A DNA stretch of 39,609 nucleotides from Candidatus Omnitrophica bacterium CG11_big_fil_rev_8_21_14_0_20_64_10 (GTDB lineage Bacteria > Omnitrophota > Gorgyraeia > 1-14-0-20-64-10): positions 1 through 39,609 of the forward strand of contig PCVW01000057.1 of NCBI GenBank assembly GCA_002787095.1, read 5' to 3'. The stretch's first letter is position 1. The number at the start of each line of letters is the position of its first letter. Shown here in pieces: positions 1 to 39,609 of this stretch. The notes below the pieces were generated by a model. The model did not search any database and was not told where the DNA came from. It worked only from the letters and a program-made list of their open reading frames with translations. A program made the position numbers and the translations under genes.

Positions 1-744
1 GAAGTTCACCCGGCGGGCGATCCGCATCAGGGCGGCGATCGCGGCGAAACCGGTGACCGCCGAAACCGCCATGCCGAACAGGATCTCCGGCTTCAGGAGC
101 ATGTGGGCGAATTCCCTGCCGAAAAAGAGAGGGGCCAGGAGGACCGGCAGCCCCATCAGGAAGCTGAAGCGCAGGGCATCCTCCTTATTGAACTGCCGCA
201 GCAGCAGGGCCGAAACCGTCAGGCCGGAGCGGGAAAAACCGGGCAGCGCCGCCAGCCCCTGGGCGATCCCCAGGAGCGGCCCCTCTCCCCACCAGGTCAG
301 GTCGGCCGCCCCCTTGGTCCCCTCGCGGGGAGGGTACAACTGCATGGCGCCGGTCACGATCAACAGCCCACCGATCCCGCCGGTCACCCAGCGCCCGGCG
401 GCCTCCACGACCTGCATATGGGAAAGCAGCCCCAGCAAAACGATCCCGATTCCGCCGCTGAGGGCGCAGGCCACCAACAGGAAACCGAACAGGTTCCGGG
501 TGCCGGTGTCGGCCTGGCGCCACCGGACGACCGAGACCGCCAGACGGCCGACATCCCGGCGCAGGTAGATCAGGGCCGAGAAGAAGGTCCCCAGATGAAG
601 AGCCAGCGAATAGAGGACCAGCTCCGAGACCGTCCCCCGGCCGCCGAAGAGATGGACCTTGGCCAGGATCACCATCGCCTCGGAGCTGATCGGGATCCAT
701 TCGGTGATCCCCTGAATCACCCCCAGGACGAAAGCCTCAAGCAT
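1..744 (-). CDS. uppP: Undecaprenyl-diphosphatase UppP/BacA family (partial, runs off the left edge)
   Basis: Reverse-strand translation from ATG at 744 reads MLEAFVLGVIQGITEWIPISSEAMVILAK..., with the UppP QGxTEW.PISS motif, a hydrophobic multi-TM profile and a GFSRSGLT motif. Open to the window edge, so absent from the ORF track. Confidence 0.88.
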   Translation of the reverse strand, partial: MLEAFVLGVIQGITEWIPISSEAMVILAKVHLFGGRGTVSELVLYSLALHLGTFFSALIYLRRDVGRLAVSVVRWRQADTGTRNLFGFLLVACALSGGIGIVLLGLLSHMQVVEAAGRWVTGGIGGLLIVTGAMQLYPPREGTKGAADLTWWGEGPLLGIAQGLAALPGFSRSGLTVSALLLRQFNKEDALRFSFLMGLPVLLAPLFFGREFAHMLLKPEILFGMAVSAVTGFAAIAALMRIARRVNF

Positions 745-1147
745 GGGGGACGGGAGAACCGGAGGGACGGCCGGCGACGGGGTTGAGGATTTGATCGACG
801 GCCCGGTTCAGTTCAGCGATCGTCACCGGCTTGCGCAGGATGGTCGTGACGCCAAGCGCCCGGCACTCCTTCTCGACGGCCGAGAACATGTGCGTCTGGC
901 CGGTCAAGACGATCGCCTTGAGCCCCGGGTCCATCCGCGCCGCGTCCCGGATCAGTTTGGCGCCCGTCATCCCCGGCAGGCGGTAATCAACGACCATCAG
1001 GCGGGGGCGGACCGATTTGATGTAGCGGAAGGCCATCTCGCCGCTGTTCGCCGCGTACACCTTGTGGCCGCGGGACTGCAGCGCCGTCTGACTGGCGTAC
1101 AGGGCGTCCGATTCATCCTCCACCAGCAAAATCACGCTGCCCGGCAT
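737..1147 (-). CDS. Single-domain response regulator receiver (CheY-like)
   Basis: 136 aa: VILLVEDESDALYASQTAL...LMVVDYRLPGMTGAKLI...LRKPVTIAELNRAV. Acidic pocket, phospho-Asp (VVDYRLPG) and KP lysine are present. SD-like ggaggggaccggATG. Confidence 0.9.
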   Translation of the reverse strand: MPGSVILLVEDESDALYASQTALQSRGHKVYAANSGEMAFRYIKSVRPRLMVVDYRLPGMTGAKLIRDAARMDPGLKAIVLTGQTHMFSAVEKECRALGVTTILRKPVTIAELNRAVDQILNPVAGRPSGSPVPHA

Positions 1148-1170
1148 CCGGTCCCCTCCTCCCGAGTTTT

Positions 1171-1333
1171 AGAGCAACTTTCAAAACCGGCTCTCTGCTG
1201 CAAGCGTCGGAGCCGGGCTGCGACTGCGTTCTCGCTCCTCGACGTATCTCAGAGGATACGCCTTCGTCGCTCGGCCTTGTCTCGCCTCGGCTCCAGCGCT
1301 TTCGCTACGAGATCGGGTTTTGAAAGCTGCTCT
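1171..1333. repeat. MITE/REP-like element with 18-bp terminal inverted repeats
   Basis: Left end agagcaactttcaaaacc (1171-1188) and right end ggttttgaaagctgctct (1316-1333) are inverted complements at 17/18 positions. Further internal inverted segments: AAGCGtcGGAGCCG/CGGCTCCagCGCTT and cgtatc-tcagag-gatacg. Confidence 0.7.
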
Positions 1334-1348
1334 CAGTATACCCGAAAA

Positions 1349-1732
1349 TCATTCCCGATCGAGCGACAGCCGGCCCGGCCCCAGGAAGATCAGGGCGCCG
1401 GCGATCGTCCAGTAGGCCAGCGCCAGCTCCTTGGCCGAGAGGGGATCGGCCGCGTGCGCCAGGAAGGCGGCCACCGACATCGTCGTGAAGACCGCCGCCG
1501 CCGCCCAGCGGGTCCCCAGCCCCAAAACGATCAGCGCTCCGCCGGCCAGCTCCGAGAGCGCCGCCGCCCAGGCAAAGACCACCGGCAGGGGGAATCCCAT
1601 CTGCGCGACCCCCTCGATGAACCTGGGCATCATCCCGCCGAACACCTTCTGGAAACCGTGCAGCGCGATACCGCTGCCCATCCAAAGCCGAAGCCACAGC
1701 AGGCCGAAATCCGCTCCCTTGCCTCCCAGCAT
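1349..1732 (-). CDS. DoxX family membrane protein
   Basis: MLGGKGADFGLLWLRLWMGSGIALHGFQKVFGG...FPLPVVFAWAAALSELAGGALIVLGLGTRWAA, the typical DoxX pattern. SD ggaggagaactgaaATG. Confidence 0.85.
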   Translation of the reverse strand: MLGGKGADFGLLWLRLWMGSGIALHGFQKVFGGMMPRFIEGVAQMGFPLPVVFAWAAALSELAGGALIVLGLGTRWAAAAVFTTMSVAAFLAHAADPLSAKELALAYWTIAGALIFLGPGRLSLDRE

Positions 1733-1733
1733 T

Positions 1734-2708
1734 TCAGTTCTCCTCCGTTTGGAAAGCTTCCTCGACGATCCGACGCATCGCTTCCACCGTCTCCGCATGG
1801 TGGACCGCGTTGCGGAACTCGGCGGCCCGGGGAAAAGACTTCGCGTACCAGCAGATGATCCGCCGCAGCGGCCCGATCGGCCACCGCTCGTACCGGCAGA
1901 CCAGATCGATGTGCTTCAAAAGAGTCTGCTTGCGCTCCGCGCCAGCCGGAGGGGTCCAGCCGCCGCTTCCAAGGGCCGACTCGATTTCTCGGTAGATCCA
2001 GGGATTACCCAATCCCCCCCGCCCCACCATCACCCCGTCGCACCCGGAGACCTCCCGCAGCCGCCGGGCGGAGGGACCGTCCATGACATCCCCGTTGCCG
2101 TAGACCGGGATCCGGACCGCCTCCTTGACCCGCCGGATCCCCTCATAATCGGCGCTGCCGGAATACCCCTGCTGGCGGGTCCGGCCGTGAACCGCGACGG
2201 CGTCCACACCGGCCTCCTCGGCGATCCGGGCGATCCGGACCGCCTCCGATCCGGTGGTGTCGGCGTAGCCCAGCCGCATCTTGACCGTGACGGGCGCCCG
2301 GCGGACCGACCGGACGACCCGGCGGAAGATCGCCCCCGCCTTCTCGGGGGTCCGGAGCAGTTCCGAGCCGCCCCCCTTGCTGACCACCTTCGGAACCGGG
2401 CAGCCCAGGTTCATGTCGATCAGCGGGAAGCCGAGCCCCTCCGCCTTCGCGGCCGCCTCCCCCATCTCACCGGGATCGCAGCCGACCAGCTGGAGCCCGG
2501 CCGGTCGGTCGGCCGCCTCGGTCTTGAGGCGGCCGGAGGTGACCCGGTTCTCCTCCAGCAGCATCCGGGCGGAGATCATCTCCAGGAAGGCGAAGCGCAT
2601 CCCCTGTTCCCGGGCAATCAGCCGGAAGCTCAGATCGGTGCAGTTGGCCATCGGCGACTGCACGACCGCCGGAACCTCCAGCCCCTTCAGTCGAATCATC
2701 GGAATCAC
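1734..2708 (-). CDS. tRNA-dihydrouridine synthase (Dus family)
   Basis: 324 aa: VVQSPMANCTDLSFRLIAREQG...LIDMNLGCPVPKVVSKGGGSELLRTP...VKMRLGY...AVHGRTRQQGYSGSADYE...VYGNGDVMDG...VMVGRGGLGNPWIY. Possible in-frame ATG at 2699. Confidence 0.93.
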   Translation of the reverse strand: MIPMIRLKGLEVPAVVQSPMANCTDLSFRLIAREQGMRFAFLEMISARMLLEENRVTSGRLKTEAADRPAGLQLVGCDPGEMGEAAAKAEGLGFPLIDMNLGCPVPKVVSKGGGSELLRTPEKAGAIFRRVVRSVRRAPVTVKMRLGYADTTGSEAVRIARIAEEAGVDAVAVHGRTRQQGYSGSADYEGIRRVKEAVRIPVYGNGDVMDGPSARRLREVSGCDGVMVGRGGLGNPWIYREIESALGSGGWTPPAGAERKQTLLKHIDLVCRYERWPIGPLRRIICWYAKSFPRAAEFRNAVHHAETVEAMRRIVEEAFQTEEN

Positions 2709-2761
2709 GGCGGGGCCATTGTAGCACCCGGGACAACCGGAGGCGTTACAATAGAGGAAGG

Positions 2762-3682
2762 ATGGAGACGATTCTGACCCTCACCCTCAATCCCTCAATC
2801 GACGAAAGCGTCTCGGTGGAACGGATCGAGGAAGAGCGGAAACTGCGTTGCTCCCCGCCCCGGTACGAGCCGGGGGGCGGCGGCATCAACATCTCCCGGG
2901 TGATCCGCATCCTGGGGGGGCGCTCCACCGCCCTCTTTGCCCGGGGAGGTCCTCCGGGGCAGATTCTGGAGCGGGCGCTGGTGGAGGGGGGCCTGGACTG
3001 CCGGCCGATCCCGATCAGCGGCTGGACCCGGATCAACTTCGCCGTGATGGAGCGGGCGACCAACCGGCAGTTCCGCTTCAACCTGCCCGGCCCCCACCTG
3101 GACGGGGAGGCGGAGCCGATCCTGGAGCTGCTGGAACGGTGGGACCCGGCGCCGGGCTGGCTGGCGGCCAGCGGTTCCCTGCCCCCCGGAATGCCGTCGG
3201 ATTTCTACGCCCGGCTGGCGCAGTTGGCCCGGAAACGAAAGATCCGGCTGCTGGTGGACGGCTCGGGCGCAGCCCTGCGATCGGCCTGCGAAGCGGGGGT
3301 CTCGCTGCTGAAGCCGAACCTTCATGAGTTAGAGGAACTGACAGGGAAATCGGCCCGTTCCGAGCCGGAACAGGCCGAAGCGGCCCAAACCCTGATCCGG
3401 GAAAAGGCGGCCGAAGCGGTCGCCGTCTCGCTGGGAGCGGCCGGCGCCCTGCTGGCGACCCCGGAGGGGATCCTCCGGGTGAAGTCTCCCGATGTCCCGG
3501 TCGCCAGCCGGATCGGCGCCGGCGACAGCATGGCAGCCGGCTGGCTGCTGGCGCTGGCCCGGGGACGCCCGATGGCCGAAGCCTTCCGGTTCGGCGCGGC
3601 AGCCGGAGCCGCGACGGTCATGACCCCCGGAACGGAACTGTGCCGCCGAGCCGATGTGGAGCGGCTCTTCGAAGGGATGTAG
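2762..3682 (+). CDS. 1-phosphofructokinase / PfkB-type hexose kinase
   Basis: 306 aa: ILTLTLNPSIDESVSVERIEEERKLRCSPPRYEPGGGGINISRVIRILGG...LKPNLHELEELTG...RIGAGDSMAAGWLLAL. Confidence 0.92.
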   Translation: METILTLTLNPSIDESVSVERIEEERKLRCSPPRYEPGGGGINISRVIRILGGRSTALFARGGPPGQILERALVEGGLDCRPIPISGWTRINFAVMERATNRQFRFNLPGPHLDGEAEPILELLERWDPAPGWLAASGSLPPGMPSDFYARLAQLARKRKIRLLVDGSGAALRSACEAGVSLLKPNLHELEELTGKSARSEPEQAEAAQTLIREKAAEAVAVSLGAAGALLATPEGILRVKSPDVPVASRIGAGDSMAAGWLLALARGRPMAEAFRFGAAAGAATVMTPGTELCRRADVERLFEGM

Positions 3683-3690
3683 ATAAGTTT

Positions 3691-3738
3691 CAGGCGGATA
3701 CCGGTCCTTCGTCCGCTTGCCTACCCGGCATCCGCCTG
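3691..3738. repeat. Inverted repeat / stem-loop just downstream of the pfkB-type gene
   Basis: CAGGCGGATaCCGG (3691-3704) pairs with CCGGcATCCGCCTG (3725-3738), 13/14, with a 20-nt loop. No good T-tract follows. Confidence 0.5.
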
Positions 3739-3955
3739 TCCCGCTTCTTCCATCCCCTTCCTCCGGAGAGCCGGTACCTCAGCCCGATCCGGTCTTGCCG
3801 CTGTCCCCCTTCTGGGGATCTCCCTGGGCCTGCTTTCGCCCGGGTCCTTCGGCCGCCGGTTGGGCGCCTTCTCCCGCCCTCCAGTATGGAGTATGCCCGA
3901 TCCGGCCGGTCCGGATGATGACCTGCGTCATCGTTCCATTTTTGATCAGAGCGGC

Positions 3956-3984
3956 TCGACAAAAACACCTGCCCTTGCTATCAT
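3956..3984 (+). promoter_or_regulatory. Sigma-70-like promoter for the PKD protein
   Basis: TCGACA (3956-3961), 17-bp spacer, TATCAT (3979-3984) with upstream TGC; about 80-nt leader ending in aaaggaggtttgacccc-ATG. Confidence 0.6.
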
Positions 3985-4070
3985 GACCCCCTCAAGACCT
4001 AATCTTCGATTGGCTTTTCCGATTTCATTTTAGGAACAACCCGGAACCCCGATAAAGGAGGTTTGACCCC

Positions 4071-6578
4071 ATGCGATTTTTGAAGACGCTGTTCTGCGCC
4101 CTGGCCTCGGCGGCCCTGCTGACGATGGGGACGGCCGACGCCAAGACCGTTCCCCCGGAGGACACCCAAGCCCCTTACTTCTATGTTTTCGGTCCCGAAG
4201 GGGACCCGTTGCTCGGGGCGCAGGACCACATGCTGGAGCTGTTCGTGGATGTCCCGCAGAGCGAGTCGCGAATGGTCCGAATCGAAGTGTACGATCCCGA
4301 TACCGGCGGCATGCGGGATTTCCGGACCGATTCGGCCAACCGCTGGAACACCGTGACGGCTTTCTCCCTGTATGGGGCCGGCGGCAAGCTGATCCAGGAA
4401 GCCAGGTTCGGGGCCGACCGCAAGTGGGACCGGAGCTTCTACGCCTTCGAGGCCCAGGCGCCGAGCGCCGGCGAGAAGGTGGGGAGCGTCTATCGGTTCC
4501 GCCTGGAGGTCAAGACCCTGCAGGGGGATGACGCCAACCTGTTCCGGGTCCGGACCGAACCGGCCAGCGCCGAGGCCTTCTCCTACAGCCCCACCTTCCG
4601 TTTGCGGCCGGAGGAGGGGGAAAAGATGTTCTTCTATCCCGAGGTGCCGGCCGGCACCAAGCAGATCTCCCTGCGGAACTATGATCTGGACGCCAATGGC
4701 GGCAAGGGGATCCTGTACAACCCGGTGGACGGCACCCATGTCAAGGTGGCCGATTCTCTGAGCGGCCAATGGGCCGAGACCCGGGTCGCGGTCCGGGGGG
4801 ATGTCCCTTGGCGGTTGGAATACATCGTGACCAAGGGAACCCAGCACTACGCCCATGCCGGCGTGGAGGTGCTGGACGACCGGGGCAATCACCTGCCGGT
4901 CTACTTCCAGCAGGGGCGCCCGATGGCGCCGACCCCCAGGCCGGCCCCGGCTCCCAAGCCGGTCCCCGCTCCCGCGCCGGCTCCGAAGCCGGCTCCGACC
5001 AACGCCTGCAACCAGTTCACTTTCGACGCGACCGAATCCTATGACTTGGACAAGCAGCCGCTGACCTTCCTATGGGATTTCGGCGACGGCAGCACCGCCA
5101 CCGAGCCGGTGGTCAGCCATGTCTTCCAGAAGGGGGGCAAGTACAAGGTTTCGCTGACGGTCACCGACTCCTCGGGACTGGTCTGCAACAGCGACGCCTC
5201 CTTCCAGTGGGTCAAGGTGAACACTCCGCCGAAGGCGGCTTTCACCCTGCCGGAGCTGGTCTGCGTGGGTGAGGAGTTGGCCGCGGACGCCGGCGGCACG
5301 ATGGACGACGCGCCGGAAAACCTCTCCTATGTCTGGAACTTCGGCGACGGCAGCACCGCCGAGGGCAAGCAGGTCCGCAAGCAGTTCGCCAAGGGAGGCA
5401 CCTACCGGGTGACCCTGAAGGTGGACGACAACGAGAAGACCGTCTGCAGCACCGATGAGATCGCCCGGACGATCCGGGTCAACACCCCGCCGACGGCCGA
5501 CGCCGGCAAGGACCAGACGCTGTGTCTGAAGTCCTTCGACGATGTCTACGCCGTCTCGTTCGACGCGGGGGGCTCCCGGGACGCGGACGGGGACAAGCTT
5601 TCCTACGCGTGGGACTTCGGCGACGGCGCGATCGGGGAGGGTCAGCGGGTCAGCCATACCTATGCCAAGGGAGGCAGCTACACCGTGGGTCTGACCGTGG
5701 ACGACGGCGTCGGCTCCCGCTGCTCGGTCGCCAAGGACACGCTGCAGCTGCGGCTCGACAAGCCGCCGGTGGCGACGGCCAAGGGGCCGGCCGAGGCCTG
5801 CGCGGGAGCGTCGGTTGCCTTCGACGGCAGCGGCTCCAAGGCGGAAACCGGCAAGACCCTGGCCTACAGCTGGGACTTCGGCGACGGCGCCACGGCGACC
5901 GGCGCGCGGGTCAACCATACCTTCGCCAAGGGGGGCACCTACCGGGTGGCGCTGACCGTCAACGACGGCAGCGGCTCGGCCTGCGCCACGGCAACCGCCT
6001 CGATGACCGTCAAGGTCAACGGCGCGCCGAGCGCCGCCCTGACCGGGGAGACGCTCTCCTGCGTCACCAAGCCGGTCCGGTTCGACGCTTCCGGCTCCAA
6101 GGATCCGGATGGGGATTCCCTCCGGTACACCTGGAACTTCGGTGACGGCACGGTAGAGGAGGGGAGTTCCAAGGCTTCCCACGCCTACGCCAAGGGAGGC
6201 AATTACACCGTGAAGGTGACGGTGGACGACCGGAAGGGGTCTTCCTGCTCGACCGCTTCGGCCACCCACACGGTCAGGATCAACACGCCGCCGGTGGCGG
6301 ACACCGGTCCGAACCTGGTCTGCTGCGTGGACCAGACCGTGACCTTCGACGGCTCCAAGTCGTCGGACGCGGACGGGGACCGGTTGACCTACCACTGGGA
6401 CTTCGGCGACGGCGCGGCCGGCGAAGGGGCGAAGGTCTCCCACGCCTACAAGGAAATCGGACAGTACAAGGTGGTGCTGACGGTGAAGGACAACTCCGGA
6501 ACCGACTGCGACACCTCAACCGATTCCTTCGTGGCGGATGTGAACGCCAAGCCGGTCTCGGTGATCAAGGTCCGGTAA
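4071..6578 (+). CDS. Secreted protein: N-terminal uncharacterised region, Pro/Ala/Lys linker, six PKD repeats
   Basis: 835 aa with signal peptide MRFLKTLFCALASAALLTMGTADA, linker PTPRPAPAPKPVPAPAPAPKPAPT and six (W/V)(D/N)FGDG...GGxYxVxLTVxD units. Strong SD (aaaggaggt). Confidence 0.9.
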   Translation: MRFLKTLFCALASAALLTMGTADAKTVPPEDTQAPYFYVFGPEGDPLLGAQDHMLELFVDVPQSESRMVRIEVYDPDTGGMRDFRTDSANRWNTVTAFSLYGAGGKLIQEARFGADRKWDRSFYAFEAQAPSAGEKVGSVYRFRLEVKTLQGDDANLFRVRTEPASAEAFSYSPTFRLRPEEGEKMFFYPEVPAGTKQISLRNYDLDANGGKGILYNPVDGTHVKVADSLSGQWAETRVAVRGDVPWRLEYIVTKGTQHYAHAGVEVLDDRGNHLPVYFQQGRPMAPTPRPAPAPKPVPAPAPAPKPAPTNACNQFTFDATESYDLDKQPLTFLWDFGDGSTATEPVVSHVFQKGGKYKVSLTVTDSSGLVCNSDASFQWVKVNTPPKAAFTLPELVCVGEELAADAGGTMDDAPENLSYVWNFGDGSTAEGKQVRKQFAKGGTYRVTLKVDDNEKTVCSTDEIARTIRVNTPPTADAGKDQTLCLKSFDDVYAVSFDAGGSRDADGDKLSYAWDFGDGAIGEGQRVSHTYAKGGSYTVGLTVDDGVGSRCSVAKDTLQLRLDKPPVATAKGPAEACAGASVAFDGSGSKAETGKTLAYSWDFGDGATATGARVNHTFAKGGTYRVALTVNDGSGSACATATASMTVKVNGAPSAALTGETLSCVTKPVRFDASGSKDPDGDSLRYTWNFGDGTVEEGSSKASHAYAKGGNYTVKVTVDDRKGSSCSTASATHTVRINTPPVADTGPNLVCCVDQTVTFDGSKSSDADGDRLTYHWDFGDGAAGEGAKVSHAYKEIGQYKVVLTVKDNSGTDCDTSTDSFVADVNAKPVSVIKVR

Positions 6579-6599
6579 ACCGGCCAATCTGAAGCAAGA

Positions 6600-6635
6600 A
6601 GAACCGGCGCCCCGAACCAACGGGGCGCCGGTTCT
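6600..6635 (+). terminator. Rho-independent terminator downstream of the PKD gene
   Basis: agaaccggcgccccg-aaccaa-cggggcgccggttct: 15-bp perfect stem, 6-nt loop, followed by ctttct. Confidence 0.8.
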
Positions 6636-6657
6636 CTTTCTGGGAAGGATCAGCCGG

Positions 6658-7269
6658 TCAGCGTTTGGCGGTCAGGGCGCTGACTCCCCCGCCGGCCGCG
6701 ATCACCATATAGCCCCAAAGGGAAAGCCAAAGGCCCGCTTCGATCACAACCGCGACGAAAAGGGTCTCGGTATTGACCGTCGTCAGCTTCCAGAAGCCGA
6801 TCCCGGCCACCGCCGCCGCCAGCATTCCCCCGCCGCCGCCGGTCCGCCGGCCGGGAAAGAGCGTCGCGATCAAAGCCAGAAGAAAAGCCAGACCGGGCAG
6901 CGCGTACACCCCGTAGCTCTTGAGCCCCACCTGCTGACGGCTTCCCGTCAACAGCTCCACGATCGCGACCGCCAGTTTCGCGTTCTGTTGGTTCGCCAGC
7001 CGGGGAATGTCCACGCCGGCGACCCGCGTCGGCACATCCAGCTTGACCGGCAGAACCCCCGTCACCTTGCCGGCCGTCTCTTTCGCAGCGCCGAAGATGT
7101 CCCCGATCTTCTCCGAGATCTCCCGCGTGGCGCCGTACTTTTGGCTCTCCGACGAGAGCTGTTTGACGACCCCCGGCTGACGCATGTCCACCCGGGCCCA
7201 CGGAAGCACGAACCCGACCGCCGTCATCCCGAAACCGATCCAAACCAAAAGCAGTCCGATTTTCCGCAT
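6658..7269 (-). CDS. Conserved hypothetical membrane protein (about 4 TM)
   Basis: MRKIGLLLVWIGFGMTAVGFVLPWARVDM... with several hydrophobic segments. ATG at 7269 preceded by SD gggaggg. Confidence 0.7.
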   Translation of the reverse strand: MRKIGLLLVWIGFGMTAVGFVLPWARVDMRQPGVVKQLSSESQKYGATREISEKIGDIFGAAKETAGKVTGVLPVKLDVPTRVAGVDIPRLANQQNAKLAVAIVELLTGSRQQVGLKSYGVYALPGLAFLLALIATLFPGRRTGGGGGMLAAAVAGIGFWKLTTVNTETLFVAVVIEAGLWLSLWGYMVIAAGGGVSALTAKR

Positions 7270-7344
7270 GATCCCTCCCGAAAAGTTATCCACAACTAGG
7301 GACAGTCCCTGTCTGTTGAAAACTTCGGCGCTGCTGTTTCCATT

Positions 7345-9462
7345 TTACCAGTCGAACCGGCGCTGGCCGTTCCGGTCGTGGGGCCGGCGGAACGAGGACG
7401 CCGCCTCCCGCCCTGCCATCAACCGGCCGGATTCCCCCCGGTTGAAGCCAAGCCGTTCGGTCCAAACCCCCCAGCTGCGCTCCACCGCCGCCCAGTATTC
7501 CCCATGCCCCTCATGCCGATGGCCGAACCGGGGGTCGTACCACCGACCGTCCCGGCTCTCCCGGATCCGATCCTCGATCTTCCGAGCCGCCAGCGGCAGC
7601 CGTTCCCGGATGCGGCTTAAGAAAACCGGCCGGACCGAGCCGGGCAGCCGAAGCAAAGTGTGGAAGGCGAATCGCGCCCCGTTCTCCTTCGCCCGGCGCA
7701 GCAGCCCCGGGATGTCGGAGGGATTGAGCCCCGGGATCACCGGCGCCACGCCGATCCCGACCGGCACGCCGGCGTCGGCCAGAAGCTTCATCGTTTCAAA
7801 CCGCTTCGCGGGAGACGGAGCCCCCGGCTCCACCGCCCGGGCAACCGCCGGGTCCAGGAACGGGATGCTGATGGAGACCGACACCGCCGCCTGCCGGGCC
7901 AGCTCCGCCAGCAGCCGCGCGTCGCGCCGGATCAGGGCCGACTTGGTGATGATCGCGACCGGGTTGCGGTACTTCAGACATACCTCCAAACAGCCCCGCG
8001 TCAGCTTCCAGGCCGCTTCGATCGGCTGGTAGCAGTCGGTCACCCCGGAGAAGACGATCGTCTCCCCTTGCCAGCTTCGCTTCTGAAAGGCCGCCTCCAA
8101 CAGCCGGGGGGCCTTCGGCTTGACGAAGAGCTTGCGCTCAAAGTCGCTGCCGGCTCCCAGCCCGTAATACTCATGCGTCGGCCGAGCGAAGCAGTTGTGG
8201 CTGACCACCCCGTTGGCGATGAAATCCCCCGTGCCGGTCGTGATGTCGAACATCGGCAAGTCAAAACCCAGCGGTTCGATGGAAACCACCCGAAGCTTCG
8301 CTTGATTCTTGATCGCTTGCCAGGAGATGTCCTTCTTGCGGGAGATAGCCGGGTCAACCATGTGAAAAAAACGGAGGTGCTCCCGAAGCCCACCGCGCAC
8401 GCGCACAACAAGGATCGGTTTGCCGGGCCGATTAACTTTCGTTTCTTCCACAATGGAATCGAACTTCAGCCGACGGAGGCTATCGACGATCCACTCGATC
8501 ATCTTGCAATCAGCATTGGAGATGCGGAGGATCCCTCTGCTGTAGCAGCCCTCCGCGTCGAATATGCCGGCCAAGAATCCTTTTCTCCAGGAGCTGCTCA
8601 GAGCAGTTGGCCATCGGATTAATTCCTTCACCCGCTCAACATGAAGACGAACGCTCGTCCGGATAGCATAGACCGGCCGATAGCCAACTGCCGCTTTCTG
8701 AAATAAAAACTCCTGGGTGGGGACATTGATCTCGAGCAGATATCGGGCAGATCGCGAAAGGGCTTCCAAGTCAATCAAAGCCAACCGGAACCTGTGCTGA
8801 ACATCCGTACCGCGGCGGCGGCCGGAATAGGCGTACGATCCGATCGAACCATCTCCCCGGATCATTCCGCATAGGTACCCTCTTTGGTACTCGGCATCCT
8901 TCTCGGGCGGGGCTGAAAATCGGCCTGTACCCAAAAGATGGTTCCTGATCGTCAGATGGGGCCGGCGAGCGTTGCCCCATTCAGTCCCCGTGACATACTT
9001 CCAGCCGCGGTTGCTCAGGAAACGATGGTCCCCGCTGGCTGTAAGCTGAGTGCCATCTTCAAGCGTGATCCGATAAGCCGGCTTGACCGAAGACCAATGG
9101 GCGATGACATGCGTTTTGACAAGATGGCGATAGGTGCCGCCCAGGGTGGTGCCGTAGATTTCGTCTCCGGTCCGAACATCCGCAATCGGTTTCGTCCGCC
9201 CGTTCCCCATCAAAACGGGCGTGTCGCCGGACAGGCAGTAGGCACACGAATGGAAACATCCCCTGTAGGGATTCAGGGACCAGGTGAAACCGATGTCGGG
9301 GCTGTCGTTTTTGGAGAGGATGTTTTTGGAGTGATCGACATAGATCTCCTGCGGCTGTTCCGGCGGCGGGCCGATCAATTCCCGCTGGTCGGTGAGATAC
9401 GGATTGGGAGGATTGTCCACCCGGATGAGTCCGAGCCGGGATGCGGTCGGCAGGGTCTCCAT
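7345..9462 (-). CDS. Radical SAM protein (SplB-like / PA0069-Rv2578c type) interrupted by an intein
   Basis: 705 aa precursor. Exteins: YVDHSKNILSKNDSPDIGFTWSLNPYRGCFHSCAY | CFARPTHEYYGLGAGSDFERKLFVK...IVFSGVTDCYQPIEAAWKLTRGCLEVCLKYRNPVAIITKSALI. The in-frame intein lies between them. Confidence 0.93.
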   Translation of the reverse strand: METLPTASRLGLIRVDNPPNPYLTDQRELIGPPPEQPQEIYVDHSKNILSKNDSPDIGFTWSLNPYRGCFHSCAYCLSGDTPVLMGNGRTKPIADVRTGDEIYGTTLGGTYRHLVKTHVIAHWSSVKPAYRITLEDGTQLTASGDHRFLSNRGWKYVTGTEWGNARRPHLTIRNHLLGTGRFSAPPEKDAEYQRGYLCGMIRGDGSIGSYAYSGRRRGTDVQHRFRLALIDLEALSRSARYLLEINVPTQEFLFQKAAVGYRPVYAIRTSVRLHVERVKELIRWPTALSSSWRKGFLAGIFDAEGCYSRGILRISNADCKMIEWIVDSLRRLKFDSIVEETKVNRPGKPILVVRVRGGLREHLRFFHMVDPAISRKKDISWQAIKNQAKLRVVSIEPLGFDLPMFDITTGTGDFIANGVVSHNCFARPTHEYYGLGAGSDFERKLFVKPKAPRLLEAAFQKRSWQGETIVFSGVTDCYQPIEAAWKLTRGCLEVCLKYRNPVAIITKSALIRRDARLLAELARQAAVSVSISIPFLDPAVARAVEPGAPSPAKRFETMKLLADAGVPVGIGVAPVIPGLNPSDIPGLLRRAKENGARFAFHTLLRLPGSVRPVFLSRIRERLPLAARKIEDRIRESRDGRWYDPRFGHRHEGHGEYWAAVERSWGVWTERLGFNRGESGRLMAGREAASSFRRPHDRNGQRRFDW
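8194..9237 (-). mobile_element. Class 1 intein with LAGLIDADG homing endonuclease domain (precursor residues 76-423)
   Basis: N-terminal block A CLSGDTPVLMGNGRTKPIADVRTGDEIYG; block B TASGDHRFLSNRGWKYV; LAGLIDADG-type blocks YLCGMIRGDGSIG and FLAGIFDAEGCYSRGILRISN; C-terminal block MFDITTGTGDFIANGVVSHN followed by Cys+1. Codons checked at both junctions (9235-9237 tgc; 8194-8196 aac). Confidence 0.95.
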
Positions 9463-9469
9463 GCCGATA

Positions 9470-9495
9470 GATTAGCAGACATCTGTCTGCTAATC
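9470..9495. promoter_or_regulatory. Perfect 26-bp palindrome, candidate operator upstream of the intein-containing radical SAM gene
   Basis: GATTAGCAGACA-tc-TGTCTGCTAATC, 12-bp arms, ending 7 bp before the ATG (9462). Confidence 0.6.
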
Positions 9496-9501
9496 CAGGG
9501 A

Positions 9502-10110
9502 TCACTCCGAGATCAGCTTCTTCAGGAGGGCAGCATAGTTGGAGGCGGCCGGCAGATTCGGATGGGCCTTCCGGATCACAGCGGGCGGGCGGAAGAAGAT
9601 CCCCCGGTCGGCGGCTTTGAGCATCGTCAGGTCATTGAAGGAGTCCCCGACCGCCCGGACCTTGAAACCGATCCCCTTGATCGCCCGGACCGCCTTGCGC
9701 TTGCCGTCCTTCTGCCGCAACCGGTAGCCGGTGATACGGCCGGAGCGATCAACGACCAGGGAATTGCAGAAGAGGGTCGGGTCATCCAACTGCCGCATCA
9801 GGGGGCCGGCGAATTCGTAGAAGGTGTCCGACAGAACGATCACCGGACCGGCCGCCTGCAGCTTCTTGAGGAACCCCTTGGCGCCGGCCAACGGTTTGAG
9901 CCGGCCGATCACCCGCCGAATCTTCGGCAGGGTGATCTTTTCTTTTTTGAGAATCCTGAGCCGGTGCCGCATGAGCCGGTCGTAGTTGGGGATGTCCCGG
10001 GTCGTGAGCATCAGCTCCTTGACGCGGAAGCGCTTCGCCACCGCGATCCAAATTTCCGGGATCAGGATCCCTTCCAGGTCCAGACAGGTCACCCAACTTC
10101 GCTTCGTCAT
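9502..10110 (-). CDS. thrH: HAD-family phosphatase, ThrH-like (phosphoserine phosphatase / homoserine phosphotransferase)
   Basis: MTKRSWVTCLDLEGILIPEIWIAVAKRF...LMLTTRDIPNYDRLMRHRLRIL...VIVLSDTFYEFAGPLMRQLDDPTLFCNSLVVD...AVGDSFNDLTMLKAADRGIFFRPPAVI. Resembles ThrH (TRDIPDYD, SDTFYEF, GDSYNDT.ML). Confidence 0.88.
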   Translation of the reverse strand: MTKRSWVTCLDLEGILIPEIWIAVAKRFRVKELMLTTRDIPNYDRLMRHRLRILKKEKITLPKIRRVIGRLKPLAGAKGFLKKLQAAGPVIVLSDTFYEFAGPLMRQLDDPTLFCNSLVVDRSGRITGYRLRQKDGKRKAVRAIKGIGFKVRAVGDSFNDLTMLKAADRGIFFRPPAVIRKAHPNLPAASNYAALLKKLISE

Positions 10111-11399
10111 GAGTCCCTCAGATACCCCCAGGTGTGGAGTTTGTCGGCATCCTCGATCCAGCGGTCGCCGATGTCGGTCCGGTAATACATGTTGGGAATC
10201 ATCAGGTTCCGAATCCGGCCGTAGGCCTGTTCCTGCGCCTTCTTGACGGTCTGGCCCAGCCCCACGGCGACCAGCACCACCCCGGCGGTGCCGGTGACCA
10301 CCCATTCCCCATCCACGAGCTTGACGTCCTCGATGTGCAGGCCGTCCTTGTTGTCCTTTTTGAAGATGATGACCCGCTCCTGGGAATTGACCTCGAAAGT
10401 CTTGGGGTCCTCAAAGGGATAGGGGGGTACCACGACCCGCACGCCGATTTGAAAGCCGCTGCGGGTCTTGAACTCCCCCGTTTCCCCGTGGGCCAGCCCC
10501 CAGAGGAACTCTCCGATCGGTGTCAGCATTCCCTCCTGCTGGATGCTGATCGTGGGGTAGCCAAAGCGAGCGGTGAACTCCAAGGGGTAGATCCCCTGAT
10601 GGTTGACCATGCAGTTGAGATCCATGTAGCCGACATACCCCTCCCCCGCCAGCTTCCCTTCCATCCGGGCCAGGGTCGCGTTGAAGATCCGGTTCGGCTT
10701 GCTCCAATACATCATCGTCCCCATCTCGCCGGTCGCCGGACCGATGTCGCCGGGGAAAAGCTTCTTGTGCTCGAAGTTCACATTGATCGGATGGACGAAC
10801 TGCCTGCCGTTGAAGAAAGCGCCGACGGCGACCTCGACGCCGGCGACCCGCTTCTGGAGCTGGAACTGCTTGACCTTGTTGGCGTAGACCTTCTTGTACG
10901 ACTCCAACACGTGAATCGTGTCCTGGCCGTCCTCCTCCTCGCCGACGAACAGCAGCCGCTTGATGTTCTGCGCCTCGCCGCTGGGCTTGATCACATACCG
11001 GCCCGGACTCTTCTGAATGAAGCGGATCGCCTCGTCGAACGACTGGAAGTCCTCGAACGGGATCACCGAGATCCCGAAGTTCTTCAACTCATTCTGTCCG
11101 AAGCTGCGGTCGTCCTCGAGCCGGTCGGTGTAGGGAGTCCCGCCGACGACCGGCTTGCCCTGTTTGCGGAGGGCCCGAGCATGGGTCCCCTGCCCCAGGA
11201 CATCGTCGAAGACGACGATGTCGGCCCAGTCCACCTCCTTGCGCCAGTCGTCCGCCTTCGGGACGAATCCGTCGGCGATCTCCTTCTCCGAGGCGTGGTC
11301 GATCCCGTACTTGACGGCGTGCCCCTCCTTGGCGACCTGCCAGGCGATGTCCCCAATCAGGCCGTCGAGAGAGGCGAAGAGGAACTTCTTCTTCTCCAT
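10107..11399 (-). CDS. PurD-like ATP-grasp protein (phosphoribosylamine--glycine ligase family, divergent N-terminus)
   Basis: 430 aa: ...GRYVIKPSGEAQNIKRLLFVGEEEDG...VEVAVGAFFNGRQFVHPINVNFEHKKLFPGDIGPATGEMGTMMYW...YVGYMDLNCMVNHQGIYPLEFTARFGYP. ATGA overlap with the thrH-like gene. Confidence 0.75.
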   Translation of the reverse strand: MEKKKFLFASLDGLIGDIAWQVAKEGHAVKYGIDHASEKEIADGFVPKADDWRKEVDWADIVVFDDVLGQGTHARALRKQGKPVVGGTPYTDRLEDDRSFGQNELKNFGISVIPFEDFQSFDEAIRFIQKSPGRYVIKPSGEAQNIKRLLFVGEEEDGQDTIHVLESYKKVYANKVKQFQLQKRVAGVEVAVGAFFNGRQFVHPINVNFEHKKLFPGDIGPATGEMGTMMYWSKPNRIFNATLARMEGKLAGEGYVGYMDLNCMVNHQGIYPLEFTARFGYPTISIQQEGMLTPIGEFLWGLAHGETGEFKTRSGFQIGVRVVVPPYPFEDPKTFEVNSQERVIIFKKDNKDGLHIEDVKLVDGEWVVTGTAGVVLVAVGLGQTVKKAQEQAYGRIRNLMIPNMYYRTDIGDRWIEDADKLHTWGYLRDS

Positions 11400-11403
11400 G
11401 CCG

Positions 11404-12015
11404 TTATTTTACGGCAATTTCGGAGAGGACGTCGCGAATTCGGGGGGAGCCGATTTTGTGGGAGCAGTAGCCGAAAGGATTCTTCTCAAGGTACTGCTGA
11501 TGAACCTCCTCGGCCCGGTAGAAGGGGCCGGCCGGGGCGATCTCGGTCACGATCGGCCCATCGAAAACATGGGCCTCCTCCAGCAGCCGCTTGCTCTGCT
11601 CGGCCAACGCCCGCTGCGTCTCATCGTGAAAGAAGATCGCCGAGCGGTATTGGGAGCCGATGTCCGGTCCCTGCCGGTTGGGCGTGGTCGGGTCGTGCCA
11701 CTGCCAAAAAACGGTCAGCAGCTCCCCATAGGAGACCTTCGCCGGATCATAGATAATTTCGATCGCCTCGGCATGGCCGGTTTTCCCGGTCGTGACATCG
11801 TAGTATCCGGGATCGCGGAGGTCTCCGCCGGTATAGCCGACCTGGGTGGAGATCACCCCGGGGACCTTGGAGAAGATTTTCTCCACCCCCCAGAAGCAGC
11901 CGGCGGCGAAAGTGGCCTTACGTTGCCCTTCCATCACCTGCGCCCCCGAAGGGGGAACGCCCCCCAAGTCGCCGGCCAGCAGAATCGCCAACAGGAATAT
12001 CCATCCCCGTCTCAT
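11404..12015 (-). CDS. msrA: Peptide-methionine (S)-S-oxide reductase, probably exported
   Basis: 203 aa with N-terminal signal-like sequence MRRGWIFLLAILLAGDLGGVPPSGAQ, then TFAAGCFWGVEKIFSKVPGVISTQVGYTGGDLRDPGYYDVTTGKTGHAEAIEI (GCFWG motif). SD present. Confidence 0.95.
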   Translation of the reverse strand: MRRGWIFLLAILLAGDLGGVPPSGAQVMEGQRKATFAAGCFWGVEKIFSKVPGVISTQVGYTGGDLRDPGYYDVTTGKTGHAEAIEIIYDPAKVSYGELLTVFWQWHDPTTPNRQGPDIGSQYRSAIFFHDETQRALAEQSKRLLEEAHVFDGPIVTEIAPAGPFYRAEEVHQQYLEKNPFGYCSHKIGSPRIRDVLSEIAVK

Positions 12016-12064
12016 CAGCTCCTCCCATAAGGGAAGGATACCACAGAGGAAGTTCGGACGGTTT

Positions 12065-13642
12065 CTAGCGGGCAGGAACCGACAGGGTGGGGACCGCTTC
12101 GGGCCGGCCCAGCAAAAATCCCTGTCCGCAGGGGACCCCGAGGTTCCGCAGATGGTCCAATTCCTCGGGCGACTCGATCCCCTCGGCGATCACCTGGGCC
12201 CCGATGCTGCGGGCCAACCGGAGCAGCCGCTGAACGCCGCGCACGGCGGCCGGATCCCGGCTGATCCGGCTGATCCAGCGCTTGTCGATCTTGATCAGGT
12301 TCGGCTCCAGCAGGATCAGGCTTTCCAGGGAACTGTGGCCGAACCCGACATCATCCAGCCCCACCTCGAACCCTTCCTGCTTGAGCATCTGGACCGGGCC
12401 GACCAGGTCGGACGGGTCCCCAAGAATCTGCTGCTCGCTGAGTTCGATGCAGAAGACACGGCTGCCACAATCTCCCCGCAGCAGCTCCAGCAGCTTCCAG
12501 ACCGAGATGTTCAGAAAGGTGGAGGGAAACAGGTTCAGGTGGACCCTCAGGCCGTCCGGCAGGGCGGCGGCCGCCGCCGCGCAGGACTCGAAACAGGCCT
12601 GGTCCGACCAGGTCAGCAGGTTCGCCTCCGCGCAGGCCCGGAAGAAATCGTCCGGCATCTCAAAACCGGGGGACCGGGAGCGGCTCAGCAGTTCGAAGCC
12701 GACGCGGTTGAGGTTGTCGAGCCGGTAGATCGGCTGGGCCACCGCGTAGAATCGGTTCGGCTTCCGGAGCTGGTTCAGCAGGACCTCCATCGGATGGGGA
12801 CCCGACCGGTCGGCGCCGTTGCGAAGGTGGAAGGAGACCCGGTTCTTCCCCTGCTCCTTGCTCTGATCCACGAGGGGATGGGTCAGCTCCAGAAGGGCGT
12901 CGATCGAACAGACGCCCCCCGGCACCTTGACCAGACCAACGCTGACGGTGACCCGGACCGCCCGGGCCCCGGTGATCTGCACCGCTCGGCCCCCGACCGC
13001 CAGCCGGATCTTCTCGGCCGTCCGGATCCCTTCCCGCAAGCGGGTCTCCGGAAGGAGCACCAGGAACTCATCCCCGCCGATCCGGGAGACGTAATCGGTG
13101 ACCCGGACCGCATCCCGGATCCGCCGGGCGATCTCCCGCAGAACGCCGTCGCCGACCCCCCGGCCGTAGACCGCGTTGAACCGCTTGAAGTCGTCCACCG
13201 CCACCAGCAAGGCCGATTCGTTCCAGCCGTTGACGCCCCGGCGGGCGGAATGAATCACCGAGAGGGCGCTGTGCAGCCCCCGCCGGTTCAGCACCTCGGT
13301 CAGTGGATCCAGCAGAACCAGGCGCCGCAGGTCCCGGTTGGTCTGCCGGAGCTGTTCGGTCGCCGAGATCAGGCGGGCATTCGTGCGGGCCAGATCCTGC
13401 ACCATCTTTTCCTGGATCGCCTCGAACTCCCTCCGGGAATGATCGCTCTCCTCCCGTCGGCGACCCTCCCAATACAAGCGGAACGCCCGGGGGAGAATCA
13501 GCAGCAGGGCGACGAAGGCGACCGATAGAAAGGCGATGTGATGAAGCTGGAGCAGCAAAAGGATGGTCGCAACCAGGAGAGCCGCCGGAAGAGGTCCCAA
13601 AAGCGGCCCTGGTTCCCAAGTTCGGGGAGTTGGCTTAGGCAT
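12065..13642 (-). CDS. Membrane-anchored GGDEF-EAL protein
   Basis: Two N-terminal TM segments; RIGGDEFLVLLPETRLREGI (intact GGDEF); EAL-like domain GFELLSRSR...HLNLFPSTF...VGLDDVGFGHSSLESLILLEPNLIKIDKRWI...VIAEGIESPEEL...GQGFLLGRP. SD aaggagccctATG. Confidence 0.9.
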   Translation of the reverse strand: MPKPTPRTWEPGPLLGPLPAALLVATILLLLQLHHIAFLSVAFVALLLILPRAFRLYWEGRRREESDHSRREFEAIQEKMVQDLARTNARLISATEQLRQTNRDLRRLVLLDPLTEVLNRRGLHSALSVIHSARRGVNGWNESALLVAVDDFKRFNAVYGRGVGDGVLREIARRIRDAVRVTDYVSRIGGDEFLVLLPETRLREGIRTAEKIRLAVGGRAVQITGARAVRVTVSVGLVKVPGGVCSIDALLELTHPLVDQSKEQGKNRVSFHLRNGADRSGPHPMEVLLNQLRKPNRFYAVAQPIYRLDNLNRVGFELLSRSRSPGFEMPDDFFRACAEANLLTWSDQACFESCAAAAAALPDGLRVHLNLFPSTFLNISVWKLLELLRGDCGSRVFCIELSEQQILGDPSDLVGPVQMLKQEGFEVGLDDVGFGHSSLESLILLEPNLIKIDKRWISRISRDPAAVRGVQRLLRLARSIGAQVIAEGIESPEELDHLRNLGVPCGQGFLLGRPEAVPTLSVPAR

Positions 13643-13695
13643 AGGGCTCCTTCCGCACCCGAGTATACCTGATGCCTTTGCCACTGTGGGCTTCT

Positions 13696-13751
13696 GCCAA
13701 AAAACAGGCCCACGCCAACCCTATGTCTTTCAAGGGGTTATGCGTGGGCCT
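13696..13751 (-). terminator. Rho-independent terminator (minus strand) for the peroxiredoxin gene
   Basis: Minus strand: aggcccacgc...gcgtgggcct, 10-bp perfect stem with additional aacccc/ggggtt-type pairing, followed by gttttttgg. Confidence 0.75.
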
Positions 13752-13768
13752 TTGAAAAAACCGAGCGC

Positions 13769-14308
13769 TTAAGCGACCTGAAGCGTCTGTTGACCCTTTT
13801 TCCAGTTGCAGGGGGTCAGCCCGCCGGTCTGCAGGGCGTCCAACACCCGCAGCACCTCCTCGGGATTCCGACCGACGCTCAAATCGGTCACCATCACGAA
13901 CCGGATCACCCCTTCAGGATCGACCAGGTAGACCGCCCGCTGGGCGACCCCTTCCCGGGCGTCCAAAATGCCGAGCGCGCCGGTCAATTCCCGCTTGATG
14001 TCCGCCAGCATCGGGAACGGCAGGGTGGAGAGCTCCTCCTTCTGCTGCCGCCAGGCCAGATGCACGAACTCGGTGTCGGTGCTGCCGCCCAACACCTGGG
14101 CATTGCGCTTTGTGAACTCGTCCGCCAACTGTCCGAAAGACTCGATCTCGGTCGGGCAGACGAAGGTGAAATCCTTCGGCCAAAAGAAGACCGCGAGCCA
14201 CTTGCCCGGATAAGAGCGGTTGCTGATCTCGGTAAAAGCGTCCTTGACGTTGTTGGACACCGTCGCCTTCAGTTTGAATTCCGGAAATTGATCTCCCACA
14301 CCCAACAT
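13769..14308 (-). CDS. Peroxiredoxin, AhpC/TSA family
   Basis: 179 aa: MLGVGDQFPEFKLKATVS...KWLAVFFWPKDFTFVCPTEIESFGQLADEFTKRNAQVLGGSTDTEFVHLAWR...TPCNWKKGQQTL. SD aaggaggg. Confidence 0.95.
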   Translation of the reverse strand: MLGVGDQFPEFKLKATVSNNVKDAFTEISNRSYPGKWLAVFFWPKDFTFVCPTEIESFGQLADEFTKRNAQVLGGSTDTEFVHLAWRQQKEELSTLPFPMLADIKRELTGALGILDAREGVAQRAVYLVDPEGVIRFVMVTDLSVGRNPEEVLRVLDALQTGGLTPCNWKKGQQTLQVA

Positions 14309-14337
14309 GCGAACACCCTCCTTCTGTTTGGTTCTTC

Positions 14338-15075
14338 CTATTCCCGCAGCGAAGCCGGCTCCGGCTGCCGCTTGCGGGAGAGCTGCTCCTCCTGATACCG
14401 GATCAGCCCCTTGTAGCGCCTGAGACTCCCGGCGAAAGCCTGCGCCAGCTCGTCCGGAAGCCGAAAGTTAAACGCCCGGGACAACTGCTTGGCGATCTTG
14501 GCCAGCATCGCTTCCCCCACGACCAGGCAGGCGGCCGCCTCCCGGACATTCTGCTCCGAGTCGGGATCGAACGCCAACGCCCCCCGGATCCGCAGGTGTG
14601 AGTAGTACGAGAGCGACAGATAGGTCTTGCGGTACAACTCCCCCAACCCGCACCGGCCGGCCCGTTTCCCGATCGTATCGCAGCCGGAGAAAGCGGCTTG
14701 GTCCCGATAGGGGGGGCGCTTCTCCCGGCTGGAGTTCAGATACTCGGCGGCCCGTTTCCCGCAATCCCTGTGCAGAATGAAGCTCAACTCAATGTGAGCT
14801 TCAATCAGCGGCCGCAGCAGCAGCAGCGATCCGCTGTAGAGCCGGGAGTCAATCAACTGGTGGCTCCCCTTGAACAGGTGGAGCGACCAGAGCGCGAAAA
14901 AAGAGCAGACGCCCGGCAGGGCGTCTCTTCCCGCGGTTTCTTCCGCCAGCCGCTTCCTCAGGGTCGGAATCCACCGCTCCGCGGCGGCGATCACCTCGCC
15001 GGAGAGGGTTAATTCCTGCTGAAGTTTCTCCAGAGGCGTGGAAACTGTCTGAGGGGAACCCTCATTGTTCAACAT
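14338..15075 (-). CDS. DUF5677-like hypothetical protein
   Basis: 245 aa from ATG 15075: ...SRLYSGSLLLLRPLIEAHIELSFILHRDCGKRAAEYLNSSREKRPPYRDQ...YRKTYLSLSYYSHLRIRGALAFDPD. Helical; R.LIEAHI pattern resembles DUF5677. Confidence 0.6.
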   Translation of the reverse strand: MLNNEGSPQTVSTPLEKLQQELTLSGEVIAAAERWIPTLRKRLAEETAGRDALPGVCSFFALWSLHLFKGSHQLIDSRLYSGSLLLLRPLIEAHIELSFILHRDCGKRAAEYLNSSREKRPPYRDQAAFSGCDTIGKRAGRCGLGELYRKTYLSLSYYSHLRIRGALAFDPDSEQNVREAAACLVVGEAMLAKIAKQLSRAFNFRLPDELAQAFAGSLRRYKGLIRYQEEQLSRKRQPEPASLRE

Positions 15076-15177
15076 ACCGCCATTATCCCACGAAATCAAG
15101 GGCCGGGCCGTTCGGCCATTGTAAGGAATGTGCCCTCTCCCGGAAACACAACTGGGATGGATGGTACAATCAAAATG

Positions 15178-16207
15178 ATGAACGGACCTTCCGGGCCTCG
15201 GAAAATCCTCATTTTCGGTCATTCCAACATCGGAGACGCCTGCTACGATCTGGCCGTAGTCAGCGCCCTCCACCGGCGGTTCCCTAAAGCCGAGATCGCC
15301 TTTCTGACCTCTCTGCGGGCCCGCAATGTGGTCGAGCACTATCCCGGCATCGGCGAGCTGATCGTCTACGACCGGAAATACCGGGACCGGGGCCTTAGAA
15401 AACGACTGGCGCTCATCCGAGCCTTGTCCCGAAAGGGATACGACCTGGCGGTGACCCTCAAAAAGAGCTGGATGGCCCGGTTTCTCGGAATCCCTCAGCG
15501 CTGGGACCTGGAGCCGTTTCTCAAAGGACGCCCCCCCCGAACACCTCCTCGACACCTATCTGGGTTTTCTCCGCTCCCGCGGCATCGAAACCGACAAAGC
15601 GGCCTTCGATTTCCGATTCACCGGAGCCGAAAAAGCGGTCGGCGACCGGATCCTCGAAGCGAACCGGATCCTCCCCGGCACGCCATTGGCGGCGATTCTG
15701 CCGGCCGCGGCCTGGTCTCTGAAGGGCTGGCCGACGGCCCGATGGAACGCGCTGGCCGAGGCGCTCAAAACCCGCTTCGGGGTCCGTTCGATCAGCGTTG
15801 CCAAACCGGGGGGCCGGCCGGCCGACAAGGCGGCGGCTCGGGAACTCTCGCCGGAGATCGTCCGAGCCGACAAAACCAGCCTCCGGGAGGCGATGGCCCT
15901 GATCCAGCGCTGTCGGCTCTTCATCGGCCCGGACTCGAGCCTGCTGCATCTGGCCAGCTGCATGGGCGTCGAGAGCATTGGCCTGTACGGGCCGACCTCT
16001 CCGGGAAAATTCTATCCCTATTTCCACAAGGAGAACACCGTCACAACCGACAGGAAGCTGGACTGCATGCCTTGTTACCCGAGATTCGAAAACTTTCCCT
16101 GCGGCAAGGAACCGCATCGGCTTTACGGGGTCTGCATGGAATCCCTGTCGGTCGAGAAGGTGCTGGCGGCGGCCGAAGGGCGGCTCCAGGCGGTGGGGGC
16201 GGCCTGA
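15178..16207 (+). pseudogene. Glycosyltransferase family 9 (heptosyltransferase-like), frameshifted at a C8 tract as assembled
   Basis: Frame 1 gives MNGPSGPRKILIFGHSNIGDACYDLAVVSALHRRFPKAEIAFLTSLRARNVVEHYPGIGELIVYDRKY...LEPFLKGR. After ccccccccga (15531-15538) frame 2 continues EHLLDTYLGFLRSRGIETDKAAFDFRF...LFIGPDSSLLHLASCMGVESIGLYGPTSPGKF. Removing one C restores a single ORF. Confidence 0.85.
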
Positions 16208-16773
16208 TGGCAGAGACTTTGGGCAGTCTGGTCGACAAGCTCTCGATCAGGCAGATCCGGGAAATAACCCTCAAGGAGATGCTGAAGAAGGCCGGCCCGA
16301 AAAGAGGAGCGGAGATTCGGGCCAAGCTGGCCCCGCTGAAGCGCCAGCTCGAAGCCCTGCGATCGGAGATCGATGCCTATCTGACGGCGGCGGCCGCCGG
16401 ACGGGCTCCGCTGAGGGACGAGAAACTCAAGCTGTACAACAAGCCGGAGCAGATGAACCGGATCGGCACGCTCCGTTCGGTGGCCGAAACAGTCGGATCG
16501 CTGGCTCGGAAGAACTTGGAGCTCTGGCGGCTGGAGGACGAGGCCCGGCGGAAGGACATTTCCTTAGCGCGGGTGGGAAAGGTGAAGCAGAAGATCGACG
16601 CGGCGAATCAACAGCGGAACGACCTGATTGACAAGGTGGACGAGCTGCTGGCCAAGCAGTTCCCCGGAAGAAGGCGACGGCGGACCGAGAAAGCTATAGC
16701 CCGGCGGCCAGCAGATGCTCCCGGAACAGCACCGCCAGCCCGAGGAAGGCGAAGAAGCCGACCACGTCGGTGA
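16207..16773 (+). CDS. DUF4254-like protein with basic C-terminal tail
   Basis: MAETLGSLVDKLSIRQIREITLKEML...NKPEQMNRIGTLRSVAETVGSLARKNLELWRLEDEARRKDISLARVGKVKQKIDAANQQRNDLIDKVDELL. TGATG overlap with the GT9 gene; LWxLEDxxR and NQQRNDLIDKVDELL resemble DUF4254. Confidence 0.72.
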   Translation: MAETLGSLVDKLSIRQIREITLKEMLKKAGPKRGAEIRAKLAPLKRQLEALRSEIDAYLTAAAAGRAPLRDEKLKLYNKPEQMNRIGTLRSVAETVGSLARKNLELWRLEDEARRKDISLARVGKVKQKIDAANQQRNDLIDKVDELLAKQFPGRRRRRTEKAIARRPADAPGTAPPARGRRRSRPRR

Positions 16774-18097
16774 CCGTGGTCAGGATGATGTTGGCCGACT
16801 GGGCCGGGTCCCGTCCCATCGCCTTGAGGGCCAGCGGGATCAGCGCCCCCGAGAAGCCGGCCACCACCAAGTTGACCACCATCCCGAGCCCCACGACCAG
16901 CCCCAGATAGGCGTTCCCCTTCCAAGCCCAGGAGACGCCGGCCACGACGACGCCGATCACCATGCCGCTGACCAACCCAACCGCGGTCTCCTTGAGGACC
17001 GCCTGCCGGGCCTTGCCGGGAGAGATCTCCCGCATGACCAGCCCCCGCATCACGACCGCCAGGGACTGGGCGCCGGCGTTGCCCCCCTGCCCGGCGACGA
17101 CCGGCAGGAAGACCGCCAGCACCGTGATCTCGGCGATCACATCCTGGAACAGGGCCACGACGGCAGCCGCCAGGAAGGCGGTGATCAGGTTGATGTGCAA
17201 CCAGGGCAGCCGCAGTTTGAGGGACTCCTTCAGCGGGGTGGAGACCCGCTCATCGCCGGCCAAACCGAAGATCTTCTGGATGTCCTCGGTTCCCTCCTCC
17301 TGCACCTCCTTGAGCAGCCGCTCGGTCTTGACGACGCCGAGCAGCCGGTTTTCACTGTCCACGACGGGCGCGGCGAAATACCCCCGCTTGGAAAGGAGGT
17401 TGGCCACCTCTTCCCGGTCGGTGAAGCCGCTGATCGAGAAGACATCCTTCCGAACCACCGATTCCAGCATCTCCTCCCCGGAGGCCAGCAGCAGATCCCG
17501 CATGTTGAGCACCCCGGTCAACCGTCCCTCGGCGTCCACGACATAGACATAGGAGAAGAGGACCTTCCGCTTCGCCAGCGCCCGGATCCGGTGGACCGCG
17601 TCCCGCACCTTCACATCGGTGTGAAACGCCAGGAAATCCGTGGACATGATCCGCCCGGCGCTGTCCTCGGGATAGCTGAGCATCTCAGCGATCTGCCGCT
17701 TGGCCCTCTCCGGCAGCGCGTCCAGCATCTTGGCCCGCTGCTCGGCGCCCAGTTCCGCGAAGACGGCCGCTCCCTGCTGGGGGGTCAGCTGCTCGATGAT
17801 CTCAACGAAGTGATTGGACGGAAGCTTCTGAAGCATGCCGACCGCGTAGGCCGGCTGCAGATAGGGAAAGATGCGGGCCGCGACATTGCCCGGCAGCGCC
17901 TCCAGAACCCGCAGCCCGTCCGCGGCATCCATCGTCTCCAAGGTATGGGCGGCGACGGCCGGATCGGCGTCGAAGAACTTCTGGACCAGCGGCAGGAGAG
18001 CCGTCGACTTGGTCACCGCGCCGTCTCCGATTGCGCGCGTCTCATGCCCCTTATTCTCGTTGATCTCCTCTCCCGGCGCAAGTCTTCCACTCGGCAT
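16694..18097 (-). CDS. mgtE: Magnesium transporter MgtE
   Basis: 467 aa with MgtE N domain, CBS pair (ILSKRGYFAAPVVDSENRLLGVV) and TM region ITVLAVFLPVVAGQGGNAGAQSLAVVMRGL, ending NIILTTVTDVVGFFAFLGLA. Confidence 0.95.
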   Translation of the reverse strand: MPSGRLAPGEEINENKGHETRAIGDGAVTKSTALLPLVQKFFDADPAVAAHTLETMDAADGLRVLEALPGNVAARIFPYLQPAYAVGMLQKLPSNHFVEIIEQLTPQQGAAVFAELGAEQRAKMLDALPERAKRQIAEMLSYPEDSAGRIMSTDFLAFHTDVKVRDAVHRIRALAKRKVLFSYVYVVDAEGRLTGVLNMRDLLLASGEEMLESVVRKDVFSISGFTDREEVANLLSKRGYFAAPVVDSENRLLGVVKTERLLKEVQEEGTEDIQKIFGLAGDERVSTPLKESLKLRLPWLHINLITAFLAAAVVALFQDVIAEITVLAVFLPVVAGQGGNAGAQSLAVVMRGLVMREISPGKARQAVLKETAVGLVSGMVIGVVVAGVSWAWKGNAYLGLVVGLGMVVNLVVAGFSGALIPLALKAMGRDPAQSANIILTTVTDVVGFFAFLGLAVLFREHLLAAGL

Positions 18098-18109
18098 CCT
18101 GGGCGCCGG

Positions 18110-18925
18110 TCATTGCCGCAACCGGCGGAGGACGGCGCAGAAAACCAGAGCCGCCCCGAAGACGCAGACGATCGTCGCCCCGGTCGGCAGGTCCCAGAAA
18201 AAACTGGCGGCCACTCCGGCAACGCTGGCCGCCGCCCCAACCCCCCAGCCGACCGCCAACCGCCGGCCGACCGTCTCCGCCAGCAGGGCGCCGCAGATCG
18301 CCGGCACGATCAGGAAGGAGAAGACGACGAGGACCCCGGCCATCTCGACCGAGCTGGTCACGACGAGCCCAAAAGTGGCGTAAAAGAGGAAATCCCACCA
18401 CCGGACCCGCAGCCCCTTCTCGAACGCCTGTTCATGATCCCGGGAGATCAGAAGCAGCGGCCTCCGGGCGAACCAGTGCAGCAGGCCGATCCCGCCGTAG
18501 ATCAACGCCACCTTGGCGATCTGGGGCCAGCCGACGAACAGGAGATGCCCGACAAGCAGGGCCTTGAGCTCCTCCCCCCCTTCCGGCGCCCGGGCCAGCA
18601 CCAGGATCGCCGCCGAGGCGGCCACCGCATAGACGACGCCGATCAGCGCTTCCTGCGGAATCACCGGTTTTCGAAATCGGGTCGCCGCGAAGATGCCGGC
18701 CCCCACGAGAGTCAACGCCAGCGCAATCCCATAACTCTGCGCCGAATGGAGCCCGAACCCCCAGAGGAAACCGAGCGTCGCACCGAAGGCGGCGATCTGC
18801 GCCAGCGCCAGATCCACGAAGATCACCTCCCGCTGGATCACATGGAGACCGAGGTAGGCATGGATCCCGGTCAGCACGAGGCAGGCGGCGAAGGGAGCCG
18901 CCATCAGCTGAAGGAACTCACTCAT
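18110..18925 (-). CDS. Metal (Zn/Mn) ABC transporter permease, ZnuB/MntB family
   Basis: MSEFLQLMAAPFAACLVLTGIHAYLGLHVIQREVIFVDLALAQIAAFGATLGF...SSVEMAGVLVVFSFLIVPAICGALL. Confidence 0.88.
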   Translation of the reverse strand: MSEFLQLMAAPFAACLVLTGIHAYLGLHVIQREVIFVDLALAQIAAFGATLGFLWGFGLHSAQSYGIALALTLVGAGIFAATRFRKPVIPQEALIGVVYAVAASAAILVLARAPEGGEELKALLVGHLLFVGWPQIAKVALIYGGIGLLHWFARRPLLLISRDHEQAFEKGLRVRWWDFLFYATFGLVVTSSVEMAGVLVVFSFLIVPAICGALLAETVGRRLAVGWGVGAAASVAGVAASFFWDLPTGATIVCVFGAALVFCAVLRRLRQ

Positions 18926-19853
18926 CGGGCGACCTTCCCTCCAGCGCCGAGAGGATTTCCCGGACATTGTGGTCCATCATCCCCAGATAGTCGCCGCACT
19001 CCGGCTTCTCACCGACATTCTGGCAAAGGGTGACGACTCGAACGCCGGTCTTGCGCCGCAGCGCCTCGGCGGCGGCCGGCGGATCGTAGCCGGCCTGCAG
19101 GATCGCCCGGACCCCCTGCTCCCGGATGCGGCCTTCCGCCCGCAGGATCTGCTGGGGGGTCGGCGGGATGCCGGGCTTGGGCTCCAGGAACAGCTCCGTT
19201 TTCAACCCCAGGAACGCCTCCAGGTAGGGCCAGGCGTCGTGATAGCAGATCACCTCCATCCCCCGGCCGCCGGCAGCGGCCCGAGCCCATCGCTGGCGGG
19301 CCTGTTCCAGTTCCTTCAGAAAATCGTCCAGCCGACGCTGATAGTCGGCCGCGTGGGCCGGATCAATCTGAGATAGTTTCCCGGCAATGCTCCGAGCCAG
19401 GATCGGACCGTTCTGCGGCCCGGCCCAGTAATGGGGATTGCCGTAGAGGTGAATGTCCCCCTCGGCCCGGGAGACCGACCCGATTGGAACGCCCAATAGG
19501 GAAACCCCCCGGGAGAGGTCCAACTCCCGTTCGCCCCCCGGCCGCACGGCCGGGTTGCCGGCGGCGTCCACCAGCGGCCATCGCCACAGCTCCAGATCCA
19601 GCCCCGCGTGAATGAACAGATCGGCTTTCTTGACCTTCAACACATCGCTGGGCCTGGGCTCGATGAAGTGCGGGTTGAACCGGGGGGAGGCCACATGGGA
19701 CGCCTCCACCCGGTCGCCGCCGATCGTTTTGACCAGATCAGAGAAGGTGGAGAGAGTCGCCACCACTTTCAGCGGTTTCTCAGCCCGGGCGGGAGCGGCC
19801 CACGCCGCTCCCAGCCCCAGCGCCAACAGAACTCCGAAAAGATTCCTGAACAT
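18918..19853 (-). CDS. Metal ABC transporter substrate-binding protein, ZnuA-like
   Basis: Signal peptide MFRNLFGVLLALGLGAAWAAPARA, then VVATLSTFSDLVKTIGGDRVEASHVASPRFNPHFIEPRPSDVLKVKKADLFIHAGLDLE...GNPHYW...VICYHDAWPYLEAFLGL. Confidence 0.9.
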   Translation of the reverse strand: MFRNLFGVLLALGLGAAWAAPARAEKPLKVVATLSTFSDLVKTIGGDRVEASHVASPRFNPHFIEPRPSDVLKVKKADLFIHAGLDLELWRWPLVDAAGNPAVRPGGERELDLSRGVSLLGVPIGSVSRAEGDIHLYGNPHYWAGPQNGPILARSIAGKLSQIDPAHAADYQRRLDDFLKELEQARQRWARAAAGGRGMEVICYHDAWPYLEAFLGLKTELFLEPKPGIPPTPQQILRAEGRIREQGVRAILQAGYDPPAAAEALRRKTGVRVVTLCQNVGEKPECGDYLGMMDHNVREILSALEGRSPDE

Positions 19854-19916
19854 GCTGTGAGTGCTCCTCTCTGTCATTTCGGTGGCGTCAACCCCAGCTC
19901 CAGATGACCGCATGGG

Positions 19917-21185
19917 TCACTGCAGCTGGTGCTTGTGGGCGCCGATCGCGATCGTCCCCTGCAGCATGAAGCGGTCGTCGTTGCCCCCTTCCGCCTCCTC
20001 GACATGCTGGTATTGAACCCGCCAGCAAGCGAACTCACTTTGGAAGAAGGTCAGATACCCGCTCCAGGCCGTGTCTCCGTTGCGGACGGCCGTCGAGTCA
20101 TCCACCGGCTCGACATAGTCAAACCGGCCACCGATCCCCCACCGGGGGGAAAGCCGGTAATCGAACAAGGAGTAGAAACCGAGCGGGTTGTTGGGCAGAC
20201 CCTCGGTGTCGTCCCGGAACTGAAAATATCCCTCGCTCTGCCACTTGACCTTGTTGGTCGGGTTGAAGTGGTGGATTAGCGTGGCGTCCACCCCCGCCGC
20301 CTGCCGGTCCAGACGGCTCTCGGCGTCGGCGCTGCCGGCCAGATAGGTCCCCCCCAACTCAAAGCTGGTGGCGTCGGACACATCGAAGAAATTTTTCAGA
20401 TGCGCGTAGGTGGAGGGTTTCCGGCGGGTCTCCCCGAACAGGTTCCCCCCTTCCCCGATCCCCCCCTCCATGACGCCGGCCGTCAACTCCTGGGTCAGAG
20501 GACCGGCCATCGCCGGCAGGAAGCGGGAGATTTCCAAACCGGTCCGAAACAGTCCCTCCACCCCAAGGAACTGCTGCACCACCAGCGGCTCATCGACCGT
20601 GTCCAACTGGTCCCGATGGACCGCCGTGGCCTTGCCGATTTTGGGCCGCATCCGGCCGATCCGACCCTTCCACTCCCACGGAAGCCCCCAATGGGAGATG
20701 TAAGCTTCCTCGATCGAAACTTCCTCGAAGTCGGAAAGGGTGATCGTGCTGTCGAACCGGCTGTAGGGGTCAATATCATGCCCGATCGCCAGCTCCATCT
20801 CCCGAACCGAGATCTTGTCGTTCCCCTCAGCGTCCTCCTTGGACTGGGAGAGACTGGCGACCACATCGGCCACCAGCCCGATCTCCGGATTGAAGGCCTG
20901 CAGGCCGCTTTGGGCTCCATAGGTGGCCACCCGCCCGGCCGGTCCGACCGGCCGGCCCGGCGCCGGCACAGCCCCGGCCGGGACAGCCGGCGGCTGAGCG
21001 CGCAGCTCGGCGTTGACCTGCTTCAGTTCGTCAATCTGCCCCTGCTGGGATCGGACGAGTCCTTTGAGCTCATCAACTGAGCGGCGCAGTTCCCGCAGCT
21101 CCGCCGAAATGTCCGAATCGGCGAGGGCCGGACCGGACAGCGCCCACAGAAGAACCGCCGCCAAAAATAGATGAAAGAAACGCAT
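19917..21185 (-). CDS. Outer-membrane porin-like protein with N-terminal coiled coil
   Basis: Signal peptide MRFFHLFLAAVLLWALSGPALA, coiled coil ISAELRELRRSVDELKGLVRSQQGQIDELKQVNAELR, then alternating beta-strand-rich C-terminal region. SD ataaggagc. Confidence 0.7.
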   Translation of the reverse strand: MRFFHLFLAAVLLWALSGPALADSDISAELRELRRSVDELKGLVRSQQGQIDELKQVNAELRAQPPAVPAGAVPAPGRPVGPAGRVATYGAQSGLQAFNPEIGLVADVVASLSQSKEDAEGNDKISVREMELAIGHDIDPYSRFDSTITLSDFEEVSIEEAYISHWGLPWEWKGRIGRMRPKIGKATAVHRDQLDTVDEPLVVQQFLGVEGLFRTGLEISRFLPAMAGPLTQELTAGVMEGGIGEGGNLFGETRRKPSTYAHLKNFFDVSDATSFELGGTYLAGSADAESRLDRQAAGVDATLIHHFNPTNKVKWQSEGYFQFRDDTEGLPNNPLGFYSLFDYRLSPRWGIGGRFDYVEPVDDSTAVRNGDTAWSGYLTFFQSEFACWRVQYQHVEEAEGGNDDRFMLQGTIAIGAHKHQLQ

Positions 21186-21250
21186 GGAAAAGCTCCTTAT
21201 CGTCTTGTCCTTCCGGAGATCGTTCCCGGGAAGAACGGAGTGAATGAATG

Positions 21251-21541
21251 CTAGACAGAAAAGGAGCCGGCGGGCGGCGAGCGGCCGGTCCGGGTGATGC
21301 GGAAAGGCGGGCGGAACTGGCCGGATTCCGGAATCGGGATCCGGGCGACAACCAGGAACGACGGGGCCGCTCCAGGACCGGGGGGAACCCCCTCCGGAGA
21401 GACCGTGTGGGCGGCGCAGGAAAAACAATGCTCCTGAGAAGCATGATCGAAATGCAGATGGGGGGAGAGGCCGGCGGTCGTCAAAAGAAGCAGCACCGCC
21501 GATAGAAGGAGACGACCGGACAAGGAACGATTCAGCGTCAT
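21251..21541 (-). CDS. Small secreted/membrane His- and Cys-containing protein (DUF2946-like?)
   Basis: MTLNRSLSGRLLLSAVLLLLTTAGLSPHLHFDHASQEHCFSCAAHTVSPEG...; signal peptide followed by HLHFDHASQEHCFSCAAH. ATGA overlap with the upstream RHH gene. Confidence 0.65.
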   Translation of the reverse strand: MTLNRSLSGRLLLSAVLLLLTTAGLSPHLHFDHASQEHCFSCAAHTVSPEGVPPGPGAAPSFLVVARIPIPESGQFRPPFRITRTGRSPPAGSFSV

Positions 21542-21798
21542 CGCTGCTCGCAGACGATCGTCACTTCGTGGCAGTCGCGGCATTCCTTGAGGCGGTGGCT
21601 GCGGGAAAATTCCTCCCAGTGCTCCCGCTTCTGCGGGCTCAGCGTGCCGGTCCCCTTGCAGAGGGGGCAGCTGTTCTGAAGCGCCGAGAGAATCGCCTGC
21701 CGGATGAAGACCGAGCGGTTCTCAATCCCCCGCATCTGCTCCAGCAGCGCGGCGTCCACCTTGAAGGTGACCACTTCCTGTTTCTGCGATTTTGGCAT
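21538..21798 (-). CDS. Ribbon-helix-helix (CopG/NikR-like) regulator with C-terminal CxxC...CxxC tail
   Basis: MPKSQKQEVVTFKVDAALLEQMRGIENRSVFIRQAILSALQNSCPLCKGTGTLSPQKREHWEEFSRSHRLKECRDCHEVTIVCEQR: RHH strand-helix-helix with SVFIRQAI, then a zinc-ribbon-like tail. ATG 21798 preceded by AGGAG. Confidence 0.75.
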   Translation of the reverse strand: MPKSQKQEVVTFKVDAALLEQMRGIENRSVFIRQAILSALQNSCPLCKGTGTLSPQKREHWEEFSRSHRLKECRDCHEVTIVCEQR

Positions 21799-21810
21799 TG
21801 CCAAGCGCTC

Positions 21811-21848
21811 CTGACATGGTAGAGTAGTACCTTGTAATACTCATGTCA
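21811..21848. promoter_or_regulatory. Divergent promoter region with inverted repeat TGACATG-N23-CATGTCA
   Basis: TGACATG (21812-21818) and CATGTCA (21842-21848). Minus-strand promoter TTGACA-N17-TACTCT; plus-strand CTGACA-N18-TAATAC. The inverted repeat overlaps both -35 boxes. Confidence 0.6.
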
Positions 21849-22682
21849 AGCCGAATTCTTGCTTTCATCCTGCTGGCCGGACTGGCCGGCGCGGGCTCCG
21901 GGACGGCGGCCGCCGAGGAAAAACCGATGGTCGCCGTCTCGATCCTGCCTCAGGCCGACCTCGTCGAGCGGCTGGCCGGCGACCTCGTCGCCGTGGAGGT
22001 CATGCTGCCGCCGGGAGCCAACCCCCACACCTTCGAGCCGACGCTGCAGCAGATGCGAGCCGTCTCCAGAGCGCGGCTGTATTTCAAGGTGGGCCACTCC
22101 CATTTCCTGTTCGAGCGGGTTTGGCTCAATCGACTGTTGGAGCAGAACCGGCGGATGACCGTCGTCAACTGCGCCGAAGGGCTGGCGCTGAAGCCGGACG
22201 ACCCCCACCTTTGGCTCTCCCCCCCCATCGTTCGGGAGATGGCCATCCGGACCGCCGGCGGCCTGCAAGCGCTGCTGCCGGAACATCGGCAGCGGATCGA
22301 AGCCAGGCTGGGAAAACTGCTGGTCGAGATCGACGACCTGGACCGGGAAATCCGGGAGATCCTCAAGCCGCACAAGGGCCGGGCCTTCCTGGTCTTTCAT
22401 CCGGCCTGGGGATACTTCGCCGACGCCTACGGGCTAACCCAGATCGCGATCGAGGAGGAGGGGAAGGAGCCCAGCGCGGCCATGCTGGCCCGCCGAATTG
22501 ACGAGGCCAAGGAACGGGGCATCCAGACGGTCTTCACGCAGACGCAAACCTCCCAGATCGCGGCCCGGGAGGTGGCCGACGCCCTCGGCGGGAATGTGGT
22601 CCCGATCGATCCCCTGGCCCGGGATTGGGCGGCCAACCTGCGCCGTGCCGCCCGGGCGCTGGAAAAATCCTTCCGCCGATGA
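21843..22682 (+). CDS. Metal ABC transporter substrate-binding protein, ZnuA-like (second)
   Basis: Signal peptide MSSRILAFILLAGLAGAGSGTAAA, then VAVSILPQADLVERLAGDLVAVEVMLPPGANPHTFEPTLQQMRAVSRARLYFKVG...DPHLWLSPP...FHPAWGYFADAYGL. Confidence 0.92.
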   Translation: MSSRILAFILLAGLAGAGSGTAAAEEKPMVAVSILPQADLVERLAGDLVAVEVMLPPGANPHTFEPTLQQMRAVSRARLYFKVGHSHFLFERVWLNRLLEQNRRMTVVNCAEGLALKPDDPHLWLSPPIVREMAIRTAGGLQALLPEHRQRIEARLGKLLVEIDDLDREIREILKPHKGRAFLVFHPAWGYFADAYGLTQIAIEEEGKEPSAAMLARRIDEAKERGIQTVFTQTQTSQIAAREVADALGGNVVPIDPLARDWAANLRRAARALEKSFRR

Positions 22683-23446
22683 CGGCCCCGGCGATCGACA
22701 TCCAGGACCTCTGGGTCTCCATCGACCAGACCCCGGTCCTGGAGGGGGTTCACCTGCGGGTGGCGCCGGGGGATTTTCTGGGAATCATCGGCCCCAACGG
22801 CGCCGGCAAGAGCATCCTGCTCAAGACCCTGCTCGGCCGGGTCCGGCCGGACCGGGGATCGGTCCGAGTCTTCGGCAAACCGCCCGAACACGCCCGCGGC
22901 CGGGTGGCTTACCTGCCCCAGCGGCCGGAATTTGACCTGAAGTTCCCAATCACGGCGCGGGAGGTGGTTCAGATGGGCCGCTTGCGGGCAGGCCGATGGC
23001 TCAAACCGCTGACCCCGGACGACCGGCGGCGGGCCGAGAAAGCGTTGGCGCAGGTCCGTATGACCGAACACGCCGGCCGGCAAATCGCCGAACTGTCGCA
23101 GGGGCAGCTGCAGCGGGTGTTGATCGCCCGGGCGTTGGCAGTCGAAGCCCCGCTGCTCCTCCTGGATGAGCCGACCTCGGCGCTGGACCCCGGCGCCGGA
23201 TCGGAGTTGTACGGCCTGCTGGAAAAACTGCAGCCGAAGGTGACGATCGTGCTGGTCTCCCACGAGATCGGGGTGATCTCTCAGGTGGTCCGCTCGGTCG
23301 CCTGCCTCAACCGCCGGCTCCATTACCACGGCTCCAAGCAAATCACCCGGGAGATGATCGAGGACACCTACGGCGACACCGTGGACTTCATCATGCACCG
23401 CCACATCCACCGGATCCTGGAGCCGCCCGAGGGCCCCGGCCGATGA
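22679..23446 (+). CDS. Metal ABC transporter ATP-binding protein, ZnuC-like
   Basis: Walker A GPNGAGKSI, signature LSQGQLQRVLIARAL, Walker B LLLLDEPTSALD, H-loop VSHE. ATGA-type overlaps on both sides. Confidence 0.95.
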   Translation: MTAPAIDIQDLWVSIDQTPVLEGVHLRVAPGDFLGIIGPNGAGKSILLKTLLGRVRPDRGSVRVFGKPPEHARGRVAYLPQRPEFDLKFPITAREVVQMGRLRAGRWLKPLTPDDRRRAEKALAQVRMTEHAGRQIAELSQGQLQRVLIARALAVEAPLLLLDEPTSALDPGAGSELYGLLEKLQPKVTIVLVSHEIGVISQVVRSVACLNRRLHYHGSKQITREMIEDTYGDTVDFIMHRHIHRILEPPEGPGR

Positions 23447-24291
23447 TCTGGGAAGCGCTCGATTATCCCTTTTTCCAGCGGGCGCTGGCGGCCGGCCTGC
23501 TGGCCAGCATCGCCTGCGGGATCGTCGGCACCTATGTCGTCGTCAAGCGGATGGCCTCCATCTCCGGCGGGCTTTCTCACGCGGCCTTCGGCGGCGTCGG
23601 ACTGGGTTACTTCCTCGGGTTCGACCCGATGTGGGGAGCGGTCGGCTTCACGCTGGGGACCGGGCTGGCGCTCGGCTGGGCGGCTCGGCGGCTGGCCTCG
23701 GGGCTGGACACCCTGATCGCGATGGTCTGGTCGGTCGGAATGGCGCTGGGGATCCTGCTGACGGCGCTGACCCCCGGCTACGCGCCGGACCTGATGAGCT
23801 ACCTGTTCGGTTCCATCCTCTTCGTGCCCCCGGACACGCTGACGCTCACCGCCGGGCTCGACGCCCTAATCCTCCTGACGATCGTCCTGCTCTACAAGGA
23901 GCTTAAGGCCATCGCTTTCGATGAAAACTTCGCCGAGAGCGTCGGGCTGCCGGTGGAACCGCTGTTCCTGATCCTGATCGGGCTGACTTCGCTGGCGATC
24001 GTGACCCTGATCCGGGTGGTCGGCATCATCCTGGTGATCGCCCTGCTCACGATCCCGGCGGCCGCCGCCCGGCACTGGGCCGGGTCGCTGGCCCGGATGA
24101 TGGCGCTGGCCTGCGGGTTCGGAGCGCTCTGCACGACCGCCGGCCTGTTCCTCGCCTACGGGCTGTCGGCCCGCTTCGGGCTGAATGTGCCGACCGGCCC
24201 GCTGATCATCCTGCTGGCCGTGGGACTCTATGCCGTCAGCGCCGCCTTCAGACGGCGGGCGGGGCGATGCTGCGCTCCAGCTCCTCTTTGA
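23443..24291 (+). CDS. Metal ABC transporter permease, ZnuB-like (second)
   Basis: 282 aa: FFQRALAAGLLASIACGIVGTYVVVKRMASISGGLSHAAFGGVGLGYFLG...RVVGIILVIALLTIPAAAARHWAGSLARMMA. Confidence 0.93.
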   Translation: MIWEALDYPFFQRALAAGLLASIACGIVGTYVVVKRMASISGGLSHAAFGGVGLGYFLGFDPMWGAVGFTLGTGLALGWAARRLASGLDTLIAMVWSVGMALGILLTALTPGYAPDLMSYLFGSILFVPPDTLTLTAGLDALILLTIVLLYKELKAIAFDENFAESVGLPVEPLFLILIGLTSLAIVTLIRVVGIILVIALLTIPAAAARHWAGSLARMMALACGFGALCTTAGLFLAYGLSARFGLNVPTGPLIILLAVGLYAVSAAFRRRAGRCCAPAPL

Positions 24292-25429
24292 GCTTTCCGC
24301 GCGCTTCACGGAGCTCCTCCAGCAGCGAAGCAACCTCTTTCCACCAGCTGGGATCGTCCATGCGAAGCTTCCGATAGTACCAATACTCACATCCCCAGAG
24401 AAACACCGTCTGAATCTCCTGATCGGTCAATTCCTTGAAATAGGGTCTCAACTGTTCCGGCCGGCCGGTTAACGGCTCTCCCCGCCCCTGATAGGCCAGA
24501 TGACCGGGCTCCCATGGCTCGGCCTGCAGCTCGGTGACCCAGAGGGGCCGGCCGGACTCCTGGACCGCGTCGGCAATGCCGGCCACATGTCGGACCCGCT
24601 CCTCCGGTTTCGTGACGAAATACATGCCGCAGCCCAAGAACCGGTGCCCGATGATCGGGTAGACATTGACCGCAACGATGTTCGCCAGCCGAATCGCCGC
24701 TTCAACCGGGTCGTTCCGCATCACCCACCGCCTCAAGAAACGCAGCAGCGGGTTAGGCGCCGCTAGGGTGTTGATGACGATCGGCCGCGCCGACGGATCG
24801 AGCTCACGGATCAAATCCGCCTGGGCCTCGAGAAATTCCGGTCCGATCCACCAATCGGCCGGCCCCGAGCGGTCCATTGGCTCGTTCTCCACCTGCCAGA
24901 ACTGGATGATCGGCTCGTCCCGATACCGCTCCACGACCGCCCGAATGAACGCCAGCGTCCGGCCCCGGAGGAAAGCGTCCTGAGAGATGTCCTGACCGCG
25001 CGGAACATGTATTCGCTCCCGGACCCAGGGAGGCAGATGGTATTCCGGCCAACGCGGCGCCTTCATCCCGACCGTCAGCAACACCGGCACCTTGCGCCGC
25101 CGGGCATGAGCGATCTGCCAATCCAGCTCCTCAAAGCGGTATTCTCCCGGTTCCTCTTCGATCTGGTCCCAATAAGCGCCGAGCCGCAGGATGTCCGGCT
25201 CGAGACTCAGCACCTTCAGATAGGTTTCCTTCCAGGGGATCCCCAGGTAGAGACACTGTTTGGAACTGAAGGTCGTCCCGATCCGGAGCCGGGCCGCCGA
25301 TGGAACCTGAAGGGAGGCCGCCGACTCGCCGGGAGGATCCGGCCCTCCGGCGGCGGATAAACCGGTCAAAAGGACGACCAGCCCCGCGACCAAGCCCATC
25401 CGGACCCAGGAAGAATCCAGTCTCATCAT
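24248..25429 (-). CDS. Secreted TIM-barrel glycoside hydrolase-like protein (GH clan A type)
   Basis: 393 aa with N-terminal hydrophobic signal; LRLGAYWDQIEEEPGEYRFEELDWQIAHARRRKVPVLLTVGMKAPRWPEY...FWQVENEPMD (NEP acid/base)...PLWVTELQAEPW (candidate nucleophile Glu). Confidence 0.75.
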   Translation of the reverse strand: MMRLDSSWVRMGLVAGLVVLLTGLSAAGGPDPPGESAASLQVPSAARLRIGTTFSSKQCLYLGIPWKETYLKVLSLEPDILRLGAYWDQIEEEPGEYRFEELDWQIAHARRRKVPVLLTVGMKAPRWPEYHLPPWVRERIHVPRGQDISQDAFLRGRTLAFIRAVVERYRDEPIIQFWQVENEPMDRSGPADWWIGPEFLEAQADLIRELDPSARPIVINTLAAPNPLLRFLRRWVMRNDPVEAAIRLANIVAVNVYPIIGHRFLGCGMYFVTKPEERVRHVAGIADAVQESGRPLWVTELQAEPWEPGHLAYQGRGEPLTGRPEQLRPYFKELTDQEIQTVFLWGCEYWYYRKLRMDDPSWWKEVASLLEELREARGKLKEELERSIAPPAV

Positions 25430-25863
25430 CTGCCCGCCGCCGGAAGCTTCATTTCATAAACCAGCATCCCCCCGAGGTGGGCGGAGACGACCATGAACCC
25501 GCAGGCGATCCCGAGCAGGGTCCAGCTTCCCCATCGGGTGAACGGCCCCACCTCAGAGCCCAGCGCCATCCGCCATCCGCAGGAGATCGCGGCGGTCACG
25601 AAAGCCAGGCCGCCCCAAAAGCCGTGGGCATCCAGCATCCAGCGGGCCCCCGCGGGGAGCGACCGCAGGGCCGTCGAGGAAATCCCCCCGGTGATGACCG
25701 CCCCCAACAGGCTGAAGGCGCCGACCACCCCGCACCAAAAACCGAACGGGCCGAGCCGGGGAACTTTGAGCCAAACGGCCAACGGCTCCGCCAGCCAGCC
25801 AACCAGGAGAAAGGCGATCGGAAAATGAACCGTCATGGGATGCAACTGCTCCCAGATCGTCAT
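25426..25863 (-). CDS. DUF2231 family membrane protein
   Basis: MTIWEQLHPMTVHFPIAFLLVGWLAEPLAVW...DAHGFWGGLAFV...; HPxxVHFPIA motif. SD ggaggcgccATG. Confidence 0.88.
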   Translation of the reverse strand: MTIWEQLHPMTVHFPIAFLLVGWLAEPLAVWLKVPRLGPFGFWCGVVGAFSLLGAVITGGISSTALRSLPAGARWMLDAHGFWGGLAFVTAAISCGWRMALGSEVGPFTRWGSWTLLGIACGFMVVSAHLGGMLVYEMKLPAAGR

Positions 25864-26030
25864 GGCGCCTCCTTTCCTTTCCATGAGGGGAGATTATCCG
25901 GGAGAGATGACGCGGGAATGATAGCGGGATGACAATCCCTTCATTCGGCAGCCAACGGAGAGAAAAGCCGGCAAGAGCCAGCCGGCTGCTGAAAATCCTA
26001 CCGCGAGGGAATGCTCAAAAAGAGGTCGGA

Positions 26031-26708
26031 TTAACCATCCGATTCGAGGAGGAGCGGCAGGGCCCGGCCGGTCAGCTCGATCCGGACCGGCTCTCCCCGC
26101 CGGTCCATCGGCAGGTAGACCACCCCCGCCCAGGTCCGGCCCGGAATGATCCGGCCGTCCGGGATCTCCTTGCCCACCAGATCCCGCGCGAAGTCCCGGT
26201 TCCAACCGGCCCCCTGGGAGTCCTCCCGGATCACCTTGGGCAGCATGTAAGGGAACGCCGCGAAGGCGGCCCCTTTCCAGCCGCTGCCGGGGCGGGATTC
26301 CTCCCACCGGTGCCCCAAAATCTCCAGATGCTGTTCGGCGGAGGAGGTTGGAACATGGTCGGGATCGGGCTCTTTTGGAGACTCCGGCGCTCGGAAGGTC
26401 TCCAGGATGCGGCGGGCCGGGATCGGGCGGGGGGAAACCCTTTTCTTGTCGAACCAGTAGGAGCGGCTGCTTTTGTTCCGGATGGTCAGAAAAACCGGCT
26501 GGATCCCGTGCGCCTCAAGCGGGAACCCAACCACCTGCCGGGCCGCTTCCCCCTCGTATCGCCGCACCGCGAACCGGACCCCCTCCGCCTCCCGGGCCTC
26601 CGGATAGTCGGCGATCCGGTTGGAAGGCATTTTCCCCGAGGAATAAACGCCGGGGTGGGCGCAGCCGGTCAGCCCCAGAACCAATCCCAGCAAGAGAAGT
26701 GGTTTCAT
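26031..26708 (-). CDS. Hypothetical lipoprotein
   Basis: MKPLLLLGLVLGLTGCAHPGVYSSG... (lipobox LTGC), 225 aa; no recognised domain. Confidence 0.7.
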   Translation of the reverse strand: MKPLLLLGLVLGLTGCAHPGVYSSGKMPSNRIADYPEAREAEGVRFAVRRYEGEAARQVVGFPLEAHGIQPVFLTIRNKSSRSYWFDKKRVSPRPIPARRILETFRAPESPKEPDPDHVPTSSAEQHLEILGHRWEESRPGSGWKGAAFAAFPYMLPKVIREDSQGAGWNRDFARDLVGKEIPDGRIIPGRTWAGVVYLPMDRRGEPVRIELTGRALPLLLESDG

Positions 26709-26771
26709 GCGGGCATTATCGCACGGATTTTCGATCCGCAGGAACCGTCGCAGGCGTAAAATGGGCTCACC

Positions 26772-27347
26772 ATGACCGTTTGGTTCCCGATCGCGCTGGC
26801 TTTTGGGCTGTTGACCGGCTCCCTTTTTTCGGGCTGGCAAGAGCCGGTCCGCCCGGAGGGATGGACGGTCCGGGTGGGGCATGGGATCGCCCGCAATGAC
26901 ACCAAGCGCCCCTCCGGTTTCCAGATCACCCACCTGCTCCCCTCCCTGGAGGTGCCGCTGACCGAGACGGTCGGCCCCCGCTGGGCCCGGGGCCGGATCG
27001 TCTGGAGCCCGGAGCTGCAGCTGGCTCTTTTCTCGGTCCCGAATGTCCGGCCCCTCTTCGGGGCCCATCCCCTGCAGATGAAGTATGAGCTGACCCCGAT
27101 CGGAAAATGGACCCCGTATGTCTTGGGAGGGGTCGGTGGGATCTATTCGAACATCGAGCGGCCGGAGACCGGCTCGGAGGGGAACTTCAGCTTCGTCTCG
27201 GCGGTCGGGACCCGGTTCCGGGTCAATGAGACGACCGACTGGCTGATCGAGTACCGGCACCACCACCTCTCGAACAACGACGCCGACCGGCAGAACAACG
27301 GAGTGGATGCCGAGACCTTCCTCACCGGATTTTCCCTGAAGTTTTAG
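26772..27347 (+). CDS. Acyloxyacyl hydrolase / lipid A 3-O-deacylase PagL-like
   Basis: 191 aa beta-barrel-like; C-terminal TDWLIEYRHHHLSNNDADRQNNGVDAETFLTGFSLKF resembles the PagL His-Ser-Glu region. Confidence 0.8.
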   Translation: MTVWFPIALAFGLLTGSLFSGWQEPVRPEGWTVRVGHGIARNDTKRPSGFQITHLLPSLEVPLTETVGPRWARGRIVWSPELQLALFSVPNVRPLFGAHPLQMKYELTPIGKWTPYVLGGVGGIYSNIERPETGSEGNFSFVSAVGTRFRVNETTDWLIEYRHHHLSNNDADRQNNGVDAETFLTGFSLKF

Positions 27348-27366
27348 GGCAAACAGTCCGGCCGGT

Positions 27367-28437
27367 CTAGAAGGGGATGCCGAAGGCGATGTGGAGGCGG
27401 GAGCGGCTGTCGTCCCCCTCCGGGGCCAGGTTGAAGCCGTAGTCGGCCCGAAGGGTCCCCTCGATGAAGCCCATCTTGACGAGGTAGCGCAGCCCCGCTC
27501 CCGCCCCATAGCCGAAATCCCCCAGGTCGGAGAAGCTGCGGTAGGAGCGGCCCATGTCGAAAAACAGGGCGGTGCTTAAGCGGCGGTTGAATTTCTCCGG
27601 GAGCAGCGGCAGGCGGGCCTCGATGTTGTTGACGAACTGCGCTTCGCCGCCGACATGCTGTTCCCCGTCGCCGCGGGGGGAGAGCCACCGGGCCCGGTGG
27701 CCCCGGACGGTGCTGGCCCCGCCGACGAAATACCGTTCGAAGAAAGGGACCGCGTCGGAGTCGCCGATCTCCTCGACCCAGCCGGCCTGCAAATGCTCCA
27801 CGAAGGTCACCTCCCGCCACCAGCCGTCGCTGTCGGCGAAAGGGGTCCAGTAGAAGGCGGCCTCCCCGTCGAGCCGGACGAAATCGGCGTCCTCGCCGAA
27901 GGAGGTTGAGGCCAGCTCCAGCAGCCCCCGGGCGAAGCGGCCGGCGGTCGCCTGCTCCAGACTGTCCCGGGTGTCGTGATCGAGGAAGAGCCCCAGCGCC
28001 GCCACATCGGTCCGGCCGTCGAAGTTCCGGATCGCCCGGTCGGTCTGCCGCGTCACATTGAAAACCGAGTACCGATCGAAACGGTAAAGCCCCCGCAGGT
28101 TCGTTTTCTCATCAAGGGCCCAACCCATCCCCACATCCGCCCCCCAGCGGTCCAGGTCGTAGTTGCGGAACTTCTCCTGCCCAACCCGGCCGCCCGCCGA
28201 CGCGGTGAAGGGCGTCCCGAAGAGATTATGCTGCTGGACATTGACCCCGACCTCCTGCGTGTCGGCGGTCACATCTCCGGTCCCGCTGATCTCAAAGCCG
28301 TCGGTCCGGCCGCCGATGGAAGCGGTCTGGGGCCCACGCTGGGCCGCCGGTTCTTCCGCCGCCGCGAATCCTCCGCCCCAGCCGATCCCCAGCGCCGCCA
28401 CCGCGAAAAACGCCGTCCATCGGGCCATCCGATTCAT
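27367..28437 (-). CDS. Omp85/BamA-type barrel protein without evident POTRA domains
   Basis: 356 aa: signal peptide, then [38 protein letters not shown]...[24 protein letters not shown] (VRGxR motif)...[17 protein letters not shown]...[15 protein letters not shown]...LHIAFGIPF. Confidence 0.82.
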
Positions 28438-30473
28438 GCCGGTTTTCCCTCCAAAAGCTGTTGGGCCGTCTCCACAACCCGCTCGACCGTAAAACCGTAC
28501 CGTTTGAAGTTCTCCTTGGCCGGAGCGCTGGCGCCGAACCGGGTGATCCCGATCACCCGCCCTTGTTCCCCGACCCACCGCTCCCATCCCATCGGGTGGG
28601 CCGCCTCGATCGCCAGCCGGGCCCGAACCTGGGACGGAAGGACCGACTCCCGGTAAGCGGCCGGCTGCTCGGCGAACAGCTCCCAGCTGGGGAGACTGAT
28701 GACCCGGGCGTCGATCTGAAGTTTCCAAAGCGCCGCCTGCCCTTCCAGCGCCAGCGCCACCTCCGAGCCGGTGGCGATCAGGATCAAGTCTGGGGAGCTC
28801 CCCCGTTCCGGGGAAAGGACATATCCTCCTTTGAGGAGTCCTTCCGCCGGCGCCAGACGGCCCCGGTCCAGCGTCGGCACCTTCTGCCGAGTCAGCACCA
28901 GCACCGTCGGGCCGTTGCGCCGTTCCAGCGCCGCCCGCCAGGCCATCACCGTTTCGTTGGCGTCGGCCGGCCGGATCACGCGGAGGTTCGGCATCGCCCG
29001 CAGGGAGGCCAGGTGCTCGATCGGCTGGTGAGTCGGGCCGTCCTCCCCCAGCCCGATCGAGTCGTGGGTCATCACATAGATCACCGGCTGCTTCATGATG
29101 GCCGCCAGCCGGATCGCCGGCCGGGCGTAGTCGGTGAAGACGAAGAAAGTGGCGGCAAAGGGACGGACCCCGCCGTGCAGCGCCATGCCGGAGCTGGCGG
29201 CGCACATCAGGTGCTCCCGGATCCCCCAGGCGATGTTCCGTTCCCCCGGCGTCTTCCTGGAAAAGTAGCCGGAGCTCTTGATCTTCGTCTTGGTGGAGGG
29301 CTCCAGATCGGCGCTGCCGCCGATCAACCATGGGAAGAGCGGAGCCGCCGCGTTAATCACCTTGCCGGAGATTTCCCGGGTCGCCGCCGCCCCGTCGGCC
29401 GGCGCGAAAACCGGCAGCTGCTTGGCCCATCCGGCCGGAAGGGGCTGGTCCAGTGCCGCCTGAAATTCCTTGTGGAGGGCCGGATGGGCCTTGCGGTGGG
29501 CGGCCAGCTTCCCGTTCCAGTCGGCCTGCCGCTTGCGCCCCTTCTCCAGCGCCTTGCCCATGTGAGCCCGCACCTCATCGGGGATCCAGAAGGGCCGGTC
29601 GGTCGGCCAGCCATACCCCTGCTTGGTCAGCGCCACCTCCTCGGCCCCCAGCGGAGCGCCGTGGGACTCCGGCGTGTCCTGCGCGTGGGGCGCCCCCTGG
29701 GCGATGTGGGTCCTCAGAATGATCAGGGAGGGCTGCTTCTTCTCCGTTCGGGCCGCCGCGAAGGCCCGCTGGATCGCCGAGAGGTCCTCTCCCCTTTCCC
29801 CGAGGTTCTGAACATGCCAGTGGCTGGCCTCGAACCGCTTCTTCACATCGTCGGAATAGGCCAGGTCGGTCTTCCCTTCGATCGTGATGTGGTTGTCATC
29901 GTACAGCACGATCAGCTTGCCGAGCCCCAGATGGCCGGCCAGGGAGATCCCCTCCTGCGAGGCTCCTTCCATCAAATCCCCATCGCCGCAGAAAACGTAG
30001 GTGTGGTGATCCACGATCCGGTGGCCCGGCCGGTTGAAGCGGGCCGCCAGATGGGCCTCCGCCATCGCCATCCCGACCGCGGTCATGATCCCCTGTCCCA
30101 GCGGCCCGGTCGTGGTTTCCACCCCGGGGGCCGCGCCATGTTCGGGATGGCCGGCGGTCGGACTGCCCCACTGCCGGAAGTTTTTCAGGTCCTCGAGGGA
30201 GACGCCATAGCCGGTCAGATGGAGAATCGCATAGAGGAGCATCGAGGCATGTCCGTTGGAGAGAATGAACCGGTCCCGGTCGAACCAATCGGGGCGGGCC
30301 GGATCGTGCTTGAGGAACCGGGTCCAAAGAACATAGGCGGCGGGGGCCAGCCCCATCGGGGCCCCCGGGTGGCCGGAGCTGGCCCGCTCGACGGCATCCA
30401 TCGCCAGGGTCCGGATGGTGTTGACCGCGAGATGCTCAACCGAAGTTTTGGAGGAAGATTTCCTGCCGGCCAT
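28434..30473 (-). CDS. tkt: Transketolase
   Basis: [58 protein letters not shown]...[41 protein letters not shown]...[24 protein letters not shown]. Confidence 0.97.
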
Positions 30474-30558
30474 GTCGGCCACATTATAACCGCTTCGCCG
30501 CTCGGACCGGCACCCCTTTCTCGGGTATAATCGGGACAAAAGAGGAGGGAAGAGATTC

Positions 30559-31401
30559 ATGCCGCTTGAAAGCCGTCTTTTTCGGATGCTCCTGGGCGCC
30601 GCCGCGGCGCTGGCGCTGGTTCACCCGGCCCGGGCCGCTGAAGGGCCCGGCGAGGTTTACCTTCAGTACGCCCGCACCATGCTCGCCGCCGATTCGATCG
30701 AGGCCCTCAAGCCGTTCGTCACCACCCGGAACTTCAATGAGCTCACCGCCGATCTCGAAGAAGTCCCCGATCCCCTCCATGCCTTTCGGGATATGATCCT
30801 GACCCGGGATCCGGTCATCGTCGACGAACAGATCAACGGAGAGGAGGCCCTGCTCATCGCGGAAGGGACCGGCCCCATGGGCCGGGGCCGCGGGGAGGTC
30901 CGAATGGTCCGGGAAGAGGGAACCTGGCGGATCGATTCGGAAACTTGGAAGAGCGGCCCGAAAATCACGCTGACGACCGTCCCGCCGGCCCCCGAGGGGA
31001 CCGGGACCGTTCGGGGAACCGTTTCCTTCCCGCCGGGCCGGTCCGGCCGGCTGTACATCCTGCTGAACCGGTTCGGCCATACGCTGCCGGTCCGATTCAC
31101 AAGGGTCTCAATCGGAGAAACTCCGATCACGCAAACCACCTTCCAGTTCAACGAGGTGGAGGAGGGGGAGTGGCAGCTCAGCGCGATCCTCGATCTGGAA
31201 GAACCCCGGATCGATCTGGACGCGGCCCGCCAAGAACTGGAGGCCTATGGCTGGGAGGTCGAGAAAAACCTCTACATGTATCTGACCGCCCGCAAAGGAG
31301 ACCTGATCGCCCGGGAACCGGTGCGGGTCCTGCTGCGCCCCGGAGAAACCCTGACATTCGACCTGACATGCGACCGCGTCGCCGACGCCATGGGACTTTG
31401 A
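30559..31401 (+). CDS. Hypothetical exported protein
   Basis: 280 aa with signal peptide [32 protein letters not shown] at 30526-30531 and SD gaggaggga upstream. Confidence 0.65.
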
Positions 31402-31429
31402 CGCCGGTGGGGCCGCAGCAAATCCGCCC

Positions 31430-33229
31430 GTGCTGAACGATCCGCTGGCGGTTCTTTCGGCGATCATCCTGCTGGGGATCGGCGCGGAGTGGCTTTCCTG
31501 GCGGCTGAAGCTCCCCTCGATCATCCTCTTCCTCCTCTTCGGATCCGTCGCCGGCCCCCTGACCGGCTTCCTGAAACCGGATGCCCTGATTGACGACCGG
31601 CTGCTGCCGATCATCTCCATCCCGGTCGCCCTGATCCTGTTCGAGGGGGGGTTTAACCTCCGGGTCCGGGAACTCAGGCAGATCGGGGCAATCGTCCGGA
31701 ACCTGATCACGATCGGAACGGTCGTGACTTGGCTGAGCGGAGCGGCACTGGCCCACTGGCTCTTCAGCATGACGCCCGGCGGAGCGCTGCTGCTGGGGGC
31801 GGTCCTGGTGCTGAGCGGCCCGACCGTGATGATCCCGATCCTCCGGCTGGTCCGGCCCAAGGGGCCGGCCGGTTCGGCCCTCCGCTGGGAGAGCATCCTG
31901 ATCGACCCGATCGGAGCGCTGCTGGCGGTGCTGATGCTGGAGGTGGTGCTGGTGGGCGGGGTGCGGGCGGCCGCCCCGATAATCGCCTCCGGGATCATCC
32001 GTTCGATGATCGTCGGCGGGGTGACCGGCGCCGTCGGCGCCTGGCTGATGATCGCGCTGCTCAAACGGCGGTGGGTGCCGGACTTCCTGCAGAGCACCGT
32101 GACCCTGATGGCGGTGGTCGCGGCTCTCTCCCTCTCCAATTTCTTTCAGCCGGAGTCCGGATTGCTGGCGGTGACCCTCATGGGGATCATCCTGGCCAAT
32201 CAAAAGAGCGTCCCGACCGAACAGATCGCCGAGTTCAAGCGGAACCTGCAGATCCTCTTCATCTCCGGGCTGTTCGTCTTCCTGGCCGCCCGGCTGGATT
32301 TCAGCGGGCTAAGCGGCCGCTGGGGGCCGGCGCTTCTCTTCCTCGGCCTGCTGGTGGCGGTGGTACGGCCGTTGGCGGTCGGCCTGTCGGCGATCGGAAC
32401 CAAGCTCCCCTGGAAGGAACAGTTGTTCATCTCGGCGCTGGCCCCTCGGGGGATCGTCTCGGCGGCGGTCGCCTCTCTCTTCGCGCTCGACCTGCAGGCG
32501 ATCGGGCATCCCGATGGGGAGATCCTGACCCAACTGACCTTCGTCGTGATCATCGGGACGGTCCTGATCGCCGGCGCAGTCGCCTCCCCCCTGGCAAAAG
32601 GACTGGGGCTGGCCCAACAGAATCCGCAGGGGACCCTCTTCATCGGGGCCGAGCCGTGGGTCCGCTCCCTGGCTGCCGAGATCAAGCGCCGGGGCTACGC
32701 CACCGCCTTCGTGGACACCAACTGGGCGAATGTGGCCGACGCCCGGGTGGCCGGCTTCCCCACCTACCACGGGAACATCCTTTCCGAGGAGGTCTGGGAG
32801 GAGCTGGACCTGGGGGGGATCGGACGGGTGCTGGCGATGACCCCGAACAACGAGGTCAATTCCCTCGTCGCCCAGCGGTTCGCCGATGTCGTGGGCCGCT
32901 CCCATGTCTATCAGCTGCCGCCGGAGCCATCAGACGATCCGAAGAAGGGAATCTCCGGACGCCTCAGCGGCCGCCTCCTGTTCGACAAGGGACTGCATTA
33001 CGACCGGCTGGAGGGGATGTTCGACGCCGGGGCGACAATCAAAAGCGTCCCGGTGACCGAGGCCGGCAACCTGCAGAGTTTCCGGCGGCGGCACGACGGG
33101 CGGCTGATCCCGCTGTTCGCGGCCCACGCCAAATCGGGGAAACTGATCCCCGTTCCGGCTGATGGGGGACTGAGTCTGATTCCCGGCCAGGAGTTGATCT
33201 GCCTGGCCCTCCCCGCCCCGCCCGCCTAA
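31430..33229 (+). CDS. Cation:proton antiporter (CPA family) with C-terminal TrkA-N-like domain
   Basis: 599 aa: LPSIILFLLFGSVAGPLTGFL...ISIPVALILFEGGFNLRVRELRQIG...GALLLGAVLVLSGPTVMIPILR...ALAPRGIVSAAVASLFAL; TrkA-like TLFIGAEPWVRSLAAEIKRRGYATAFVDTNWANV...AMTPNNEVNSLVAQRFAD. Confidence 0.9.
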   Translation: MLNDPLAVLSAIILLGIGAEWLSWRLKLPSIILFLLFGSVAGPLTGFLKPDALIDDRLLPIISIPVALILFEGGFNLRVRELRQIGAIVRNLITIGTVVTWLSGAALAHWLFSMTPGGALLLGAVLVLSGPTVMIPILRLVRPKGPAGSALRWESILIDPIGALLAVLMLEVVLVGGVRAAAPIIASGIIRSMIVGGVTGAVGAWLMIALLKRRWVPDFLQSTVTLMAVVAALSLSNFFQPESGLLAVTLMGIILANQKSVPTEQIAEFKRNLQILFISGLFVFLAARLDFSGLSGRWGPALLFLGLLVAVVRPLAVGLSAIGTKLPWKEQLFISALAPRGIVSAAVASLFALDLQAIGHPDGEILTQLTFVVIIGTVLIAGAVASPLAKGLGLAQQNPQGTLFIGAEPWVRSLAAEIKRRGYATAFVDTNWANVADARVAGFPTYHGNILSEEVWEELDLGGIGRVLAMTPNNEVNSLVAQRFADVVGRSHVYQLPPEPSDDPKKGISGRLSGRLLFDKGLHYDRLEGMFDAGATIKSVPVTEAGNLQSFRRRHDGRLIPLFAAHAKSGKLIPVPADGGLSLIPGQELICLALPAPPA

Positions 33230-33858
33230 AGCCCGAGGGCCAGCACCGCGACACCGGTCAAGGCGATCGCCAGCCCCGCCAGGGCGTGGGCGTACCGCTC
33301 CATCCAGGCCGGCCGGAAGAGCCGGAAACCCGCGTAGGTCAGGCAGCTCTGTCCGACCACCATCCCGACAGTGACCACGGAGAAGGCGGCGCACACCGCG
33401 GCGATCGCGGCCGGCCCTTCCTTGTAGGAAAGAAACATCAGCGGGATCAGCGGCTCGCACGGCCCGAACACGAGAATCGCGATCAGCAGCCAGACGCGGC
33501 GCGCCGCGTAGGTCTTGACCGCCTCCTTGACCGTGAGGTGCGGGTGGGGGTGCTGGGCGTGCTTGAATCCCCACAGGGCGTAGGCCACGCCGAAGCCGAT
33601 CAACAGCCAGATCGCGACCGACCCCCGCCAGGCCTCGACCCCCCCCATCCGGTGGACCGCCCAGCCGGCCCACAGCCCCAGCGCCCCGATCAGAAGGGAG
33701 GAGGCGACATGGCCGATGCCGGCCAGCGTCGTGATGAAAGCCAGCCGGCCCATCTTCCAGTCGGATCCCTTCGCCAGCGCCACGAACGGCAGCCAGTGGT
33801 CGGGCGCCAGCGCGTGAAAGAAGGCGACCGACACCGCTGAAATCATCAGGGTCAACAT
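33226..33858 (-). CDS. Multi-TM transporter, sulfite exporter TauE/UreH-like
   Basis: 210 aa: VAFFHALAPDHWLPFVALAKGSDWKMGRLAFITTLAGIGHVASSLLIG...FKHAQHPHPHL...IAILVFGPCEPLIPLMFLSY. SD gggag. Confidence 0.75.
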   Translation of the reverse strand: MLTLMISAVSVAFFHALAPDHWLPFVALAKGSDWKMGRLAFITTLAGIGHVASSLLIGALGLWAGWAVHRMGGVEAWRGSVAIWLLIGFGVAYALWGFKHAQHPHPHLTVKEAVKTYAARRVWLLIAILVFGPCEPLIPLMFLSYKEGPAAIAAVCAAFSVVTVGMVVGQSCLTYAGFRLFRPAWMERYAHALAGLAIALTGVAVLALGL

Positions 33859-33879
33859 TCCAATCTCCCGCTTGTCGAA

Positions 33880-35277
33880 TTAAAGATTGTAACTCGCGCC
33901 GTATTCGGGAACAACCACCTCCCCCGGCAGTTTCTCCCGGAGGGTCGTCGCCAGCGACTCGATCGCCGCCGCCTCCCCGTGCACCAGGAACAGCTTGGCC
34001 GGCCCCCGCCGGAAATTCCCGATCCAGCGGATCAGTTCCCTGCGGCCGGCATGGGCCGAGAACCCTTCCACCTGGACGATCCGGGCCCGGACCGGATGGA
34101 TCTGCCCCAGGATCCGGACGCTCGACGGCCGGCCGACGATCTCATGCCCCAGCGTCCCCTGCGCCTGGTACCCGACGAAAAGGATCGTGCTCTCCGGCCG
34201 GCCGATGTTGTTGGCCAGATGGTGCTTGATCCGGCCGCCGGTGCACATGCCGGAGCCGGCCAGGATGATCGCGCTGCCCCGGATCCGGTTGATCGACTTG
34301 GAGGCGTCGGTGCCGGGGGTCGGGGTCAGCATCGGCAGGGTGAAGGGGGATTCCCCGGCTCGAAACATCGCCCGGGTGGCCCGGTCGAGGGCCCCGGCGT
34401 TCTCCACGAACACCCCGGTCACCTCGATCGCCATCGGGCTGTCGAGGAAGGTCATCAGGCGGGGGATGCGCTGGGCCTCGGTCAGGCGCTTGAGGTGGTA
34501 CAGGATCTCCTGGGTCCGGCCGATCGCGAAGGCGGGGATCACGATGTTCCCCCCCGCATCGGAGGTCTCCCGGATCACCCGGGCCATCGTCTCGACCGCC
34601 TCCTCGTCGGAGGGATGGTCCTCGTCGCCGTAAGTGGATTCCATGACGACCGCGTCCGCCTCCTCCAGCAAAGCCGGGTCCCGCAGCAGCGGCCGGTTGC
34701 CCCGCCCGAGGTCCCCGGAGAAGACGATCCGGTGGGAGCGGCGGCTGCGCTGTTCGATCAATTCCACGATCACCGAACCGAGGATGTGGCCGGCCTCATG
34801 GAAAACCGCCTTCAGCCCCGTCCCGATCCGAAAAGCCCGGCCGATGTTGACCCGGCGGAACATCGGGAAGGTCCGGTGGGCGTCGGCGACGGTGTAGAGC
34901 GGCTCCTCCGGCCGGGGACCCCGCCGTTTTTCCCGGGCGTGACGGCGCCGCTTGTACTCGGCGTCCGATTCCTGCAGGTGGGCGCTGTCCAGCAGGGCGA
35001 TCCGGGCGATGCCGGCGGTGGCCGGCGTGCAGAAAATCCGCCCCCGGAACCCGCCCCGCACCAACCGGGGCAGATAGCCGCAGTGGTCCACATGGGCGTG
35101 GGTCAGCAGGACCGCGGCGATGCTTTGAGGGTCGACCGGGAACGGCTCCCAATCCCGCTTCCGCAGCCCCCACTCCTGATGCAGACCGCAATCGACGAGG
35201 ATCCGGCACTTCCCCGCCTCCACCAGGAAACGGGAGCCGGTCACATTCCGCGCGGCCCCCAGGAAGGTGATCTTCAT
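33880..35277 (-). CDS. MBL-fold / beta-CASP metallo-hydrolase with RNA-specificity domain
   Basis: 465 aa: MKITFLGAARNVTGSRFLVEAGKCRILVDCGLHQE...LLTHAHVDHCGYLPRLV...FHEAGHILGSVIVEL...VFSGDLGRGNRPLLRDP...VESTYGDEDH...GMCTGGRIKHHL...FSAHAGRRELIRWI. Confidence 0.95.
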   Translation of the reverse strand: MKITFLGAARNVTGSRFLVEAGKCRILVDCGLHQEWGLRKRDWEPFPVDPQSIAAVLLTHAHVDHCGYLPRLVRGGFRGRIFCTPATAGIARIALLDSAHLQESDAEYKRRRHAREKRRGPRPEEPLYTVADAHRTFPMFRRVNIGRAFRIGTGLKAVFHEAGHILGSVIVELIEQRSRRSHRIVFSGDLGRGNRPLLRDPALLEEADAVVMESTYGDEDHPSDEEAVETMARVIRETSDAGGNIVIPAFAIGRTQEILYHLKRLTEAQRIPRLMTFLDSPMAIEVTGVFVENAGALDRATRAMFRAGESPFTLPMLTPTPGTDASKSINRIRGSAIILAGSGMCTGGRIKHHLANNIGRPESTILFVGYQAQGTLGHEIVGRPSSVRILGQIHPVRARIVQVEGFSAHAGRRELIRWIGNFRRGPAKLFLVHGEAAAIESLATTLREKLPGEVVVPEYGASYNL

Positions 35278-35310
35278 GAGAGGATTCTAGCATTATAATG
35301 GGCGGCGGCG

Positions 35311-36150
35311 ATGGAACCGAAGAGACCCCCGTCCGAGACCCCGTTCACCTGCCCCCTCTGCGGCGGCGCCGCCGGCCGGCTCCTGTTCCGTTACGACCGG
35401 CCGCCGGCCGGGGAGACCTTCTTCCGGGGAATCTCCGACGGCCCTTACGAGCGGCTGATCCTGCGCTGCAGCGCCTGCGGCCACTGCATCAACCGCCACC
35501 GGTTCGATCTGTCCCGCTTCTACGAAGGGGACTATGTGGCCGGCACCTATGCCGATCCGGCGGGGATGGTGGCCCGCTATCGGAAGATCCTGTCCCTTCC
35601 CCCCGAGCAGTCGGACAACAGCCAGCGGGTGCAGGCGATCACGGCCTTTTGGGGGAAGCGCCCGCCCGGAACGGCGCTGGATGTCGGATCGGGTCTGGCG
35701 GTCTTCCCGGCCCGAATGCGGGAGGCCGGCTGGGCCGTGACCGCGCTGGACCCCGACCCGGCAGCGGCCGAACATGCCCGAAAAGAAGCGGGAGTCGAGG
35801 CGGTCGCTGGGGACTGGATGGCCGTCCGGGGAATCGGCCGATTCGACCTGATCACCTTCAACAAGGTGCTCGAGCACGTGGCGGACCCGGTGGCGATGCT
35901 GGCCCGGGCGGCCGGACATTTGAATCCGGAGGGGGTCGTCTATGTGGAACTTCCGGACGCCGAGGGAGCGGCCCCGGACGGTCCGGGGCGGGAGGAATTC
36001 TTCATTGAGCACCACCACATCTTCAGTCCCCGGTCGATCCGCTTGCTCGGGGAGCGGGCCGGTTTCACGGTCCGGTCGGTCGCTCAGGTCCGGGAACCGA
36101 GCGGAAAATACACCCTGCGATCCTTCCTCACCCAGCCCAAGAGGTCCTGA
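35311..36150 (+). CDS. SAM-dependent methyltransferase with N-terminal zinc-ribbon
   Basis: FTCPLCGGAAGRLL...RCSACGHC (two Cys pairs), then ALDVGSGLAVFPARMREAGWAVTALDPDP...FDLITFNKVLEHVADPVAMLARAAGHLNPEGVVYVELPD. Confidence 0.85.
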   Translation: MEPKRPPSETPFTCPLCGGAAGRLLFRYDRPPAGETFFRGISDGPYERLILRCSACGHCINRHRFDLSRFYEGDYVAGTYADPAGMVARYRKILSLPPEQSDNSQRVQAITAFWGKRPPGTALDVGSGLAVFPARMREAGWAVTALDPDPAAAEHARKEAGVEAVAGDWMAVRGIGRFDLITFNKVLEHVADPVAMLARAAGHLNPEGVVYVELPDAEGAAPDGPGREEFFIEHHHIFSPRSIRLLGERAGFTVRSVAQVREPSGKYTLRSFLTQPKRS

Positions 36151-36394
36151 GCAACCCTTCTTTCTTCCGGCGGGAAAGCCGCTTGAGCCCCGCCTCCTGC
36201 CGCAGGGCCGATCCTCGGCCAACGCACCGCTTTCGATAGACCAGCCGGACCGGACGCCGGGCCCGGGTGCAGGCGCTCCCCCGCCCCGCGTTATGCTCCC
36301 GCAGCCGCCGGTCCAAGTCGGTGGTGACGCCGCTGTAGAGGGCCCCGTCGGCGCAGCGCACCATGTAAAGATGCCAGACCCGGGAAGCGGCCAA
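36128..36394 (-). CDS. GIY-YIG nuclease superfamily protein (UPF0213-like), TTG start
   Basis: 88 aa: WHLYMVRCADGALYSGVTTDLDRRLREHNAGRGSACTRARRPVRLVYRKRC. Confidence 0.88.
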   Translation of the reverse strand: MAASRVWHLYMVRCADGALYSGVTTDLDRRLREHNAGRGSACTRARRPVRLVYRKRCVGRGSALRQEAGLKRLSRRKKEGLLRTSWAG

Positions 36395-36402
36395 GCGGAG
36401 GA

Positions 36403-36756
36403 TTAACCCTTCGCCGGGGCCCCTTCGGCCCGGTACAGCAGCACCTCCGCCTTCTCGAGCGTCACCAGACCGTCCCGGATCATCCCTTCCAGCTTGGGGA
36501 GGAACTCCCGGATCCGTTCTTCGCTGTCGACGATCTCGATCACGACCGGCAGATCCTCCGAGAGCCGGAGCAGCTTCACCGTGTGCAGGCGGCTCTTGGC
36601 TCCGAAGCCGAGGAACCCCTTCAGGCAGGTGGCGCCGGCCAGCCCCTCCTTCCGGGCCAGTTGGACGATCGCCTCATGCAGCGGCTGCCCCCGCCACTTG
36701 TCCTGCTCTCCGATGAAAACCCGAAGCAGCTTCCCTTCCCGCGGAACCGTCACCAT
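36403..36756 (-). CDS. DUF190 domain protein
   Basis: 117 aa: LLRVFIGEQDKWRGQPLHEAIVQLARKEGLAGATCLKGFLGFGAKSRLHTVKLLRLSEDLPVVIEIVDSEERIREFLPKLEGMI. SD ggaggtgaagg. Confidence 0.92.
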   Translation of the reverse strand: MVTVPREGKLLRVFIGEQDKWRGQPLHEAIVQLARKEGLAGATCLKGFLGFGAKSRLHTVKLLRLSEDLPVVIEIVDSEERIREFLPKLEGMIRDGLVTLEKAEVLLYRAEGAPAKG

Positions 36757-36772
36757 CCTTCACCTCCTTCGT

Positions 36773-37159
36773 TCAAAGCAGTGTCGCGGCGGCATGCCCG
36801 ATCCAGAGGGCCGCCAGCCCCAGACAAACGCTCCCGACCAGATTCACCGCCGCCAGCCACCCCTGCCCCCCCTGGATCAGCCGCCAGCTTTCATAAATGA
36901 GGGTCGAGAAGGTGGTGAAGGCCCCAAGCATCCCCACCATCAGGAAGAGCCGGGCCTCCGGCTTGAGCAGGAACTTCTGGTCGATCAGGGTCGCGAGGAA
37001 GCCGATCACCAGGCACCCCAGGGTGTTGACCGCCAGCGTCCCCGTCGGAAAACCGGTCCCCAGCCACCGGTAGACCCCTTCACTCACCAGATAGCGGCCG
37101 GCCGTCCCCACCATCCCGCCGGCCAGCAGCATCAGCCACTTCTGCATCCGATCCCCCAT
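36773..37159 (-). CDS. crcB: Fluoride channel CrcB/FluC
   Basis: 128 aa: GGMVGTAGRYLVSEGVYRWLGTGFPTGTLAVNTLGCLVIGFLATL...LFLMVGMLGAFTTFSTLIYESWRLI. Confidence 0.93.
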   Translation of the reverse strand: MGDRMQKWLMLLAGGMVGTAGRYLVSEGVYRWLGTGFPTGTLAVNTLGCLVIGFLATLIDQKFLLKPEARLFLMVGMLGAFTTFSTLIYESWRLIQGGQGWLAAVNLVGSVCLGLAALWIGHAAATLL

Positions 37160-37206
37160 GGTCTGAGAAAAAAGAGCGACCCCAATAGTCTACACCGGGT
37201 ACCCTC

Positions 37207-37235
37207 TTGACCATTTTTCATTTTAGGATTAATGT
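37207..37235 (+). promoter_or_regulatory. Candidate promoter for a leaderless transcript
   Basis: TTGACC (37207-37212), N17, TAATGT (37230-37235); ATG at 37243 after a 7-nt gap. Confidence 0.5.
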
Positions 37236-37242
37236 CGTTGGC

Positions 37243-37695
37243 ATGATCCGGAAATTGCTCGCCAAGCTCACGGGAAGCAGCGGCGCCAAGAAGAAAAGGG
37301 CCGCTAAGAAGGCCAAGCCCGCCCGCAAGAAACCGGCGGCCCGCAAGAAAAAACCGGCCGCCCGGAAAAAAGCCGCCCCGAAACGGAAACCCGCCGCCAA
37401 GAAGAAAGGGACCCCCTCCGACACCCTTGCGGAGAACGAGATCGGCGAGGTGGTCGCCTTCTTCCGGGTCCCGGTCGTCGCGGTGATCCGTATCAAGCAG
37501 GGAAAACTGGCGGTCGGGGACCGGATCTGGATCAAGGGGCACACGACCGACATCAAGCAGACGATCACCTCGATGCAGATTGACCATCAGCCGGTCCGGG
37601 AGATCAAGCGGGGGGACGAGGCGGGGATCAAGAGCTCCTCCCGGTCCCGGCGGGGCGACCGGGTCTATCTGATCAGCGCCGCCGGGGCGGCCTAA
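37243..37695 (+). CDS. EF-Tu domain-2-like beta-barrel protein with Lys/Ala/Pro-rich N-terminal tail
   Basis: MIRKLLAKLTGSSGAKKKRAAKKAKPARKKPAARKKKPAARKKAAPKRKPAAKKKG then EIGEVVAFFRVPVVAVIRIKQGKLAVGDRIWIKGHTTDIKQTITSMQIDHQPVREIKRGDEAGIKSSSRSRRGDRVYLI. Confidence 0.8.
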   Translation: MIRKLLAKLTGSSGAKKKRAAKKAKPARKKPAARKKKPAARKKAAPKRKPAAKKKGTPSDTLAENEIGEVVAFFRVPVVAVIRIKQGKLAVGDRIWIKGHTTDIKQTITSMQIDHQPVREIKRGDEAGIKSSSRSRRGDRVYLISAAGAA

Positions 37696-37702
37696 GTTAA
37701 AC

Positions 37703-39520
37703 TCAGTCCTTCCGGGCCCGCTTTCGGGCCACCGGATCCAACAGCTTCTTCCGCAGCCGGATGTTCTTCGGCGTCGCTTCCACCAGTTCATCCGATCCGA
37801 TGTATTCCAGCGCCAGCTCCAGCGTCAGCTCCTTCGGAGGGGTCAGGACGACCGCGATGTCGGAGGTGGCTGAGCGGATATTGGTCAGCTTCTTCGCCTT
37901 GACCGGGGAGATCTCCATGTCCTCCCCCCGGGCGTTCTCCCCGATGATCATCCCATGGTAGACCGGCACCCCCGGCCCGATGAACAGTTCCCCCCGCAGC
38001 TGGCAGTTGCTCAGCGCGTAGGCCGTGGAGACCCCGTCCTCGAAAGCGATCAGGGAGCCGTGCCCGGCCCGGTCGAATCCCCCCGCCTCCACCGGACGGT
38101 AGGCGTCGAACAGGTGATGCACCTGCGCGGTCCCCCGGCACTTGGTCATGAGCGCGCTCTTGAGTCCCATCACGCCGCGGGTGGCGATCTGGTACTCGAA
38201 GTGAATCTCCCCGGTGGGGGTGTCCATCATCTGGGTGAGCGTTCCCCGGCGGCTCCCCACCTCCTCGATCACGACCCCCCGGTGCTCGCCCGGCACATCG
38301 ATCGTCAACAGCTCGAACGGTTCCAGCGTGACCCCGTCCTTCTTCTGGAAGATCACCTCCGGCTGGGAGACCTGCAGCTCGAACCCTTCCCGGCGCAGCT
38401 GCTCGATCAGGATCGCCAGGTGCAGCTCCCCCCGCCCGGAGACCAGGAGGGTGTCGGGGCTGTCGGTGTCCTCCACCCGCAGGGAGACATTCGTCTGAAG
38501 CTCCTGCATCAACCGCTCCCGCAGCGCGCGGGAGGTCACATGCTTCCCCTCCCGGCCGGAGAAGGGGCTGGTGTTGACGCCGAAAGTCATCCGGATCGTC
38601 GGCTCGTCGATCTTGGGGACCGGCAGCGGCTTGGGATCGGCCGGATCGGCGATCGTGTCCCCGATCCCGACCGCTTCGAAGCCGGCGACCGCGACGATCT
38701 CCCCCGCGCGGGCCTCCTCCACTTCCTTTCGCTCCAGCCCCTCGTAGATCAAGAGCGCCATCACCTTCCCCTCGACCCGCTGGCCGTCCCGCCGGATCAA
38801 CACCGCCGAGCCCCCCTTGCGCAGGACGCCGGCGGAGATCTTACCGATCCCCATTCGCCCCTTGTAGGAGTCGTACAGAAGGGCCAGCACCAGCATCTGC
38901 AGGGGAGCGTCCGCCTGGACCTGCGGCGGGGGGATCTTCTCCAGGATCAGGTCCAGCAGCGGGGAGATCTCCCTGCCCGGCTGGTGCAGGTCGGTCGTCG
39001 CAGTCCCCCGGGCGGCTGAGGCGTAGACGATCGGGAAGTCCAGCTGCTGGTCGTTGGCATTCAACTCGCAGAAGAGGTCGAAGGTCTTGTTGACGACCTC
39101 CTCCGGCCGGGCGTCGGGCAGATCGATCTTGTTGACGACGACGATCGCCCGGTGCCCCAGTTCCAGCGCCTTGCGCAAGACGAAGCGGGTCTGCGGCATC
39201 GGGCCGTCCTTGGCGTCCACGACCAGCAGGACGCCATCCACCATCCGAAGGGTCCGTTCCACCTCCCCCCCGAAGTCGGCGTGGCCCGGGGTGTCCACGA
39301 TGTTGATCTTGGTCCCCTCGTAAAGGATGCTGGCGTTCTTGGCCCGGATCGTGATCCCCCGCTCCCGCTCCAAGTCCATCGAGTCCATGACGCGCTCCCC
39401 CATCTCCTCGATGTTCCGATGCACGCGGGTCTGGCGGAAAATCGCGTCCACGAGGGTCGTCTTGCCGTGATCGACATGGGCGATGATCGCGATGTTGCGG
39501 ATCGAGCCGGCCTGGGTCAT
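37703..39520 (-). CDS. typA: GTP-binding translation factor TypA/BipA
   Basis: [65 protein letters not shown]...[42 protein letters not shown]-terminal EDVSTAYAL-like and [27 protein letters not shown] motifs. Confidence 0.97.
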
Positions 39521-39609
39521 CGGAAACGGAGCACCTGGACCGTCACGACGGAAAAGAAACAAACATTGATCACTGCGAAGACCCGGAAGATCGGGTCGGC
39601 CGAGGCCAG

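Follow-up and report, generated by a model that had tools for sequence, protein, structure and literature searches.

A predicted LAGLIDADG homing intein before the third cluster cysteine of a PA0069-family radical SAM protein in Omnitrophota

The window, i.e., the whole stretch of 39,609 nucleotides of Omnitrophota DNA analyzed here, encodes on its minus strand a radical SAM protein of the PA0069 family that carries an intein. The precursor gene (7345..9462) is a single open frame of 705 aa that can be divided into three parts. (i) The N-extein (9238..9462, residues 1–75) ends in NPYRGCFHSCAY and carries the cluster ligands C69 and C73, the latter at position −3. (ii) The intein (8194..9237, residues 76–423, 348 aa) consists of a Hint splicing domain into which a LAGLIDADG endonuclease with two motifs is inserted; the intein begins with CLSGDTPVL, ends with GVVSHN, and is followed by C424. 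(iii) The C-extein (7348..8193, residues 424–705) starts with CFARPTHEYY and contains the radical SAM domain (PF04055, 51 bits, residues 463–590). The insertion point lies immediately ahead of the third Cys in the cluster motif (GCFHSCAY/C, where the slash marks the intein), and joining the exteins yields a 357-aa protein with an intact CX3CX2C (GCFHSCAYCFARP; GCFHSCAYC), in which C424 is predicted to be both the +1 nucleophile and the third cluster ligand. The coordinates and extein joins given in the original prediction are exact, and its proposal that the +1 Cys doubles as the third ligand is confirmed by the joined motif.

Against NF033668, the NCBIfam model of the PA0069 family, the joined extein reaches 370.5 bits and passes the curated cut-off of 360; the interrupted precursor, at 353 bits, does not. 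The CX3CX2C motif of the family is likewise found once the exteins are joined. In the N-extein, residues C69, H71, C73, and Y75 are invariant in 12/12 same-site carriers, including the window. A literature search found no paper naming PA0069 together with radical SAM. Genes for MsrA (11404-12015) and an AhpC/TSA peroxiredoxin (13769-14308) lie on the same strand, some kilobases upstream of the precursor gene. Positions 4071-6578 of the window encode an 835-aa protein with six PKD-domain matches.

All hallmarks of a class 1 intein are present: a Cys at position 1, the block B His, a C-terminal His-Asn, and a Cys at +1. The N-terminal intein model TIGR01445 passes its cut-off (32.6–34.5 bits against 24.5), and PF14890 (Intein_splicing) stays under its gathering score (27.8–30.9 bits against 35.8). 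Residues C76, His146 (block B), Asp406 (block F), His422, Asn423, and Cys424 are the same in every one of the 12 carriers. Two assisting residues are replaced or missing: the block B Thr position (B:7) is Ser in eight carriers, including the window intein, and Gly in four, and a block comparison that included the NpuDnaB intein found no block F His (F:13) in the window intein. Both residues are common, yet not obligatory in all inteins (PMC4031507). With the block B Thr replaced and the block F His absent, predicted splicing may be slow.

The endonuclease occupies approximately residues 190–369 (8356..8895), a span whose ends are approximate and were placed from its motifs, the PF14528 match, the secondary structure of the model, and the match to I-DmoI. 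Its two LAGLIDADG motifs are GYLCGMIRGDG (residues 195–205, 8848-8880), with the acid D204, and GFLAGIFDAEG (residues 295–305, 8548-8580), with the acid E304; both acids are invariant (12/12 carriers). PF14528 (LAGLIDADG_3) matches residues 293–352 with 30.9–33.5 bits, passing its cut-off of 22.5.

An AlphaFold model of the precursor, built on an alignment of 12 sequences and with a mean pLDDT of 73, matches the NpuDnaB intein (Hint) with a TM-score of 0.80 by target and the endonuclease I-DmoI with about 0.78 by target; PI-PfuI and VMA-type inteins are matched as well. At the sequence level, the only match in the PDB is the NpuDnaB intein (4o1r), which shares the Hint fold with the window intein at low identity. 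Similarly, large inteins such as PI-PfuI share both the Hint fold and the LAGLIDADG endonuclease despite low sequence identity, although they, like NpuDnaB, have a Thr in block B where the window intein has Ser. The Hint blocks named in the original prediction are backed by invariant splicing residues and a predicted fold, and the two endonuclease motifs by their invariant acids and the I-DmoI match.

From this computed anatomy and the conserved catalytic residues, we infer both splicing and cutting. After translation, C1 (Cys76) would attack the Tyr75-Cys76 bond, and the acyl group would then pass to Cys424; cyclization of Asn423 would release a joined protein that recovers the 4Fe-4S motif. 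In DNA, the endonuclease would cut intein-free copies of the conserved motif, and repair of the cut copy would write the intein in. We are highly confident in the reading of 8194-9237 as a full-length class 1 intein with a LAGLIDADG endonuclease, inserted before the third Cys and predicted to move by homing.

Inteins at the same site were found in 11 other genes, 54–70% identical to the window intein, so that even the nearest relative found is only 70% identical. Eight of these genes belong to the window's phylum (Omnitrophota), two to Betaproteobacteria, and one to Nevskia; the same-site homologues in distant hosts that had been proposed as a check are therefore present. A further Betaproteobacteria genome has matches on two contigs. 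Of 386 genomes sampled from the phylum, about 34 carry a strong PA0069 gene, and eight of these genes are occupied, all at the site used in the window. Family f10 has three occupied and six empty PA0069 genes. The empty gene of G052, from the window's class, is sister to that of L010, also from Omnitrophota. In the window's own family, all gene carriers sampled (4/4) have the intein. The insert is not a product of chance, because homologous inserts stand at the identical position in 11 genes and relatives are uninterrupted. A literature search found no paper joining inteins with Omnitrophota. In G441 (L142:780-2250), the intein is truncated, with the N-terminal part only; next to it lies what looks, by eye, like a gene for a transposase, and for this reason a transposon may have struck this intein.

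We compared intein and extein histories in the 12 carriers. Compared with Proteobacteria, the window shows 55–59% identity in the intein but only 39–42% in the exteins. When trees of these 12 genes are built, the branch that separates the two main groups has a length of about 0.19 changes per column with inteins and about 1.2 with exteins, and a single extein clade holding all carriers is rejected (p-AU 0.0006). Because the inteins stay more alike than the exteins between phyla, and because the single clade is rejected, the sequences indicate horizontal spread of the intein across host gene lineages by homing. Within the window's phylum, intein and extein trees are not significantly different (p-AU 0.05–0.42). 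Together with the occupancy of 4/4 family carriers, this suggests a period of vertical descent in the phylum, which explains part of the occupancy pattern. One candidate for incongruence inside the phylum was G032, whose intein groups with the main clade of the phylum and whose extein falls outside it; the test was not significant (p-AU 0.14). Recurrence at one site and the empty sites are computed results, as is the spread of the intein across the lineages of its host genes; selfish homing would probably suffice to explain its presence.

The original prediction also held that the intein is less GC-rich than its flanks, as expected for recent acquisition. The first part is true with respect to the joined exteins and the window (intein 0.568, both exteins together 0.668, window 0.653), but hardly so with respect to the N-extein, which is nearly as low (0.582, compared to 0.688 for the C-extein). 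Thus, the contrast arises mainly from the C-extein. Intein GC lies below extein GC in 10/12 carriers and tracks the GC of the host extein (r = 0.78, 12 carriers), and a recent arrival is therefore not supported by base composition. The second part is thus not borne out: besides the GC tracking, the nearest intein found is only 70% identical, and all family carriers sampled are occupied. A viral donor was also considered, and none was found in a scan of viral contigs. The best phage match is in Virus Rctr197k (L108:2792-6061, plus strand), where a related intein, 27% identical, lies in a gene that seems SNF2-like from a weak Pfam match and is not a radical SAM gene; its annotation as ‘radical SAM protein-like’ may derive from the intein itself.

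Related enzymes with this type of intein at the same site have been catalogued before. The NCBIfam profile NF038136 (rSAM_Rv_intein), described as an intein-containing Rv2578c family radical SAM protein, formed the basis of our comparison. Residues 1–348 of the window intein align end to end with its positions 76–334, and the C-extein resumes at position 335; by this alignment, Rv2578c and the window share the insertion site and the kind of intein. The Rv2578c precedent named in the original prediction is therefore correct. The hosts differ (Rv2578c versus PA0069 family), and the full precursor reaches 468 bits, below the curated cut-off of 700. The NF038136 intein also spans about 259 positions, compared to 348 in the window, and, judging from this length, its endonuclease may be reduced.

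A more distant relative is found on a plasmid of Streptomyces sp. P9-2B-2 (L109:2878-4722, plus strand, beside tcmP), where the host is a DUF5131 (phage Gp37/Gp68) protein instead of PA0069. Its intein, 29% identical to the window intein, again directly precedes a third Cys, here that of a CX6CX2C motif (TGCDRVSKGCDN/C). In L158, a plasmid relative with 89% identical exteins, the site is uninterrupted (TGCDRVSKGCDNCYA). The L109 gene is absent from the gene table of the plasmid in PLSDB, which is incomplete.

MoaA, too, is a radical SAM enzyme. In Pyrococcus abyssi MoaA, a disulfide between intein Cys1 and the N-extein Cys at −3 blocks splicing until it is reduced, according to the accounts of Callahan 2011 in PMC3922620 and PMC10663303. 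The same pair exists in the window as C73 and C76, invariant in the 12 carriers; both hosts are iron–sulfur enzymes with a Cys at −3 and at intein position 1. The MoaA arrangement would be consistent with an intein that precedes the third Cys of a CX2C pair. However, MoaA is a different host family, and redox control has been shown there, whereas here the pair is known from sequence. By analogy, redox-sensitive splicing of the window intein is plausible, since Cys stands at the two positions used in MoaA.

Whether such sensitivity amounts to a switch with a role beyond selfish homing is another matter. An oxidized Cys73-Cys76 disulfide would block the first splicing step, so that the oxygen-sensitive enzyme is freed only in a reducing cell. 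We regard this as possible but unlikely. The invariant pair and the MoaA precedent favor it, as do, weakly, the nearby MsrA and AhpC/TSA genes, but the invariance itself is no evidence for a switch, because the cluster needs C73 as a ligand, and splicing needs C1 as the nucleophile, in any case. Furthermore, occupancy is sporadic, with many relatives lacking the intein, and a 2014 review saw no evidence of a physiological role for conditional splicing (PMC4031507). In the region of the cluster loop, the precursor model has too little confidence for the Cys73-Cys76 geometry to be read from it.

A broader version of this idea is that third-Cys sites of radical SAM proteins are a recurrent intein niche (PA0069, Rv2578c, DUF5131, MoaA), where the −3/1 Cys pair would automatically gate splicing by redox state, shield an oxygen-sensitive enzyme until the cell is reducing, and thereby aid persistence of the intein; we consider it speculative and rather improbable. 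Leaving the redox question aside, the window intein is an ordinary mobile element. It extends the catalogued Rv2578c insertion to another protein family, PA0069, both in a candidate phylum and in Proteobacteria; the endonucleases appear intact, and the PA0069 genes form a natural series of occupied and empty sites. Along with P. abyssi MoaA and the Streptomyces DUF5131 protein, they make the inherent redox sensitivity of Cys-motif inteins testable on several hosts.

It is very improbable that the precursor binds a 4Fe-4S cluster with intein C1 as the third ligand and that cluster state gates splicing. C1 does hold the third-ligand position in the sequence, but it belongs to the Hint active site; the model has some of its lowest confidence in the cluster loop (residues 67–74, pLDDT <50), unlike in the Hint domain, and we found no earlier case of an intein nucleophile that carries a cluster. 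A native-domain reading of the insert, which its presence in every gene carrier sampled in the window's own family might suggest, has a practically negligible probability given the splicing blocks, the endonuclease motifs, the recurrence across phyla, and the uninterrupted site in L010, L089, and many other relatives, close ones included, which upholds a precise insertion.

The preferred reading of the insert as a homing intein concerns one of several inteins in this genome. Further ones were seen in the window's genome (G000; L001, L002, L005), one in a host that looks, by eye, like a dCTP deaminase (C14) and another in the P-loop of what looks like an SMC-type ATPase (C69); in addition, a weak match lies on C26.
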